Assembly: GCF_900115755.1 (NCBI RefSeq)
Contig: NZ_FOXQ01000005.1
Location: 270,505-334,504, forward strand
DNA from: Parafilimonas terrae
Lineage (GTDB): Bacteria > Bacteroidota > Bacteroidia > Chitinophagales > Chitinophagaceae
DNA: 64,000 bases
Direction: 5' to 3'
Below are positions 1 to 64,000 of the stretch, in pieces (within the stretch, counting starts at the first letter, position 1; each line of letters begins with the position of its first letter). The position numbers were made by a program, and so were the translations under genes. The notes below the pieces were generated by a model. It ran no database searches. It saw only the letters and a list, made by a program, of their open reading frames with translations, and had not been told where the DNA came from.

Positions 1-93
1 TTAACGCGAATCCGTTTCTTAAACCTTTATTTTGCATATCTGTCTTTAAATCTTAAAATTAGCATAATTACTTGTAAAGCACTTGCAAACAAC

Positions 94-735
94 ATGATAA
101 AAGTAGAGCATTTTACATTCAATCCGCTTGCTGAAAACACCTACGTTTTGAGCAACGAAAAAGATGAAGCACTTATTATTGATCCCGGCTGTTATTTTAC
201 AGAGGAAGAAAGAATGCTTCAGGAATATATAACAACAAAAAGATTAAAACCGTTGCTATTGCTAAACACGCATTGCCACCTGGATCACGTTTTCGGCAAT
301 AACTGGGTGTATAAAACCTACGGGCTTGAGCTGCATCTTCACGAAGGTGAAGTGGTGGTGCTGGAAACAGCGCCGGCATCGGGTAATTTATACGGGCTTG
401 GCTTTACGACTTATAAAGGGCCGCTGCATTTTTTGAAGGAGGGTGATGAAATTATTTTCGGTGATAATAAATTGAAGGTTTTATTCACGCCGGGCCATTC
501 GCCTGCCAGTATTTGCTTTTACTGCGAAGCGCAGCATTTTATTATTGGCGGCGATGTTTTGTTTCAGGAAAGCATAGGCCGGTTCGATTTACCCGGAGGA
601 AATGAACAAACGCTTTATAAAAGTATCCGCGAAAAACTATATGTTTTGCCTGATGAAACCATTGTTTACCCCGGCCACGGCGAACCAACAACCATTGGCC
701 ATGAAAAAAACTTTAATCCATTTGTAAGGCCTTAG
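94..735 (+). CDS. MBL-fold metallo-hydrolase (glyoxalase II-like)
   Basis: A 213-residue cytoplasmic metallo-beta-lactamase-fold hydrolase. The metal-binding signature is complete: HCHLDH at about residues 60-65, a PGHS motif near 135, a GGDVLF motif near 153 and YPGHGEPT near the C-terminus. These correspond to the HxHxDH, second His, bridging Asp and third His of glyoxalase II-type enzymes. The length fits the short hydroxyacylglutathione hydrolase-like subgroup, which often acts on thioesters or persulfides. The substrate cannot be told from sequence. The 3' end overlaps the convergent downstream gene by 23 bp. Confidence 0.9.
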   Translation: MIKVEHFTFNPLAENTYVLSNEKDEALIIDPGCYFTEEERMLQEYITTKRLKPLLLLNTHCHLDHVFGNNWVYKTYGLELHLHEGEVVVLETAPASGNLYGLGFTTYKGPLHFLKEGDEIIFGDNKLKVLFTPGHSPASICFYCEAQHFIIGGDVLFQESIGRFDLPGGNEQTLYKSIREKLYVLPDETIVYPGHGEPTTIGHEKNFNPFVRP

Positions 736-2299
736 CAGGTTTTGCATGATGGCGATGTTTACTTTCCAGGTATTTGGCATGAACAATTTCGCTCATAGGT
801 TTTTCATAAACCTTGCTTTCAATCCATGATATCACATCAAGATAGGAGAAGGCCCTGGTTTCAAAACGGTTTTTTTCAAGGTGTTTAACCCTTGATAAAA
901 AGATTTCCAGTTGCGGTTTCATTTGCCTTGTTGAAACTTTTAAAGAGTTCCTTATAAACTTGAATATTTCTTCTTCAACCACAGACAGGTTTTTCATCTT
1001 GGCCATGAAGCGGTAAACAGATCTTGTAAGCGATTCGATAATTGTATCGTTACCCAATTCATAATGTGCCATTAAATGCAGCAGGCGGGCGTAACATTGT
1101 AAATCTATACGAAGGTTACTATGATCATTAATAACCCGCTGCAAATAATCGATGCAGGTGTTATAATCACCGCTGCCAAAGTATAATACAGCAAATTTGT
1201 AATTAAATATAAGTATCCGGTGCAGGTCAACATATACAGCATATTCCCGCAGGCCGGCTTCTATGCGCGGCACCAGTTCCAGTCCTTTGGAGAAAGTACC
1301 CGTTATTAAATGCCAGTTTATTTCTGCGGCGCTTATGTAGATAAAAGTGTGCACGCGAAAATTATCATGCGTACTGGAAGACGGAGTGGTTGCGAATCTT
1401 TCAAAACGCTTCAGGATTTGCTGGAACATTTCATAATGTCGGAGATTAAACAAAGCGTTGAGCAGCGTATGCATTCCTTTTATATAATGGCCTGTTTCAA
1501 CGGTTATCATTTCAGGCTCTTCATAAAAAAGATCAACCCATTTTTTACTGTAGCGGTAATACATTAAAAAGTCCTGCCGTATAAAAGCATACCAGCAATA
1601 ACTTTGATAGAGGTACAAGCGCTCATAAAAATCGGTAATACTTTCAATATCGGGCGGCAGCATTTGTTTGAAGAAATACCGAACGCCTTTTTCATCTTCA
1701 ATATTTCTTGCATAACCATTTTGCACATACCAGCGATATAAAAGCAATGCAAGATTTGACAACTTAATAACGTTGTTTATGTGCTCCCCTATGTCCAACG
1801 CTTCGTTGGCAAGTAATTCTGTTTTTTCAAGCGTGCTTCTTGTAATATGAAGCGTTTCAATTTTCTTTTCGAGCGATATTACCTGTGCCAGGAAATTATA
1901 CTTATGGTTTGCCTTTGCTATTTCTTTTGCTTTTTCAAGCATTTTAAAGCTTTGCAGCTTAAGCCCCTTATAATATAAAACCCGCGCATTATCAAGCAAC
2001 TCACTTAATTGTAAATCAATATTCACAGCCGCTTTCAGCAGCCTGAGGCTTGCCAGTAATTGTTTATACAAATGCGCTTTTAAATTAGCCAGTTGGGGTT
2101 TGGTAACAGGTTTTAACCGTTTCATCAAAATCTTTTCATCATAATCCTCCATTTTATCAAGCGCATCGAAAAGATGTACTATTTTGAGGTTCTCGTTAGA
2201 AGAACTTCGTTTTATATATAGTTTGAAATGCCTTTTTTCAGCCTTCTCAAGGCTTTTGATCAGTTGAAAAAGTGCATCTGTAAATCTGTTGGACATCAT
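713..2299 (-). CDS. Hypothetical helical protein, TPR-like
   Basis: About 528 residues, with no signal peptide and no membrane segment. It is rich in Leu, Lys, Tyr and paired helices and looks like a degenerate TPR or helical-repeat scaffold. I do not recognise a named family. I chose the ATG at 2299 (protein begins MMSNRF); a TTG at 2329 would add ten residues, but it lies inside an inverted repeat (AACCCTT/AAGGGTT) that looks like leader DNA. The first codons are part of the unit repeated downstream at 2684 and 3066, where only remnants MMPNTF and MMPNVF remain. So the start and upstream DNA of this gene were copied along with a divergent RNA. Confidence 0.75.
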   Translation of the reverse strand: MMSNRFTDALFQLIKSLEKAEKRHFKLYIKRSSSNENLKIVHLFDALDKMEDYDEKILMKRLKPVTKPQLANLKAHLYKQLLASLRLLKAAVNIDLQLSELLDNARVLYYKGLKLQSFKMLEKAKEIAKANHKYNFLAQVISLEKKIETLHITRSTLEKTELLANEALDIGEHINNVIKLSNLALLLYRWYVQNGYARNIEDEKGVRYFFKQMLPPDIESITDFYERLYLYQSYCWYAFIRQDFLMYYRYSKKWVDLFYEEPEMITVETGHYIKGMHTLLNALFNLRHYEMFQQILKRFERFATTPSSSTHDNFRVHTFIYISAAEINWHLITGTFSKGLELVPRIEAGLREYAVYVDLHRILIFNYKFAVLYFGSGDYNTCIDYLQRVINDHSNLRIDLQCYARLLHLMAHYELGNDTIIESLTRSVYRFMAKMKNLSVVEEEIFKFIRNSLKVSTRQMKPQLEIFLSRVKHLEKNRFETRAFSYLDVISWIESKVYEKPMSEIVHAKYLESKHRHHAKPAKALQMD

Positions 2300-2391
2300 A
2301 ACAAAAACTCTTTTAAAACCCTTTACCAATAAGGGTTACAGCTTTTTTTTAACGCTTTTGACGTAATCAAATTACGCCAAATTTTGTTTTA

Positions 2392-2570
2392 CCCGGAATA
2401 ACCGGTGAATTACTTTTACACCAGTTTAGTATTTCAAAGGCAGACAATCGTTAGAGAAGCAACCGGAAGAGGCCTGAAACTAAATCAAAAAAAGAAATTA
2501 TTCGAACTTTTTCATATGGCAAGCAATCGTTAGAGGCCAGTCCGTTTCCACGGAAGGGCCATTTTTTTTT
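2392..2570 (+). ncRNA. Putative structured small RNA, copy 1
   Basis: A promoter-like pair, TTTTG at 2356-2360 and AATTTTG at 2380-2386, matches the Bacteroidota sigma pattern with 19 nt between. Downstream, TTTAG/CTAAA and TTTCA/TGAAA can pair around an internal loop holding GGCAGACAATCGTTAGAG. A second copy of that motif (GGCAAGCAATCGTTAGAG, 2519-2536) leads into a terminator hairpin at 2535-2560 (GGCC, TCCGT, loop TTCC, ACGGA, GGCC) followed by a run of T. A five-codon reading frame ATG-GCA-AGC-AAT-CGT-TAG (2516-2533) abuts the hairpin. I cannot assign it to a known RNA family. The 5' end is estimated from the promoter. Confidence 0.55.
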
Positions 2571-2784
2571 AGACGGCGGCTAAGATAATATATAATTTCA
2601 ATTTTTCATTTCTTCCTGCACTTTTTCCGCCATCTTTCTTCAAACTATAAATTTATAAATAAAAAGGTGTTATAAAATGTGTTGGGCATCATTGTGCAAT
2701 CAATCCTGTAATCCTTTACCAGCAAGGGTTTTTGCATTTTTCAGCGGGGTTAGCCGTAATCAAATTACACACATCTTTGTTTTT

Positions 2785-2962
2785 ACAGGAGAAAACCGCG
2801 GCTTAATTTTACATCAGTTTAGAAATTCAAAGGCAGGCAATCGTTAGAGAAGCAATCGGAAGAGGCCGAATTCTAAACTACAACAAACGAATTTTTGAAC
2901 TTTTTCATATGGCAAGCAATCGTTAGAGGCCAGTCCGTTTCCACGGAAGGGCCATTTTTTTT
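2785..2962 (+). ncRNA. Putative structured small RNA, copy 2
   Basis: Same architecture as copy 1. The promoter-like pair is TTAG at 2750-2753 and CATCTTTG at 2772-2779. The closing stem is AGTTTAGAAATTC with GAATTCTAAACT; relative to copy 1 both sides changed (TTTCA/TGAAA against AATTC/GAATT), so pairing is kept. The internal GCAATCGTTAGAG motif occurs twice, and the terminator at 2928-2962 is identical to copy 1. The short ATG...TAG frame is at 2909-2926. No protein gene follows directly; the next unit starts instead, which favours an independent RNA over a leader. Confidence 0.55.
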
Positions 2963-3166
2963 GGCGGTAGCTAAATTAACAGCTAATCTTATTCCTCCAA
3001 ATCTTTTTTAATATTTTTTTTCCTGGCCCGCAAAAACCCGGTTTTGAAACCCTAGGAAATACGTTGGGCATCATAATACAACAGATCCTGTAATCCTTTG
3101 CCAGTAAGGGTTTTTGCGTTTTTCTGCATCTTTTGCCGTAATCAAACCGCCAACATCTTTGTTTTT

Positions 3167-3344
3167 ACGGGAGAAAACTGCGGTTTAATTTTACACCAGT
3201 TTAGAAATTCAAAGGCAGGCAATCGTTAGAGAAGCAACCGGAAGAGGCCCGAATTCTAAACTATAACAAAGGAATTTTTGAACTTTTTCATATGGCAAGC
3301 AATCGTTAGAGGCCAGTCCGTTTCTACGGAAGGGCCATTTTTTT
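3167..3344 (+). ncRNA. Putative structured small RNA, copy 3
   Basis: Same architecture. The promoter-like pair is TTTTG at 3131-3135 and CATCTTTG at 3154-3161, with 18 nt between, the best fit of the three. The closing stem, the duplicated GCAATCGTTAGAG motif and the five-codon frame (3292-3309) are kept. The terminator at 3311-3344 differs only in one loop base (TTCT instead of TTCC). It ends about 135 nt before the murA start, so it could be read either as a free RNA or as a murA leader with an attenuator; the two other copies without a gene argue for the former. Confidence 0.55.
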
Positions 3345-3479
3345 AGCGGGGCTAAATTAACAGTTAATTTAAATTTTCCAACTTTATTCTTCTTTTTTTC
3401 TTATTAATCTCAAAATTCCTGCAAAACAGCATTACCGAATTGAAGTAATTCACACTATCTTTCGCCTTCAACTACTATT

Positions 3480-4787
3480 ATGTCAGCATTCGAAGTCATA
3501 GGAGGAAAAAGGTTAAGAGGAAGTATAACGCCACAGGGCGCAAAGAATGAAGCCCTTCAAATTATTTCTGCTGTTTTACTCACGGCTGAAAAGGTAACGA
3601 TAAACAATGTTCCCGATATACTTGACGTAACCCGACTGATAGAATTACTGCAATTGCTTAACGTAAAGGTTGAGCGCCTTTCTAAAAACACTTACACTTT
3701 CCAGGCCGACGATGTGAACCCGGATTATTTTGGAACCAGTGATTTCAGGGACAAAAGCAGTAAAATGCGCGGCTCCGTTATGGTGGCCGGCCCCATGCTT
3801 GCCCGGTTTAAGAAAGCTTATATACCCAGGCCGGGCGGCGATAAAATAGGCCGCAGAAGGCTTGATACGCATATAATAGGATTTGAAAAGCTGGGTGCAA
3901 AATTTGAATACGATGAAAAACTGAACGAGTTTGTATTAAAAGCGCCTGAACTTAAAGGCACCTATATGCTGCTGGATGAACCTTCTGTAACCGGAACAGC
4001 CAATATTGTTATGGCCGCGGTTATGGCAAAAGGCACTACTACCATTTATCATGCCGCCTGTGAGCCATACTTGCAGCAATTATGTAAAATGCTTAACAGC
4101 ATGGGCGCCAGGATAAAGGGTGTTGGCAGTAACTTACTGGAAATTGAAGGCGTTGAGAAGTTGCACGGCACCGAACACACCATGCTTCCTGATATGATAG
4201 AAGTGGGAAGCTTTATTGGCCTGGCAGCGATGACACAAAGCGAGATCACTATTAAAAATGCCGGCATTAAACATCTCGGCATCATACCTGATAAATTTCA
4301 ACAGCTTGGCATAAAAATGGATTTCCGGGGAGATGACATCCACATTCCCCAGCAGGATTTATATGAAGTGCAGCGTTATTTTGATGGCAGCACCGTTAGT
4401 TTTTCCGATCATCCCTGGCCCGGCCTCACGCCTGATTTATTAAGCATTATACTCGTTACCGCCATCCATGCAAAAGGCAGCGTATTAATACATCAGAAAA
4501 TGTTTGAAAGCCGGTTGTTTTTTGTAGATAAGCTTATTGATATGGGCGCTCAAATAATTCTTTGCGACCCGCACAGGGCGGTAGTTTTAGGTTTGGAAAG
4601 AAAACAGCAATTACGTGGTGTGGTTATGTCAAGCCCTGATATCCGTGCAGGCGTTTCGCTGTTGTTTACAGCTTTAAGTGCACGAGGCAAAAGTATTATT
4701 CAAAATATTGAGCAAATACACCGCGGTTACCAGGATATTGAGGATCGTTTAAGAGGCCTTGGCGCAGATATTAAAACGCTCCATTAA
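3480..4787 (+). CDS. murA: UDP-N-acetylglucosamine 1-carboxyvinyltransferase MurA
   Basis: A 435-residue, full-length EPSP-synthase-fold enzyme. It transfers enolpyruvate from PEP to UDP-GlcNAc, the first committed step of peptidoglycan synthesis in the cytoplasm. Seen: the N-terminal GxKRLxGSI and GAKNEAL segment, the catalytic loop around residues 105-125, and C-terminal PDIRAGVSLL and HRGYQDIEDRL motifs. The residue matching E. coli Cys115 is Asp121 (PGGDKIG in place of PGGCxIG). Cys-to-Asp enzymes, as in Mycobacterium and Chlamydia, stay active but are not alkylated by fosfomycin. It stands alone on the plus strand downstream of the three RNA-like repeats. Confidence 0.97.
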   Translation: MSAFEVIGGKRLRGSITPQGAKNEALQIISAVLLTAEKVTINNVPDILDVTRLIELLQLLNVKVERLSKNTYTFQADDVNPDYFGTSDFRDKSSKMRGSVMVAGPMLARFKKAYIPRPGGDKIGRRRLDTHIIGFEKLGAKFEYDEKLNEFVLKAPELKGTYMLLDEPSVTGTANIVMAAVMAKGTTTIYHAACEPYLQQLCKMLNSMGARIKGVGSNLLEIEGVEKLHGTEHTMLPDMIEVGSFIGLAAMTQSEITIKNAGIKHLGIIPDKFQQLGIKMDFRGDDIHIPQQDLYEVQRYFDGSTVSFSDHPWPGLTPDLLSIILVTAIHAKGSVLIHQKMFESRLFFVDKLIDMGAQIILCDPHRAVVLGLERKQQLRGVVMSSPDIRAGVSLLFTALSARGKSIIQNIEQIHRGYQDIEDRLRGLGADIKTLH

Positions 4788-5036
4788 ATTATTTTCCAGC
4801 GTCTTCTGTCAGGCGCTATAAATGTTTCAGCCTTTACTCGCCTGAAACCTGTGGCATTGGCTGCTTTAACAAACAATAATTATATTAATCGCGCCTAAAA
4901 GCTTATCTTCGTTGGAATTGAGCCGTAAAAGCATACTTAAGATAATCGTATTTTTTACTTCATTAAAAGTAAATCTTATCCTTCTCGCACTTTGTTTGTA
5001 CTTACCTCAAGCATTACTAATTAAAAAATGTTTTCT

Positions 5037-5336
5037 ATGAACATCTATGTTTCTAATTTGAGTTTTCACACAAGTGAAGAAGACCTGAAAGATTTATTTT
5101 CAAAGTATGGCAGCGTTACATCTGCAAAAATAATTATGGACAGAATGACGAACCGCTCCCGTGGTTTTGCTTTTGTGGAAATGCCCTCTGAAGAAGAAGG
5201 CAATGAAGCACTGAAAGGCCTGAACGGGAAAGAGGTGGAAGGACGTGCACTTTCTGTTTCGGTAGCACGTGAACGGGAAGAAAGAAGCGGTGGCAGAAAC
5301 TCTTTTTCACGGCCAGGCAACAAACGCTCTTATTAA
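5037..5336 (+). CDS. RRM-domain RNA-binding protein
   Basis: A single RNA recognition motif of 99 residues. RNP2 is IYVSNL at the start and RNP1 is RGFAFVEM at about 46-53, with a Ser/Arg/Asn-rich tail. Bacterial RRM proteins of this type are small, cytoplasmic and often abundant or cold-induced. I chose the ATG at 5037 because the paralogue at 27402-27707 also begins MNIYVSNL; an upstream in-frame ATG at 5028 would add three residues. It stands at the head of a run of RNA-metabolism genes (helicase at 5789, cold-shock-domain protein at 7066). Confidence 0.92.
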   Translation: MNIYVSNLSFHTSEEDLKDLFSKYGSVTSAKIIMDRMTNRSRGFAFVEMPSEEEGNEALKGLNGKEVEGRALSVSVAREREERSGGRNSFSRPGNKRSY

Positions 5337-5345
5337 AATTATGGC

Positions 5346-5726
5346 ATGAATAATAAACAAATTGCATTTGCGGGCGTATGGAACAAGTACCTGCCCGCAA
5401 TACGCATCTTAATTAAAAAGGCAGCCGCGGCAGAACAGGTTATTACCATAAACCAGTCTGATATGGAACGGGCTGTTGGTATCAAAAAATCAGGGTACAG
5501 GTTTTCAATAGATTTTGTTAATGGCAGGCCAGACCTGCTGTATAGCAATAATGAAATTGCCCAGGCCCTAATAAGCGTATTAACAGAAGATGAAGTAATA
5601 AGAGAATATTTGTCAGGTAATAATTATACATTTTCATTTAACAATAAATATCAGCTTCAAATAAAAATAAACCTCACACAAAAAGAGGTAATGTCACCGG
5701 ATGCGCAGGAAAATGCTGCACGGTGA
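5346..5726 (+). CDS. Hypothetical protein
   Basis: 126 residues, soluble, with a predicted alpha/beta mix: an N-terminal amphipathic helix (about 12-27) and later beta-rich stretches (YTFSFNN, YQLQIKINL). No signal peptide and no motif I recognise. It starts 9 bp after the RRM gene and is likely co-transcribed with it. Its reading frame ends just before a perfect 13-bp hairpin. Coding is supported by length, compact spacing and normal codon use. Confidence 0.65.
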   Translation: MNNKQIAFAGVWNKYLPAIRILIKKAAAAEQVITINQSDMERAVGIKKSGYRFSIDFVNGRPDLLYSNNEIAQALISVLTEDEVIREYLSGNNYTFSFNNKYQLQIKINLTQKEVMSPDAQENAAR

Positions 5727-5739
5727 ATCAGTTCACAAA

Positions 5740-5770
5740 ATGCTGATATTATCAATTATAATATCAGCAT
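5740..5770 (+). other. Perfect 13-bp inverted repeat before the helicase start
   Basis: ATGCTGATATTAT (5740-5752) and its exact complement (5758-5770) enclose a 5-nt loop. It lies between the 126-residue gene and the TTG start at 5789. The trailing bases are A-rich, so it is not a classic terminator on the plus strand. It could be a transcript-stabilising or temperature-sensitive hairpin in the leader of the helicase mRNA, or an operator. Confidence 0.5.
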
Positions 5771-5788
5771 AAAATAAATAATCAGATT

Positions 5789-7012
5789 TTGGAATTTAAA
5801 GATTTAAAATTAGTTGCTCCTTTATTAAAAGCTTTGCAACAACAAGAGTACAAACACCCCACCCCCGTTCAGCAACAAGCTATACCGGTTGCATTATCCA
5901 ACAAAGATTTACTGGCCTGCGCACAAACAGGTACGGGCAAAACAGCCGCTTTTGCATTACCCATTTTACAATTGCTTTTTAATGATAAAAAGAATGGCAA
6001 TGCTTCAACCCACATAAGCGCCTTAATTCTTACACCCACAAGGGAACTGGCCATACAAATTGAAGAAAGCTTTAAAAGCTATGGCGCATATACAGGATTA
6101 AAAAGCTTTGCCGTTTATGGAGGTATAAGCCAATATCACCAGGTAAAAAAATTGCGCCAGGGTGTTGATATTTTAATAGCAACGCCGGGCCGCCTGCTCG
6201 ATCTTGCTACGCAGCGTCTCATTACATTACAGCACATTAAAACGTTAGTGCTGGATGAGGCAGACCGTATGCTGGATATGGGTTTTATAAATGACGTAAG
6301 GAAAATATTAGCCCGGTTACCGCAGCAAAAACAAACCCTGTTTTTTTCTGCAACTATGCCGCCGGATATCATTCATTTATCGCAAAGCATTTTAGATAAC
6401 CCGGTAAGTATAAATATAACTCCTGCATCTACTACCGCAGAAACCGTTGAACAGGCCGTTTATTTTGTAGAGAAAAGTGATAAAAGATCGCTGCTGATTC
6501 ACCTGTTAAAAAATGACAGCATTGATACAGCCCTTGTGTTTACTGAAACAAAATTCGGGGCGGATAAATTATGCGCCGCATTGCGCAGGGAAAATATACG
6601 GGTGCAGGCTATTCATGGCGATAAAACACAGGCAGAACGCCAAAAAGCATTAAACAATTTTAAGAATAAACATATCAGCGTATTAATAGCAACGGATATT
6701 GCAGCAAGAGGAATAGACATTGAAAGCCTTCCATACGTAATAAACTATGAGCTGCCCAATATTCCTGAAACGTATGTGCACCGTATTGGCCGCACTGGCC
6801 GTGCCGGCATTAACGGAAAAGCCATTTCATTTTGCGGGATGGAAGAAAAAATGTTGCTGCGCGATATTCACAAGCTTATTGACCGGTCAATTCCGGTAAT
6901 CAAAGACCACCCCTTTCAAATGGCAGAAGCAGATGCTTCCATGCAACCAAAAACGGTTATGCCTTTCCGGTCGTTGAACAGAAGGAGAGATAAAACTTTC
7001 AGGCAGCGATAA
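5789..7012 (+). CDS. DEAD-box ATP-dependent RNA helicase
   Basis: 407 residues with every core motif in order: Q motif (PTPVQ), I (AQTGTGKT, about 46), Ia (PTRELA), Ib (TPGRL), II (DEAD, about 156), III (SAT), IV-V (VFTET, ATDIAARGID) and VI (HRIGRTGR). The C-terminal tail is short and basic, as in RhlE/CsdA-like cold-shock helicases. The only plausible start that includes the Q-motif Phe is the TTG at 5789; there is no ATG upstream before the stop. A likely role is ribosome assembly or mRNA unwinding, consistent with the RRM and cold-shock-domain neighbours. Confidence 0.95.
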   Translation: MEFKDLKLVAPLLKALQQQEYKHPTPVQQQAIPVALSNKDLLACAQTGTGKTAAFALPILQLLFNDKKNGNASTHISALILTPTRELAIQIEESFKSYGAYTGLKSFAVYGGISQYHQVKKLRQGVDILIATPGRLLDLATQRLITLQHIKTLVLDEADRMLDMGFINDVRKILARLPQQKQTLFFSATMPPDIIHLSQSILDNPVSINITPASTTAETVEQAVYFVEKSDKRSLLIHLLKNDSIDTALVFTETKFGADKLCAALRRENIRVQAIHGDKTQAERQKALNNFKNKHISVLIATDIAARGIDIESLPYVINYELPNIPETYVHRIGRTGRAGINGKAISFCGMEEKMLLRDIHKLIDRSIPVIKDHPFQMAEADASMQPKTVMPFRSLNRRRDKTFRQR

Positions 7013-7065
7013 CTAAACCAGGCGCTATTACACGAAAGCATTAAGTTATTAAAGGAAAATATATC

Positions 7066-7512
7066 ATGTCAAAATCAAAAGAAACATTCAACAAAAAAGA
7101 AAAGGAGAAAAAAAGATTAAAGAAGAAACAGGAAAAAATGGAAAAAATGCAGGAGCGCAAAGCCAATGCAGAAAAGGGCAAATCGCTTGATGCAATGATG
7201 GCCTACGTAGATGAAAATGGTAACCTTTCTTCCACTCCGCCCGATCCCAAGAAAAGAAAAGTATTTAATCATGAAGATATGAATACCGGCGTGCCCGTGC
7301 GTGTTGAAGAAGATACAGAAAGGCAGGGCGTGGTTGATTTTTTTAATGATGCAAAAGGCTTTGGCTTTATTAAAGACGCTGTAACCAGGCAAAGTGTTTT
7401 TGTACATATAAACCAGTTATCAGAACCCATAAAAGAAAATGACAGGGTAAGTTTTCAAATGGAGCGCGGGCCTAAGGGCATGAATGCCGTGCAGGTAAAG
7501 AAATTACATTAA
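7066..7512 (+). CDS. Cold-shock-domain protein with Lys-rich N-terminus
   Basis: 148 residues. The first 40 or so are strongly basic and helical (Lys/Glu/Met-rich). The C-terminal 60 form a cold-shock domain with RNP1-like KGFGFIKD and RNP2-like VFVHINQL. Such proteins bind single-stranded nucleic acid and melt RNA secondary structure. It lies 53 bp after the DEAD-box helicase in the same direction, consistent with a shared role in RNA remodelling. Confidence 0.92.
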   Translation: MSKSKETFNKKEKEKKRLKKKQEKMEKMQERKANAEKGKSLDAMMAYVDENGNLSSTPPDPKKRKVFNHEDMNTGVPVRVEEDTERQGVVDFFNDAKGFGFIKDAVTRQSVFVHINQLSEPIKENDRVSFQMERGPKGMNAVQVKKLH

Positions 7513-7554
7513 ATCCCAATTCATCCTATTTATTCACTATATTAAAATTTCATT

Positions 7555-7806
7555 ATGACAACAGAACAGATAGAAAAATTTTTCTCGGCAAATAATCATC
7601 CGGAAGTGCCGGTTAAAATAAGTTTCAAAACAAGAAATAATGTAACGGGTATTTTTATAAAAACACCCGATTTTGATGAGCTGAAAGCGAAGAATTTCTA
7701 CCGCATTGTTTCTGAAGCCAATTTTGAACAATGGAAAAAATCGAAAGATTATAATTTATGCCGCATGTTTAATGGCTCTGAGTTTACAAAGTTGGCTATA
7801 GCCTAA
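7555..7806 (+). CDS. Small hypothetical protein
   Basis: 83 residues, no signal peptide. Alternating beta-strand pattern (VPVKISFKTRNNVTGIFI) followed by a Trp-containing helix and a conserved-looking tail (RMFNGSEFTKLAIA). The strand pattern is reminiscent of an Sm-like barrel, but I would not name a family on this alone. It is 42 bp after the cold-shock-domain gene and may be the last gene of that group. Confidence 0.65.
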   Translation: MTTEQIEKFFSANNHPEVPVKISFKTRNNVTGIFIKTPDFDELKAKNFYRIVSEANFEQWKKSKDYNLCRMFNGSEFTKLAIA

Positions 7807-7845
7807 TTAAATTGCTGGCAGATTTTTTGTTTCCAATTTTTATAA

Positions 7846-8910
7846 GTGCATACAATTATAACCGGCTCCGGAAGTTTTATTCCGGCAAATATTATAAAGA
7901 ACAATAGTTTTGAAAACTGCCTTTTTTATGATGAAAAAGGCAGTCTTATTCAACGCCAGCAGGCTGAAATAATTTCAAAATTTCAGCAGATAACAGGCAT
8001 TGAAGAAAGGCGCTATGCCGATGCGGGCATGAACTCATCCTGCATGGCTGCCGAAGCCGGCGCTAAGGCTATTGCTGATGCCGGTATAGATGCCGAAACT
8101 ATTGATCAGGTAATTGTTGCCCATAATTTTGGTGAAATAGGCAACGGCTGCATGCATTCAGAAATGGTTCCTTCCATTGCTTCCAGGGTTAAGCATAAAC
8201 TTGGTATTAAAAACCCTTCCTGTGTGGCGTATGATATTTTATTTGGCTGCCCCGGCTGGCTGCAGGCGCTTATACAGGCTGATGCTTTTATAAAAAGCGG
8301 AATGGCTAAAAGATGCCTTGTTATTGGCACTGAAACTTTAAGCCGTGTAATTGACCCGCACGACAGGGACAGCATGATCTACAGCGATGGCGCCGGCGCC
8401 GTAATAGCCGAAGCATACAATGATAGTGACAGAGGCATTATAGGCACAAAAGCAGTGAGCTTTACCGGTGAAGAAGCAGATTATATATCTATGGGTAAAT
8501 CAAACCACGCCGGTATTGATGACAGCATTCATTATTTAAAAATGAGAGGCCGCAAAGTGTACGAGTTTGCACTTAAAGAAGTTCCTGCGGCTATTAAGTG
8601 CTGCCTTGATGAATGTAACATAGCCATAAAAGAAGTGAAGAAAATCTTTATTCACCAGGCTAATGAAAAAATGGATGAAGCCATTATTGAACGGTTGTTT
8701 GGATTATACGGCATTGGGCATGCCCCAAAAAATATAATGCCCATGAATATTAAATGGCTCGGCAATAGTTCTGTTGCCACCATTCCCACCTTATTTGATA
8801 TGGTTGTAAAAGGCGCATTCAAAGATCACAGTATAAGCAAGAATGATATTATTGTTTTTGCATCAGTGGGCGCAGGCATGAACATTAATGCGGTATGCTA
8901 CCGCGTATAA
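7846..8910 (+). CDS. 3-oxoacyl-ACP synthase III-like (FabH family)
   Basis: 354 residues with a thiolase-fold ketosynthase III layout: Cys135 (LFGCPGW), His in IHQAN (near 270) and Asn in WLGNSS (near 303) form the Cys-His-Asn triad. It starts with GTG at 7846. Proteins of this type condense an acyl-CoA with malonyl-ACP or act on other acyl thioesters; it is longer than E. coli FabH (317) and may not be the housekeeping initiator. The end overlaps the reading frame of a decayed permease fragment. Confidence 0.88.
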   Translation: MHTIITGSGSFIPANIIKNNSFENCLFYDEKGSLIQRQQAEIISKFQQITGIEERRYADAGMNSSCMAAEAGAKAIADAGIDAETIDQVIVAHNFGEIGNGCMHSEMVPSIASRVKHKLGIKNPSCVAYDILFGCPGWLQALIQADAFIKSGMAKRCLVIGTETLSRVIDPHDRDSMIYSDGAGAVIAEAYNDSDRGIIGTKAVSFTGEEADYISMGKSNHAGIDDSIHYLKMRGRKVYEFALKEVPAAIKCCLDECNIAIKEVKKIFIHQANEKMDEAIIERLFGLYGIGHAPKNIMPMNIKWLGNSSVATIPTLFDMVVKGAFKDHSISKNDIIVFASVGAGMNINAVCYRV

Positions 8911-8924
8911 GCATCTCCTCAACA

Positions 8925-9164
8925 GTTTATCATCCAATTTCTTTAAACCTGTATGCATTGTCATACTTATTTGCATCACCGCTTGCATGGCTGCTCATGC
9001 AAAGGCTGTTGCTTAATAATTACGCTTACCGCATATCAGTTAGTATATGGATATTTTTTGCAGCAGCAGCAGTTATTGCATTCTTAATTGCTTTTCTTAC
9101 CATCTGCTATCATAGCATAAAGACCGCATTTGTTAACCCGGTTGAAACCTTGCGGAACGAATAG
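8925..9164 (+). pseudogene. C-terminal remnant of an FtsX/MacB-type ABC permease
   Basis: The frame ending at 9164 encodes about 80 residues that read like the last part of a MacB-family permease: ASPLAWLLMQRLL, NNYAYRISVSIWIF, a long hydrophobic helix and the typical ending KTAFVNPVETLRNE. A full protein has about 800 residues with an N-terminal helix and periplasmic domain; all of that is absent. The 5' side runs directly into the 3' end of the FabH-like gene (the frame overlaps it by 16 bp), which suggests a deletion or replacement that left only the tail. Confidence 0.75.
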
Positions 9165-9239
9165 CAAATAAATTTTTACAGCTACTACCGGTAATCACTC
9201 GCCTGTTTTCTCTTCTTTGTTAATACCTATATTTAATGC

Positions 9240-10064
9240 ATGGAAAAATTAAATATAGATGGAAAGGAATACAATAATATTTGTTTTACCTGCGGCACAC
9301 GCTATAAAGAAACAGCACCCGCAGCCTGCACTGTTTGTGAAGATGAACGTCAGTATATTCCAATGACCGGCCAGCAATGGACAAGCTATGCTGCACTTGC
9401 TGAAAGCAAAACCATCCGTATCAATCAGCGATTTGAAAACTTGTTTGACCTGAAGATAATGCCAGCCTTTGCTATTGGCCAGAAAGCTTATTTAATTACA
9501 TCGCCGCATGGCAATCTTTTATGGGATTGTATTCCATATCTTGATGAAGCAACGGTAACCTTTATTAATTCCAAAGGCGGGCTTAAAGGCATTGCTATTT
9601 CACATCCGCATTATTACAGTTTAATGGCAGCATGGGCTGCAACATTTAATTGCCCGGTTTATATTCATGAGGCAGATAAAGAATGGATAATGGATGATGC
9701 CGCCAACGTAAAAGTATGGAACGGAGAAGAGCAGGATTTATGGAATGGTATGAAGATCATTCATACAGGCGGGCATTTTGCGGGCAGCACAGTTTTGCAC
9801 GCACCTCATTTGGGTGACAAAGGAAGTTTGCTGGTGGGCGATACACTGCAGATTGCACCAAGCCTCAAATTCATCAGCATGATGTATAGCTATCCCAATG
9901 TTATACCCTTGCCATTAAATACAATACTGCATATTTACAACAGGCTGGAAGCCCTGCAATACGATATGATGTACGGCGCTTTTGAATGGCAAACAATTGC
10001 CGCCGGCGCTAAACAGCTTTTTCAAAAATCGGTTAATGTATATCGCAATTTGGATAGCTTATAA
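9240..10064 (+). CDS. MBL-fold hydrolase with N-terminal zinc ribbon
   Basis: 274 residues. The first 35 carry a rubredoxin-like ribbon (CFTCGTRYKE...CTVCEDE, two CxxC pairs). The rest is a metallo-beta-lactamase fold: ISHPHYYS in place of the usual HxHxDH, then HTGGHFAGSTVLH and LVGDTLQI. The HPHYY variant lacks the Asp-His of the classic motif, so metal binding or chemistry is probably changed. Cytoplasmic; substrate unknown. It begins at the ATG at 9240 after a 75-bp gap and shows no partner gene. Confidence 0.85.
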   Translation: MEKLNIDGKEYNNICFTCGTRYKETAPAACTVCEDERQYIPMTGQQWTSYAALAESKTIRINQRFENLFDLKIMPAFAIGQKAYLITSPHGNLLWDCIPYLDEATVTFINSKGGLKGIAISHPHYYSLMAAWAATFNCPVYIHEADKEWIMDDAANVKVWNGEEQDLWNGMKIIHTGGHFAGSTVLHAPHLGDKGSLLVGDTLQIAPSLKFISMMYSYPNVIPLPLNTILHIYNRLEALQYDMMYGAFEWQTIAAGAKQLFQKSVNVYRNLDSL

Positions 10065-10497
10065 AGCAGGCAAATGATAATCAAACTATCACAAAATGCA
10101 ATAACTCAGTCAACAGTTAAATTGAATTATACATTTCAAAACCCTTATTCTGCACTTCAACCCGTTTCTGCAAAAACAATCTCTTCTTTTTAATAAATTT
10201 TGGGCTTCTATAATTATTTATAAAAGCGTTTATAGAAATGTAATTTTTATAAACGGTGTAACATTTATAATACACATCGTTTAACATAATAGCTATAGCA
10301 TATTATAAGCATGAGTGCTATTAATAAAACGCAGGTTTAATATTTAAAAGACTGTTAACCTATGCTGATATTATTCATTTTCAGGTTGCTGGTTTTCCGT
10401 TTAAAACTCAACAGGAAAAATAAAAACAGGATTGAATAATTCCTTTAAAGCGGGCTTTCAGCAAGTTTAATCTTACATATTATTAAACGATATAACC
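10065..10497. other. Intergenic region, 433 bp
   Basis: AT-rich DNA with no convincing gene. It contains an inverted repeat CGTTTATA (10229-10236 region) with TATAAACG about 15 bp later, and several A/T tracts. It likely holds the promoter of the START-domain gene at 10498. A 25-codon frame near 10362 is too short and too biased to support. Confidence 0.5.
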
Positions 10498-11118
10498 ATG
10501 AAATTTTTACTGTTCACCATTGCAGGTTTGCTGGCTGTTAAAAATAATTCATCCATACAGGAAGAAACGCCCTATGTTTTGGTGAAAACAAAAAATAATA
10601 TTGCACTGTATGAACATTGGATCACCGGCGCTTTCAACACAAGCATAAGAGAATTAAAAGTTGAATTTGCCACAACCGCCGGTCATGAGAAAATTATTGC
10701 TTTACTGAAGAATGCTTCGCGTGGTAAGGACTGGAACAAAAATGCCGTTGCATTTAATACCATATTGCAATCAAACAATAGCTGGATAACCTACATACGC
10801 TACCGCATTCCATGGCCTTTTGATGACCAGGATATATGCATGCAATATCATGTGATACCGGGCAATAAAACCGGGCATGAAATACATTTTCAAAGCGTGG
10901 TGAGTGAACATTTTCCTGTCAATAAAAAGGTGACAAGGGTTGCAGGCGCTAAAGGCAAATGGTTGTTTAAAAATGGCGCCGATGGCAAAACACAAATAGT
11001 TTATACAATTGCTACAGAAAAAAGTTCACAAGTGCCAAAATGGGTGTCTGATCCGCTGGTGCAGAATAACCTTTTAGATGCCATGGATGCCTTAAAAAAA
11101 ATTGTTGAAGATTATTAA
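10498..11118 (+). CDS. START-domain-like protein
   Basis: 206 residues. The N-terminus (KFLLFTIAGLLAV) resembles a short signal or anchor, so export is possible. The body shows START-family landmarks: a Trp-rich segment with IRYRIPWPFDDQD, a central G.W.F pattern and IVYTIATEKSSQVPKWV before the long C-terminal helix. START domains bind lipids or other hydrophobic ligands in a helix-grip pocket. The ligand is unknown. It stands alone, with long intergenic regions on both sides. Confidence 0.75.
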   Translation: MKFLLFTIAGLLAVKNNSSIQEETPYVLVKTKNNIALYEHWITGAFNTSIRELKVEFATTAGHEKIIALLKNASRGKDWNKNAVAFNTILQSNNSWITYIRYRIPWPFDDQDICMQYHVIPGNKTGHEIHFQSVVSEHFPVNKKVTRVAGAKGKWLFKNGADGKTQIVYTIATEKSSQVPKWVSDPLVQNNLLDAMDALKKIVEDY

Positions 11119-11437
11119 AAAGCATAAACACAATACTGCATTACCGGCGGTAATTCATAGGCAAACTATTGATGCATAACACTTATAATTCATCCATAAT
11201 ATAATTTACTTAATTACAGAAAAAGACGATATTTTTGGAGTTGTATCACTTTAATCAATTAACAAGGTAGTTATTTCAAGTTTACAATTCTGACAGGGCT
11301 TTATTAATAACCCTGCACATAAAGCAACTCTTTATTCCAACATTTGATAACATGGTTTTATTCTTATTGAATATACCTGGAACTGAAATTAACAGCATGC
11401 ATTAAATAATATTTTGTAACACTTAAAAACTGTTATT
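11119..11437. other. Intergenic region, 319 bp
   Basis: AT-rich, no gene or clear hairpin terminator seen. It probably contains the promoter of the SufE-like gene. Confidence 0.4.
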
Positions 11438-11905
11438 ATGCATTTAAACAAAGTACAAGACAAGATCATTGAAGAATTTGAATCTATCATTGATCAGGTT
11501 AAAGGCAAATTCAGGTATTTCAGGCATTTTGCAAAGCTGGGTACATCGCTTCCCGAAACAACAACTGTGGAAAGAACGGATGATAAAATGATTAAGCTCA
11601 CCAGGTCGAAAGTGTGGCTGGATGCGGCTTATAAAGATGGCAAAGTTTATTATGCAGGAGACAGTGACAGCAGCATCATTAAAGGCATTTTAATGTTGTA
11701 CATAAAAGTTTTTTCAGGAAGAACCCCCAAAGAAATTATTGATTCGGATGTTTATTTCACGCATGAAATCAGCTTGCATAATTATTTACCTCCAGACAGG
11801 CGAAGCGAATTATCTTCCGTGCTGCAGCGCATGCGTGCCTTTGCGGCCAGGTTTAAAATTTCCAATTTAAATGCAGACGATTCCAACGTTTCACTGGCCG
11901 TTTAA
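11438..11905 (+). CDS. SufE-like protein lacking the catalytic cysteine
   Basis: 155 residues aligning with SufE: LGTSLPE near 34-40, the RSKVWL segment at 56-61, DSDSSIIKGIL, a GRTPKEI segment and LPPDRRSELSSVLQRM. SufE accepts sulfur from SufS on a Cys in the motif GCQSxVWL. Here the corresponding stretch is KLTRSKVWL, placing Thr55 where Cys should be, and the whole protein contains no Cys. It therefore cannot be an ordinary sulfur acceptor. It may be a regulatory or structural homologue. No suf genes are nearby. Confidence 0.82.
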   Translation: MHLNKVQDKIIEEFESIIDQVKGKFRYFRHFAKLGTSLPETTTVERTDDKMIKLTRSKVWLDAAYKDGKVYYAGDSDSSIIKGILMLYIKVFSGRTPKEIIDSDVYFTHEISLHNYLPPDRRSELSSVLQRMRAFAARFKISNLNADDSNVSLAV

Positions 11906-12098
11906 TACCTGCCGTTTTTAATATTGTTTATACCACTTCTCTTAAAAATACAACACCTTTCCCGCTGTCTTCGTTTTATAAATGCATAGATAGCGGGAAC
12001 TGTAAATTATATTTTTTTAAAAGTTCTTATACTGTCTCAATGCATAATAACCAGCATGCAATGGGAAGTTAAATTGTGCAACAACTTAATTTCAATTA

Positions 12099-13088
12099 TT
12101 ATAATTTATAGCGAATTAATTTCTTTATATACATTTTAAAAAGAAAGAAAAACGTTGTAGGGTTTTTATGCATCTTATACGCAAGTTTCGCCTGTTGTAT
12201 TGCCTGCTTTGAATTGTGGTATCTATGATACACCATGTCAGAGGTCCTCGCATAATAAATGGACCAGTTTCTTTCAGCATTTCTTTTCAGCATTTCTTTT
12301 TTATGCGCGGGTAAATAATTTTGAATGGTATTAATTGTTTTTGCGATATCCTTTATATGCTGGCCGTTTTGAAAATATTTTGATGTAATATTCTCATTAT
12401 CATGAACACGATAATTAGCAAACTTTAAAGGCGTGAAAGCGAAAGGATAATGCGCTGCAATACGCACCCACATTTCCCAGTCTTCGCTGTAATGCACACC
12501 AAAAAAACCTCCCAGCTTTTCATACACTTCACGCTTTACAACAACAGACGGCGGCTGCAATTTTTGCCCCTGCGCAATTGTGTCTAACCAATCGGTTAAA
12601 ATGCCCCGTTCATCTCCAATTTTTTCATTCGGGTAAAGAAATTCGCCTGCTTCATTCACATGCCAGAATGCACAGCAGGCTGCACCTGCCTGCGGAAAAT
12701 CGGTAAACAGGCTTTCTATTGCTTTATAAAATCCGGCATCAACAAAATCATCGCCGTGCAGCAAGTGAACATAATATCCTTTAGCGCGGTTAATACAAGT
12801 TTCAAAATTGCGCAGGCTGCCCTGGTTTTTTTCCTGCCTGAAATAATCCACCCTTCCTTTACCTATTTTTTCAACAAGGGCTTTAACATCTGCATCTGTG
12901 CTGCAATCATCAACTACTTCAATCTGCATTTTATGTACACCTTCATCCTGCTGCAACACATTCTCCAAACAATGTTGTAAAAACTGCGAACAGTTATATG
13001 CAGGTATCATTACTGACCATAATGGCCTTTCAATGCTTGGATCAATTGGTTTGATAACAGGTGGAGATTTGGGGATTCGATAACTCAT
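12099..13088 (-). CDS. Glycosyltransferase family 2
   Basis: 329 residues from the ATG at 13088 (a TTG at 13097 would add three). GT-A fold: WSVMIPAYNCSQFL at the N-terminus, DDCSTD near 60, HGDDFVD (metal-binding DD) near 115 and a WEMWVRIA motif near 200. It transfers a sugar from a nucleotide donor at the cytoplasmic face. It is the last gene of a minus-strand set that also has Wzm, Wzt and a larger two-domain transferase, so it likely helps build an exported glycan. Confidence 0.92.
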   Translation of the reverse strand: MSYRIPKSPPVIKPIDPSIERPLWSVMIPAYNCSQFLQHCLENVLQQDEGVHKMQIEVVDDCSTDADVKALVEKIGKGRVDYFRQEKNQGSLRNFETCINRAKGYYVHLLHGDDFVDAGFYKAIESLFTDFPQAGAACCAFWHVNEAGEFLYPNEKIGDERGILTDWLDTIAQGQKLQPPSVVVKREVYEKLGGFFGVHYSEDWEMWVRIAAHYPFAFTPLKFANYRVHDNENITSKYFQNGQHIKDIAKTINTIQNYLPAHKKEMLKRNAERNWSIYYARTSDMVYHRYHNSKQAIQQAKLAYKMHKNPTTFFFLFKMYIKKLIRYKL

Positions 13089-13107
13089 AATAATCAATAT
13101 GCGTTAA

Positions 13108-15141
13108 TCAAGAATAGTAGCTGATCCAATTCTGAATGCCTGCTTTGTAAGCAATCCTTTCTTCATTATTCAATAAAAATTTTTCCTGGTTTTTAAGAAC
13201 TGATAATGCAGCTTTAAGCATGAATGCTTTATTCTTCGACATGTTTGATGAATGCATCCTGTAAACAGCTATTTTATTTTGATGATGAATAGCTGGCAGC
13301 TTCCTGCTGATACGCAGGTTGAGATCATAATCCTCGCAACTGTGCAATTGCGTATCAAAACAAAAATAAAAAAATAAATCACGGCGATACATCACGGTTG
13401 CCTCCATACCAATGTAATTGCCCTGCAATAATGAAAAATAAATCAAATCTGTTTTTGGTTCAGCAAGCTTAGTATTTAAATAGTTTCCTTTTTCATCAAT
13501 CTTATCAAAGGTACCGGAAACAAAAGCCGCATCTTTATATGTATTAAAAAAATAGAGGTTTAATTCAACTGCCCCGGGATATAAATAATCATCAGCATCA
13601 AGAAAAACAATATAATCGCCTTTTGAAAACTGAACGCCGATATTCCGCGCCGCAGATAACCCAACTCTTTCAACACGCACATAACTAATGTCTTGAAATG
13701 CATCACAAACATTTTTGGTTTTGTCTGTTGATCCGTCATCTACCACCACAATTTCTATATTGTTATATGTTTGGCTGATGGCGCTGTTAATGGCTTCTTC
13801 TAAATAATGTGCCTGGTTATAACAGGGTATGATTATGGAAACAAGCGGTTGCTCTTTAATTGTTATTTCATTTAATAATTTCTGTGGAAAACTTAAGCAG
13901 GTTTCCTGTGTTTCGTTTTTACGTTTATTATAAAATCTTTTACCCGCTTTACATCCTTTTATTTCAGTAAACAGAGAAGAAAATTTACCGGCAATAATAT
14001 TTTTAAATTCCTGTTTAAACCTGCTTCTGTAATAAGCCGGCAATGTTTTTCGAACACGCTTTATATTTCCTTTATGCCTGTATTTTTCATGCTGAACAAG
14101 CAATGCGCACACATGGCCTTTCATATAACTGAATAGCTGTTTACGCAAGTCTTCCAGGGTTTTGCGATGTTCATGAAAAACATATAAATGCGGGTAATAA
14201 ACGCAGTTCCATCCTTCTGCCAAAATGCGGTACCACATTTCTGAATCGCCGCTGCAACCTGCAGCACCCACATCTAATCTTTCGTCAAATAAACCAACAA
14301 GATTGAAAGCCTCTTTTCGAAAAGCCATATTAGCACCTGCACCAACGTCCCACGCAGGAACACCTTCATCAACTGCAGTTAAAAAATATTTATGATCAAA
14401 AATAGTTGGTACATATCCTTTATTAAAACCCCAGTCTTTTTCAAAAATATATTGTGCTTCAGTACTTAATTCAGCCGGAATTACAAGCCCTGTAACAGCC
14501 ATTGTAAGCGGGTTAGAAAAACAGCTTTTTATATTGCTTATCCAGTTAACGGGTATTTGTACATCATCATCGGTATAAGCGATAATATCATGCGAAGCAC
14601 ACTTAGCGCCGGTGTTTCGGGCAATGTCCAATCCTTTTCTTTCTTCACGTATATAACGAACATGCTGAAACTGTTCAACAATATTTTTTGAATCATCATT
14701 ATCCGGTGCATTATCAACAATAACCAGTTCAAAATTGCTATCATCATTTTTTAATAAAGAAGAAATACATTTTTGCAAGGCCTGCGGCCTGTTGCGTGTG
14801 CATACAATAACAGATATTGGTGCACTTTCTTTGCTGAGATTTGTTTTAAAATCATCAATGCTTTTTGATAACAATTCATGCAGCGTAACAAAATCGCCCT
14901 GCTGTAAATATTGTTGCCAGTTATCATTATTATGTAAGTAAACAGCAATCGTTTTTTCAATTGATGATTTAATTGCATCAACTATGTTTTCGAAAAATTC
15001 TTGCTGATGCTCCATCCACACATGGCCTAAAGGAAATTGATTACACCAAATAACGATGTAATTATTGCCTGCATTGAGCTGCAACGTTTCAGCTTTGTCA
15101 AGTTCAATATGCGTTATTGTATAAGGTTGAAATTCTGCCAT
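13108..15141 (-). CDS. Two-domain glycosyltransferase (GT2-GT2)
   Basis: 677 residues with two complete GT-A domains. The first (about 105-340) has SVIVCTRNRP, VDNAPDN and YTDDDVQIP. The second (about 430-660) has SIIIPCYNQAHYLEEA, VDDGSTD and FLDADDYLYPGA. The first 100 residues are a separate N-terminal part without a clear match. Tandem transferases can add two different sugars or alternate linkages during polymer growth. It starts 3 bp after the Wzt stop and precedes another GT2 gene, so all four are likely one transcript. Confidence 0.92.
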   Translation of the reverse strand: MAEFQPYTITHIELDKAETLQLNAGNNYIVIWCNQFPLGHVWMEHQQEFFENIVDAIKSSIEKTIAVYLHNNDNWQQYLQQGDFVTLHELLSKSIDDFKTNLSKESAPISVIVCTRNRPQALQKCISSLLKNDDSNFELVIVDNAPDNDDSKNIVEQFQHVRYIREERKGLDIARNTGAKCASHDIIAYTDDDVQIPVNWISNIKSCFSNPLTMAVTGLVIPAELSTEAQYIFEKDWGFNKGYVPTIFDHKYFLTAVDEGVPAWDVGAGANMAFRKEAFNLVGLFDERLDVGAAGCSGDSEMWYRILAEGWNCVYYPHLYVFHEHRKTLEDLRKQLFSYMKGHVCALLVQHEKYRHKGNIKRVRKTLPAYYRSRFKQEFKNIIAGKFSSLFTEIKGCKAGKRFYNKRKNETQETCLSFPQKLLNEITIKEQPLVSIIIPCYNQAHYLEEAINSAISQTYNNIEIVVVDDGSTDKTKNVCDAFQDISYVRVERVGLSAARNIGVQFSKGDYIVFLDADDYLYPGAVELNLYFFNTYKDAAFVSGTFDKIDEKGNYLNTKLAEPKTDLIYFSLLQGNYIGMEATVMYRRDLFFYFCFDTQLHSCEDYDLNLRISRKLPAIHHQNKIAVYRMHSSNMSKNKAFMLKAALSVLKNQEKFLLNNEERIAYKAGIQNWISYYS

Positions 15142-15144
15142 GCA

Positions 15145-16392
15145 CTATTCTGGTTTTGCTTTTACAATTACAGGAAAAGATGGGCGCACGTAACCTATCC
15201 ATTTTCCAAACCAGGCGGTATCGCTCCTGTAGTCTTGCACTTCAAATGATAAACAGGCTTCAAAATAAAACAAACGTTGCGTTGTGTTTTTTACAAATAC
15301 AACAGAAATATAATAATTGCCATCGTTTAAAAAATTACCGGGAATATTGCAATCAACTTCATACAAACCATTATTGTATTTTTTGGGTTCGGAGCAAATA
15401 TCAAAGATGCATTCGCCGCTGAACGTAAAAAGATGAACGCCTACAATAAGGCTTCCCGGATCAATATCCTTGTACCAAAATTCAAAATGAATGTGAAGCG
15501 GCGTGCGAATATCTACTATATCAAAGCCATCAATATAATCTGCGGTTAATGCCGCCTTTTTTATCCTGATATAATCGTTGCCCGGCGCTGATTCCGGTGC
15601 TTCGTAAGATTGATATGTGAAATTATTTTGTTGCTTTTTTAAATAATTACCAATGACTATTTCCGGTTTACCTTCATCAATAATTTCTCCCTGCTGTAAT
15701 GTTATACAGCGATGGCAAAGGTTTTTCAGCGCCTGCATATTATGGCTAACAAACAAAACCGTTTTGCCCTGCTGCGATGAAACTTCTTTCATCTTGCCCA
15801 AACATTTACGTTGAAATTCCGCATCGCCAACAGCCAATACTTCATCAACAATTAAAATTTCAGGATCAAGATGTGCAGCCACAGCAAATGCAAGGCGCAT
15901 ATACATTCCGCTTGAGTAACGTTTAACAGGTGTATCAATAAATCTCTCAATGCCTGAAAAATCAATGATCTCATCAAGCCTGGATGTAATTTCCTTTTTA
16001 TTCATACCGAGAATATTTCCATTCAGGTAAATATTCTCACGGCCTGTAAGTTCAATGTGAAAGCCCGTGCCTATTTCAAGTAAACTTGCAATTCTTCCGT
16101 TGCCATAAACGCATCCTGATGTTGGCAATGTAATGCGTGAAATAATTTTTAACAGTGTTGATTTGCCTGCACCATTATTGCCAATAAAACCTAACACTTC
16201 ACCGCGCTGCACTTCAAAATTCACATTGCGCAAAGCCCATATTTCCTGCTTTGAATGTTCATTTATTTCATTGCTTACAGCAGGCCTTCGTTTTATCCAG
16301 TTAGCAAGGTCTTCCCTCAATCTGCCCGAACCTAATTTGCCCAGGCGGTAATATTTTGAAACATGCTCTGCCTTAATCATTAATGCGCTCAT
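15145..16392 (-). CDS. Polysaccharide ABC exporter, ATP-binding subunit (Wzt-type)
   Basis: 415 residues. The ATPase part has Walker A GNNGAGKST (near 73), signature SSGMYMRLAFA and Walker B ILIVDEVLAVGD with the H-loop FVSHN. The C-terminal 150 residues are a Wzt-type beta-sandwich (HIHFEFWYKD, VDCNIPGNFLNDGNYYISV), which in related systems binds the non-reducing end of the glycan for export. It pairs with the permease upstream; start and stop overlap by 1 nt (TGATG), a sign of coupled translation. Confidence 0.94.
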   Translation of the reverse strand: MSALMIKAEHVSKYYRLGKLGSGRLREDLANWIKRRPAVSNEINEHSKQEIWALRNVNFEVQRGEVLGFIGNNGAGKSTLLKIISRITLPTSGCVYGNGRIASLLEIGTGFHIELTGRENIYLNGNILGMNKKEITSRLDEIIDFSGIERFIDTPVKRYSSGMYMRLAFAVAAHLDPEILIVDEVLAVGDAEFQRKCLGKMKEVSSQQGKTVLFVSHNMQALKNLCHRCITLQQGEIIDEGKPEIVIGNYLKKQQNNFTYQSYEAPESAPGNDYIRIKKAALTADYIDGFDIVDIRTPLHIHFEFWYKDIDPGSLIVGVHLFTFSGECIFDICSEPKKYNNGLYEVDCNIPGNFLNDGNYYISVVFVKNTTQRLFYFEACLSFEVQDYRSDTAWFGKWIGYVRPSFPVIVKAKPE

Positions 16393-17255
16393 CAGATAAT
16401 ATCCATCAGTTTTGTTTCAAGCTTTTTAAATAAAGCAAGCCCGGTGATTAAAAGAATTATTGTGATTGCAGTTGCAACAAGCAATGGCTGTAACTGTAAT
16501 GTGTTGGTTGAAAAAAATCCTGTTCTAAAAGTTTCAATAGCCGGTGTTAACGGGTTAAGCCAAAATATTGTTTTTAAATTTTCAGGAACTATTGATGCGG
16601 GATAAATAACGGGTGTTGCAAACATGAACAGGCGAATAATGAATTGCAATGCATAATCAAGGTCGCGGTAACGAGCTGTGATAACGCTGATGATTAAACC
16701 GGCGCCGAGCGCAAATGCCGCTGTAAGTAATAATATAAACGGCATTAAAATGATTGATGCTGATATATGCGCAGAATGGTCCACAGCAATAAACGCAACA
16801 TATATTACAACAAATAAAGCCAGTTGCACCAGCATGCGTACCGTATGTGAAATAATATTGCTTAACGGAATAATCAGCCTTGGAAAATATACTTTTGAAA
16901 ACAGGGTTGAATTGTGCAAAAACGTGTACATGGTGCTGTTAAGGCAATCGGAAAAATAACTCCAGATAATTATGCCGGGCAAATAAAACAGCAGCGGTGG
17001 AATGCCTTCCGTGGATATTTTCGCAATCTTTCCGAAAATGATATAATAGGTAATGGTTGTGAGAACAGGTTGTAATAAAATCCAGAACGGCCCTAAAATG
17101 GTTTGCTGATAGTTGGCAATAAGATCGCGGCGAACAAAGCGCAGCAGCAAATCTTTATACTGCCATATTTCTTTGAAGTCCCATTTAAATAAACTGATCT
17201 TATGATCAATCTTCCAATCCCATTGAAGGTTGTTGCTCACAAGTGAAATTTTCAA
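16392..17255 (-). CDS. Polysaccharide ABC exporter, permease subunit (Wzm-type)
   Basis: 287 residues, six predicted membrane helices, ABC-2 family. Seen: an N-terminal cytoplasmic segment, LIANYQQTILGPFWILLQP before the first helix, and FATPVIYP with WLNPLTPAIETFR near the C-terminus, both typical of O-antigen or teichoic-acid exporters. It forms a complex with the Wzt-type ATPase in the inner membrane and moves an undecaprenyl-linked glycan to the periplasm. It is the first gene of the operon. Confidence 0.94.
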   Translation of the reverse strand: MKISLVSNNLQWDWKIDHKISLFKWDFKEIWQYKDLLLRFVRRDLIANYQQTILGPFWILLQPVLTTITYYIIFGKIAKISTEGIPPLLFYLPGIIIWSYFSDCLNSTMYTFLHNSTLFSKVYFPRLIIPLSNIISHTVRMLVQLALFVVIYVAFIAVDHSAHISASIILMPFILLLTAAFALGAGLIISVITARYRDLDYALQFIIRLFMFATPVIYPASIVPENLKTIFWLNPLTPAIETFRTGFFSTNTLQLQPLLVATAITIILLITGLALFKKLETKLMDII

Positions 17256-17364
17256 AAGCTAAAAATAAGATAAACTGCTTTTGATTTTTTGAAAAAAAGG
17301 TAACCGTACTATAAAATGCAGTAAGCGTAAAAAAAGCAAAGGGTATAATACAGGCTGTATTTTG

Positions 17365-17438
<74 letters not shown>

Positions 17439-17519
17439 TTTTATTACTAAGATCTGCCCGCCATTAAATGCGGAGCGCAAAAATAATGGCCGATCAAATG
17501 CAGTCAAAATCAGATTTGG

Positions 17520-18773
17520 TTATTCCTCAAACTTTTTAAATAATGTGGTTGCCGTATGTCCGCCAAAACCAAATGTATTGTTCAGGGCATATTTAATATC
17601 CGCTGAAACAGATTCGCCCAAAACAATATTCAGGTCTTTTGAAATAGCTTCATCCAATTGTTTTGTATTAATGGTTGGTGGGACAATGCCATGTTTTAAA
17701 GCCAATATACAAATAATTGCCTCCGCAGCCCCGGCGCCTCCAAGCAAATGACCCGTCATTGATTTGGTAGCGCTTATATAAGGCCTTTTACTGCTGCCGC
17801 CAAACATGGCTTCAATAGCTACAGCTTCACTTAAATCACCCAGCTGGGTTGATGTGGCATGTGCATTTATATAATCCACATCCCCGGTGTTAATGCCGGC
17901 TTCGTTAAGCGCTTTCCGCATACTCAGTTTAGCACCACGGCCATCGGGTGGCGTGCCGGTTAAATGGAATGCATCAGCCGCCTGGCCTGTGCCAATAAGC
18001 TCTCCATAAATGGGCGCATTTCTTTTAATGGCATGTTCATAATCTTCCAGTATTAAGGCGCCGGCGCCTTCAGCCAAAACAAACCCATCGCGGTCTTTAT
18101 CAAACGGACGTGATGCTGAAGCCGGGTCATCATTTCTTTTTGATAAAGCCTGCGCAGCATTAAAACCACCGATAGAAGAAGCTGTAATCGGCGCTTCCGA
18201 TCCGCCGGCAATCATCATAAAAGCTTTGCCTGCACGTATTGTATCAAAAGCATTTATAATAGCTGTGTTGGAAGAAGCACAGGCTGATACCGGGCAATAG
18301 TTAGGCCCGTACAACTGGTAGCGGATTGAAATTACACCTGCTGCAATATCTTCTATTTTTTTAGGCACAAAAAAAGGAGAGAATTTAGTGCCATCGCCCT
18401 GATACAACAGGCTAACCTGTTCTTCAAAAGTGCTGATGCCTCCATTGCCGGAGCCCCAGATAACGCCAATATCAGCCCTTTCTTCTTCCGAGTAAGTGGA
18501 AAAATCTATCTGTGCGCTTTGTACGGCTTCTTCCGTGGCAGCTATAGCATATTGAGAAAAAAGATCGTATTTGCGGAGGTCTTTTCTTTCAAAATATTTT
18601 TCCCCGTCAAAATTTTTAACCTCGCAGGCAAAACGCGTTTTATATTTTGAAGCATCAAATTTTGTAATGGGCGCTGCACTGCTTTTACCCGCAACAATAT
18701 TATCCCAGAATTCCTTTACCGAATTACCAAGCGGCGTTATGGCTCCTATCCCTGTTATAACTACTCTTCTCAT
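17520..18773 (-). CDS. fabF: Beta-ketoacyl-ACP synthase II (FabF)
   Basis: 417 residues, full length. Catalytic Cys in VSACASSN (near 163), His in NAHATSTQLGD (near 303) and His in TGHLLGGAGAAEA (near 341); the C-terminus has NNTFGFGGHTATTLF. It extends acyl-ACP by condensation with malonyl-ACP in fatty acid synthesis. No acpP is adjacent, unlike the usual acpP-fabF pair; the tRNA lies just downstream. It starts with ATG at 18773. Confidence 0.96.
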   Translation of the reverse strand: MRRVVITGIGAITPLGNSVKEFWDNIVAGKSSAAPITKFDASKYKTRFACEVKNFDGEKYFERKDLRKYDLFSQYAIAATEEAVQSAQIDFSTYSEEERADIGVIWGSGNGGISTFEEQVSLLYQGDGTKFSPFFVPKKIEDIAAGVISIRYQLYGPNYCPVSACASSNTAIINAFDTIRAGKAFMMIAGGSEAPITASSIGGFNAAQALSKRNDDPASASRPFDKDRDGFVLAEGAGALILEDYEHAIKRNAPIYGELIGTGQAADAFHLTGTPPDGRGAKLSMRKALNEAGINTGDVDYINAHATSTQLGDLSEAVAIEAMFGGSSKRPYISATKSMTGHLLGGAGAAEAIICILALKHGIVPPTINTKQLDEAISKDLNIVLGESVSADIKYALNNTFGFGGHTATTLFKKFEE

Positions 18774-18962
18774 GTATCAAATTTGAATTTTCCTTCCGGC
18801 ATAATTGGTATTGCCAAAAACTGTGAATCTTAATTTTCTTATTGGCAATTTATAAATATACTATACAAACTGACAGGCATTAATATAAATATCAAAATTA
18901 GTGAACAATTCTGCAAACTAAATTTGGCAGCACTTTATATATACCGGCCTTAAAGTAATTAA

Positions 18963-20609
18963 CTATTGGCCGTTAACCGAATCTTCCGTTATATCCAAAC
19001 TGCCGGAATCTTTTAGGTGTGATGATACCATTCCTTTGCGCTCCATCGCTTCCGCGTGGGCAGCAACAATAAACTTAACAAGGCTTGCCATGCTGTTTTC
19101 GTTTTCATTTACGAAATTCAGCCGGTACGTTGATGCGATTGTTTTTCCATCGCCTTTATCTGCAAAAGCAACAAAGTTTTTAAAGGTTTCCTTTGCGTTT
19201 CCTGCAATCTTGTAACTGTAGTAATTATTATGTGCATGTATATCTGCTGAGGCAGAATCTTTCATTGGCTTATTGCGCAAGAACTGATTAATATCGAAAT
19301 AAACCATCATTGATTTATTATTTAAATCTTTTTCAATGCCGGCAGGCAAAGGTTGTTTTTTATCAGGAGCCTGGTAAGTTTTTATCAATTCATCAGATGA
19401 AGCAATAAAAAGATTATTGTTGCCCGTTTCTATCACAAAGCCATGGCCGCCAGACAAACCTAACTGGTATTCATCACCATTCTTCGTTAATATCTTTTTA
19501 TCCAGCAGGCCTGTAATTACTTTATCAAAAGCAGCTTTGTCGCCAATGGTTGCAGCAAGTAAAAAGCCACCATTTTTTATACTGTTCTCCATGGTATTTT
19601 GAGGATGGGAAGAAAACATAACCGCTATATCGCCGCTAAAAGCATTCATTATATCGGCAGTAGTAAAGCCTATATTGGAAGTAAATCCATCAGCTATAGC
19701 ATCAAAACCAAGGTACTTTAAAATATCAACCAGCAATTTAGGATTGAAGGATACGATCCCAAACCCCGTTAAGGTATCAGGATAACTTTCAATCATTTCC
19801 TTTTTTATTTCCTGCGCCGGGTATTTATTAATAATGCCTGATAAGGTTTTATTATAGTGCGTTTCCGCAGAGGCGTTAATCACTCCTTTTTCAAAATTGA
19901 TAACCCCGGCCGTGTAACTGCCTTCTGCCAGTTCAGATACTTTCGACATGCCCGGAACGCCCACTTCATTCAGCCTGCCTGCCGTATTTGTATAAAAATG
20001 TATATCACCCGGTTTTGAAAAGGGCTCTTTAAAAGCATCGGTTGATGCAATGGATCCAGATACTTTCTGGTTAAATAAACCTGTTAATTGTGATTGCAAA
20101 AGAGAATCGGGGCTATCGCTGCCGCTAACACCTGTAACAATTAAAACTTTGCCTGTCCATCCTGCAATAATATTATTATGCAGCTCAAGATATTTATAAC
20201 CTGCAGCCGCCGAAATAGTGCTGCCTGGTTTTCTTGCTTTAAAAAATGCTTCCAGTTTGTTCTCATCGTTCACCTCAGCTATTAATGCGCCGCTTTTTAT
20301 ATGGCCCTGTTGTATTGAGTTAGTTTCCTTTGTAAAAACATAAAAAGGCTTGCTTATATCCACACCTGAATTCTCTATATCTTTCCATTTCAATCCATCG
20401 CCATTTTGTTCACTCATTATATCAGCAAGCGAGTCAATTGTAATGCCCGATGAAGCAACCTTATCCATAACAGATTTTGAATCTACTACAAAAACAGCCG
20501 ATGCATCTTTTGGAACATATACTGCCAGCGATGACGTTGCCTGTTTACAGCTATTGAAAGCAAACAGGGCTGCACAGAATATAAAAGCTGCTGCAATCTT
20601 ATTTTTCAT
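18963..20609 (-). CDS. DUF4836 family lipoprotein
   Basis: About 548 residues from the ATG at 20609, where the signal peptide (KNKIAAAFIFCAALFAFNSC) is in place and ends at a lipobox Cys. An upstream in-frame ATG at 20639 would add ten charged residues and belongs to a duplicated leader. The mature N-terminus (YVPKDASAVFVVDSKSVMDK) is typical of the Bacteroidota DUF4836 lipoproteins. Function unknown; placement in the cell envelope is expected. Confidence 0.87.
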   Translation of the reverse strand: MKNKIAAAFIFCAALFAFNSCKQATSSLAVYVPKDASAVFVVDSKSVMDKVASSGITIDSLADIMSEQNGDGLKWKDIENSGVDISKPFYVFTKETNSIQQGHIKSGALIAEVNDENKLEAFFKARKPGSTISAAAGYKYLELHNNIIAGWTGKVLIVTGVSGSDSPDSLLQSQLTGLFNQKVSGSIASTDAFKEPFSKPGDIHFYTNTAGRLNEVGVPGMSKVSELAEGSYTAGVINFEKGVINASAETHYNKTLSGIINKYPAQEIKKEMIESYPDTLTGFGIVSFNPKLLVDILKYLGFDAIADGFTSNIGFTTADIMNAFSGDIAVMFSSHPQNTMENSIKNGGFLLAATIGDKAAFDKVITGLLDKKILTKNGDEYQLGLSGGHGFVIETGNNNLFIASSDELIKTYQAPDKKQPLPAGIEKDLNNKSMMVYFDINQFLRNKPMKDSASADIHAHNNYYSYKIAGNAKETFKNFVAFADKGDGKTIASTYRLNFVNENENSMASLVKFIVAAHAEAMERKGMVSSHLKDSGSLDITEDSVNGQ

Positions 20610-20728
20610 TCGTACAAGTTTATTATTTAATGGTCTCATGGAACCTCGCCATATACATTCCCTTGTGTGCGAAGATTATCATGCTCGGTTTCATTCGTAC
20701 AAGTTTATTTTTTAATGGTCTCATGGAA
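20606..20728. repeat. 38-bp direct repeat, period 85, at the DUF4836 start
   Basis: A 38-bp segment at 20606-20643 recurs at 20691-20728 with one mismatch. It contains an ATG (MRPL.NKLVRMK in the minus frame) and the actual start codon of the lipoprotein. This is a recent small tandem duplication of the start and leader, leaving a second, unused initiation site. Confidence 0.85.
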
Positions 20729-20923
20729 TGCCCTTCAATAATCATTGCGTTGGGTATGCCTGAGATTTACGGCATTTCATATTGAATGAATTTAACGAAG
20801 ATATTTATTACCGGCCATTATTATTCCCACGGAACTGCGAAAAAAGGATGAGCGCAAAAGCCGGGTTAACCGCCGGTTTATTTTTAAACCTGCAAAATCA
20901 CGATGGCATTAACTTGCAGGCCA

Positions 20924-21835
20924 ATGCTTAAGTTTATACGCTCGGTTTTCTTTGGCAATTATTTTATAGGGATCATTGCAATTGCACTCTCCATTGAATC
21001 CTGCGTGCAGTTACGGCTGCCTTTAAATTCCATAATGTATTATGCCATCCTTTTTTGCACAACCGTTTTTTATTACACGTATGCTTATCTGGGCCCGTTG
21101 AATACAGGCAAAATAATGAACCCGCGAAAAGCGTGGTACAACAATAACCACACATTTGTTGTATGCAGCCAGTTTTTTTTATTCGCTATGGCTATTGTTT
21201 TAAGCATTTATTTTTTATATAAAAATTTTACAGCCATTAAATCATTGCCTTCAGTATACTGGCTGTTGGCGGGCATTGTAGCGCTTGCCGGTTTTTTATA
21301 TTATGAATTATTGCCAGGTGCAGCTTTTAAAATCAACCTCCGCAATACAGGCTGGCTTAAAGCTTTTGTTATTGGGTTTGTTTGGGCATGCGTTGCCAAT
21401 ATTCTATCATTTATTGCTGTGCAAATTGAAAGCGGCCCGCATAAAGTGGAGGCGCTTTTTTTAATATGGCTGTTTATAAAAAATTTCATGTTCTGCACTG
21501 TAAATGCCATCATATTCGATATAAAAGATTATGCAGATGATTCAAACAGGCAGCTGAAAACATTTGTAGTGCGCTTTGGATTAAGGAATACTATATTTTA
21601 TATTCTATTGCCTTTGATTGTGATTGGGCTGATTTCCCTGGTTGCTTTTTCCATAAGCCATCATTTTGGCTTACCCGCCATCTTAATTAACCTGTTCCCA
21701 TTTATTCTATTATTTATGATTGCATGGAGCATGCAGTGGCCGCATAAAATTTTATATTACCTTGTAATAATAGATGGCATTATTTTTTTTAAGGCTATAT
21801 GTGGAATTATTGGAATGAATTTTATTGATTTTTAA
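20924..21835 (+). CDS. UbiA-like prenyltransferase-family membrane protein
   Basis: About 303 residues from the ATG at 20924 (20903 possible). Eight or nine hydrophobic helices. The second Asp-rich region is visible as NAIIFDIKDYADDSNRQ (near 195), matching the D-x-x-D part of UbiA proteins. The first motif (NxxxD near helix 2) is not clear; the corresponding segment reads YLGPLNTGK. So prenyl-transfer activity is uncertain. The next gene, a methyltransferase, begins 2 bp later, which suggests a joint pathway on a lipid or quinone-like molecule. Confidence 0.75.
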   Translation: MLKFIRSVFFGNYFIGIIAIALSIESCVQLRLPLNSIMYYAILFCTTVFYYTYAYLGPLNTGKIMNPRKAWYNNNHTFVVCSQFFLFAMAIVLSIYFLYKNFTAIKSLPSVYWLLAGIVALAGFLYYELLPGAAFKINLRNTGWLKAFVIGFVWACVANILSFIAVQIESGPHKVEALFLIWLFIKNFMFCTVNAIIFDIKDYADDSNRQLKTFVVRFGLRNTIFYILLPLIVIGLISLVAFSISHHFGLPAILINLFPFILLFMIAWSMQWPHKILYYLVIIDGIIFFKAICGIIGMNFIDF

Positions 21836-21837
21836 TT

Positions 21838-22467
21838 ATGCGAAACGATTACAACGGCATTGCAAATTATTACGACAGGCTTAGCCGCATTGTGTTTCAG
21901 CGTTCCATAATAAAGGCGCAGGCTTACCTGCTTGAATTTGTGCAGGATAACAACCGCATATTACTGGTTGGCGGCGGCACAGGCTGGATTTTGGAGGAAA
22001 TTTCGAAACTCAACAAACAAAATGTATCGGTTGTATATGTGGAGAAATCTGCTAAAATGACTGAGCTTTCCAAAAAAAGAAAATATAAAAATATATCCGT
22101 AGAATTTGTAAACAGTCCTGTAGAAACTTATACCACGCAACAGCAGTTTGATATTATATTAACGCCGTTCCTGTTCGATAATTTCATCGATAAAAAAATA
22201 AAATATATCTTTTCAAAGCTTGATACTTACCTTAAAAAAAGAGGGTTCTGGTTATATGCCGACTTTGTAAATGATAAGCAAAACAACAAAGCCTGGCAGC
22301 AACTGCTTTTAAAAACCATGTACACTTTCTTTAAACTTACAACCAATATTGAAACCCAAAAGCTGGTTGACCTTAAAGGCTATTTTGAAGAAAAATATGT
22401 AATGATAACACAGCAGTTCTATTACAAACATTTCATTCAGGCTGTTGCTTACAGGAAAATAAGATGA
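21838..22467 (+). CDS. SAM-dependent methyltransferase, class I
   Basis: 209 residues. The N-terminus NDYNGIANYYDRLSRIVF resembles UbiE/COQ5-like enzymes. SAM-binding motif I is LLVGGGTGWILEE (near 42-54), motif II ends in VYVEKS, and a FDIILTPFLFDNF segment follows. It is co-directional with the UbiA-like gene with a 2-bp gap. It converges with the lipoprotein gene, whose stop begins at the next base. Confidence 0.85.
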   Translation: MRNDYNGIANYYDRLSRIVFQRSIIKAQAYLLEFVQDNNRILLVGGGTGWILEEISKLNKQNVSVVYVEKSAKMTELSKKRKYKNISVEFVNSPVETYTTQQQFDIILTPFLFDNFIDKKIKYIFSKLDTYLKKRGFWLYADFVNDKQNNKAWQQLLLKTMYTFFKLTTNIETQKLVDLKGYFEEKYVMITQQFYYKHFIQAVAYRKIR

Positions 22468-22911
22468 TTATTGTTTCAGGAAAACAAGGTCGGGCGATTG
22501 CACCGTATCACTGGTATGATTGGCTTTATCACTCATCCAGAAACGGAAATAACTTGTATCATCTGCAAGTGAACAGGCAGCGAGGTTTGGCGGGTTAATA
22601 TTGCCGTAATTATAAGTAAAAACAAAGTCTGCCTTTACGTTTTTCGGCGGGTCGAAATTGGGGATTAAAAAACTGTCAACGCGGGAAAGTGAAGCACAGT
22701 TAGCCACTTTTGAAATGCGCTGCACCCAAATTGTGTCAACAACATCACCTTCTTTATCGGTACATGTTAATTTAAACTCAACCACTGAAGGCTGCGGAAA
22801 CACGGTTGCATTTACGCTTTCAAATTTTAATGCAGGTTTTGTATTGTAAGTATCCTTAGAGCAAGTTACAAATGCGAGCACCAATAAAACAGCGGCTGAT
22901 AATTTCTTCAT
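22468..22911 (-). CDS. Hypothetical lipoprotein
   Basis: 147 residues from the ATG at 22911; the signal peptide KKLSAAVLLVLAFVTCSKD ends with a lipobox Cys near residue 17. The mature part is beta-rich (VVEFKLTCTDKEGD, DSFLIPNF). Extra upstream codons (to 22968) are unlikely since they put a Cys-rich tail before the signal. Function unknown. Confidence 0.75.
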   Translation of the reverse strand: MKKLSAAVLLVLAFVTCSKDTYNTKPALKFESVNATVFPQPSVVEFKLTCTDKEGDVVDTIWVQRISKVANCASLSRVDSFLIPNFDPPKNVKADFVFTYNYGNINPPNLAACSLADDTSYFRFWMSDKANHTSDTVQSPDLVFLKQ

Positions 22912-22981
22912 TTCTTTGCAATTAATATCAAATTTATACAAAAGGAAACAACATTTAAACATCAGCAATTAAGACTTCATT

Positions 22982-23959
22982 GTGAGCACTTCATTTGTTA
23001 ACAAAATTTTTCAGGTTAAAAAAAACTTCACCGGATTGGCGCTTGAATTATTTCATTACCAGCATAAACAAAATACTGTTTATAAAAGTTGGTGCGATTG
23101 TTTGGGGATTGATATAAACAACATTTTATCAATTCAAAATATTCCCTTTTTGCCCATATCTTTTTTTAAAACACATAAAGTTTTAACCGGCAATGAAGCT
23201 TACGAACTTTTTTTTGAAAGCAGCGGCACCACGCAAACCAATAAAAGCCGGCATTATATAAAAGACATAAATGTTTATACAGAAAGTTTTACCAGGGGGT
23301 TTGAATTGTTTTACGGTGATATTAAAGAATGGTTCATTATAGGTTTGTTGCCATCTTATCTTCAGCAGCAACACTCATCGCTTATAAAGATGGTGGATGA
23401 ATTAATAAAACGAAGCGGCCATGCTGAAAGCGGGTTTTACCTGGATGAAGTTGAAAAACTATACCGGGTTTTACAACAACTTGAACAGCGTCAGCAAAAA
23501 ACTTTATTAATCGGTGTTACCTATGCTTTGCTTGATTTTGCGGAGCAATATTCAACTCAACTTTCATCAATCACAATAATGGAAACGGGTGGCATGAAGG
23601 GCAGGCGCAGAGAAATTACACGCGAAGAAGTGCACGCTATTTTAAAAGATCGTTTTAACCTTCAACAGGTACATTCAGAATATGGGATGAGCGAACTGCT
23701 TTCGCAGGCTTATGCCAAAGCCGGCGGCATTTTTAGTTGCCCGCCATGGATGAAAGTGCTGGTTCGGGATGAAGATGATCCGCTGCTGATAAAAACCAGA
23801 GGCAAGGGCGCTTTCAATATTATTGATCTTGCCAATGTAAACAGTTGCGCTTTTATTGCCACAGATGATGTGGGAGAAGTATTTGAAGACGGCAGTTTTT
23901 CTGTTGCCGGCAGGATGGATGGCAGCGATATTCGCGGTTGCAGTTTGATGGTTTTATAA
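22982..23959 (+). CDS. LuxE-family acyl-protein synthetase/acyltransferase
   Basis: 325 residues with a GTG start at 22982. An AMP-forming (ANL-like) fold: a FESSGTTQTNKSRHY loop near 76, EYGMSELLSQAY near 235, and an INxxDxxN-like segment near the C-terminus. LuxE activates fatty acids for luciferase reductase; outside luminous bacteria this family is found in Bacteroidota with unknown substrates. It starts 70 bp from the divergent lipoprotein and is followed by tRNA-Leu. Confidence 0.85.
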   Translation: MSTSFVNKIFQVKKNFTGLALELFHYQHKQNTVYKSWCDCLGIDINNILSIQNIPFLPISFFKTHKVLTGNEAYELFFESSGTTQTNKSRHYIKDINVYTESFTRGFELFYGDIKEWFIIGLLPSYLQQQHSSLIKMVDELIKRSGHAESGFYLDEVEKLYRVLQQLEQRQQKTLLIGVTYALLDFAEQYSTQLSSITIMETGGMKGRRREITREEVHAILKDRFNLQQVHSEYGMSELLSQAYAKAGGIFSCPPWMKVLVRDEDDPLLIKTRGKGAFNIIDLANVNSCAFIATDDVGEVFEDGSFSVAGRMDGSDIRGCSLMVL

Positions 23960-23992
23960 ATGCTGTTATATTTGCGCTCCGTTCTTTTTAAT

Positions 23993-24074
23993 GCCCGGGT
24001 GGCGAAATTGGTAGACGCACCGTCTTCAGGTGGCGGCGCCGCGAGGTGTGCTGGTTCGAATCCAGTCCCGGGCA
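23993..24074 (+). tRNA. tRNA-Leu (CAG)
   Basis: Acceptor GCCCGGG with CCCGGGC, D-arm with GGTAGAC, anticodon stem CCGTC/GGCGG around loop TTCAGGT (anticodon CAG), a short variable arm GCGCCGCGAGGTGT and T-arm CTGG TTCGAAT CCAG. The long variable arm marks it as a class II tRNA. The CCA end is not encoded. Confidence 0.96.
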
Positions 24075-24075
24075 C

Positions 24076-24104
24076 AAGCCTTCAATAATTGAAGGCTTTT
24101 ATTT
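24076..24104 (+). terminator. Intrinsic terminator after tRNA-Leu
   Basis: AAGCCTTCAAT and ATTGAAGGCTT form an 11-bp stem with almost no loop, followed by TTTTATTTT. It sits 1 bp after the tRNA. Confidence 0.85.
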
Positions 24105-24126
24105 TAAATATTTTCGGGGATATACA

Positions 24127-24166
24127 AAAGGAGCCATGATGTTAATCATAGCTCCTTTACTTTTTA
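24127..24166. terminator. Bidirectional hairpin between tRNA-Leu and the minus-strand gene
   Basis: AAAGGAGC (24127-24134) pairs with GCTCCTTT (24151-24158), extended by ATGAT/ATCAT; both flanks are T- or A-rich (ACTTTTTAAA on the plus side). It is likely the terminator of the minus-strand gene at 24183. Confidence 0.65.
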
Positions 24167-24182
24167 AAACCAGCCGCTTAAT

Positions 24183-24557
24183 TTATACAGCCGGTTCTAA
24201 TTTTTTGAACTCTTTTTTTGTGGCTGCAAATCTTTCCCTGAATGCTTCATAGCGTTCCCTGTTTGCTACGTGATTTATATCCTGCTTAACGGCTTCAATA
24301 TCTAAATTTTCATCTTTTGACAAAGCAGCCAGCTTCATTTTTGTTATATGCATTTCATGCCTCAGGTCATCTAATTCTTTTCGCAGTTCTGAAAAGCTTT
24401 TTTCATAAAGCTTTATGCGTTCTTCAACATCATTGCTATTGTTATGTGTTTTAAGCCAAAGCACATAATCATTAAATATCCTCAGCACATTAATATCTGA
24501 ATTCATTTCAGCAATCCAAAGCCTGTATTTTAAATGCAGGCGCATAACTGATGCCAT
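24183..24557 (-). CDS. Hypothetical coiled-coil protein
   Basis: 124 residues, highly charged, with helical heptad pattern (EERIKLYEKSFSELRKELDD, then EMHITKMKLAALS). No signal peptide or membrane segment. It starts with an ATG at 24557. I do not recognise the family. It is 48 bp downstream of the Dps gene and may be co-transcribed with it. Confidence 0.65.
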   Translation of the reverse strand: MASVMRLHLKYRLWIAEMNSDINVLRIFNDYVLWLKTHNNSNDVEERIKLYEKSFSELRKELDDLRHEMHITKMKLAALSKDENLDIEAVKQDINHVANRERYEAFRERFAATKKEFKKLEPAV

Positions 24558-24605
24558 TGTTAGAAATATTTAAGGTTCATTATTTTTATAGCATACGGGA
24601 AAAAA

Positions 24606-25079
24606 TTATTTTAAATGGGCGCGTAACATCCAGGCCATTTTCTCATGCTTTTCCATCAGGCCGGTAATAAAATCTGCAGTGCCGGCATCATGTAATTTAT
24701 CATTGAAATAATTAATGTTCTCACGTAAATGAATGATAATTGTATCATGATCATTCAACAGCGATTTTATAAACCCTTCAGCGCTGTTGGGCTGAACAGT
24801 TTCTTCTGTTAAATGCGTGAGCTCAATATATTGCCGCAAAGTTGCTACTGCATAATGGCCAAGCACACGAATGCGTTCCGCAATTTCATCAATCATATCC
24901 TGCAAAGCCTGGTACTGGCTTTCGAAGTACAGGTGCATGCTATGAAAATTGAGGCCTTCAACATTCCAGTGAGCACCTCGTGTTTTTGTATATAAAATAA
25001 ATTCATCAGCCAGAATGGAGTTTAAAGCATGTGATACTGATGTAAGATTATCTGATTCTATTCCAATTGTTGGTTCCAT
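24606..25079 (-). CDS. dps: Dps/ferritin-like DNA protection protein
   Basis: 157 residues. The ferroxidase signature typical of Dps is seen: GAHWNVEGLNFHSMH followed by FESQYQALQDMIDEIAERI, and later the EKMAWMLRAHL C-terminus. Dps forms a 12-subunit shell that oxidises iron with hydrogen peroxide and can bind DNA during stress. It probably starts with the ATG at 25079. No OxyR-type site can be proven by eye. Confidence 0.94.
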   Translation of the reverse strand: MEPTIGIESDNLTSVSHALNSILADEFILYTKTRGAHWNVEGLNFHSMHLYFESQYQALQDMIDEIAERIRVLGHYAVATLRQYIELTHLTEETVQPNSAEGFIKSLLNDHDTIIIHLRENINYFNDKLHDAGTADFITGLMEKHEKMAWMLRAHLK

Positions 25080-25139
25080 AATAATAATTCAATTTGAGTT
25101 TTCAATATAACTAAGATATAATAAAAAATGCCAATAAAA

Positions 25140-27281
25140 TTAATTAACCGGCAGGCCTAACTCTCTTTCCATAGCTTTTATATCGGGCTCATGTCCGCGA
25201 AAATCTTTAAACATCTTATTATAATTTTCTGTATTGCCGCGGGATAAAATCATATCGCGAAAACGCTGGCCGTTAGCCCTTGTTAAACCGCCATTTTCTG
25301 TAAACCATGAATAGGCATCTTCTTCCAGCATCTTCGTCCATTGATAGGCATAATAACCTGCAGCATAACCGTTGCCCCATATATGCAGGAAATAGCTGGA
25401 ACGGTAACGCGGTGGTACCTGCGGCAGATCAAGGCCTGTTACATGCAGGGCATTTTTTTCAAAAGCATCTGCATCTGTTATGATTGTATCTGCGGGTAAA
25501 GTATGCCATTGCATATCCAATGCCGCAGCCGCTATAGCTTCCGTTAAAGCATAGCCCTGGTTAAAGGATGAAGCCTTTTTTATTTTATCAACCAGTTGCT
25601 GCGGAATAGGCTGGCCGGTTTTATAATGCAGTGCATAATTATTTAGCACTTTTGCATCCAATGCCCAATGCTCATTAAACTGTGAAGGAAATTCAACATA
25701 ATCGCGGGCAACGTTAGTGCCGGAAAGCGATGGATAATTTTGATGTGCAAACATGCCGTGCAATGCGTGGCCAAACTCATGAAACATGGTTGTAACGTCG
25801 TCAAAACTTATGAGTGCAGGCTGGCCAAGCGCCGGCTTTGTGAAATTGCAAACATTATAAATAACCGGTTTTGTTTTTAATAAGAAAGACTGATCAACAA
25901 GATTACTCATCCACGCTCCGCCTGATTTATTATCGCGTTTAAAATAATCGCAATAAAATAGCGCCAGCGATTTGCCATTTTTATCAAACACTTCAAACAC
26001 GCGTACATCGGGTTGGTAAACTGGTATATCATTGCGCTCTTTAAACGTTAACCCATATAATTGATTAGCCGCATAAAAAACGCCTTTTTCAAGCACGGTG
26101 TTTAATTCAAAATAGGGCTTTATTTCGCTTTCATCAAGGTCGTATTTTGTTTTGCGCACCTGTTCCGCATAAAATTCCCAATCGTAAGGCTGTAACTGAA
26201 ACCCTCCATTTTGTGCATCAATCAATGCCTGGATATCGGCGGCTTCCTGTTTTGCCTTGCCGGTAACAGCGGGTACCAACGCATTCAAGAACTTATTTAC
26301 AGCCTGTGGTGTTTGCGCCATTTGATCCTGCAATTTCCAGGCGGCATAATTTTCAAAACCCATCAGCTTCGCTTTTTTTGCACGAATGGCAGCAATGCGT
26401 ATAATGCCCGCCCGTGTATCATTTGAATCGCTGCGTTCTGCCCGTATCCAGGAAGCTTTGAATAATTGTTCCCTTGCAGTACGGTTACTTAAAGATTGCA
26501 GCGCCGGTTGCTGTGTTGTATTTTGTAAAGGAATAAGCCACCCGTTCATATTCTTTGCTGCGGCATCCTGCGCAAATGCATCTTTATCTGACTGCGGTAA
26601 ACCAGTTAAAGCGGCAGCATCTTCCACATGCAAGGCGCCTTCTTTTGCTGCGTTAACCAACTGGTTAACAAATTTTGCAGTGAGCGTTGCCTCTTCTGCA
26701 TTTAATTTCTTCATCTGTTCTTTATCTACCGCGGAAAGTTTAGCGCCAGCCAATACAAACTGCTGGTAATAATACTCAACAAGCCGCCCGGATTCTTTAT
26801 CGAGTTTAAGGTTATTGCGGTTTTCATAAATTGTTTTAACACGGTTAAACAATTTATCATTCAAATACATTTCATCATGCACGGCTGAGAGTTCCGGGGC
26901 AATAGTTTCCTGCAGTTGCTGCAAAGTATCATTTGTATTGGCACCCGTAACTGCATTAAAAGCATTATTTACGCGTCTTAATAAAGCCCCGCTTTTTTCG
27001 AGTGCAACAAATGTGTTTTCAAATGTTGGCGCTGCTGTATTACCAGCTATTGCCTCAATTTCATTTAATTGCTGTTTAATGCCTTCACGCAAGGCCGGCT
27101 CATAGTCTTCATTTTTTATTTTATCAAATGGCGGCGCCTGAAAAGGTAAAGTGCTGGCGCTGCTGAACGGATTGGATGCCGGGAGATCGTTTTTAATATT
27201 CATATTCACATCACTGTTATTTTTAAAAGATATTAATGCGGCAGAGATGCAGGCAAAAAACAACACAGCTATGTATTTCAT
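25140..27281 (-). CDS. M3-family peptidase (peptidyl-dipeptidase Dcp-like)
   Basis: 713 residues with a Sec-type signal peptide (KYIAVLFFACISAALIS). The zinc motif is HEFGHALHGMF near residue 500, with the downstream Glu in SQFNEHW and the Tyr-rich YFLHIWGNGYAAGYYAYQW segment that lines the active site. M3 enzymes such as Dcp and oligopeptidase A cleave short peptides; export suggests a periplasmic role in nutrient peptide breakdown. It stands alone, flanked by Dps and an RRM gene. Confidence 0.94.
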   Translation of the reverse strand: MKYIAVLFFACISAALISFKNNSDVNMNIKNDLPASNPFSSASTLPFQAPPFDKIKNEDYEPALREGIKQQLNEIEAIAGNTAAPTFENTFVALEKSGALLRRVNNAFNAVTGANTNDTLQQLQETIAPELSAVHDEMYLNDKLFNRVKTIYENRNNLKLDKESGRLVEYYYQQFVLAGAKLSAVDKEQMKKLNAEEATLTAKFVNQLVNAAKEGALHVEDAAALTGLPQSDKDAFAQDAAAKNMNGWLIPLQNTTQQPALQSLSNRTAREQLFKASWIRAERSDSNDTRAGIIRIAAIRAKKAKLMGFENYAAWKLQDQMAQTPQAVNKFLNALVPAVTGKAKQEAADIQALIDAQNGGFQLQPYDWEFYAEQVRKTKYDLDESEIKPYFELNTVLEKGVFYAANQLYGLTFKERNDIPVYQPDVRVFEVFDKNGKSLALFYCDYFKRDNKSGGAWMSNLVDQSFLLKTKPVIYNVCNFTKPALGQPALISFDDVTTMFHEFGHALHGMFAHQNYPSLSGTNVARDYVEFPSQFNEHWALDAKVLNNYALHYKTGQPIPQQLVDKIKKASSFNQGYALTEAIAAAALDMQWHTLPADTIITDADAFEKNALHVTGLDLPQVPPRYRSSYFLHIWGNGYAAGYYAYQWTKMLEEDAYSWFTENGGLTRANGQRFRDMILSRGNTENYNKMFKDFRGHEPDIKAMERELGLPVN

Positions 27282-27350
27282 ATATTGTACGTTTTTACTA
27301 AAATACGCATTCTGTTATTTCAATAATAATTTATAACAGCCCCGTAAAAC

Positions 27351-27386
27351 AAAAAAGAGCTCACTGTTTGTGAACTCTTTTTTTTA
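27351..27386. terminator. Bidirectional terminator downstream of the second RRM gene
   Basis: AAAAAAGAG-C-TCAC and GTGA-A-CTCTTTTTTTT form a stem around TGTTT; the A- and T-runs on both sides suit termination from either strand. On the minus strand it follows the RRM gene at 27402. Confidence 0.8.
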
Positions 27387-27401
27387 ATGCGGTTATAAAG
27401 C

Positions 27402-27707
27402 TTACCACCTGCTGTTGCTATTACTGAAAGACCTTCTGTTGTTGTTATTGCTCCTTGGCCTTTCTTCACGAGGCTTTGCAACAGTTACGCTGATGGTCCT
27501 GCCATCAACAGATGCGCCATGTAATTCTGCAATTGCTTTTTCTGCTGCAGCATCGTCCGGCATTTCAACAAAACCAAAACCACGGCTGCGGTTTGTGAAT
27601 TTGTCAGTAATAATTTTTGCTGAAGAAACTTCACCGTATTCTTCAAAATACTCTCTTAAGTCTTCATCCTGTACGTTGAAACTTAAGTTTGAAACATAAA
27701 TGTTCAT
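27402..27707 (-). CDS. RRM-domain RNA-binding protein
   Basis: 101 residues, a paralogue of the protein at 5037-5336. RNP2 is IYVSNL and RNP1 is RGFGFVEM; the tail is Arg/Asn/Ser-rich (RPRSNNNNRRSF). The long leader between a TAnnTTTG-type promoter box and the start (about 125 nt) is what one sees for cold-inducible RNA-binding proteins, though induction itself cannot be seen. It is monocistronic with a terminator below. Confidence 0.93.
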   Translation of the reverse strand: MNIYVSNLSFNVQDEDLREYFEEYGEVSSAKIITDKFTNRSRGFGFVEMPDDAAAEKAIAELHGASVDGRTISVTVAKPREERPRSNNNNRRSFSNSNSRW

Positions 27708-27840
27708 GCTTGTGTTATAAATTTAAATTAACTAAAGACTGAGAAAATAATATCGTAAAGAATCGGGATAACTATTAGCAGAAAATTCTGTAGCAGAAAA
27801 TCTTGTTCAATTACTAAAACTATAAACTCAAAAATCGGCG

Positions 27841-27848
27841 CAAAGATA
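27841..27848 (-). promoter_or_regulatory. TAnnTTTG-type -7 box upstream of the RRM gene
   Basis: TATCTTTG on the minus strand is an exact match to the Bacteroidota -7 element. No convincing TTTG box lies at the right distance upstream. It would give a 5' leader of roughly 125 nt for the RRM gene at 27402. Confidence 0.4.
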
Positions 27849-27907
27849 CGTTTAAAAAGCTATGTATTTTCTAATAAATACTTTATTTATAATTCTTAAC
27901 AATAAGG

Positions 27908-28087
27908 TTAATTGGATTGTTCCTGTAATAACTGCAATGTTTTTGAAATAGAATAACCCGATTGCTCAAATGCTTTTTGAAAAGCTGCAGGGCTGATATT
28001 AAACTTTTTTGACCAGTATGCAATTTCTTTGGAATGATTAAAATTAGTCTGAACGTTATTGCTGATCTTTTCTTTTGGTTGTGTCAT
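27908..28087 (-). CDS. Small DUF3606-like protein
   Basis: 59 residues, ATG at 28087 and stop at 27908. Sequence features: HSKEIAYWSKKFNISPAAF, KAFEQSGYSISKTLQLL. The short layout and the W-x-KKF...AxxxxG pattern match DUF3606 proteins, small helical proteins widespread in Bacteroidota and Proteobacteria, with no known function. It lies just downstream of the winged-helix regulator on the same strand. Confidence 0.75.
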   Translation of the reverse strand: MTQPKEKISNNVQTNFNHSKEIAYWSKKFNISPAAFQKAFEQSGYSISKTLQLLQEQSN

Positions 28088-28135
28088 TTAATTTTTATTA
28101 TACCGGTTCAATTTACGTGCCTTTTTTTATAAAAT

Positions 28136-28426
28136 TTATTTTTTTACCTGCAGGTATTGCTGTAGCGATTTTACATATTCTTCAAAAGCTTTAATACCTT
28201 TTGCCGTTATTTTACAGGTAGTATTTGGATAATTATCCTTAAACTCTTTTATCACTTCAATATAACCGGCCTCTTTTAATTTTTGGATCTGCACACTCAA
28301 ATTTCCTGCGGTAGAATTTGTTTTTTCTTTTAAAAAAGTAAACTCAGCCTGCTTTACACTTATCAGTAAACTCATTACTGCAAGCCTTAACTGTGAATGT
28401 AATATCGGGTCTAAATCTTTAAACAT
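28136..28426 (-). CDS. Winged-helix transcriptional regulator
   Basis: 96 residues, a single winged-helix domain of the HTH_34 (PF13601-like) type: LHSQLRLAVMSLLI, then TAGNLSVQIQKLKEAGYIEV as the recognition helix and the wing with TTCKITAKG. Such proteins lack a ligand domain and often control adjacent membrane-protein genes. Here two related membrane-protein genes are immediately upstream in the same transcript. Confidence 0.87.
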   Translation of the reverse strand: MFKDLDPILHSQLRLAVMSLLISVKQAEFTFLKEKTNSTAGNLSVQIQKLKEAGYIEVIKEFKDNYPNTTCKITAKGIKAFEEYVKSLQQYLQVKK

Positions 28427-28477
28427 TATGCTGCCCTGCTTTTATCTTCAACCAATAATATTCTTCTTAGTTATCTT

Positions 28478-29062
28478 TCAATTATGATATAGCTTTTTGA
28501 AACGCGCCCTTAATATTAAACCCGGCACCAGCCAAACTATGAGTGCGGTAACTGCCATTAACAAATAAATACTTGCACTTTGAACAAAGAAAGAAACAAT
28601 GGCAATTAGCATGCAAACAAGCCCGCAAATAATATGGTAACGGAATTTTGTAATCATGCCTGTAATAAATGAAGCAAAAGCAGTAAGCAATAAAACAATC
28701 GTGATTATAATGTAACCGGCATTTATAAAATTGCCGCAAAGCGCTGCAAATACCGACAGAAAATAACCCGTCCATACATAATCGATTACTTCGTCGGTGA
28801 ATGTTTTTGCTTTTTTCTTTTTTTCTTCTCTGTATTGAACCCATGCCTGTATAAAGAACACGGGCGTTAAAAGAAATAAAGGATGAAAAGGAAATGACAT
28901 TGTATTGCTTTCAACAAGCCAGGAAAGCACACAACAAATAAAAATACTTATACCATATATAATACCGCCCAGGCCACTTTCATAAAAATAACCTTTGGCT
29001 TCATGTATCATACGGTTGATAAGCTTAAAGCTTTCTTCGCCTGTTAACTGTTTTTCTTCCAT
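28478..29062 (-). CDS. Hypothetical membrane protein (paralogue A)
   Basis: 194 residues with five or six hydrophobic helices. The N-terminus (EESFKLINRMIHEAKGYFYESG) resembles that of the next gene upstream (QQSLQLIESMINRAKDKYAEDG), so they are paralogues. A Lys-rich cytoplasmic loop (REEKKKKAKTF) separates helices 2 and 3. The role is unknown; the adjacent winged-helix regulator suggests a controlled membrane module. Confidence 0.75.
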   Translation of the reverse strand: MEEKQLTGEESFKLINRMIHEAKGYFYESGLGGIIYGISIFICCVLSWLVESNTMSFPFHPLFLLTPVFFIQAWVQYREEKKKKAKTFTDEVIDYVWTGYFLSVFAALCGNFINAGYIIITIVLLLTAFASFITGMITKFRYHIICGLVCMLIAIVSFFVQSASIYLLMAVTALIVWLVPGLILRARFKKLYHN

Positions 29063-29071
29063 AACAAAATT

Positions 29072-29674
29072 TTATTGTGATTTATATTTTGCCCGCAACA
29101 AATAGCCGGGAATTATCCAGGCAGCCAGCATAGCGGCAGGAACACATAAAAACTGGTAATCGTAAACTTTAATAAAGGTTGACAGGATGCATAAAACCCA
29201 GCAGGCAATGCCGCCATATATCAATGGTTTAAACTTAATGACCACGCCGGTTAAAAATACCGGCATTCCATAAATTGCAAGCAGTATGTGAACGATGTGC
29301 GTATAGTATTCGCCCGATGTAAGAGGCCCCACAAGAAAACACAATAAAAAAATTACAATGGCAAAAGTTATCCATACATAACTAATTATGGAATCGGCAT
29401 AAGTAACCGCTTTTTGCCTCCTGCGCTTTTTCTTTACATAATAAGCCTGGTAAATAAAAACAGGAATGGTTGCAAGCCAAACAATATAGTGATATGTATA
29501 ACCAAACACATGCAATAAAACAAACTGCATAATACTGCACGCAAAAACCAGCCAGCCCCAAAGCAGGTACATAAAACCATCTTCTGCATACTTATCTTTT
29601 GCACGGTTTATCATGCTTTCAATAAGCTGAAGGCTTTGCTGCGGAGAAAAATTGTTTTCAGGATTTTCAATCAT
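29072..29674 (-). CDS. Hypothetical membrane protein (paralogue B)
   Basis: 200 residues, about six membrane helices, with the same N-terminal helix and the same basic loop (KKKRRRQKAVTY) as its neighbour. It starts at the ATG at 29674. The gap to paralogue A is 9 bp, so the pair is a tandem duplication in one operon with the winged-helix regulator. Confidence 0.75.
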   Translation of the reverse strand: MIENPENNFSPQQSLQLIESMINRAKDKYAEDGFMYLLWGWLVFACSIMQFVLLHVFGYTYHYIVWLATIPVFIYQAYYVKKKRRRQKAVTYADSIISYVWITFAIVIFLLCFLVGPLTSGEYYTHIVHILLAIYGMPVFLTGVVIKFKPLIYGGIACWVLCILSTFIKVYDYQFLCVPAAMLAAWIIPGYLLRAKYKSQ

Positions 29675-29690
29675 TTTGGAAAGTTAAGAA

Positions 29691-29756
29691 GTTGAATGAT
29701 TGACAAATTGATCGGGTTGATACGAGTTAACCTATCAACTCAATTAACCAATCAAC
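29691..29756. repeat. Imperfect inverted repeat between two minus-strand genes
   Basis: GTTGA-TGATTGACAAATTGA...GTTGATA on the left pairs with TATCAACTCAATTAACCAATCAAC on the right, with a 10-nt loop. The right arm ends at the stop of the TPR-like gene. Such GTTGATTGG-type repeats look like dispersed intergenic elements; alternatively it is a stem-loop that ends or processes the transcript. Confidence 0.6.
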
Positions 29757-30436
29757 TATTGATATGTTGCCCAAACTTTTTCGCTTTGCTCCAGGCTCCA
29801 GCGCGGGTGCAATGGTTTTACCTGTTCTGCTTTGGCCAGTTCAACGGCTTTTTGCACCAATGGTTTTGCAGCATCTTTTCCGCCGCCAAATTGTTCCGGC
29901 GTACCATACACGCTCATAGCCTGCAAATAAGCAGCGCGGGGATTATTAGGATTTAACTGTATTGCTTTTTGCAAATCATCTGCAGCCTGTGCTCCATACG
30001 ACATGTAACGGCTTTGCGGGTCAACAATCATTTGCTGTGTTGCAGCCATGTTGCGCACTGTTAATATTTCTGATTTTGCTTCGTTATCTTTTGCAACAGC
30101 ATCAGCTTTATCTGCAATGGCATTAATACGTGCAGCAAGCGCATCAACTGTGCTGCCAAGGTCAGAAACCTTTACTGCAGTTACGCCTTTTTCATCGGGA
30201 AAATACATCCAGCCAATGCGCGACAAAGCAATACCCTGCCAGTAATATGGAAGCCACTGTGTTTTTTCTGCATCACCAATTCGTTGAAATGCCGCAGCTA
30301 TGTTTTCATAATCGGCAACAGTTTTTGCAGAATCAAATTTTTGAAGCTGTTGCTGCATTGCAGCAGTGTATTTATCGCTCTGTGCCTGCGCTGCAACAGT
30401 ACATACAATGGCGGCAGCTAATAGTAATTGTTTCAT
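29756..30436 (-). CDS. Exported TPR-like protein
   Basis: 226 residues with a signal peptide (KQLLLAAAIVCTVAAQAQ). Helical repeats follow, with one TPR-like unit near 140-170 (YGAQAADDLQKAIQLNPNNPRAAYL). Many Bacteroidota exported TPR proteins work as scaffolds in the periplasm. It sits 6 bp from the 2TM-domain gene, in the row that starts with the TonB receptor. Confidence 0.8.
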   Translation of the reverse strand: MKQLLLAAAIVCTVAAQAQSDKYTAAMQQQLQKFDSAKTVADYENIAAAFQRIGDAEKTQWLPYYWQGIALSRIGWMYFPDEKGVTAVKVSDLGSTVDALAARINAIADKADAVAKDNEAKSEILTVRNMAATQQMIVDPQSRYMSYGAQAADDLQKAIQLNPNNPRAAYLQAMSVYGTPEQFGGGKDAAKPLVQKAVELAKAEQVKPLHPRWSLEQSEKVWATYQ

Positions 30437-30442
30437 GGTTTA

Positions 30443-30727
30443 TTAATTTTTATAATGATTGTTTTGCTGATTTTTTAACCGTTCATATTCCTGTTCATCT
30501 GTAAAAATGCTCTTGCCCTGGTAGGCAGCAAGGTATTGCATGAGTATGCCAAAGCCCCAGCCAATGATTGGCCATATTGGCCAGAAATAAGAACCGGGCC
30601 CGGAAGAAAAATACCATACGGCAATTAAGAATGCATTTACTACAACATACACAGAAAAACTGCGCTTGAACATGGCTCTTTTTTTGGCTATTTTCCATAG
30701 CGCTTCATCGCGTTCATCGTTATTCAT
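30443..30727 (-). CDS. 2TM-domain membrane protein
   Basis: 94 residues. The N-terminal WKIAKKRAMFKRSFSVY plus two hydrophobic helices separated by a Pro/Gly-rich turn (SSGPGSYFWPIWPIIGWG) match the 2TM domain (PF13239-like). The C-terminus is charged. Function unknown; in other bacteria it can be fused to histidine kinases. Confidence 0.8.
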   Translation of the reverse strand: MNNDERDEALWKIAKKRAMFKRSFSVYVVVNAFLIAVWYFSSGPGSYFWPIWPIIGWGFGILMQYLAAYQGKSIFTDEQEYERLKNQQNNHYKN

Positions 30728-30746
30728 ATATGATGGTTTTAGTTTC

Positions 30747-31193
30747 TTATTTAACCGCGAAATAATAAACCCAGGCTATAAAGAAAATTTGCTCCGGTAT
30801 TCTGAACCACAAATAATTTATTCCGTTACCAGAGTAATCTGATTTTTCAAGATTCACTTTTTTCATAGCTGCATAAATATTCGCAGGCAGAATCAACAAA
30901 AAAAATACAATCAATAAAATGCCTGTAATTTTTATAGTTGATGAAACAAGCAAGCCTACTGCTGCCAGCACTTCTATCATGCCGGTTATTAATACAATTT
31001 GTTTTTTGGCTGAAAAGAATGGAGGCATCATCATAGCCATACCATCAGGAAATTTAAAATGACCCATAGCTGTAAATGAAAGCATGGCCGACATAGCAAT
31101 TCTTCCGCTTAAATTAATTTCAGTACTACCGATTAAAGCCGTTATGCCAAGGCATAATACAAAAACTCCGATAAGAACAATTAATGGCTTCAT
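30747..31193 (-). CDS. DoxX-like membrane protein
   Basis: 148 residues with four hydrophobic helices; a SAKKQIVLITGMIEVLAAVGL segment and LPANIYAAMKKVN resemble the DoxX/DoxX-like family. Some members act in redox or sulfur-linked systems; many are of unknown role. It belongs to the same minus-strand row as the 2TM and TPR genes. Confidence 0.75.
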   Translation of the reverse strand: MKPLIVLIGVFVLCLGITALIGSTEINLSGRIAMSAMLSFTAMGHFKFPDGMAMMMPPFFSAKKQIVLITGMIEVLAAVGLLVSSTIKITGILLIVFFLLILPANIYAAMKKVNLEKSDYSGNGINYLWFRIPEQIFFIAWVYYFAVK

Positions 31194-31306
31194 AACAATT
31201 TCCAGGTTTTGCTGAACAATGCAGATAGCTTCATAATAACCGGCCTTACGCCTGCAAGGCGCAAAACCGGTATGTATATATGGATTGCTGCTTTCAATAT
31301 TTTGTT

Positions 31307-33538
31307 TTATAAATTATTATCAATCGCATCCTGGCTGCGGTCTATGCCCCAGCTTAAAAAGCAACCGATAAAATAACTGCGGTTTGCGGGCGGCAACACA
31401 GCCTGTTTATTTAAACCATTAAACGAATAATTATATCCATAAACCTGCTTCTGGCCAAGCACATTGGTGGCGCTTGCAAACAACACAATAAATGTTTTTG
31501 CATTTTTCTTTCCAAGTGTTGGCAAATATTCTGCACTAATGCCCATGCTGTTATAATTGGGCGTTCGTCCGTGATCGTTTATTATATATTTATTACCGGT
31601 TCCATTGTACAGAAAATTATAATAGGGCCTGCCTGTTGCAAAAGTGTAGGTAGCATTAAATCCCGCTTTCCATTTTGTAACAAATCTTTTTACAACAAGC
31701 GATGCAGTATGATGCGCCGCAAATGTTGGCTCAAGCATTTCAGGATAGTTTGCATAATCCCTTTTTGTATCAAGATAAGAATAGCTTAACCAATAATCAA
31801 CGTTTTTAAATGTTGTTTTATCGCGCAAAAATAATTCAGCGCCTTTTGCAAAACCGGTTCCGCTGTTGTTATAGCTTGGAAAGCTTTTTACGAGATCGTG
31901 ATATTTTTTATAAAATGCTTCAACACGGAATATACGGTTGTTGGCTGTTTTTTGATAGTTAACAATGTAATGCGTTGCCCTCGTGTAACCAAGATTGGTG
32001 CTATAAAAAAGTTCATTGTTCAAAGGCTTTTGATAGAAGATACCATACGCCATTGATACCTGGCCGCCTTCGCTTGTTTTATATGCCATTGAAATGCGCG
32101 GTGCAATATTCGCCTGTTTTATTATAGATGAATATTCATAACGCCCGCCTATTTTTAAAGCAAGGTCATTCGTAAGATAAATATCTGTTTCAGCAAAAGC
32201 CGCTGCATAATTATCTTTTAAAGTGTTGCTGTAATTACTATCAATATTGATGTATTGATTAGGACTATATCCATACCAATACTCACCGCCAAAACGTATA
32301 GCGCTTAAACCACCCAGTCTTTTTTCAAACACTTCTTTTATCTGAAATAAATCCTGCCTGCTTTTTAAATGAAAGTTCTTGCTAATCCACGGCTGGTAGT
32401 TGAATGTTTTATCATTGTTGGAAGAATCCTGCACCTGCTGGCTTATATCATCGCGGTTAGTGCTGTAGGAGAGGCCAAGGTTCATTTTCCAGCCATTACC
32501 TAAAGTTTGCCTCCAGCTAAGATTATTATACCAGTTGTGATTAACAATGTTGTAAGCATCTTTATAAATGCTGCTGTCAATATCGGACCTGCGTAAGCCA
32601 AGATGGTTATAATTAAACGTTGTGTAATACTTAATGATACCGCCGTTTGTTTTTATGCGGAAGTTGGCATCGCCGGAATGAAATTCGGGCATATCAAAAT
32701 AATCTGGCGTTTGTTTTACGATCTTAAAATATACATAAGGATTAGCATAATTATAATCAACGCCCCAGGAAAAGTTTTTCTTTTTTGAAAGCTTTTGAAT
32801 ACCGCCACCAACAACTATGGGAGAAACAATGGCATTACCTGCAGTGCTGTCAGGAAAATCTATTGACTCAAGAATAACTGCAGATGATAAAGCCTGGCCA
32901 TATAAAGCTGAATAACCACCAGTTGAAAATACAGTTCCTTTAAACAAAAAAGGGGAGAAGCGGCCACGTGTTGCAATATCTGGAACGCTGGTATAATATG
33001 GGTTGTTTACCAATGTTCCGTCAATAAACTGTTGTGTTTCTTCACCGGTGCCGCCGCGCACAAATAAACCTTGCTGATTGCCTATTTGCTGTGCGCCGGG
33101 CAATGTTTTTAACGCAGCAGTTATGTCTGCATTGGCTCCCGCCGTTGTAGCAATATCAATAGAGTTAAGCACCGTTGCAGCACGTTTATTATCGCCTGCT
33201 TCAAAAGCACCTGCGGTTACCGTTACCGCTTTTAATTCATTAAATTTTGGCTTTAATGAAACATTCATTGTTAAAGGCTGACCATTTAAAACAACAGGTG
33301 CTTCATAGTCTTCAAAATCATTGCTGGTAATAGTTATAGTATGTGTGCCTGCTTCTGTTGTTGTAAAACTGAAATTACCTGATGAATCGGAGGTAGTGCC
33401 GTCGTAAGAATCTTTCACGGTAATGCTGGCGGCAATAATCGGTTTTCCCCTATTATCTTTTAAATGACCGGAAATTTTGGTTTGCGCTATTGCACTTATC
33501 CCTAAAAACAAGAAACATATAATAAGGAAATTTTTCAT
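31307..33538 (-). CDS. TonB-dependent receptor with carboxypeptidase-regulatory-like domain
   Basis: 743 residues from the ATG at 33538. Signal peptide, then a CarboxypepD_reg-like beta-sandwich (KISGHLKDNRGKPIIAAS, about 20-105), a plug domain (LPGAQQIGNQQGLFVRGG) and a beta-barrel rich in aromatic strands. It is probably an outer-membrane transporter driven by TonB. No SusD partner is adjacent, so it is not a standard SusCD glycan pair. The substrate is unknown. Confidence 0.9.
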   Translation of the reverse strand: MKNFLIICFLFLGISAIAQTKISGHLKDNRGKPIIAASITVKDSYDGTTSDSSGNFSFTTTEAGTHTITITSNDFEDYEAPVVLNGQPLTMNVSLKPKFNELKAVTVTAGAFEAGDNKRAATVLNSIDIATTAGANADITAALKTLPGAQQIGNQQGLFVRGGTGEETQQFIDGTLVNNPYYTSVPDIATRGRFSPFLFKGTVFSTGGYSALYGQALSSAVILESIDFPDSTAGNAIVSPIVVGGGIQKLSKKKNFSWGVDYNYANPYVYFKIVKQTPDYFDMPEFHSGDANFRIKTNGGIIKYYTTFNYNHLGLRRSDIDSSIYKDAYNIVNHNWYNNLSWRQTLGNGWKMNLGLSYSTNRDDISQQVQDSSNNDKTFNYQPWISKNFHLKSRQDLFQIKEVFEKRLGGLSAIRFGGEYWYGYSPNQYINIDSNYSNTLKDNYAAAFAETDIYLTNDLALKIGGRYEYSSIIKQANIAPRISMAYKTSEGGQVSMAYGIFYQKPLNNELFYSTNLGYTRATHYIVNYQKTANNRIFRVEAFYKKYHDLVKSFPSYNNSGTGFAKGAELFLRDKTTFKNVDYWLSYSYLDTKRDYANYPEMLEPTFAAHHTASLVVKRFVTKWKAGFNATYTFATGRPYYNFLYNGTGNKYIINDHGRTPNYNSMGISAEYLPTLGKKNAKTFIVLFASATNVLGQKQVYGYNYSFNGLNKQAVLPPANRSYFIGCFLSWGIDRSQDAIDNNL

Positions 33539-33809
33539 TAAGCCGCGTTTCAATTTTCTTTCACAAACGTAGAGTAGTTTATAATATAAACCAAATTATA
33601 TTTTAAATTTCCGGATTGTTTTTCGGTGAATAGCGGTTTAAAGAAGGTAAAGATGATGGTTGATTAACCTAGAAAACAAACTATAAAAACATTGATTATT
33701 TATTGCTTTCAACTCTTCCAGCAACTATTGTTATAAAGGTGTTATAAGCTTAGTCCTGCTTAATCTTTTTCCAATATTCAGCATCTTAAATAACGTAAAT
33801 ACAATCAAT

Positions 33810-34205
33810 ATGAAAAAGATAACAATTATAATTCTTTCATTCATGCTTGCTGCAGGTACTGTATCTGCGCAAAAGGTAGTTGTAAGGCCCAGGCCTGTCC
33901 CGGTTGCACCACATCCGAGGGTAGTTTATTATCCAAGACCTTATTATAACCCTTATTGGAATCCATATTTTTATGGAGGTTTAGGTTTTAACTTATATAA
34001 TCGCCCGGCCTACCGGAATCATGTTACCAAAATGGAGAGGCAAATACAGGACATAGAAAACGATTATAAGGACCGGATTGAATCTGTGAGATCTGATAAT
34101 GATTTAACAGGCAAGGAGAGGAGGCAAAAAGTTCGCGAATTAAAGCATGAACGCAACCAGGAAATTGCTAATTTTAAAAGCAATTATTATAAACAGTTTG
34201 AATAA
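33810..34205 (+). CDS. Exported Pro/Tyr-rich protein with C-terminal coiled coil
   Basis: 131 residues. Signal peptide to about residue 20 (ILSFMLAAGTVSAQ), then a Pro/Arg/Tyr-rich stretch with YYPRPYYNPYWNPYFYGG, then a charged helix (KMERQIQDIENDYKDRI). The layout resembles small envelope proteins of Bacteroidota with no known role. A strong terminator follows. Confidence 0.75.
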   Translation: MKKITIIILSFMLAAGTVSAQKVVVRPRPVPVAPHPRVVYYPRPYYNPYWNPYFYGGLGFNLYNRPAYRNHVTKMERQIQDIENDYKDRIESVRSDNDLTGKERRQKVRELKHERNQEIANFKSNYYKQFE

Positions 34206-34230
34206 TAAATAAGTTTTAAAACAATTTTTA

Positions 34231-34268
34231 AAAAGCGGCCTGCAAAAAAATTTGCAGGCCGCTTTTTT
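34231..34268. terminator. Strong bidirectional terminator
   Basis: AAAAAGCGGCCTGCAAA pairs with TTTGCAGGCCGCTTTTTT. The stem is GC-rich with A- and T-runs on both sides, so it can end both the plus-strand exported protein and the minus-strand CsbD gene. Confidence 0.92.
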
Positions 34269-34278
34269 ACATGGAATA

Positions 34279-34470
34279 TTAATTTGTTTCTCCTTTTAGC
34301 CATTTAACCAGCTCATCGCGGGTTTTACCGGTTTTCTGCTGAATACGGCCCCACAGTTCATCGTCTTTACCTTCTTCGTGTTTTAAATCATCATCAGTAA
34401 GATCGCCGAATGCCTGCTTTAATTTTCCTTTCCATTCATTCCACATTCCTTTAATTTCAAGTTTGTCCAT
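34279..34470 (-). CDS. CsbD-family stress protein
   Basis: 63 residues from the ATG at 34470; extra codons upstream to 34536 lack family resemblance. [21 protein letters not shown] and [13 protein letters not shown] are typical of CsbD, a small hydrophilic protein made under general stress. Ends just before a strong terminator. Confidence 0.9.
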
Positions 34471-34678
34471 AAAAGAAATTTTTTGGTTAACAATGCTGAT
34501 GTTAACGCCAGAACTATACCACAAGTGAATACTCATTAAGACGCTGCTGATTTAAAAATTTACAATCATTTATTGTTGCTATAAATACACAGAAACATTT
34601 TAGAATGAACAGCATTTAAAATAAAAACTATCAGCTTCATTATATTTTTTAATTTTCACATCAATCAAATTACTGTTT

Positions 34679-36742
34679 ATGAAAAGCATAATTTTTATAT
34701 TCCTTGTTTTTGGTTTTTATGCAAATGCGCAAACAAAATTTCAGCCGCCAGCAACGCCTTCCATCCCTGTTGTAGATACATTGCATGGCGTTTTACTAAC
34801 TGATAATTACCGCTGGCTTGAAGACAAAACTGATTCAAACGTTATTGCGTGGACAAAAGCCCAACATGATTATGGTATTGAGTATTTAAATTCAACACAA
34901 AAAATACACGACGGATTAAAAAATGATATCGCCAATTATATTGATATGGATTATGAAGGCCCTTTGAATAAAGAAGGTAAGAGGGTTTTTCAAACCGTTA
35001 AAAGAAAAGGTGATAAACAATATAAACTTTATACCATTTTAAATGGCAAACCGGTTCTTATATGGGATCCTGTTAAGCTTGATACATCGGGTAACACATC
35101 TACACAAGGCATTGCTTACAGCTATGATGGCGAACGCGCTGCAATAAGTGTTCAGAAAAGCGGCGCAGAAATTTCTTCAACTTATATTATAGATACAAAA
35201 ACAGGAAAGATATTATATCCTGCGCTTGAAAACACATTCGGTTATCAATGGACAAAAGATCAGCAACATGCATATTTTACCATTCGCACACAGGATGATG
35301 TAAACAAACAAACACCATTAAAAACTTATTTATGGAAAGTTGGCGATCCAATAAGCAAAGCAAAATTTATTGGTACAACGAAAGATGCAAAGAATAGTTT
35401 TTTTGTTTACGATAACCGCTACAGCAATGTGAGTTTTTATGGCGAAGGCGATTTTTACAGCAACAAAGCATATATGTTTAAAACCGGGACAACAGATTCC
35501 GGAAGATTGATTTACCAGGGAGAAAAATCGAATGCTTATCCTGAAGCCATTGGTGATAAATTATACATTTTTACCAACGATAATGCACCTAATTACCGGC
35601 TTATGGTTGCCGGTGTAGATAATCCTGAATACAGTAACTGGAAAACATTAATTCCCGAGAGCGAAACGGTGATGCAGGGTTATGTTGTTACAAAGCACAA
35701 CATCATTATCCAGGATAAAAAAGATATTCAAAGCAGGCTTACTTTATATGATTTTGATGGCAACAAAATAAAACAGCTCGAACTGCCCGAAACAGGTAAT
35801 GTTGCAGGTATAGGTTATGACCGCGAAGAAGATTCTGTTTACCTCACGTTAAACACATTTACATCCACACCTAAAACATTTGTTGCTTCGGCCAATGATT
35901 TTAAATGGCGTTTGTATTATCAAAGAATATTGCCGGTTGATATGAGCAATATTGTTGGCGAGATTAAATTCTTTTTTTCCAAAGGCAGTACGAAAGTACC
36001 GGCATTTGTTGTGCATAGAAAAGATATTAAGTTAGATGGCAATAATCCTGTTCTGCTGAATGCTTATGGCGGTTTCCAGGCGGGCATTCAACCGGGCTAT
36101 TTTGGTTTTTATGCCTCGTTAATAAATCGCGGCGTTATTGTAGTGCAGGCCGGCATTCGCGGCGGCGATGAATATGGTGAGAAATGGCACCGCGATGGCA
36201 TGCTTGATAAAAAGCAAAACTGCTTTGATGATTTTTACAGTTGCGCAGAATGGCTTATTAAAGAAGGCTATACAAACACCAATAAAATAGTTGCTATTGG
36301 CGGCAGCAATGGCGGATTATTAATGGGTGCTGCAGCCACGCAGCGGCCCGATCTTTTTAAAGCCATTGTTTGTGAAGTGCCTTTGCTTGATATGTTGCGT
36401 TATGATAAATTCCTGATTGCCCGTTACTGGATTCCCGAATATGGTACGGCAGACAGCGCTAAAGATTTCAGATGGCTATTGCGTTATTCACCTTATCAAA
36501 ATATTCGTAAGGGTGTAAACATGCCCACGATGCTTGTAACGGCCGGTGCTAACGACAGTCGCGTTGACCCCATGAATGCGAAGAAATTTATTGCCGCAGC
36601 CCAAAATAATGACGGGCAAATAAGCCCGGTAATTTTGCACATGGATTATAACAGTGGGCATGGCAGCGGGCAAAGCACCAAACAATCTATTGATAACTGG
36701 AGTTTTATTTTTGAATTCATATTGAATCAGCTGCAGTTATAA
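34679..36742 (+). CDS. Prolyl oligopeptidase family serine peptidase (S9A)
   Basis: 687 residues with a signal peptide (SIIFIFLVFGFYANAQ). The N-terminal two thirds form the beta-propeller (DNYRWLEDKTDSNVIAW is the family hallmark); the catalytic part has Ser in GGSNGGLLMGA (near 543), Asp in NDSRVDP (near 626) and His in SGHGSG (near 660). It cleaves peptides after Pro; export points to the periplasm. Ordinary length. Confidence 0.94.
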   Translation: MKSIIFIFLVFGFYANAQTKFQPPATPSIPVVDTLHGVLLTDNYRWLEDKTDSNVIAWTKAQHDYGIEYLNSTQKIHDGLKNDIANYIDMDYEGPLNKEGKRVFQTVKRKGDKQYKLYTILNGKPVLIWDPVKLDTSGNTSTQGIAYSYDGERAAISVQKSGAEISSTYIIDTKTGKILYPALENTFGYQWTKDQQHAYFTIRTQDDVNKQTPLKTYLWKVGDPISKAKFIGTTKDAKNSFFVYDNRYSNVSFYGEGDFYSNKAYMFKTGTTDSGRLIYQGEKSNAYPEAIGDKLYIFTNDNAPNYRLMVAGVDNPEYSNWKTLIPESETVMQGYVVTKHNIIIQDKKDIQSRLTLYDFDGNKIKQLELPETGNVAGIGYDREEDSVYLTLNTFTSTPKTFVASANDFKWRLYYQRILPVDMSNIVGEIKFFFSKGSTKVPAFVVHRKDIKLDGNNPVLLNAYGGFQAGIQPGYFGFYASLINRGVIVVQAGIRGGDEYGEKWHRDGMLDKKQNCFDDFYSCAEWLIKEGYTNTNKIVAIGGSNGGLLMGAAATQRPDLFKAIVCEVPLLDMLRYDKFLIARYWIPEYGTADSAKDFRWLLRYSPYQNIRKGVNMPTMLVTAGANDSRVDPMNAKKFIAAAQNNDGQISPVILHMDYNSGHGSGQSTKQSIDNWSFIFEFILNQLQL

Positions 36743-36790
36743 CTCCCGGCGCCTTTTGTATTACCCACATTGAAGCTTAACTTTGTGCGT

Positions 36791-36967
36791 ATGGGCATCT
36801 GGCGACAAATACAGGAATATCTTTTCATAAAAAAACGCGACCCGAACGCCCCAAGCAATTCTTATATCAAGATGATGCACGGCATGAACCGCATTTCATT
36901 GCTGCTGTTTATAGTGTGCCTTATAATTATGCTGGTAAGGTTTATTATTATTCCTTTGTTCAGATAA
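36791..36967 (+). CDS. Small membrane protein (DUF6728-like)
   Basis: 58 residues from the ATG at 36791 (an in-frame TTG at 36770 would add seven). IKKRDPNAPSNSYIKMMHGMNR followed by one hydrophobic helix (LLLFIVCLIIMLVRFIIIPLF). This layout is common in short Bacteroidota proteins and I think it is the family named DUF6728, but that is from memory. Function unknown. Confidence 0.65.
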   Translation: MGIWRQIQEYLFIKKRDPNAPSNSYIKMMHGMNRISLLLFIVCLIIMLVRFIIIPLFR

Positions 36968-37000
36968 AATTATAAAATACTGATAATCAATGGTTAGCGA

Positions 37001-37765
37001 TTAGTTTATGAAGTCTGTGCGCCTTCCCCTTTTCAGGAACATATAATTTTTATAGCACTGCTCAATGTAGTATCCCAGTTCAAGGTCATTCATTAATTGA
37101 AGTTCTTCATAAGATGGCCTGTAAAAATCCATAAAAGAATTCAGCTCTGTGCTATCAAGCTTTGTTAGCCTTTTTACGAGATATTTTGTGTAGCGGTGAT
37201 CAATGTATTTATCCTGTTCATCCTGCAATAATCTTTGCTGGAAAGACAGCATCTGTTTATTTCGCCTGAAACGAAAGGCATTGATAATTTCATCAAGATC
37301 CAGCGCTGCAGTTACGCTGCCTGGAACATAAGATTGAGCGCTTGGCGAACTCTGCGAAAACCGTATGCCGGGCTTACGATAATTAAATGCCTTCACATAA
37401 GCTTCCCTGTTTGTAACGGAATCAAACCTGTAATCTCTTGTTTGCACTTTTACTTCGGGCAACCATTTGGCATCAACATATAAAGCAATATCGAAATTTT
37501 GCGGATGCGTTATGGTGTCTGACGGGTACTTCTGCGTTTGCTTATTCAGGTAACTAAACCAAACAGAATCATTTCTTCCCACATAAATAGAATAATGGCC
37601 GAGAGAGTCGCTGATAGTATGCCTGCCCTGCACTGTTTGTATTGTTACGGCTGTAAGCGGCGCTTTACTGTAATAATCTGAAACGGTGCCACTGATAACA
37701 ACCTGGCTGCGGACAGTAATTGTTAACAGCAAAAAGAGGCAAGGAAAAAAAAGCTTCGGTTTCAA
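37001..37765 (-). CDS. Exported protein with carboxypeptidase-regulatory-like domain
   Basis: 254 residues. Signal peptide (FPCLFLLLTITVRS), then a beta-sandwich domain (VVISGTVSDYYSKAPLTAV, SDSLGHYSIYV) as found at the N-terminus of TonB receptors, but without the barrel. The C-terminal half is charged and helical (FRFRRNKQMLSFQQ). Such stand-alone proteins are frequent in Bacteroidota, with no known role. Confidence 0.8.
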   Translation of the reverse strand: MKPKLFFPCLFLLLTITVRSQVVISGTVSDYYSKAPLTAVTIQTVQGRHTISDSLGHYSIYVGRNDSVWFSYLNKQTQKYPSDTITHPQNFDIALYVDAKWLPEVKVQTRDYRFDSVTNREAYVKAFNYRKPGIRFSQSSPSAQSYVPGSVTAALDLDEIINAFRFRRNKQMLSFQQRLLQDEQDKYIDHRYTKYLVKRLTKLDSTELNSFMDFYRPSYEELQLMNDLELGYYIEQCYKNYMFLKRGRRTDFIN

Positions 37766-37833
37766 TTAATTACGTTGAAGTGTAATATTACAATGAGTAT
37801 GAAAATAATCGCGCAATCAAAAGTTAAAGGTTT

Positions 37834-39702
37834 TCATCTTCCCATATAAACCATCAGTATTTGCACATCGCTGGGATTTACGCCAGAAATACGGCTTGCC
37901 TGGCCGAGCGTTCTGGGCCTGATTTTTTTAAACTTTTGCAACGCCTCTGCACTTAGTGCAGACACTTTATCGTAATTAAAACTTTCAGGAATCAAAGCAT
38001 TTTCCATAGCTGACATACGTTGCGCCAGTTCCTGCTCCTTTTCAATGTAACGCTCATATTTTACCTGGATTTCAGCCTGTTCAATTATATCCCTTGAAAA
38101 AGAATGCAGTCTTTCCCGCAATGCAGGAATTTCTTCTATCATTTCCGGAAGAGTAACGTCAGGCCTCAGCAATAACCTCATGGTTTTTTGCTTCTCTTCT
38201 ATTTCAGCGGAATTAATTTTTTTAAGGTAAATATTTGCTTCTGCCGGCAATAACGAATAAGATTGGAGTACAGTTTTAATTTCTTCAACACCTTTTTGTT
38301 TGGCTAATACCAATTCCATTCTCTCCTGGCTGGCCAGCCCTAACCGGAAGCTTTTTTCAGTAAGGCGTAAATCAGCATTGTCCTGCCGCAAAAGTGTTCT
38401 GAACTCCGCACGGCTTGTAAACATGCGGTAAGGTTCTTCCGTTCCTTTACTAATAAGGTCATCAATCAAAACACCAATGTAGGCTTCATCCCGGTTTAAT
38501 ATAAGCGGTTCACTTTCAATAACTTTCTGATGAGCATTTATTCCGGCCATTAATCCCTGGCAGGCGGCTTCTTCATAGCCGGTAGTTCCATTAATTTGTC
38601 CCGCAAAGAAAAGATTGTCTATAATTTTTGTTTCAAGAGAATGTTTTAACTGGGTTGGCGGAAAATAATCATATTCTATGGCATATCCCGGCCTGAACAT
38701 TTTAGCGTTCTCAAATCCGGGCATTTTGCGGATTGCTTCGTATTGAGTGTCTTCCGGCAAAGAAGTTGAAAAGCCGTTTACATATATTTCAACCGTATTA
38801 AAGCCTTCCGGTTCAACAAATATCTGGTGGCGGTCACGCTCAGCGAAGCGGTTTATTTTGTCTTCTATGCTGGGGCAATACCTTGGACCGGTTCCTTCTA
38901 TGCGGCCACAAAACATCGGGCTCCTGTCAAACCCTTTCTTTAATGTTTCATGAACTTCCTTATTTGTGTAAGTAATGTGGCAAGGCAACTGTTCAGAAGC
39001 TTTTATTGTGTTTACAGGCAAAAAAGAAAACCCAGTTATCTCTTCGTCCCCTTGTTGAACTTCCATCGCACTATACTTCAGGCTACGGCCATCAATTCTC
39101 GGCGGCGTTCCCGTTTTTAGCCGGTCGCTTTCAAAACCCAGTTCCACTAACTGCTCTGTAATGCCCGTAGCATTTTTTTCCGATATTCTTCCACCACCAA
39201 AATTCTTCTCCCCTATATGAATAATGCCATTTAAAAATGTCCCGCTGGTAATTATAACAGTCTTAGATTGTATCTGGTGACCCAAGCCGGTAATCACACC
39301 ATTCGCTCTACTGTCTTTTACGAGAATTCCTTTAACCGTATCCTGGTAGAAATCAACATTTTCAGTTTGCTCGAGCATTGTTCGCCAGGTTGAGGCAAAA
39401 AGCATCCTGTCGCTTTGCGCTCTTGGGCTCCACATTGCAGGGCCTTTGCTTTTATTAAGCATTCTGAACTGAATCATGCTTTTATCTGTAACAATGCCGC
39501 TATAACCGCCCAAAGCATCAATCTCCCGCACAATCTGGCCTTTGGCAATGCCCCCCATGGCAGGATTACAGCTCATTTGGGCTATTGTCTGCATATTCAT
39601 GGTAATTAGCAGCACTTTACTGCCCAAATTGGCAGCAGATGCCGCAGCTTCACAGCCTGCATGACCTGCACCAACAACTATTACATCATATTCCGGAAAC
39701 AT
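37834..39702 (-). CDS. mnmG: tRNA uridine-5-carboxymethylaminomethyl modification enzyme MnmG
   Basis: 622 residues, full length. FAD-binding N-terminus DVIVVGAGHAGCEAA, MSCNPAMGGIAKG and GGRISEKN segments, the SFLPVN region, and the helical C-terminal domain ending in ASRISGVNPSDVQILMVYM. With MnmE it forms cmnm5U34 in several tRNAs. The short intergenic region above the start contains a parS-like site. No mnmE or rsmG neighbour is visible in this window. Confidence 0.97.
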   Translation of the reverse strand: MFPEYDVIVVGAGHAGCEAAASAANLGSKVLLITMNMQTIAQMSCNPAMGGIAKGQIVREIDALGGYSGIVTDKSMIQFRMLNKSKGPAMWSPRAQSDRMLFASTWRTMLEQTENVDFYQDTVKGILVKDSRANGVITGLGHQIQSKTVIITSGTFLNGIIHIGEKNFGGGRISEKNATGITEQLVELGFESDRLKTGTPPRIDGRSLKYSAMEVQQGDEEITGFSFLPVNTIKASEQLPCHITYTNKEVHETLKKGFDRSPMFCGRIEGTGPRYCPSIEDKINRFAERDRHQIFVEPEGFNTVEIYVNGFSTSLPEDTQYEAIRKMPGFENAKMFRPGYAIEYDYFPPTQLKHSLETKIIDNLFFAGQINGTTGYEEAACQGLMAGINAHQKVIESEPLILNRDEAYIGVLIDDLISKGTEEPYRMFTSRAEFRTLLRQDNADLRLTEKSFRLGLASQERMELVLAKQKGVEEIKTVLQSYSLLPAEANIYLKKINSAEIEEKQKTMRLLLRPDVTLPEMIEEIPALRERLHSFSRDIIEQAEIQVKYERYIEKEQELAQRMSAMENALIPESFNYDKVSALSAEALQKFKKIRPRTLGQASRISGVNPSDVQILMVYMGR

Positions 39703-39722
39703 TTGGCAAAGATAAACGCATG

Positions 39723-39738
39723 TTTTTCACGTGAAACA
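39723..39738. other. parS-like site 1
   Basis: A 16-bp sequence with CACGTG centre and AAACA right arm matches the universal ParB-binding parS site at 15 of 16 positions (only the second base differs). It lies in the 68-bp gap between the CAP-domain gene and mnmG. parS sites are normally near the replication origin. Confidence 0.75.
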
Positions 39739-39770
39739 TTTTAAACAAGCCTTTAGGTATATAAGGAGTA

Positions 39771-40445
39771 TTATTGAGCGCAGGCAAAATCCTCAACCAG
39801 AAATGTATTACCATTAGCATATTTAGCTATGGATATACCGGTGTTTACAAAAGATGAATTCATTAAGGCCTTACGATGCCCTAAATTAGAAACATTTATA
39901 TCCAGGTAGAGCATTACAAGCATAAATAAAGGGTCAGCCTCTCCTCCTCCATAACTTATATTTTCACCACCGCAATTTTTTAAGCCAACCTTCTTAAACC
40001 GGTCAATAAAAGTCTCTCCGTTGGTTGAATTATGAGAAGGATTAGCATTTGATGAAGTAATATCTTTTGCATGGGCCTCTGACATCTTCATTAATGCGGG
40101 ATTTATCTGCAAAAGTGCTAAAGAAGCCCCGCTTTTTAAATCTTTTTCAAGCGAAATAAGGTTTGCTCCCTTCAATTGCGGATATGTTTTAACTACCGGC
40201 ATTACGGCACTTTCAAAAAAGCCTTTAGGATTTTTGCGGCTATAATTCACCCAATACAAAAAATTCTTTTCCGGTTCGGATAATCTATTAAATCCCGGCT
40301 GCGCTTTATTCCATTGTATTATTTCCTGGTCATTCATTTCAGGCTTGGGAAGTTCAGCCTCCCGGAATAGTAACGTTTTCTGGCTTTTGCAGGAGAAGGC
40401 GATCAATAAAAGAAAAATGCTAAGAATTTGCTTCACGTGAAACAT
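39771..40445 (-). CDS. CAP/SCP-domain exported protein
   Basis: 224 residues; signal peptide (FHVKQILSIFLLLIAFSC) with a lipobox-like Cys near 19. The CAP domain is in the last 110 residues: MSEAHAKDI with its His, the CGGENISYGG segment, and LGHRKALMNSSFVNTGISI with the second His. The first part carries the helices that precede CAP domains in Bacteroidota. CAP proteins are extracellular, with roles in lipid or peptide binding. Its 5' end overlaps ybeY by 26 bp and lies on the second parS-like site. Confidence 0.85.
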   Translation of the reverse strand: MFHVKQILSIFLLLIAFSCKSQKTLLFREAELPKPEMNDQEIIQWNKAQPGFNRLSEPEKNFLYWVNYSRKNPKGFFESAVMPVVKTYPQLKGANLISLEKDLKSGASLALLQINPALMKMSEAHAKDITSSNANPSHNSTNGETFIDRFKKVGLKNCGGENISYGGGEADPLFMLVMLYLDINVSNLGHRKALMNSSFVNTGISIAKYANGNTFLVEDFACAQ

Positions 40446-40863
40446 TAAACTGTTTTAAATAATAATCTTCTTTTTCACGCATTTGCGCTTTTTGAGGCTT
40501 TGTTTTATCGGTATAGCCACAAAGGTGCAATGCGCCATGAACCATAACTCGTAAAAGTTCGTTTTGGTATTCAACTTCAAAGGTTTTAGCATTCTCTTTT
40601 ATTCTGTCTACACTTAAATAAACTTCTCCATAAACGGGTTCTCCCTCTTCAGAAAAAGGAAAAGTTATTACATCGGTTAACGTATCATGATTCAGGAATT
40701 GTTTATTTATCTGTAAAAGATAAGCATCGGAACAGAAAATATAGCTCAGTTGATCCAATGCTATGCACTCTTCCTCAAATAATGCAATAACCAAAGCTTT
40801 TACCAGGGACTTATGTTTGATATTAGCTATCTTGTCAGCGCTGTGCAGGTATATTTTATTCAT
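40420..40863 (-). CDS. ybeY: Endoribonuclease YbeY
   Basis: 147 residues, full length. The zinc motif is HGALHLCGYTD, in which the third ligand position (normally His in H-x3-H-x5-H) is Asp. N-terminal VITFPFSE with the TDVITFP segment is typical of the family. YbeY acts in 16S rRNA 3'-end processing and ribosome quality control. Its 3' end overlaps the CAP gene by 26 bp. Confidence 0.93.
   Translation of the reverse strand: MNKIYLHSADKIANIKHKSLVKALVIALFEEECIALDQLSYIFCSDAYLLQINKQFLNHDTLTDVITFPFSEEGEPVYGEVYLSVDRIKENAKTFEVEYQNELLRVMVHGALHLCGYTDKTKPQKAQMREKEDYYLKQFNVSREANS
40429..40444. other. parS-like site 2
   Basis: The 16-bp sequence TGCTTCACGTGAAACA matches the parS consensus at 15 of 16 positions (third base differs). 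It overlies the first codons of the CAP-domain gene, so the site is encoded as MFHVK on the minus strand. It is 706 bp from site 1. Confidence 0.78.
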
Positions 40864-40928
40864 TTGTTTCAGATTTCGTAAAGTTAAATAGCTATATAGC
40901 TAATAGCTTTGTAAATATTTTTGCGATT

Positions 40929-41150
40929 ATGAAGTTATCTGATTTACGCCTGGGTCAAAGGGCAAGCATTATTGATTTTTCTAAGAGTGAAATATCAATC
41001 AAGCTCATGGAAATGGGCCTCGTGCCGGGCGAGATTATCTACATCGAAAAATTTGCACCCTTCGGCGACCCTATTTCAGTAGCCGTTGCAGGTTATAGCT
41101 TAAGCCTTCGTTTAAACGAAGCAGAGCATATTTCTGTTGAAATTTTATAA
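40929..41150 (+). CDS. FeoA-domain protein
   Basis: 73 residues, a complete SH3-like FeoA domain (KLMEMGLVPGEIIYIEKFAPFGDP, SLRLNEAEHISVE). FeoA is a small partner of the ferrous-iron transporter FeoB. No feoB is adjacent; the next gene is nadD, 17 bp later. It starts at the ATG at 40929. Confidence 0.92.
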   Translation: MKLSDLRLGQRASIIDFSKSEISIKLMEMGLVPGEIIYIEKFAPFGDPISVAVAGYSLSLRLNEAEHISVEIL

Positions 41151-41167
41151 GATGCTATTTTTTGCCT

Positions 41168-41737
41168 ATGAATATTGGTCTTTTCTTCGGTTCTTTCAAC
41201 CCAATCCATACAGGTCATTTAATTATTGCCAGCACCGCTTTAAATAATTTACCGCTATCCCAGGTATGGTTTGTTGTTTCCCCGCAAAATCCTCTTAAAA
41301 AAAATCAATCGCTGCTTGCTGCTGATAAACGGTTATTGCTTGTTCAAAAAGCAACAGAAGATGATTCCAGGTTCCTGGTTTCTGATGCGGAATTTAACCT
41401 GCCCATTCCTTCTTATACAATTGATACATTAAACTATTTTGAAAAACAGTATTCGGAGGACACGTTTTACCTGATAATGGGTTCAGACAGTTTTTTACAA
41501 CTGCCCCAATGGAAAAGTTATAAGGAGCTTTCAGAAAAAAACATTATTGTATATCAACGCCCCGATTATATTATACCTGAAACAACCCTGGCTGCAAATA
41601 TTACTTTACTCAAATCTCCTTTGCTCAATATATCAGCCACTTCAATTCGAGATTTAATAAAAGATGGCAAGAACATAAAATACCTTGTTCCGGAAAAAGT
41701 ACAGCAATTAATTGAGCAGGGAAATCTTTACAAGTGA
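41168..41737 (+). CDS. nadD: Nicotinate-nucleotide adenylyltransferase NadD
   Basis: 189 residues from the ATG at 41168 ([18 protein letters not shown]). The nucleotidyl-transferase motif HTGH and ISATSIRDL near the C-terminus are complete. It makes nicotinic acid adenine dinucleotide from NaMN and ATP. The upstream in-frame TTG at 41162 is less likely. It probably shares a transcript with feoA and overlaps the convergent chromate transporter gene by 10 bp. Confidence 0.95.
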
Positions 41738-42996
41738 TAATAACTTACAGCCAATCCAATCAAAAGGCATAAAAGCGGAATAAACTGTGGGCGTATTTTA
41801 GTAAAAGCAAGCAAACAGAAAGTGCCGGTAATAACCATAATATTAGCAAAGGGAACAACAGACCCCACCGTAATATCTACAGAAATATCCTTCATTAAAA
41901 AAATAGTTGACCCGGTCATAATCCCAACCACAGAGGCATTGATACCTTCAAGCGACCGGTAAATGACGGCGTATTTTTTAAGATTTTGCCAAACCGGGAA
42001 GAAAAATAGGACCAATAAAAAACTCGGCAGGAAAAGAGCAATTGAGCCAATAACACAGCCAAGCAACTGCATTTTCACTCCACCTTCTTTTAAAGCAGAG
42101 CCGCCCATAAAAGCGCCTACTGAAAATACAGGCCCGGGAATTGCACGCACCATTCCTGAGCCAGTTAAAAAATCATCTTTATCAATTCGAAGAGCCCCTG
42201 GATTCTTTTCTTCTATACGTTCTGTTGCCGGGCGGGTAACATACTGCTGATACATCATAGGTATTAATACATCACCACCGCCAAATACAAGGCTCCCAAA
42301 ACGGTAAAAGTTTTCAAAAAGATTATAAGGCCCGCGATTAGGCCAGTTATCTTTACGGGCAGTTTCACTCACATACCCGGCGAGACCTAAAACAGCAAAA
42401 AAAATGAGAATATTCGCCCATTTTATTTTTCTTGGCGGAGTCCCCTTTTGAGGAATGCGTTTACTGCTAAAATTTGTGGCTATTCCTGCAGCAATAATTA
42501 TTGCCGGAAAAGACCAGGGCGTTTTAAAAAGAAAGAAGCTAATGATAGCAGCAACAATTGAAATTACAACGGTAATGGTATTAGTTACTGCCACCCTTGC
42601 CATTTTATAGGCTGAATAAGCAATAAAACCAACAGACATTGGCTGAATAAATTTAAATGTTCCTGCAACCGCTTCTTTATTGCCCATGTACTCAACCAAA
42701 AAAGAAAACGCGCCCATAAGAATGCTTGCCGGCGTTATCCAGATTAGTAAAGTAAGCGCAGCAAGAGGAATGCCTCCTCTTTTATATCCAATGAGAGTAA
42801 GCGTTTGGGTGGATGAAGCGCCCGGCAACATCTGGCAAAATGCATTATACTCTAACAGCTCCTGTTCAGTAATATCATGACGGCGATTGACAAAGTTTTT
42901 TATCATCATTCCAAAATGACCCTGAGGGCCGCCAAAAGCTCCAATGCTGTGAAAAAGCACGGCTTTAAGAAACCTGATATGCCGGTAAATCGTCAA
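41728..42996 (-). CDS. Chromate transporter (CHR family)
   Basis: 422 residues with about 10-12 hydrophobic helices in two homologous halves. The CHR motif is seen in the first ([11 protein letters not shown]...LPGASSTQT) and, weakly, in the second ([15 protein letters not shown] and [20 protein letters not shown]). CHR proteins export chromate or related anions with proton antiport. The start is a TTG at 42996, for lack of an ATG upstream of the conserved N-terminus. Confidence 0.9.
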
Positions 42997-43081
42997 TTAA
43001 ATTAGGTTTAATTTATTGATTTATAATAAATTACACATTATAGATTGCAGTTAGCTTAAATATTATGTTATTCCAAAGAGA

Positions 43082-44029
43082 TTATTTTTTTAATCCTATT
43101 TCTTTCAGACGTTCATTAAGATATTCACCGGCTGTTATATCAGCGTATGCTTTTGGATGGTTTGCATCAATGCATTCATCTAAACAAGCAAGGCTCATTT
43201 CACTGCGGGGATGTAAAAAGAAAGGCATAGAAAACCTGCTCGTGTGCCACAGTTCCCTTGGTGGATTCACTACACGGTGTGTTGTGCTTTTTAATTTATT
43301 ATTGGTTAAACGCTGAAGCATATCACCCACATTTACAACGATCTGTTCCGGTAACGATGTAACGCCAACCCAGTCTCCCTGTTTGGTTAAAATTTGTAAG
43401 CCATCCGCAGATGCGCCCACGAGCAATGTGATGAGATTAATGTCTTCATGCTGCTCGGAACGGATCGCAGATTCAGGCTCTTGTGTTATAGGTGGATAAT
43501 GAATGCAGCGCAGGATAGAATTACCTTCCTGAATATATTCATCAAAATAATTTTCTGGCAAATTCAAATACAATGCAATAGCACTTAATAATGCCGAGCC
43601 GCTTGTTTCGAAATTTCTGTAAACAGTATATAAGGTAGTTTTAAAAGCCGGTATTTCTTTTATATCAACATTTTCAGGATACTCTTCAATAACAGGGTTC
43701 CCATTTTCAATTGTTTGCCCAAACTGAAAAAATTCTTTTAAATCCGGTGCTTCGCTTCCTTTTGCATGTTCTTTTCCAAAACTCGTGTAGCCACGCTGGC
43801 CCGCCAATCCTTCAATTTCATATTCCTTTTTCTTTTGAAGGGGAAGTGAAAAAAACCGTTGTACTTCATCATATAACTTTTTAATAAGTTCATCCGGAAT
43901 TCCGTGATTTTTCACAGACACAAAACCAACTGTTTCATAAGCTTCACCAAGTGCATTTACAAAGGCTTGTTTTTTTTCTGCATCACCGCTTAAAAAATCA
44001 GCGAGGTCAACTACGGGAATCGTTTCCAT
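43082..44029 (-). CDS. 2-oxoglutarate/Fe(II)-dependent oxygenase, IPNS-like
   Basis: 315 residues. N-terminal DIOX_N segment (IPVVDLADFL, GFVSVKNHGIPDEL) and the C-terminal double-stranded beta-helix with the Fe ligands H and D in QHEDINLITLL (near 205), H in TTHRVVNPP (near 258) and the 2OG-binding Arg in RFSMPFF. It hydroxylates or cyclises small molecules; substrate unknown. It starts at the ATG at 44029. Confidence 0.93.
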   Translation of the reverse strand: METIPVVDLADFLSGDAEKKQAFVNALGEAYETVGFVSVKNHGIPDELIKKLYDEVQRFFSLPLQKKKEYEIEGLAGQRGYTSFGKEHAKGSEAPDLKEFFQFGQTIENGNPVIEEYPENVDIKEIPAFKTTLYTVYRNFETSGSALLSAIALYLNLPENYFDEYIQEGNSILRCIHYPPITQEPESAIRSEQHEDINLITLLVGASADGLQILTKQGDWVGVTSLPEQIVVNVGDMLQRLTNNKLKSTTHRVVNPPRELWHTSRFSMPFFLHPRSEMSLACLDECIDANHPKAYADITAGEYLNERLKEIGLKK

Positions 44030-44111
44030 TATAGCAGGTTTGATAGAGTGCCAAAGTACAAAACCTTATGAAGTTTTTGTATGCTCCAAATTAAAAAACT
44101 CATTTTCTTCT

Positions 44112-44145
44112 AAAAAAGAACCCCGCTGAAATCAGCAAGGGTTCC
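44112..44145 (-). terminator. Intrinsic terminator of the PspC gene
   Basis: On the minus strand, AACCC-TT-GCTGA pairs with TCAGC-GGGGTT, followed by CTTTTTTAG. It lies 26 bp beyond the stop of the PspC-domain gene. Confidence 0.85.
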
Positions 44146-44170
44146 GTTTAGTCCCAACCTTAACCGAGTT

Positions 44171-46318
44171 TTATAAAGAAAGCCTTTCAAAAAAAGCTGA
44201 CGTTATATCACTAATATTTACTGCCTTCTTAATGTTTTTTATTTCCTTTAAACTTGCCTGCACTTTTCTTGCCGGGGAATCTGCTGCTTCGCCGGAAGGT
44301 TCATAATGATATTTTGTTGAATCCGGTTTTTCCGGCGCAGCGGGAGCTTCAATAGGCGGTGGCGGAGCAACATTGTCATCATCATCGTCATCATCATTAT
44401 TTACCGGGTGTGTGCGCTGCAAGCCGTCAGCCGTCATTATATATTCTACATCATGATCCCAGTTATAGCCTTCATCATCATTTCTCCAATACCAGTCATC
44501 CACATCACCGCCAAGTTCTATATGCACATCATTCCCCCAACCTACGCCATTCGTTACAATGATTTTCTTGCCAACCGGAACATATACGGTTACATATACT
44601 GACTGGTTGCGGAATTTTTCATTCTTTGTAATTGGAATACCGCGGTCAAAGAATAAAGTTGAATCCTGCTGAGTTATATTGAAGGTGATTTTGTCTGCCC
44701 TGTTCTGCGCCAGTTGTTTGGTTGAACCATAGGCCAGCTTAAGCATTTTAACCTGGAAACTATCGTTACCTGATTTTAAAATACGAAGGTGAATATTTCT
44801 TACAAATGCAGTGTCTTCATCTAAAGAAGCAAATGGTTCAAAGTGAAAGAAACTACTGTTGAAATAATACCTGTAATTCTTGGCATATTTTACTTCCAGC
44901 TTATTAACTGCAGGGTTTGCAATTTGTATGTTATTTTCTGCAGGCGTGTTATGATAAGAAAAATCATTTCTTAAAGAAGCAAGCAGGCCTATGAAGCAAA
45001 TCCAGCCTAAAATCCACATGGCCGAAAAACCAAACCTCATAACGTTGCTGTTGCTCTTAGTTTTAGATATCTTTCTTATAATCCAGGTGATAATGCCAAT
45101 TACCGGAACCCATATAAAGAAGATATAAGTACCCCAAACAAGAATGCTTTGCCATCCGGCACTGATAATATAAGGTTTGAAAGGAAGTAACCCCGTTACA
45201 GCGATGCCAATACCAAATAAAGCGCCAACAATACTGATTAAAACTATGGCCAGGATGAAGTAAACGAATATCTTAATGATTATCCCGATTATATTTCCCA
45301 GGGTGCTGCCACTCTTGCGCACTGTGGTACCCGCTTCAGAAGAGAATTGTTTTCCCCGTTTACCAATTTCGCTGCCAACTTTTGCAGCCCTGTCGCCTAC
45401 TTCCTTCCCAAATTCCTTGGCCCGTTCGCCAAAACCTTCCATATCTTTTTGAATGGTATTCTTTATGCTGTTCAAATCTACTTTTTCACCTTTCATTTCA
45501 AGCTTATCTGAAGTAGTTACAGCTTCGGGCGTAATCAGCCAGAGAATAATATATACTAATACTGCCCCCGGGCTAAATGAAAGATTAATGAAGTTTGGAA
45601 AATTGAAAGCGCCCCAATGATTCCAGTTAGTAACAAAAGATAAAAAAGGTACAATAAATAATAACCTCGGAATCCAAACGCTTACGCCGAAATAGGAAGC
45701 AAGGCCGCCGCACACACCACCGATTATTTTATTATCGGGGTCGCGAAAAAGGCGTTTGCGGTAAGACCCTATTTTTTCAGAAGCTGAACTCGGAATGGCT
45801 ACCCATAATATTAGATATACAATAAATCCAAAGCCAAAACCCATTGTAAAAATGATAAAGAGAATACGCACTACCAGCTTATCTATTCCGAAGTAATTGG
45901 CAAGCCCTGCGCACACGCCACCAATAAGCTTATTGTTTTCATCCCTGTAAAACCGTTCCGGGCGAACAGAACCGTGAGTTTGGGAACCTGCTTCGGAAGT
46001 AAAGGTCTTTTCTTCTGCTGCTCCGGAGGTTTTGCCATTTTGAAAATCAGCATCCTGGGCTTCAAAATCTTCAGGCCGGCCAATGCTGTGCATTATTGTA
46101 TCCACATCTGCATCCGTAATACAAGGCTGGCCTTTTTTCAACTGCTCGCTGAATAATTCGCCAATCCTGCCTTCTATATCATTTATTATTTCATCCCGGC
46201 CTTCCTCATTTGCAAAAAACTGCCTCAGGCTTTCGATATACCGCTTCAGCATTTCATAGGCGGTTTCCTCTATGGGAATTACGCGGCCCTGAAAATTTAT
46301 ATTGATTACCTTTTTCAT
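44171..46318 (-). CDS. PspC-domain membrane protein
   Basis: 715 residues. Two PspC domains near 120-180 and 185-270, each with a GGVCAGLANYFGI-like motif followed by hydrophobic helices, then more membrane helices to about 440, a beta-rich domain, and an acidic poly-Asp stretch (seven Asp). The first 90 residues are a cytoplasmic helical part. PspC proteins are part of envelope-stress responses. Its regulator-like PadR gene sits directly upstream, and the two probably form one operon. Confidence 0.87.
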   Translation of the reverse strand: MKKVININFQGRVIPIEETAYEMLKRYIESLRQFFANEEGRDEIINDIEGRIGELFSEQLKKGQPCITDADVDTIMHSIGRPEDFEAQDADFQNGKTSGAAEEKTFTSEAGSQTHGSVRPERFYRDENNKLIGGVCAGLANYFGIDKLVVRILFIIFTMGFGFGFIVYLILWVAIPSSASEKIGSYRKRLFRDPDNKIIGGVCGGLASYFGVSVWIPRLLFIVPFLSFVTNWNHWGAFNFPNFINLSFSPGAVLVYIILWLITPEAVTTSDKLEMKGEKVDLNSIKNTIQKDMEGFGERAKEFGKEVGDRAAKVGSEIGKRGKQFSSEAGTTVRKSGSTLGNIIGIIIKIFVYFILAIVLISIVGALFGIGIAVTGLLPFKPYIISAGWQSILVWGTYIFFIWVPVIGIITWIIRKISKTKSNSNVMRFGFSAMWILGWICFIGLLASLRNDFSYHNTPAENNIQIANPAVNKLEVKYAKNYRYYFNSSFFHFEPFASLDEDTAFVRNIHLRILKSGNDSFQVKMLKLAYGSTKQLAQNRADKITFNITQQDSTLFFDRGIPITKNEKFRNQSVYVTVYVPVGKKIIVTNGVGWGNDVHIELGGDVDDWYWRNDDEGYNWDHDVEYIMTADGLQRTHPVNNDDDDDDDNVAPPPPIEAPAAPEKPDSTKYHYEPSGEAADSPARKVQASLKEIKNIKKAVNISDITSAFFERLSL

Positions 46319-46330
46319 TTTACTTTTAGT

Positions 46331-46702
46331 TTATTGGTTATTGTTGGGTGTTTGTTCAGGAGAAACAGGTTCATCGTTTTGAGCTGTTAGCGTTTGCACC
46401 GCTTCTGCAAGCTCCTTCCATGTTCGTTCCAGTTCAGCATAAAACTGTAACCCCTGATCAGTCATTAAAAAATATTTGCGCGGCGGGCCTGAATTGCTTT
46501 CAACCCAGCGATAAGTTAAGTAACCGGCATTTTTTAGCCTGGTTAACAAAGGATAAAGTGTACCTTCCAAAATCTGCAGGTTTGCTCCTTTCATTTTATC
46601 AACAATATCACTTGGGTAAACTTCACCTTGCTTTATAATTGATAAAATACAAAACTCCAGTACACCCTTTCTCATCTGGCTTTGTGTATTCTGAATATCC
46701 AT
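46331..46702 (-). CDS. PadR-family transcriptional regulator
   Basis: 123 residues from the ATG at 46702; codons upstream to 46759 are not part of the family. MRKGVLEFCILSIIKQGE is the start of the winged helix and LEGTLYPLLTRLKNAGYL is the recognition helix. PadR proteins repress genes in response to small molecules or envelope stress; here the next gene, PspC-type, is 12 bp away and is the likely target. Confidence 0.93.
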   Translation of the reverse strand: MDIQNTQSQMRKGVLEFCILSIIKQGEVYPSDIVDKMKGANLQILEGTLYPLLTRLKNAGYLTYRWVESNSGPPRKYFLMTDQGLQFYAELERTWKELAEAVQTLTAQNDEPVSPEQTPNNNQ

Positions 46703-46892
46703 ACAAGAGTTTTTATTAATTGATAATACAAATCTATAACTATTTTCAATACTATGCAATACATAATACTAAGTTTTTAAAGGTAATCTTTAAAGCAAAT
46801 TATTAGCTATTGCATATTATATTGAAAATCAATCGTTTGAAATTTTACAACAATTTAATAATTGGATGGGCGGCAAAATATCTTGATGAAAT

Positions 46893-49136
46893 TTATTCTG
46901 CCGATTCCAAGGTAGCCTTACTTAGGCTATCAATAATAGAAAAACTGCGTTGATTTGCTTCGTTATTAAGCGAATTGGCAATTCCCTTTTTCTCTGCCGC
47001 TGTGAGATGAAAGCTCAGCGAAGCAGAAATGGTATTAGGCAGGGCTTCATAACTAAAAGAAGTTTTATAAAGGTTAGGGCCATAAGCATCCAGCATATAA
47101 TTTACCTGGTCTTTTTCATAATAATCCTGCACATTAAACCAATTGTTCTGCAAAACAAAAACCGGCTTGGTTATTAACCCGATTATTGAATTCACTTCAT
47201 AAGGCCGTGACCAATCTTCTGCCGGCCTGTCGCGTATTTCAACTAAAACAACTTTTGATGTGTTTTCTTTAAGCCAGTCTTTAAAAAAGTTTATAAACCG
47301 CAGGCTTGTTTCATGCCCGAAATTATCCCGCAGCCCGCCATCCATTACATCTATCTCAGGCTTTGCAGGCATTTCCACATTTGGCAGTACAAAAGGAAAT
47401 GTTGCATTCATTCTTAAAACTGTAAGAAAGCGGGTGTTGCCGGGGTTTTGATTTGCAAAAAAAGATTGATAGTCCAGCCCATCCACATCATAAATGCCAA
47501 GATTATTTTGCATGAATGATGGCTTCATCATAAACTTCATTTGCTGAGTACCAATCATCATTTTGCGGCCATCTCTCGTAATGGCTGTATTAAAAATCAT
47601 GGTAGGAATAATGCCGCTGCTTTCTGCCTGCAGATAATTTTTCAAACGCTTATTTAAAATACCATTTGTATTGGCATTCAGCTTTTGCTCAAATGCATAA
47701 CCGCGATCGAGTATAAAAGAGTTTCCGTCAAAGTTAAATTTACCAAACGGGCCAATCATATCCCGTGCAACAAGAGATGTAAATACCGGGTTCAAAAGAT
47801 CTTTACAAATATTGTCGATGTATCGTTTTTGTTGAAGAGATGAAATTTTTCCCTGCTGCTTTTGCAGGTAAAGTTCCCTGAAATAGGCAGCGCCGATCAT
47901 GCCGCCGGAAGCACCCGTTATTAATGCACATTGAGAAAAAAAACTGCCATTGGTTAAGGTATCGAGCTTTGTTAATACGTTCATGGTGAAAGCTGCGCTG
48001 CGGTTGCCGCCGCCGCTTACATCAAGAATAAACATTACAGGCCTGCTGTCTTTTTGTTTTGCCTTCCAGTTATTTAATATTGAAACAAAGGCTGCGCTGT
48101 CTTTTGTTATTGCATCTTTCGTTGTTAGTGCATTAAGCGCCTCTCTGTTGTATACGGGTTTTTCTTTAGTGTTATAATTTAATCCATACGCTTTATTACG
48201 CGGATCGATTAACCTGTTTATAAACATCCAGTTCACCAACAAATAAATTACGATCCCCACCGGGAAACTCCAGCTTCCCATAAAAAGTGACAAGGCTCCG
48301 GCCACAGCAATTAATATGGTAAAGAATAAAGTGATGCTCGCTGCAGCGGGTATTTGCAGGTAGCGGTTTTCAGCAAACAACCCTATTAAAAGCAATACAA
48401 TAAAGGCGATGAAAACCGCTTTCACCGCTTCTACATGATGACGTTTAAAAATTGAATTGATGAACTCCTGGCTGTAATGCTTAACATTCCGGGGTTTGCG
48501 TAAACCAAGTGTAGCGCTTAGAAAAAAATCAACACGCATTTCTCCCTTCTCAATTTTTGAGTTTTTGATCATGCGTGAGGCCCTTTCATATTTTTCATTA
48601 GCTGATGTAAAATCAGTGGCCATCCTCCTGTAAATTTTCCGGTCAGCACGAAAAAAATAACCAAACGCAATAGTGAGCGCTAAAATAAATCCGCCTAAAA
48701 AACCCCCGGTAAGCGATACAATTTCAAGTGTTGACGATAGTTCTTCTGTTCGCTGGTAATCAATTGTAAAAAACAAATAACACAGTAAAAAAAAGAAAGG
48801 GATAACAGCATTGTTAATGCAGAATTTTAAAAACGGCTGTGCTGTGGTTGCAAGAAATTTTATATGCCGGCTATGCAGAATAAAGGTTGTGATATTCCAG
48901 CTCATAATAAAAGCGCCAACCGCCAACCCAACAAAAAAAGCGCTAAGCGCACTCACCTTGCCCAAATATTCCGGGGCAAGCATTAAAGTATCTGCTCCGT
49001 ATGGTTTTAAAAAATGTCCACTGATTGTTGCAAAAAGAATAGCCCAAAACAATAGTAAAACCTGGTAACGCCGAAAATGCAGGAACAACAGTTGCACCGG
49101 TAACGAATAAAAAAAACCTGCTAAATATTTTTTCAT
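46893..49136 (-). CDS. Patatin-like phospholipase with N-terminal membrane domain
   Basis: 747 residues. About six membrane helices in the first 330 residues precede a patatin domain. Seen: DVSGGGNRSAAF oxyanion loop (near 366), the catalytic-Ser motif GASGGM (near 402) and DGGLRDNFG with the catalytic Asp (near 595). Patatin enzymes hydrolyse lipid acyl esters; the membrane part suggests an integral location. Start at the ATG at 49136. Confidence 0.85.
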   Translation of the reverse strand: MKKYLAGFFYSLPVQLLFLHFRRYQVLLLFWAILFATISGHFLKPYGADTLMLAPEYLGKVSALSAFFVGLAVGAFIMSWNITTFILHSRHIKFLATTAQPFLKFCINNAVIPFFFLLCYLFFTIDYQRTEELSSTLEIVSLTGGFLGGFILALTIAFGYFFRADRKIYRRMATDFTSANEKYERASRMIKNSKIEKGEMRVDFFLSATLGLRKPRNVKHYSQEFINSIFKRHHVEAVKAVFIAFIVLLLIGLFAENRYLQIPAAASITLFFTILIAVAGALSLFMGSWSFPVGIVIYLLVNWMFINRLIDPRNKAYGLNYNTKEKPVYNREALNALTTKDAITKDSAAFVSILNNWKAKQKDSRPVMFILDVSGGGNRSAAFTMNVLTKLDTLTNGSFFSQCALITGASGGMIGAAYFRELYLQKQQGKISSLQQKRYIDNICKDLLNPVFTSLVARDMIGPFGKFNFDGNSFILDRGYAFEQKLNANTNGILNKRLKNYLQAESSGIIPTMIFNTAITRDGRKMMIGTQQMKFMMKPSFMQNNLGIYDVDGLDYQSFFANQNPGNTRFLTVLRMNATFPFVLPNVEMPAKPEIDVMDGGLRDNFGHETSLRFINFFKDWLKENTSKVVLVEIRDRPAEDWSRPYEVNSIIGLITKPVFVLQNNWFNVQDYYEKDQVNYMLDAYGPNLYKTSFSYEALPNTISASLSFHLTAAEKKGIANSLNNEANQRSFSIIDSLSKATLESAE

Positions 49137-49238
49137 GTGCCGTACTTAAACACAAGCCATAGAATGGATTTACTATTATGAAGATAAAATATTGAGGTTT
49201 AATTCATGCAAAAACTTATTTATGATTGCAGAAGCTGT

Positions 49239-49751
49239 TTACCTTTTCTTATAAACAGGAACGGTGCTGCAAGGTTCTCCATACATAATGCTTTTTACAT
49301 AAGGCAACAATCTGGTGGTTATTTTTAAATAGGCGCTGTCTGGTATTGGCGTTTCTCCGCATCCCTTTACAACTACTCTTTTATCTCTGTATTCTTCGGC
49401 ATTAATTGCATTAATGTTTTGTTGCAAAATGCTTTCAATAAGTTTTTCTTCATTTCCTAAAACAACATTTTTTGCAACAGGCTGCAGGTAAGTGGCAGCA
49501 AGCATGTAAGCCCAAACCGGTATAATGGCCTCCGCAGAACAAACAACAGCAACATTCATATTTTCAAAATCCTGCCAGTTTGTGTTCTTTAATGTTTCAC
49601 GGAAATCCTTTTCACGTATAATTAATCCACGAAATAAATAATCTTTTAAATCGAACACCTTAATGGTTTCTTTAGGATAAAAATCCTCCAGGTTAAGTGT
49701 AACAAGCCCGCTCGCCTCAACCCTGTTTACAATCATCGTCCCTGTTTCCAT
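49239..49751 (-). CDS. DUF2480 family protein
   Basis: 170 residues: IVNRVEASGLVTLNLEDFYP, the WQDFENMNVAVVCSAEAIIPVWAYML segment and the C-terminal KITTRLLPYVKSIMYGEPCSTV are typical of this Bacteroidota-specific family. It has no known function. Two Cys (CSAEA and GEPCS) could bind a metal. It stands between the patatin and the PpiD-like gene. Confidence 0.88.
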   Translation of the reverse strand: METGTMIVNRVEASGLVTLNLEDFYPKETIKVFDLKDYLFRGLIIREKDFRETLKNTNWQDFENMNVAVVCSAEAIIPVWAYMLAATYLQPVAKNVVLGNEEKLIESILQQNINAINAEEYRDKRVVVKGCGETPIPDSAYLKITTRLLPYVKSIMYGEPCSTVPVYKKR

Positions 49752-49790
49752 ATTCTTTGTTTACAGCAAATTTACGAAACACCCATACTA

Positions 49791-49825
49791 TAAAAAACAA
49801 AGGCCGCCCGACGGGCAGCCTCTGC
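49791..49825 (-). terminator. Intrinsic terminator of the PpiD-like gene
   Basis: On the minus strand GGCTGCCCG pairs with CGGGCGGCC (49802-49820), followed by TTTGTTTTTT. It is 20 bp downstream of the stop at 49845. Confidence 0.85.
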
Positions 49826-49844
49826 AAAAATCTTTTTGTTTCTA

Positions 49845-51959
49845 TTAATAAAATTTAGAACGATAATCTTTTATATCTGCCGCTTTGCGCAAAGCTGTTA
49901 CAGCCTGCGAAGCCTGCTGCCTGAGCATTTGTTCTGTTTGCTGCTGCTGCATTTCTGCGCTTTGACCCAGGTTGGAAACACCCGAAACACCTTCGCCCTT
50001 CACTGCAAAAACGCCCATTTGCCCTGCAATCGGTGCGCTTACTTTATTTAAAAGCTGTTTATTAAATGCTGCACCAATAAATCTTGGTTCAGCGCCCAAT
50101 GATGGTATTACAAAAGCAGAGAAACTAATACTGTCTGCTGTCTTAATTTCCTGGCCGGCGCTCTTTGAAATTTCTTCCAGCGTAGAACCTTTTATTTTCT
50201 GAGAAAGAATTATTTGCGCTTTCTTTTCATTACGTACAATAGGCTCAACAACCTGCTGTACGGCAGCCGGTGAAGCCAGCCCTTTCTTGCTGATGCCTGT
50301 AACCATAGCAACAACATAATTATTTCCAATATTTACCGGTTCTGAAATATCGCCGGCTTTATGTTCATATATCCATCTTACCAGTTCCCTGCTTTCGCCA
50401 GGGCCTGCAATTGTAAAATCATTTTCCTTTATTTCCTGTGATGGCATTACCAGCAGCTTATCTTTTTTAGCATTGTCCTGAAAAGCCTGCGGTGTGCGGC
50501 TTGATGCTGCAAACCGGGAGGCTGCATTGTTTGCCGCATTATCCGTTTCAGCACTGGTTTCAATTGGCTTTGTTAAGTAAGCAATTTTATAACCGGTTTC
50601 ATTTCCTTTTTGGCCGAGTATTTCAACATAATGATAGCCATAAGCTGTGTGAACAGTTTTTGTTTGTCCAACATGGCCGGTAAAGGCAAAATCATTAAAG
50701 TTTTCATCCATTTGGCCTGAAGGGAAATTCTCATACCTGCCACCATTTGCTTTACTTCCCGGATCATCTGTATATCTAACCACAACTGAATCGAATGGAA
50801 CACCTGATTTAACCAAAGCAATAGCGCTGTCAAGCCTCTTTAAAGCCGCACTGTCATCCCTTACGCGAATAAGCGTTCCGCTGTTTGGATCTTGCTGATG
50901 CGTGGCTACAAGAATATGACGAACAGTAGCCGAATCCGGTATTTGCTGTTTGGCAACCATTTTGGCAATAGCATAACTGTTACCATCAAGATAAGGCCCA
51001 TACACCTGGCCCGGTGCAAGTCTGAATAATGAATCCTTTATAGATTGTTTTATTTCTTTACCGCCAATTACACTATTGTAATAATTATTATTGCCGGATG
51101 ATTTCGTGCTTAAAAATGCTTTTTCATCGGTGGATGATGCAAGTTCAGGTTTAAGCTGTTCCATTTCATTACGAACCGCAGCAGAATCAGCAGCACTTGG
51201 ATTTGCATTGAAAGAAACATAAGAAATAGTACGTGTTTCTTCATCACGTTCAAACTGGGAAGAATGCTTTTTAATATAAGCCTCCATATCAGCAGTAGAA
51301 ACCTTAACCGCACTGTCTGCAATTGAGCTGTACGGAACATATACATAAGATGCCTTTGCAATTGAATTGTTATCAGCATTCATTTTTTCGGTCATCCATT
51401 TAGGTATATAAATGGCTCCGGTTATAAGCGACTCATATTTCTGTGCCTTTGTTTGCATAATTAACGGATCAATGTATGCCTCGTTAAAACCTGCAACATT
51501 AGGATCGTTGGAACGGTTCTTTAATTCGCCTATTTGTTTTTTTGCAGTATTCACATCATACATGCCCGTTTTAGGATCGGTAAAAAACTGCTGCATAAAT
51601 TGCGGCGGGTTGCTGCCAAACAATAAATCAGATTTTTCATTGCCGGTAACAGTTATACCAAGCTTTTCTGATTCCTGGTCCATCAAAGTTTGATTAATCA
51701 TATAATCCCATATCTGCGGAATTAACATGCTGCGGGAATACTGGCCGTTATTCATTTGCTCATAAAATGTTACTTTATGCTCAAACTCTTCGTGTTCAAT
51801 CGACTGGCCGTTAATTTTACCAATGGTGGTTCCGGCACCTGCAGATGCGTGGCCTTTATTAAAGAAATAATCCTGCAGAATAAAAGCGAGCAGAGATATT
51901 GCAATCGCACCAAAAAGTATCCAGGCTGCTCTTTCCCTGATTTGTTGAATGAGTGACAT
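49845..51959 (-). CDS. PpiD-like periplasmic folding protein (SurA N-domain, parvulin)
   Basis: 704 residues from the ATG at 51959 (MSLIQQIRERAAWILFG), where the conserved start is followed by one membrane helix. Extra codons to 52088 have no family support. SurA-like N-terminal helices are followed by a parvulin domain (VRHILVATHQ, GGRYENFPSGQMDENFNDF, VHTAYGYHYVEIL). It anchors in the inner membrane and helps outer-membrane proteins fold. A Gln-rich tail is present. Confidence 0.9.
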   Translation of the reverse strand: MSLIQQIRERAAWILFGAIAISLLAFILQDYFFNKGHASAGAGTTIGKINGQSIEHEEFEHKVTFYEQMNNGQYSRSMLIPQIWDYMINQTLMDQESEKLGITVTGNEKSDLLFGSNPPQFMQQFFTDPKTGMYDVNTAKKQIGELKNRSNDPNVAGFNEAYIDPLIMQTKAQKYESLITGAIYIPKWMTEKMNADNNSIAKASYVYVPYSSIADSAVKVSTADMEAYIKKHSSQFERDEETRTISYVSFNANPSAADSAAVRNEMEQLKPELASSTDEKAFLSTKSSGNNNYYNSVIGGKEIKQSIKDSLFRLAPGQVYGPYLDGNSYAIAKMVAKQQIPDSATVRHILVATHQQDPNSGTLIRVRDDSAALKRLDSAIALVKSGVPFDSVVVRYTDDPGSKANGGRYENFPSGQMDENFNDFAFTGHVGQTKTVHTAYGYHYVEILGQKGNETGYKIAYLTKPIETSAETDNAANNAASRFAASSRTPQAFQDNAKKDKLLVMPSQEIKENDFTIAGPGESRELVRWIYEHKAGDISEPVNIGNNYVVAMVTGISKKGLASPAAVQQVVEPIVRNEKKAQIILSQKIKGSTLEEISKSAGQEIKTADSISFSAFVIPSLGAEPRFIGAAFNKQLLNKVSAPIAGQMGVFAVKGEGVSGVSNLGQSAEMQQQQTEQMLRQQASQAVTALRKAADIKDYRSKFY

Positions 51960-52469
51960 AGTGATTTTTAAAGGATGGCAAAAATAGGGGAATTGAAGTT
52001 TTGAACAAATTGTGGATAACAGGGCTTCCTTATATATTATTAACGCTTCTAAATATCTTAAACATTTTTCCGTGAAACGTAAATACACATTGGCCTGTTT
52101 ATTTCACTGATTTTATGTGGGTAAACCTCATTTTCAATTTTTCCGGGCCTGAATAAATGGAGAATAAAAACAGGCTTTTTTCACGAAAGGTGGTTTTCAG
52201 GCATTCTCAACACAATTTTTAAAATTGCTTCTAACATTTATAAACTGTGAATTTTATTTAATTGTTTCTGACACCCGCAATATCAACACATGTTAAAATC
52301 TATTCAAAACATAAGCTGAATGCACATTTCAATTGTGAAATTAATGTGGAATAATCATGGATAAGCTGGCTAAGTTTAACTTTGCATGGTGTGAATAAAT
52401 AAGTTTTAACCATATTCACACTTGTAATAGTAATAGGTTCTTTTATTAAAATATTAATATAAATATATT
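51960..52469. other. 510-bp non-coding region with DnaA-box-like sites and an AT-rich block
   Basis: A perfect TTATCCACA box (as TGTGGATAA, 52011-52019), a TTATTCACA match (as TGTGAATAA, 52390-52398), one 8/9 match (52116-52124) and one facing the other way (52412-52420). The last two boxes form a GTGTGAATA...TATTCACAC inverted repeat, followed at 52439-52469 by a 30-bp run that is almost purely A/T. This could be an origin of replication or only a nadA control region. No dnaA gene is in the window. Confidence 0.4.
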
Positions 52470-53480
52470 ATGGCAGATATTAACATTAATGAAGCAGACG
52501 TTGAGTTGAAAGGTTTTGTTGATGTGGACATTAATCCGGCGCTTGATCTTTTTCATGAAATAGAAGTGTTGAAAAAAGAAAAGAATGCCGTGGTGCTGGC
52601 GCATTATTACCAGGAACCTGATATACAGGATGTGGCCGATTATATCGGCGACAGCCTCGGGCTTGCCCAACAGGCCGCTAAAACCAGCGCCGATATGATT
52701 GTATTTGCCGGCGTACATTTTATGGCAGAAACGGCTAAAATCCTTAATCCTTCTAAAAAAGTTGTGTTGCCGGATTTAAAGGCCGGCTGCTCTCTCGCCG
52801 ACAGTGCCCCTGCAGCTGCGTTTAAAGCTTTTAAAGAACAGCATCCCGGCCACGTGGTAATTTCTTATATTAATTGCACTGCCGATATAAAAGCCATGAG
52901 TGATATTATCTGTACCAGCAGCAATGCTCAAAAGATTATTGAAAGTGTTCCCGCTGATCAGCCTATTATTTTTGCGCCCGATAAAAACCTCGGTGCTTAT
53001 CTTATTAAAAAAACAGGAAGGGATATGGTGCTGTGGAACGGAGCTTGTATGGTACATGAAATTTTCAGCCAGCAAAAAATATTAAAACTAAAAGCACAGC
53101 ATCCTGATGCAAAACTTATTGCACACCCCGAATGTGAAGAAGCTATACTGCAGTATGCTGATTATATAGGCAGCACTACGCAGCTCTTAAAATTCGCCGT
53201 AACAGATGCAGCTAATAAATTTATTGTGGCTACGGAAACCGGCATCCTGCATCAAATGCAGAAAGATGCGCCAGGCAAAACTTTTATACCGGCGCCGCCT
53301 GATAATATGTGCGCCTGCAACGATTGCCCGCACATGAAGCTGAATACGCTTGAAAAATTATACCTGTGCATGGAATATGAACAGCCTGAAATTTTAATGG
53401 ATGAACAGATAAGGCTTGCTGCTTTAAAACCTATACAAAGAATGCTGGAAATAAGTAAAGCTGCAGGGCTTGGCGGATAA
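52470..53480 (+). CDS. nadA: Quinolinate synthase NadA
   Basis: 336 residues. The three Cys ligands of the [4Fe-4S] cluster are visible in [10 protein letters not shown] (near 110), NGACMVHE (near 196) and CACNDCPHM (near 285); the HPECE motif is at about 212. It makes quinolinate from iminoaspartate and DHAP in de novo NAD synthesis. No nadB or nadC partner is adjacent. A terminator follows. Confidence 0.96.
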
Positions 53481-53497
53481 GAAGTTTTATACATAAT

Positions 53498-53532
53498 AAA
53501 AAAGCTGGTTCAATAATCAACCAGCTTTTTTT
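53498..53532. terminator. Bidirectional terminator between nadA and the mannose-1-P gene
   Basis: AAAAAAGCTGGTT and AACCAGCTTTTTTT enclose a short loop; T- and A-runs flank both sides. It can serve nadA on the plus strand and the guanylyltransferase on the minus strand. Confidence 0.9.
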
Positions 53533-53551
53533 ATTTATTGCACTTATAGAA

Positions 53552-54637
53552 TTATAAATATCTGTCGCCTTTTTTCTTTTTCACTTCTGCTAAAAATTCT
53601 TTTACCTGTTGCTCTTTTTCTTTTTTGCAGATTAACAATACGTCTTTGGTATCTACTACTATAAAATCTTCAAGGCCCTGCAGTACCAGTAATTTATTTT
53701 CTTCTGATGATATCATTGTGTTTTGCACATCAAAAGCTATAACATGCTCGCCCGTTATGGCATTGCCTTTTTTATCTTTTTCAAGGTTAGTGTAAGCGCT
53801 GTTCCAGGTGCCAAGGTCGCTCCAGCCGAAGTCTGCAGGAATAACATATACATTTTCGGCTTTTTCCATAATTGCATAGTCAATGGAAATACTTACACAT
53901 AAAGGATAAATGCGCTGAAGTGCATTCTTTTCTTCAGGTGTATTAAAATTTTCCTTTTCTGTTGCAAACAATTCATACATCTCCGGCTGAAACTGTTCAA
54001 ACGCAGCTAAAACATCTTTAGCTGTCCATATAAAAATGCCGGCATTCCATAAAAAGTCACCGCTGGCTAAAAATGTTTGAGCCAATTCAATATCCGGCTT
54101 TTCGGTAAATGTTTTTACTTCATACACATTTTCATCCTGCACAGTACCGAGGTCGTATTGTATATAGCCATACCCAGTATTTGGATAGGTTGGCTTTATA
54201 CCCAGTGTTACAAGTGCATTATTATTTTTGGCAAACTTTAAAGCCTGCAGGCTTAGTTTTTTAAAGACATTAACGTCAATAACCAGGTGGTCGCTTGGCG
54301 CAACAATAAGTGAAGCTTCGGGGTCTTCCTGCAAAAGCTTGGAAGCAATATAAGCAACACAGGGAGCCGTATTTTTCCTGCTGGGTTCTGCCAATATGTT
54401 TTCAGGATTTAACTGCGGTAATTGCTCTTTAACAATATCCACATACTCGTCTGAAGTTATTATATAAATATTTTCAGGTTTAATAAAAGAAGCATACCGG
54501 TTATAGGCAGATTGAATAAGTGTTTCGCCTGTGCCAAGAATATCTAAAAACTGTTTTGGAAAAGAAGCACGGCTTTTAGGCCAAAACCTTGTACCTAAAC
54601 CGCCGGCTAAAATAGCTACGTAATTATGTTTGTTCAT
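53552..54637 (-). CDS. Mannose-1-phosphate guanylyltransferase
   Basis: 361 residues. The nucleotidyl-transferase signature GGLGTRFWPKSRASFPKQF is at the N-terminus; APSDHLV near 115 and FTEKPD near 170 complete the substrate site. It makes GDP-mannose for glycans such as those assembled by the Wzm/Wzt operon. No C-terminal isomerase domain is present. It is 15 bp downstream of the KpsF-type gene. Confidence 0.93.
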   Translation of the reverse strand: MNKHNYVAILAGGLGTRFWPKSRASFPKQFLDILGTGETLIQSAYNRYASFIKPENIYIITSDEYVDIVKEQLPQLNPENILAEPSRKNTAPCVAYIASKLLQEDPEASLIVAPSDHLVIDVNVFKKLSLQALKFAKNNNALVTLGIKPTYPNTGYGYIQYDLGTVQDENVYEVKTFTEKPDIELAQTFLASGDFLWNAGIFIWTAKDVLAAFEQFQPEMYELFATEKENFNTPEEKNALQRIYPLCVSISIDYAIMEKAENVYVIPADFGWSDLGTWNSAYTNLEKDKKGNAITGEHVIAFDVQNTMISSEENKLLVLQGLEDFIVVDTKDVLLICKKEKEQQVKEFLAEVKKKKGDRYL

Positions 54638-54652
54638 TGCGGGGCTAAAATA

Positions 54653-55618
54653 TTAAATTATTCCTTCACGAATAAGGTCGTGCAAATGTATAAAACCGAG
54701 ATAAGAATCCTGTTCATCCACAACTATTAATTGTGTAATGCTGTTACTGTTCATTTTTTCAAGCGCTTCCACAGCAAGCGCTGTATTCAATATGGTTTTC
54801 GGGTTTGCCTTTGAAATCTCAGATGCTTTTAAATGTTTTACATCATCTGTCTTTTCAAATAATCTTCTTATATCGCCGTCTGTTATAATGCCCGTTATTT
54901 TTTTATTATCGTTTAAAACAACCGTTGCGCCAAGCCTGCCATCTGAAATGGAAAAGATCACATCTTTAAATAACACATCTTCTTTAACGGAAGGGCTTCC
55001 ATTCATTTTATAAATATCATTCACCCTTAAATAAAGCCTTTTACCCAAATTACCACCCGGATGAAATTTTGCAAAATCATTACTGTCAAAACCATTTAAC
55101 TGCATAAGGCAAACAGCCAGTGCATCGCCCATAACCATTTGCGCCGTTGTGCTGCTTGTGGGCGCAAGATTATTGGGACAGGCTTCTTTACTCACCGTTG
55201 TATTTAAAAAGATATCAGCATGCTGCGCAAGAAAAGAAACATTATTGCCGGCAATGGCAATTATAATGTTACCAGCGTTCTTAATTAAGGGAACAAGCAC
55301 TTTTATTTCATCGCTTTCGCCGCTTTTGCTCAGTATGATAACAACATCTTTCTCCTGTATCATTCCCAGGTCGCCATGAATGGCATCCGCGGCGTGCATG
55401 AATAAAGAAGGCGTTCCGGTAGAGTTTAATGTGGCTACAATTTTTTGGGCAACGATGGCGCTTTTGCCTATGCCTGTAATAACCACCCTGCCGCTTGCAT
55501 GACGGATAGCATTCACTGCTTTATCAAAAGAATCATCTATAAAGTTTTTAAGGTTGGCAATAGCATTCGCCTCCTGTTCTATAGTATAAAGTGCAGAACT
55601 TTGTGCGCTTGTTTTCAT
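54653..55618 (-). CDS. Arabinose-5-phosphate isomerase (KpsF/GutQ/KdsD)
   Basis: 321 residues from the ATG at 55618. SIS domain (VVITGIGKSAIVAQKI, ILSKSGESDEI) followed by two CBS domains (near 200-260 and 270-320). It converts ribulose-5-phosphate to arabinose-5-phosphate, the first step of Kdo synthesis for lipopolysaccharide. The neighbouring guanylyltransferase makes this a small sugar-supply operon. Confidence 0.94.
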   Translation of the reverse strand: MKTSAQSSALYTIEQEANAIANLKNFIDDSFDKAVNAIRHASGRVVITGIGKSAIVAQKIVATLNSTGTPSLFMHAADAIHGDLGMIQEKDVVIILSKSGESDEIKVLVPLIKNAGNIIIAIAGNNVSFLAQHADIFLNTTVSKEACPNNLAPTSSTTAQMVMGDALAVCLMQLNGFDSNDFAKFHPGGNLGKRLYLRVNDIYKMNGSPSVKEDVLFKDVIFSISDGRLGATVVLNDNKKITGIITDGDIRRLFEKTDDVKHLKASEISKANPKTILNTALAVEALEKMNSNSITQLIVVDEQDSYLGFIHLHDLIREGII

Positions 55619-55853
55619 AACCGGCAAAAGTACATTCTTGTTTTATAGTGATATAAATACCCGCAAACAACTTTAACGAATTAAGCATTAACAAAAACTT
55701 ATTATAACTTATTTTTGTTTCTACCATCTGAAAGAACTACCAGAGCAGCCCGTTTTTGAGCGGGCAGATTTTGGCAAATCGATTGGAATTTGTACCTTAA
55801 GAGTTTTATTAGAGCTCCCGTTTAAAAAAAAGAGAGACGGAAATTTGTGAACA

Positions 55854-58151
55854 ATGGCAAAGAAATCACTTGCAAAAGAGTCAACTGAAGTTTTGACTGA
55901 GAAAAAGAATACTGCAAAAAAAACAGTTTCTGGAAAAACCAAAAAAAATCCAAACAGCAACCACGACATTTACGCTGCATTACAACATCATTTTGGGTTT
56001 GAACAATTTAAACAGGCACAGGAAGAAGCCATAAACAGCCTCCTCAGCGGCCGCGATACATTCGTAATAATGCCCACAGGCGGCGGCAAAAGTTTATGCT
56101 ATCAATTACCGGCCATGATGCTTGATGGCTGTGCCATAGTGGTAAGCCCGCTTATCGCTTTAATGAAAAACCAGGTGGACCTGGTAAGAGGCTATAACGA
56201 AAACGATACTGTTGCACACTTTCTAAATTCTTCGCTCAATAAAGGGCAGATAAAAGAAGTGAAGGACGACCTTACAACCGGCAAAACAAAATTGCTCTAT
56301 GTGGCGCCCGAAACTTTAACCAAGCAGGAAAACCTTGATTTTTTCCGCGAACTGAAGATCTCCTTTTTCGCTGTTGATGAAGCGCATTGTATTTCAGAAT
56401 GGGGCCACGATTTCAGGCCTGAATACAGGAGGCTGCGGGAAATGATGGACATCATTAATGAAGAAATCCCTGTTGTTGCATTAACAGCAACGGCAACGCC
56501 GAAAGTGCAGAGCGATATTGTAAAAAACCTCGGCCTGCGCAACCCCAACATTTTTATATCGTCTTTTAACCGCCCTAATCTTTATTATGAAATTCAGCCG
56601 AAGGTTAAGAAAGAGCAAACGGTAAAATCTATCGTTCGTTTCATTACAAATATGGCGGGCAAAAGCGGCATTATTTATACGCTTAACCGCAAAACCACCG
56701 AAGAGCTCGCAGAGGTGTTGGTGGCCAATAATATTAAAGCCGTTGCCTATCATGCCGGCCTCGATTCTAAACTAAGGGCCGAAAGGCAGGATATGTTTTT
56801 GAATGAAGATGTGCAGGTAATTGTAGCCACCATTGCTTTTGGGATGGGTATTGATAAACCCGACATAAGGTTTGTTATTCACTTCAACATACCCAAATCA
56901 ATAGAAAACTATTACCAGGAAACAGGCCGCGCCGGCCGCGACGGGCTGGAAGGAAAATGTATTCTTTATTATTCGCATAAAGATGTGAGCAAGCTGGAAC
57001 ATTTAATGCGCGACAAACCATTAAGCGAACGCGAAGTGGGCGCACAGTTAATAAATGAATCTGTTGCTTATGCCGAAAGTTCTGTGTGCAGAAGAAAGAT
57101 ATTGCTGCATTATTTTGGCGAGGAGAGAGAAGAAGAAAACTGCGGCGCCTGCGATAACTGTCTTCACCCTAAAGAAAAAATAGAAACAAAAGATGAGGTG
57201 GTAAAAGCCCTGAAAGTAATTAAGGCGCTTGACGAAAAATTCCCGGCAGAGTATGTGGTGAATATTTTGGTGGGTAAACTAACGCCGCAGGTAATGATGT
57301 TTCGCCATGAAAAATTTCCCGAATTTGGTTTGGGTAAAGAAAAAGACGAACACTTCTGGAACAGCCTGCTGCGCCAGATGCTGCTTGGCAACATTATAAG
57401 AAAAGATATTGAAGAATACGGCCTGCTTAAGTTTACGGAAGCAGGCGTTAAGTTCATGAAAAAGCCAACTTCATTTAAGATTGTGCTGAACAACCTGTTT
57501 GAAGATGCGGATGAAGATGATGAAGAAAGCGAAGGCAGCGGCGGCGGTGCGGCAGCAGACCAGCGGCTGTTTGAAATGCTGAAAGAACTGCGCCATGAAG
57601 AAGGCAAGAAGAAAAAGCTTCCGCCGTTTGTTATTTTCCTCGAAAGCTCGCTGCAGGATATGGCAACCATGTACCCCACCACTTTGGCCGAACTTGAAAA
57701 ATGCCAGGGCGTAAGTAAAGGCAAGGCATTAAAATTCGGGAGGCCGTTTGTGGACCTTATAGCAAGGTATGTGGAAGAAAACGATGTGGAAAAGCCCGAT
57801 GATTTTGTAATGAAATCTGTGGTAAATAAAAACAGCAATAAAATTTATATTATTCAGAACATAGATAAAAAGATACCGCTGGCCACCATTGCCCGCAATA
57901 AAGATTTAAGGCTGGATGGCTTGCTGGAAGAAATGGAAACCATTGTGGCAAGCGGCACCCGGCTTAACCTTGATTATGCCATTGATGATATGAACCTGGA
58001 TGATGATGATAAAGATGAAATAATAGATTATTTTAAAAACTGCCAGGATTCATCATTACAGGTGGCGCAGGAAGAATTATCAGACAGCGGTTATAACTGG
58101 GAGCAATTAAAAATTATGCGAATTAAGTTTTTAAGTGAATTTGGAAACTGA
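55854..58151 (+). CDS. recQ: ATP-dependent DNA helicase RecQ
   Basis: 765 residues. A Lys/Thr-rich N-terminal tail of about 40 precedes the helicase core: motif [41 protein letters not shown]. Zn-binding RQC part: [12 protein letters not shown]...CGACDNC, then a winged helix, an acidic linker ([15 protein letters not shown]) and an HRDC-like domain; the extra C-terminal part is longer than in E. coli (about 610 residues). It unwinds forked DNA in recombination repair. Confidence 0.95.
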
Positions 58152-58162
58152 TGGTAACACAA

Positions 58163-58245
58163 TTGTGAGTGGTGAATGGTCAGTTGTGAGTGTTAGAAGC
58201 AAGACGTCTGTATTTTACGCACATCTCACTATTCACCACTCACAA
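58163..58245. repeat. Long imperfect inverted repeat downstream of recQ
   Basis: TTGTGAGTGGTGAAT (left arm, from 58163) pairs with ATTCACCACTCACAA (right arm, to 58245); the arms continue with partial match toward a loop of about 30 nt. It looks like a REP/MITE-type dispersed palindrome. Its copy number cannot be judged from one window. Confidence 0.7.
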
Positions 58246-58275
58246 ATCCAACACTAAATATTTTCATTCTTTGTG

Positions 58276-58313
58276 CAGAAGCCTGTGGTTTTAAAACGCA
58301 GGCTTCTGTTTTT
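58276..58313 (+). terminator. Intrinsic terminator after recQ
   Basis: CAGAAGCCTG and CAGGCTTCTG form a 10-bp stem with a 13-nt loop, followed by TTTTT. It also precedes the lipoprotein gene on the same strand. Confidence 0.88.
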
Positions 58314-58358
58314 ATGATATCATATTATAAACATAAATTAGTGCATCGGTGTAATTAT

Positions 58359-59021
58359 ATGGAACACAGCTTATTTAAAGTTTTTCTTCTATTCTTGTTT
58401 TCTGCCTGTGCCGGCAATGCTTCAGATGATAAAACAAATCCCTCTTTACCTTCCTTCACAGACAGTTCATTAACAATAACAAAAGACACTTTGAAAATTA
58501 CTTATGATACTATCTTATATCCCTTTTTAGATTCTTCATACAACCTTGCACTTCATGTGTTTAACACAAAGAGTTATAATGAAAAAGAAAGCAATTCGAC
58601 TATAACATTCAACCACACCCGTAATAACAAAACAGAAATGTTATTTCAGGATTCTGTTTATTGCATGAGTGCCCTTATTGAATGGAAAGACTTTAATAAC
58701 GATAATAATAAGGACGTCTTAATTTTTTACTCAACCGGCGCAAGAGCAAATCCAACTTATCATCTTTATTTGGTTGACACAACAGAACATAAACTTACCT
58801 ATGTAAAAAGGTTTGAGGATTTGCCAAATCCTGAATTTGATTCAAACAATAATATTATTTACAGTTCAGCATTACACGGCGTACGGGTTATTACTTCATT
58901 TTATAAGATCAATTCACAAAACCAACTGGTTAATCTTGGGCATTCTATTGACACCGATTTTGGTGACTCGGTGGAGTTTGATAGAGCACTTAAGGAAGTT
59001 TTAAAAGAGCAAAGAAAATAG
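58359..59021 (+). CDS. Hypothetical lipoprotein with FG-GAP-like Ca site
   Basis: 220 residues from the ATG at 58359 (MEHSLFKVFLLFLFSAC), a signal peptide ending in a lipobox Cys near residue 17. The central segment DFNNDNNKD is a DxNxDxxxD calcium-loop-like motif of FG-GAP/VCBS type. Mature part otherwise unknown. An upstream in-frame start (58314) would add a Tyr/His-rich tail and is less likely. Confidence 0.75.
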   Translation: MEHSLFKVFLLFLFSACAGNASDDKTNPSLPSFTDSSLTITKDTLKITYDTILYPFLDSSYNLALHVFNTKSYNEKESNSTITFNHTRNNKTEMLFQDSVYCMSALIEWKDFNNDNNKDVLIFYSTGARANPTYHLYLVDTTEHKLTYVKRFEDLPNPEFDSNNNIIYSSALHGVRVITSFYKINSQNQLVNLGHSIDTDFGDSVEFDRALKEVLKEQRK

Positions 59022-59510
59022 CGAATGCCGGTAAAGCACCCCATGTAACTAAGCAATGTGGCAATTAAAGGACAGTATATTTAGTTTTTTATTTTTCTGA
59101 TGGAAGTAAAAGACCAGGCAGGGCATTTCTTTTTATCCTTTAAAAAAATTTTCTTCCGGTGATTGTAATTTTTAAAAAAAGCTTTTACTTTATACTTCCA
59201 TATTGATTTTTTTAACCAGCAGAGCCAGTACAAAAACGATAGCTTAAATTAGAACCAGAACCCGGACTTAAGATTATACCATCAGCATTAAAACATCAAT
59301 AGGCGAAACTTGCGGAAACATAACCAGGCGTTGCGGGATTGCAACCGGATTGTTGGAAAAGGCACTTCGCAAGAGCTTCACGGAAAAGGGTTTTGTTTAA
59401 GCTGTTCTCAAATACTCATGTTGCTTTTAAAAAGGAGTGTCCTCTTTTTAAATTAAACAATATTGCGTTATTTTATAGTGCAAATTTTTTAATCCGTAAA
59501 AACTTAATCC
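59022..59510. other. Intergenic region before the recombinase, 489 bp
   Basis: No gene recognised. A near-perfect inverted repeat TTTAAAAAGGA (59426-59436) with TCCTCTTTTTAAA is the only clear structure and may be a terminator or a control site of the recombinase. A frame of about 70 codons here starts in random-looking sequence and is rejected. Confidence 0.5.
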
Positions 59511-60695
59511 GTGGCCGCCCTTACCTACAAGATTGTTTTACACAGAAGTAAAAGCTGCATTCTGGTACAGTTTGAAGTTAACAATGCATGGAACAAAAGA
59601 ATACAAGCTGTGCCGGGTGCAAAATGGAGCAAAACGCTGAGAGGCTGGACGATACCAGACACGCCTGAAAACCGCAGTAAATGCGGTTTTAAATTGAATG
59701 ATGTTGTATTGAAAGAACAGGTTGCCCCTCTGCCTGAAAAACCCGTTTCGCCAAAAGTTACCAAAGAAGCCTTATGCCTTATAAGTGAGGAAAACAAACG
59801 GGAAATGCAAAAATTTTTAGAACAGCTTACTTTAAAAACCTACAGCCCATCAACCATACGAACATACAGAAACGAATTTGCGCAATTATTACAAGCCCTT
59901 CGCCTGCATAATGTGCAGGCTCTGCAGCCTGCGCAACTGCAACGTTATTTGCTGTGGTGTATTAAAAACGGTTTAAAAGAAAACAGTGTACACAGCAGGC
60001 TTAATGCACTAAAATTTTATTTTGAGCAGGTGTTGCACCGGGATAAATTCTTTTTTGAAATACCAAGGCCAAAAAAACCAGCACAGTTGCCCAAAATTTT
60101 AAATGAAACTGAGCTTAAGAGAATGTTTGCTTCTCTCAACAATATTAAGCATAAGGCTATTTTGTTTACTGCTTACAGTGCAGGTTTAAGAGTAAGTGAA
60201 GCTGTGAAACTAAGGATACAGGATATAGACAGCAAACGGATGGAGATTTTTGTACAGCGCGCCAAAGGCAAAAAAGACCGGGTTGTAAATTTAAGTCCGT
60301 TGGTGCTTGACGTATTAAGGCAATATATGCTTTTGCAAAAGCCAAGGCCTGTATATTATCTTTTTACAAATCCGGATGGAAGCAGCCCGTATAGTGAAAG
60401 AAGCGCCCAGAAAATTTTTCAAATGGCACGGAATGCTGCGGGAATACATAAAGATGTAAGCTTTCATAGCCTGCGGCACAGCTTTGCCACACATTTGCTT
60501 GAAAAAGGTATTGATGTGAAGTATATTAAAGAGTTGTTAGGTCATTTTGATATACGCACCACCGAAAGGTATTTACATGTAAGCAAAGAAAAGCTGGTAA
60601 ATATTGTAAGTCCGCTTGACAGTTTGTATGAAGAAGAAAAGCAGTTGTGGATTACCGACACTAACAATACAAAAAAGCGAAAAGAAGGGCATTGA
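59511..60695 (+). CDS. Tyrosine recombinase/integrase with N-terminal extension
   Basis: 394 residues, GTG start at 59511. Catalytic set: Arg227 (SAGLRVSE), Lys near 252-255 (AKGKKDR), His319 and Arg322 (FHSLRHSFATHLL), His345 (LLGHFD) and Tyr354 (TTERYLHV). A SAM-like core-binding domain is at 95-180. The first 65 residues (QAVPGAKWSKTLRGWTIPDT) form an added domain resembling a HARP-type fold. The C-terminal half resembles IntI and XerD, but the IntI-specific insertion between the Lys and His-Arg boxes is absent. It is followed directly, in the same direction, by palindrome-bounded cassettes. Confidence 0.94.
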   Translation: MAALTYKIVLHRSKSCILVQFEVNNAWNKRIQAVPGAKWSKTLRGWTIPDTPENRSKCGFKLNDVVLKEQVAPLPEKPVSPKVTKEALCLISEENKREMQKFLEQLTLKTYSPSTIRTYRNEFAQLLQALRLHNVQALQPAQLQRYLLWCIKNGLKENSVHSRLNALKFYFEQVLHRDKFFFEIPRPKKPAQLPKILNETELKRMFASLNNIKHKAILFTAYSAGLRVSEAVKLRIQDIDSKRMEIFVQRAKGKKDRVVNLSPLVLDVLRQYMLLQKPRPVYYLFTNPDGSSPYSERSAQKIFQMARNAAGIHKDVSFHSLRHSFATHLLEKGIDVKYIKELLGHFDIRTTERYLHVSKEKLVNIVSPLDSLYEEEKQLWITDTNNTKKRKEGH

Positions 60696-60699
60696 TTTT

Positions 60700-60757
60700 C
60701 AACGCAAATTTTTTTTTTGTGAATGCGTACTATTCGGTAATATTGGTGTTAGCGGCA
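60700..60757 (+). other. attI-like junction at the 3' side of the recombinase
   Basis: GTTAGCGGCA at 60748-60757 opens the first cassette. It is the exact reverse complement of TGCCGCTAAC, the first core of the palindrome that ends this cassette (62826-62835). Left of the G|TT position there is no long palindrome, as expected for an integron primary site rather than a cassette-borne site. A T-run at 60710-60719 precedes it. The left boundary is unknown. Confidence 0.6.
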
Positions 60758-60777
60758 ATGGTAGCGGACACTCTCTA

Positions 60778-61338
60778 ATGAAACAATCATTTCTTATTAT
60801 ATTGACCCTTCTAACTCTTAACTGCTTTGGGACAACCACCAAAGTGACGAGAGTTATTGACGGCGACACCTTTGAAACTGAAACAGGAGAAAAGGTTAGA
60901 CTTGTTGGTATTAATGCTCCTGAGATAAGAGACATATTTGGCGAAGAAGCAAAGCAACACCTAATTAGTTTAATCGAAAATAAAACTGTTGATTTGGAAG
61001 CCGACCATATTTCAAGCGACCGAGACAGATACGGCAGACTTTTACGATATGTAATTTTAAACAATACCGATATAAATAAACAAATGGTTCTTGACGGCTA
61101 CGCCTTTGCATATTTAAAATATCATTTTGACAAAGAAGAAGAATATAAACAAGCTGAATTATTTTCAAAACAAGAAAACAAAGGCATATGGAATAACCAA
61201 CAGAGCGAAGCAATTAAAAAAGAACAGGCGAAAAATGATAATAATATTTTCTCTTACTTCACTTTTAAAAATGTTATAGTAACTGCATCGGTGCTTCTAT
61301 TACTAATTGCTGGAATTTATTACTACTATAAAAAATGA
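60778..61338 (+). CDS. Secreted thermonuclease-like (SNase) protein with C-terminal membrane helix
   Basis: 186 residues from the ATG at 60778; earlier in-frame codons run through the recombination site and the recombinase end and are not coding here. A signal peptide (KQSFLIILTLLTLNCFG) precedes an SNase domain: VIDGDTFET, KVRLVGINAPE with the Arg and Asp ligands, a GEEAKQHL Glu, and DRYGRLLRYV with the second catalytic Arg. It ends in a hydrophobic helix (VIVTASVLLLLIAGIYYYYKK), so it is a membrane-anchored nuclease facing the periplasm. It overlaps the next gene by 4 bp (ATGA). Confidence 0.9.
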   Translation: MKQSFLIILTLLTLNCFGTTTKVTRVIDGDTFETETGEKVRLVGINAPEIRDIFGEEAKQHLISLIENKTVDLEADHISSDRDRYGRLLRYVILNNTDINKQMVLDGYAFAYLKYHFDKEEEYKQAELFSKQENKGIWNNQQSEAIKKEQAKNDNNIFSYFTFKNVIVTASVLLLLIAGIYYYYKK

Positions 61339-62429
61339 TAGCTGCTAATAATAAAGCTTTCAACGAAATTTTTTTGACGGAAATCAGCAAATTTGATAGC
61401 CGCAAATACGCTTATGATACTTTCTTTAATTGCGACGAAAAGAGGTTTTCAAAAATTGCAAGACAATACGGAATTCAAAATGGTTCTGGCGCATTAAATT
61501 ATATGCTCAAAACCTTCTACTCATGGAAAAGTAATCATGTTAGACCAAACGGAAGTTCAAGTTATAACATCGTCGCAAGCACTGCAGCGACTTTTACAAT
61601 TGAAGAAAAATTTATTGAGGCATATACACAACTTGCAAAACATATAAAACATAGCTTTCCTAAAAAAATTGAACTTAAGGACGTTAATCAAACATTCTCC
61701 ACAATATTGACAAATATTGAAACTTTTAATCTTGAAAAAACAAGTTATTATTCAAGATACATTTACAAAGGCGACGAATTAGAAAATTATCAAGAGTATG
61801 TAAAACGAATTTTTGAGTTTTACACAAAAATGATATTTGAAAATTTAAACAATGACATTCCGTTATTTAAAAAAACCTATACTGATGTAAATACTGCATT
61901 TCTTGAAATAAAATTCAATACCTATTTGTATAATATTGAAATAAACATACAAGGAATAGCAAAAAAAATATTTGCAATAAAGAAAGTATTCGACTTGCCA
62001 CATCCAATTTCTTATGAAGAATTAATTAATGACAACCTCTCAGATTTTTCACTTGAACAAATTACAGAAATTGCAAAAGCTAATAACACAACTAAAATAG
62101 ATGCTTTCTTAACTGAATTCGAGATTGGAAAAATTGTCGATAAAAAGAAAGAAATTGAAAATTCAAAAAGGAGCGGCAACATTCAATATACTCTCAAAAG
62201 TAATAGTGGGATTTTAACTATCAATTTGCGGATTTTATCACCAACAGAAAAACTATTGATTGCTTTAAGAATATTATTATTTATTGCCGCGGCTGCATCG
62301 CTTATTTATTACTGCTTCTTTTTTACACAATCATATTTTATCTTTATTGTTGGTCTATTTGTTTCTTCGTTTCTAATATCGCCTATTTATGACAATATTG
62401 TAAAACTTTTTAAGGATACTTTTAAATAA
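61335..62429 (+). CDS. Hypothetical protein with two C-terminal membrane helices
   Basis: 364 residues; mostly hydrophilic and helical, with a C-terminal membrane hairpin (LLIALRILLFIAAAASLIYYC, FIFIVGLFVSSFLISPIY). No recognised domain. Its start overlaps the SNase stop and its stop is 6 bp before the next gene, so three genes form one operon in cassette 1. AT-rich, with frequent GAC/AAA codons unlike the core genes. Confidence 0.75.
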   Translation: MIAANNKAFNEIFLTEISKFDSRKYAYDTFFNCDEKRFSKIARQYGIQNGSGALNYMLKTFYSWKSNHVRPNGSSSYNIVASTAATFTIEEKFIEAYTQLAKHIKHSFPKKIELKDVNQTFSTILTNIETFNLEKTSYYSRYIYKGDELENYQEYVKRIFEFYTKMIFENLNNDIPLFKKTYTDVNTAFLEIKFNTYLYNIEINIQGIAKKIFAIKKVFDLPHPISYEELINDNLSDFSLEQITEIAKANNTTKIDAFLTEFEIGKIVDKKKEIENSKRSGNIQYTLKSNSGILTINLRILSPTEKLLIALRILLFIAAAASLIYYCFFFTQSYFIFIVGLFVSSFLISPIYDNIVKLFKDTFK

Positions 62430-62435
62430 TAAACA

Positions 62436-62801
62436 ATGGAAGAAAATAACAAACTCCAAAAATTTGACCTCGATGCTCTTCCTGCTTTTTTTAAAGATTT
62501 GACGGAGGAACAACAAAAGGCATATTTAGAAAAACTCGCTAATGATAATGCCGATTTAAAAAAGTATGCGAATGAAAAAATAATTGATAGTAAAGTCGCT
62601 GAAAGAGATATGGTTACTGACATAGAATTTCTGAAACAGGTTGAGACAGAAGGAAAGGTAATTAAAGTGAAACGAAAGTATAGAACTGGTTCAGGAGAAA
62701 TGGATATAAACATCAGTGGTGGCGACAAAAAATTTATTATTCCAATATTAGTTGTCATTGGTATAATAATTATTGCAATGCTTTTCATCTTATTTCGATA
62801 A
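62436..62801 (+). CDS. Small hypothetical protein with a C-terminal membrane helix
   Basis: 121 residues. The first 90 are charged and helical (LPAFFKDLTEEQQKAYLEKL), then a Gly-rich segment (ISGGDKKF) and one C-terminal membrane helix (FIIPILVVIGIIIIAMLFILF). Not a known family. It is the last gene of cassette 1; the terminal palindrome begins 24 bp after its stop. Confidence 0.75.
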   Translation: MEENNKLQKFDLDALPAFFKDLTEEQQKAYLEKLANDNADLKKYANEKIIDSKVAERDMVTDIEFLKQVETEGKVIKVKRKYRTGSGEMDINISGGDKKFIIPILVVIGIIIIAMLFILFR

Positions 62802-62825
62802 TGGACATCGAAGGACAAAACCACA

Positions 62826-63031
62826 TGCCGCTAACAAGGGTATTGCCAAAATGCAGGCTGACGTAACGTGTCTTTCGACTTTTTGTTTTTTAATTTAGCA
62901 GTAGTTCCAGCTCGACATTATAAATTTAGCTAAGTGCAAACCATCAACTTTAAAATATAAATTTGGCTTCAGTCGCCGGGCTTGACGGAATTCTATTTCC
63001 TGCACTTCGGCAATACTTTTCCGTTATGGGC
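62826..63031 (+). repeat. attC-like recombination site between cassettes 1 and 2 (206 bp)
   Basis: Outer cores are TGCCGCTAAC (62826-62835) and GTTATGGGC (63023-63031). Inner arms: GTATTGCCAAAATGCAGG (62840-62857) pairs with 62999-63016 at 16 of 18 positions. The loop between arms is about 140 bp and T-rich (CGACTTTTTGTTTTTTAATTT). The layout R''-L''-loop-L'-R' and the length fit long Vibrio-type attC sites. No protein gene lies inside; a longer frame of the next gene runs through the right arm and is not real. Confidence 0.8.
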
Positions 63032-63907
63032 AAGCGTAGAGCGACACGAACCGAACAAAACAGACATTAAGGAAATGGGATTTTTGACAAAATTATTTAG
63101 AGACAAGAAAACGAAAAGTGAACCGACACAACCAATGACGACTGAATATTTTATTGACATTGACCCAATATCAAATTCTTTTTCTATAGCATTCAAAGAC
63201 TTTTATCAAAATCATTTCGTTGACGCATTTGAACTTTCTAGGGGCGATGTAGACACTTACTTTTATGACGCAATGACAACTGAAGAAAAAGAAATTGCGA
63301 AAAGACTAATCCGACAAAATTTAAAATTAAGACAAGCTCACCTTTTTAAAGCAGCAGGAATTTTAAAAGATGCTGAAGCTTTACCAATCTTATATGAACA
63401 GTTAAACAGCAATTCAGACCTAAGTTGGCGGTTGACAATTGGACAAGCAATTTGGCGACTAAACCGTGATGAAATCTATGGTGACCTTTTAAAACAATTA
63501 AAAAAATATCCGTCTGACACAATGAGAGAAGCGCATTTCGACCAAGTAACGGACTTGAAAAATGAAGAAAGTATTGAAATGCTGTTTGATTATTTAAATG
63601 ACAAAAGTGGACTTGTAAGAACAATGACAATTTCTAAGTTAAATTATATTTTAGCAGGACAATATGAAGAAAAACCAAAGTTTGACAAAGACTATTTTTT
63701 GGACAAACAAAACGACAAAGAATTGAAGAGAGAATTACTTGACAAACTAAAAAACATTGACGATTGACAAGAACGCCAGCCCATAACACGGGTTTTGCGT
63801 CAGGCGGGTTGACGTGCAAAATTCAACGGCAGTTTTTCAATTGAACTTTAGTAATAATATCGGCTTTTGTGCTTCGATTACCCGTCCGAACGCAAAGCCC
63901 GGAAACG
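63024..63907 (+). mobile_element. Putative gene cassette 2 (one gene, 884 bp)
   Basis: Starts TTATGGGC after the G|TT at 63023/63024. Its terminal palindrome begins with GCCCATAAC (63779-63787), the exact reverse complement of its own start GTTATGGGC. The core that follows it (GTTACATGC) is unrelated and belongs to the next cassette. One gene in the same direction, with short non-coding ends, as in typical integron cassettes. Confidence 0.75.
63075..63767 (+). CDS. HEAT-repeat-like protein
   Basis: 230 residues from the ATG at 63075 (MGFLTKLFRDKK); an upstream start at 62982 would encode the attC-like site. Helical repeats with HEAT-like period: LRQAHLFKAAGILKDAEALPIL, WRLTIGQAIWRLNRDEIYGDLL and LVRTMTISKLNYIL. 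HEAT repeats act in protein binding. It is the only gene of cassette 2; role unknown. Confidence 0.78.
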   Translation: MGFLTKLFRDKKTKSEPTQPMTTEYFIDIDPISNSFSIAFKDFYQNHFVDAFELSRGDVDTYFYDAMTTEEKEIAKRLIRQNLKLRQAHLFKAAGILKDAEALPILYEQLNSNSDLSWRLTIGQAIWRLNRDEIYGDLLKQLKKYPSDTMREAHFDQVTDLKNEESIEMLFDYLNDKSGLVRTMTISKLNYILAGQYEEKPKFDKDYFLDKQNDKELKRELLDKLKNIDD

Positions 63908-63915
63908 TTACATGC
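63779..63915 (+). repeat. attC-like recombination site at the end of cassette 2 (137 bp)
   Basis: Outer cores GCCCATAAC (63779-63787) and GTTACATGC (63907-63915). Inner arms GGGTTTTGCGTCAGGCGGG (63790-63808) and CCCGTCCGAACGCAAAGCCC (63881-63900) pair with few mismatches. The right arm has a few extra bases (GGAAAC) next to the core. The loop is about 72 bp with T-rich parts. Same order as the site at 62826-63031 but with different arms, so the structure and not the sequence is conserved. Confidence 0.82.
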
Positions 63916-64000
63916 AAGCGGCCTGACAGTACGCTGTTCGACAGCTTGTAGTTTTATTCGACTTTTGTTTTTCAATTTTTTTGTTTTATTGCTTGGCTTC
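63908..64000 (+). mobile_element. Start of a third putative cassette (cut by window end)
   Basis: Begins TTACATGCAAGCGGCC after the core at 63907. The next 80 bp are non-coding with a TCGACTTTTGTTTTTCAATTT stretch resembling the loop of the 62826-63031 site. It may lead into another recombination site or gene. Prediction: its terminal core should read GCATGTAAC. Confidence 0.45.

Follow-up and report, generated by a model that had tools for sequence, protein, structure and literature searches.

The right end of the 64,000-nucleotide stretch of DNA analysed here (the window), from the Chitinophagaceae bacterium Parafilimonas terrae, raises the question of whether genes can be collected as integron-like cassettes by a tyrosine recombinase other than IntI. 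An earlier note on this DNA had described a recombinase gene followed by two complete units, each with a start matching its own end, and had interpreted the units as mobile cassettes moved by the adjoining enzyme. The window sequence confirmed the observation, and the results below support the interpretation, with the activity itself inferred from sequence comparison. We consider it likely, with a probability of roughly 0.8, that the locus is an integron-like cassette array whose adjoining non-IntI recombinase cuts and joins cassettes at predicted hairpin sites. The coordinates are collected in Table 1.

Table 1. Features at the right end of the window (window positions)
Feature	Position	Strand	Remarks
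Tyrosine recombinase gene	59511..60695	+	394 aa, GTG start
Recombinase domains			Residues: extra N-terminal domain ~1-66; SAM-like domain 99-178; catalytic domain 196-360
Presumed attI-like insertion point	60724..60750	+	Ends in GTT of unit 1; divergent here
Unit (cassette) 1	60748..63022	+	From own GTT to base preceding next GTT
Unit 1 ORF, protein with SNase domain (staphylococcal nuclease homologue)	60778..61338	+	PF00565, E 1.2e-20, obtained on a longer frame starting at 60616
Unit 1 ORF, 364 aa	61335..62429	+	No family match
Unit 1 ORF, 121 aa	62436..62801	+	DUF4944 matched weakly, below threshold
attC-like site closing unit 1	62826..63031	+	End core TGCCGCTAAC, arms, then GTTATGGGC opening unit 2
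Unit (cassette) 2	63023..63906	+	Complete, co-directional with unit 1
Unit 2 ORF, 230 aa	63075..63767	+	HEAT repeats matched weakly, below threshold
attC-like site closing unit 2	63779..63918	+	End core GCCCATAAC, arms, then GTTACATGC opening unit 3
Unit 3, start only	63907..64000	+	Begins GTTACATGCAAG

The recombinase lies outside the IntI clade

The reading frame of the recombinase is intact and catalytic-type residues are present. Residues R227, K252/K254, H319, R322, H345 and Y354, which we take to be the catalytic ones, are invariant across 27 aligned relatives. As the earlier note had stated, the additional domain of IntI is missing, the window protein having 18 residues (278-295) where IntI4 has 58 (186-243). 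Its scores were below the cut-offs of the integron integrase model TIGR02249 (178.9 bits vs. 265) and of the XerC and XerD equivalogs (182.9 vs. 335 and 176.9 vs. 330 bits, respectively).

The phylogeny that had been proposed for the recombinase placed the window's family outside the IntI clade and separate from Escherichia coli XerC and XerD. In two trees, the IntI rows of the phylum (18 and 8, respectively) formed one clade at 100, with the window protein outside. A plain XerD, which would have weakened the cassette interpretation, was rejected together with XerC, since two other genes of the genome (L001 and L002) grouped with the E. coli proteins and the window protein did not. Two IS91-associated tyrosine recombinases (L151 and L153) are catalytic relatives at 32-38% identity and group weakly with IntI (88/76). 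These are followed by an IS91 transposase gene, unlike the window recombinase, for which the four downstream window ORFs gave no transposase match.

We have weighed whether the enzyme could be a divergent IntI minus the extra domain, with the arrays being ordinary integrons. The architecture is the same and IntI4 is among the nearest folds. In addition, the approximately unbiased (AU) test did not reject a clade of IntI and the array-bearing recombinases without the IS91-associated ones (p 0.157), and the Bacteroidia recombinase clade may thus share a common ancestor with IntI. However, the IntI clade is fully supported and leaves the window's family outside, the two as one clade gave an AU p of 0.062, and the TIGR02249 score is below its cut-off. 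We regard membership of the canonical lineage as unlikely.

Unit starts are complementary to the units' own terminal cores

Unit 1 starts with GTTAGCGGCA at 60748 and its own end core TGCCGCTAAC lies at 62826-62835, a match of 10 bases. Unit 2 starts with GTTATGGGC at 63023 and ends with the core GCCCATAAC at 63779-63787, matching over 9 bases. In both complete units, then, the start is the reverse complement of the unit's own terminal core; unit 3 is incomplete because the contig ends at the last base of the window. The palindrome arms run from the AAC at 62833 to the GTT at 63025 in site 1 (193 bp) and from 63785 to 63909 in site 2 (125 bp). In 300 dinucleotide shuffles of 60701-64000, two such sites that each had a 9/9 own start upstream never occurred together, and sites reaching that arm score averaged 0.04 per shuffle. 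The same detector found four sites in 1-59000, no two of them close enough to bound a unit, and that region therefore offers no test of the rule.

Folding of the bottom strands into attC-like hairpins had also been proposed, and the two window sites differed in this respect. Site 1 favoured the bottom strand, as anticipated (-22.4 vs. -17.4 kcal/mol for the top), whereas site 2 folded better on the top strand (-22.3 vs. -19.0 kcal/mol), with folds that did not stand out from those of shuffled sequence (z -1.1 and -1.3).

The expectation that longer arrays keep the own-start/own-end rule held in relatives. Near related recombinases, all six bases compared obeyed the rule in 65 of 95 pairs of adjacent sites from 44 Chitinophagaceae stretches (permuted mean 2.8, maximum 9 in 2000 shuffles) and in 18 of 29 pairs from 20 stretches of other Bacteroidia families (permuted mean 0.75, maximum 4); since sites and sequences are related, these permutations, and the sign tests on strands, overstate independence. 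Four or fewer matching bases were seen in 25 of the 95 Chitinophagaceae pairs, some of which are accounted for by missed or false sites. The bottom strand was the better fold in 73 vs. 25 Chitinophagaceae sites and in 23 vs. 4 elsewhere, a bias accompanied by A.C/G.T wobbles in the arms.

The R-box consensus of integrons is RYYYAAC/GTTRRRY. The sites described here depart from it, with GTTRNNNGYNAY as the core: among 83 sites filtered from 129, the fourth base was R in all 83 starts and Y in 82 of the 83 ends, and positions 5-7 were mixed. Units had a mean GC of 0.36, and in all but one of 70 unit calls (69) the longest ORF ran in the direction of the array; the window ORFs encode 121-364 aa.

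Arrays begin at a presumed attI-like point and differ by whole units

The attI-like motif was scored, against all GTTs of a locus, by a weight matrix trained on relatives (leave-one-out). The motif ahead of the first unit took the top rank in 18 of 21 loci, and the window's own motif ranked third of 104 GTTs. A conserved motif thus precedes the first unit in relatives, as expected of an attI site beside the recombinase in integrons. The recombinase gene of the window precedes the array and shares its strand, an arrangement that agrees with the orientation noted earlier and recurs in 21 relatives whose attI-like start was recognised. Some recombinase loci, however, lack a recognisable array: downstream sites were absent from 13 of 40 Chitinophagaceae stretches, most of which end early at a contig end, but two of which (L091 and L105) extend for ~17 kb without a site, and a single distant site was found in each of L099 and L106.

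Whole-unit differences had been predicted, and both unit copies and relatives differed in this manner, with breaks at the cores. The G068 array contains one 471-bp unit four times (95-100% identical), each copy spanning exactly GTT to GTT between differing neighbours. The orthologous recombinase genes of G128 and G024 share 76% identity over 1136 columns, and the similarity stops at the attI GTTA, beyond which nothing in the fetched stretches aligned at E 1e-5. A near-copy of the unit 3 start was present on another contig of the window's genome (C31), behind a different neighbour, with 92 of 95 columns identical to the right of the GTT and 57 of 97 to the left.

Such arrays might instead be moved by another enzyme, the window recombinase being a passenger. 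The genome has nine matches to tyrosine recombinase genes, and at the threshold used one site subtype occurred in 8 of 89 Chitinophagaceae genomes that lack any close relative of the recombinase. Nevertheless, it occurred in 21 of 58 genomes with the recombinase (Fisher 9e-5), the attI-like motif and the array adjoin this recombinase in 21 loci, and the genome holds no IntI above the cut-off. We find the passenger explanation quite improbable.

The array could also be a fossil, with sites formerly used and units now immobile. The divergent attI motif of the window and the site for which the bottom strand gave no better fold are compatible with this, but the open recombinase frame with its catalytic-type residues, the near-copy of unit 3 and the identical unit copies in G068 make it very improbable. 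Finally, ordinary genes between MITE-like or terminator-like repeats, with start-end likeness arising by chance or homologous recombination, are hardly credible: the sites are indeed imperfect palindromes at gene ends and their subtypes recur between genomes, yet such repeats would neither mirror a far unit start in its own end, with a core differing per unit, nor put breakpoints at GTT, and the permutation test speaks against them.

The rAID clusters of gut Bacteroidales

The arrays of the window family resemble the rAID (recombinase-associated acquired interbacterial defence) clusters of gut Bacteroidales in that a recombinase is followed by co-oriented short low-GC genes. A preprint defines rAID clusters by a tyrosine recombinase gene, a run of short genes in one orientation behind it and conserved intergenic motifs; its excerpted text does not describe them as integrons and calls their origin "an area of active research" (PMC12247911). 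The rAID recombinases of two plasmids and of G573 fell into the 28-row clade of the window recombinase (96/90), and placing rAID outside the other array-bearing recombinases gave an AU p of 0.025 in a test made after the tree was seen. Their arrays also followed the rule, as 12 of 18 units matched their own end in at least 5 of 6 bases (permuted mean 1.2, maximum 6).

The two differ in their sites, which are short in rAID (~45-60 bp, TAA/TTA cores) and 120-195 bp long with AAC/GTT in the window type, and in their cassettes, which are immunity genes in rAID and mixed genes in the window type. No SUKH or Imm family appeared among the 25 listed of 39 Pfam families from 67 ORFs, many of which were matchless.

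Relation to integrons and significance

Arrays of the window type share with IntI integrons, including sedentary chromosomal arrays, a recombinase with an adjoining insertion point, mostly one-gene units, palindromic sites ending in AAC and starting with GTT, the own-start/own-end rule and, across the sample, a predicted bottom-strand bias. They differ in a recombinase that has no IntI insertion, lies outside the IntI clade and points toward the array, in the core GTTRNNNGYNAY instead of GTTRRRY, and in the wobbles that go with the strand bias. The earlier note had mentioned same-direction integrases in some spirochaete integrons, and Treponema integrons indeed have an integrase transcribed toward attI, in the cassette direction (PMC3607928). 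These integrons are like the window in orientation, but their integrase is IntI. The IntegronFinder 2.0 paper reports one complete integron within Bacteroidetes proper, in Salinibacter (PMC9024848).

In the mechanism that we propose, the recombinase would release a unit in circular form, bringing together the unit's own end and own start, which would pair as the outer stem of the folded site (9-10 bp in the window). The strand bias suggests that the folded substrate would be the bottom strand, as in IntI x attC recombination. The unit would then be inserted at the attI-like point beside the recombinase gene, and recombinases of the same clade would build the rAID arrays in the same way.

Our best reading of these comparisons is that an integron-like cassette system driven by a non-IntI recombinase occurs widely in Bacteroidia and that the rAID clusters form one of its branches. 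With less assurance than for the window array itself, we favour the view that Bacteroidia have an integron lineage of their own, in which a clade of non-IntI recombinases is paired with attI and hairpin attC-like sites particular to it, and whose range extends from Chitinophagaceae as far as gut Bacteroidales. The rAID clusters, which shield gut bacteria against type VI secretion, would be one branch of this lineage, and their immunity genes would therefore have been captured singly as cassettes.

Integron surveys search for IntI and, if this is true, they have missed the pool of cassettes in a large class of bacteria. A second line of recombinases would then act on folded sites with a different strand signal. 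The question of the origin of the rAID clusters would be reduced to a simple recombination assay.

Cassette units mostly begin with the reverse complement of their own terminal core

In the window, own starts and own ends agreed over 10 bases in unit 1 and 9 bases in unit 2, and no two such sites with own starts arose in 300 dinucleotide shuffles. Contig C18 stops at the last base of the window, and the array beyond it is out of direct reach. The Chitinophagaceae material comprised 40 stretches around recombinase relatives and parts of five own-genome contigs.

In a first count (arm score 11.3, 40 stretches plus the window, match scored over six bases beyond GTT), 129 sites gave 92 adjacent pairs, 61 of them agreeing in 6/6 bases (permuted mean 2.5, maximum 9 in 2000). 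With a length filter and three further stretches (own-genome contig C31, L047 and L048), 131 sites gave 95 pairs, with 65 perfect, 5 with one mismatch and 25 worse (permuted mean 2.8 perfect pairs, maximum 9). The sample from other Bacteroidia families, 20 stretches picked from the 57 of 247 genomes having a relative of the recombinase of rAID (recombinase-associated acquired interbacterial defence) clusters, yielded 41 sites and 29 pairs, 18 of them perfect (permuted mean 0.75, maximum 4); at looser settings, 7/20 stretches held at least one perfect pair. The rule of the earlier note, by which a unit begins with the reverse complement of its own terminal core, held for most adjacent pairs in both samples. 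The core reads GTTRNNNGYNAY at unit starts and its mirror image at ends, although the filter used itself demands part of it.

Unit 3 has a near-copy on C31, with 92/95 columns alike to the right of GTT vs. 57/97 to the left. C31 is array throughout, with three sites, and the contig breaks within repeated cassette sequence. Around the solitary site on contig C36, no start matched its end and no end matched the next start in the 14 kb examined.

Features of the window array and related elements (G000, own genome; C, contigs; L, recombinase loci or stretches)
Feature	Position	Strand	Remark
Tyrosine recombinase gene	59511-60695	+	Read in window
Unit starts	60748, 63023, 63907	Strand of recombinase gene	Downstream of recombinase
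RecQ-like helicase ORF (named by eye); XAC2610-related protein	55854-58151 and 58314-59021		Upstream of recombinase
Further array pieces (L113, L114)	G000:C42:323-510, G000:C31:1-4131		Own genome
Solitary site (locus L173 near 6086)	G000:C36:56091-56221		Subtype of window site 2
Truncated tyrosine recombinase frame, then IS91-type transposase-like ORF (L112)	G000:C41:1-1520		Judged by eye
140-bp palindromic element, three copies	9169-9308, 11264-11403, 13645-13784		Chryseobacterium plasmid L150

Site folding and the insertion point

Top-strand arm mismatches were A.C in 244 cases vs. G.T in 118 in Chitinophagaceae, and 76 vs. 49 elsewhere, the A.C excess corresponding to G.T wobbles on the bottom strand. 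The predicted fold was better on the bottom strand in 73/99 distinct sites (top in 25) and, elsewhere, in 23/28 (top in 4), with sign tests of 1.3e-6 for Chitinophagaceae and 3e-4 elsewhere, the sites not being independent. Window site 1 followed this bias (bottom -22.4 vs. top -17.4 kcal/mol), whereas site 2 did not (-19.0 vs. -22.3 kcal/mol), and the fold of site 2 with its flanks did not stand out from those of shuffled sequences (z -1.1 and -1.3). In a circle, where own end and own start would meet, the predicted folds gained an outer stem on both strands of both sites (sites 1/2: bottom -33.0/-28.3 and top -29.0/-29.0, vs. -25.3/-21.2 and -21.5/-22.3 in the array form).

In 26 of 41 stretches, a start could be assigned to the first unit detected; 21 of these were accepted as true first units, directly preceded by the motif GCGTATATTT. 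When all GTTs of a stretch were ranked by a weight matrix for this presumed insertion point (attI), trained leave-one-out with the locus under test excluded, the true GTT came first in 18/21 stretches; that of the window ranked 3 of 104.

Cassette contents and signs of movement

The longest ORF lay on the array strand in 69 of 70 unit calls (two calls on C31 overlap), with a median unit length of 884 bp and a mean GC of 0.36. A Pfam scan of 67 cassette ORFs returned 39 families, the 25 listed having one or two members each and including methyltransferase, AbiV-like, nuclease, adenylyltransferase, regulators and others; PADLOC added mainly restriction-modification families. Mixed content is a known trait of sedentary integrons, which the Chitinophagaceae-type units share. 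One of the 67 ORFs, in relatives, matched the streptomycin adenylyltransferase family PF04439 (3.9e-74). The palindromic element of the Chryseobacterium plasmid, which carries the same kind of array, has matching cores at its own start and end.

One array of genome G068 holds a 471-bp unit four times, two copies being identical and the others 95-99% alike; each spans GTT to the next GTT, and the neighbours differ. The recombinase genes of genomes G128 and G024 share 76% identity over 1136 columns, similarity stops at the attI GTTA, and past it there was no alignment at E 1e-5 (13.9 and 5.8 kb compared). Contig ends fell at most four bases from a core in 6 of 24 cut stretches (L076, L077, L078, L080, L104 and L110) vs. 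0.5 expected, as noticed post hoc; L077 (weak motif), L080 and L104 terminate at the attI GTT or one base past. Breaks at cassette cores or at the attI GTT are what one would see if members of the sampled population differed in the following unit. Unit copies, attI breakpoints and contig ends are comparative, indirect signs of putative cassette movement.

The recombinase and its phylogeny

Residues R227, K252/K254, H319, R322, H345 and Y354 were invariant in a 27-row alignment. As the earlier note had claimed, the enzyme lacks the insertion of the integron integrase IntI, with 18 residues where IntI4 has 58. Its structure model (mean pLDDT 82, pTM 0.58) was nearest to the solved folds of XerA, IntI4, an archaeal Xer and XerH.

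The quick tree (81 rows) placed 18 IntI rows in one clade (100) and 36 of 40 Chitinophagaceae-labelled rows in another (96), with L103-L106 elsewhere. The careful tree (46 rows) had a 28-row clade (96/90) in which the recombinases of array-bearing Bacteroidia stand together with those of rAID and four unassigned ones, and which becomes 32 rows (91/61) when L057-L060 are included; IntI and IS91-associated enzymes grouped weakly (88/76). AU tests, set up after the tree had been seen, gave p 0.157 for the array clade with IntI but without IS91, 0.062 for the window family with IntI, and 0.025 for rAID outside the other array-bearing recombinases. Trees and AU tests together indicate that the recombinase is not IntI, although it may share an origin with IntI, and that rAID lies inside the clade. 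The window system falls outside the IntI-defined family.

Distribution

The nearest named contigs carrying recombinase relatives were Chitinophagaceae MAGs, and 58/147 Chitinophagaceae genomes had a relative (E 1e-45 or better, counted from the search table). One window site, used as a DNA query, detected its subtype in 29/147 family genomes, namely 21/58 with the recombinase vs. 8/89 without (Fisher 9e-5), the lists being joined by genome handle and agreeing among the matches listed. If the eight genomes do hold site-only arrays, these would correspond to what integron surveys call CALINs. Relatives L049, L051, L055 and L061 come from contigs that bear the labels Methanophagales, Cloacimonadota and Uhrbacteria; no site was detected at the first three, and two were detected at L061.

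IntI was above cut-off in 84/296 genomes of the phylum and, counted from rows, in 1/73 of class Bacteroidia. For Bacteroidetes proper, the available part of the IntegronFinder 2.0 paper lists a single complete integron, in Salinibacter (PMC9024848). The literature searched, with subscription papers mostly outside it, yielded neither an account of such arrays nor one that treats rAID clusters as integrons, and no joint occurrence of "acquired interbacterial" and "integron"; the accessible portions of PMC2426708, PMC8138268, PMC9668308 and PMC4755523 described nothing of the kind.

rAID clusters and the nature of the system

The founding rAID paper reportedly dates from 2019. Plasmids of P. distasonis and B. 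ovatus each carry a recombinase, then Tdi1, SMI1/KNR4 and other immunity-type genes. This layout fits the rAID definition in the available part of a preprint (PMC12247911). In the rAID plasmids and genome G573, start and end were alike in at least 5/6 bases in 12/18 units (permutation mean 1.2, maximum 6 of 5000). The flanks of the three rAID loci compared align at 70-85%, and inside the arrays the aligned pieces are mostly site-sized (45-62 bp), with a few gene pieces of 92-267 bp, which suggests a fixed platform with exchanged contents. We infer that rAID clusters are integrons of the window's kind.

Judged by its anatomy, the window system is integron-like in its predicted working. It is a new, variant form of the integron type of system, reaching far beyond the window.
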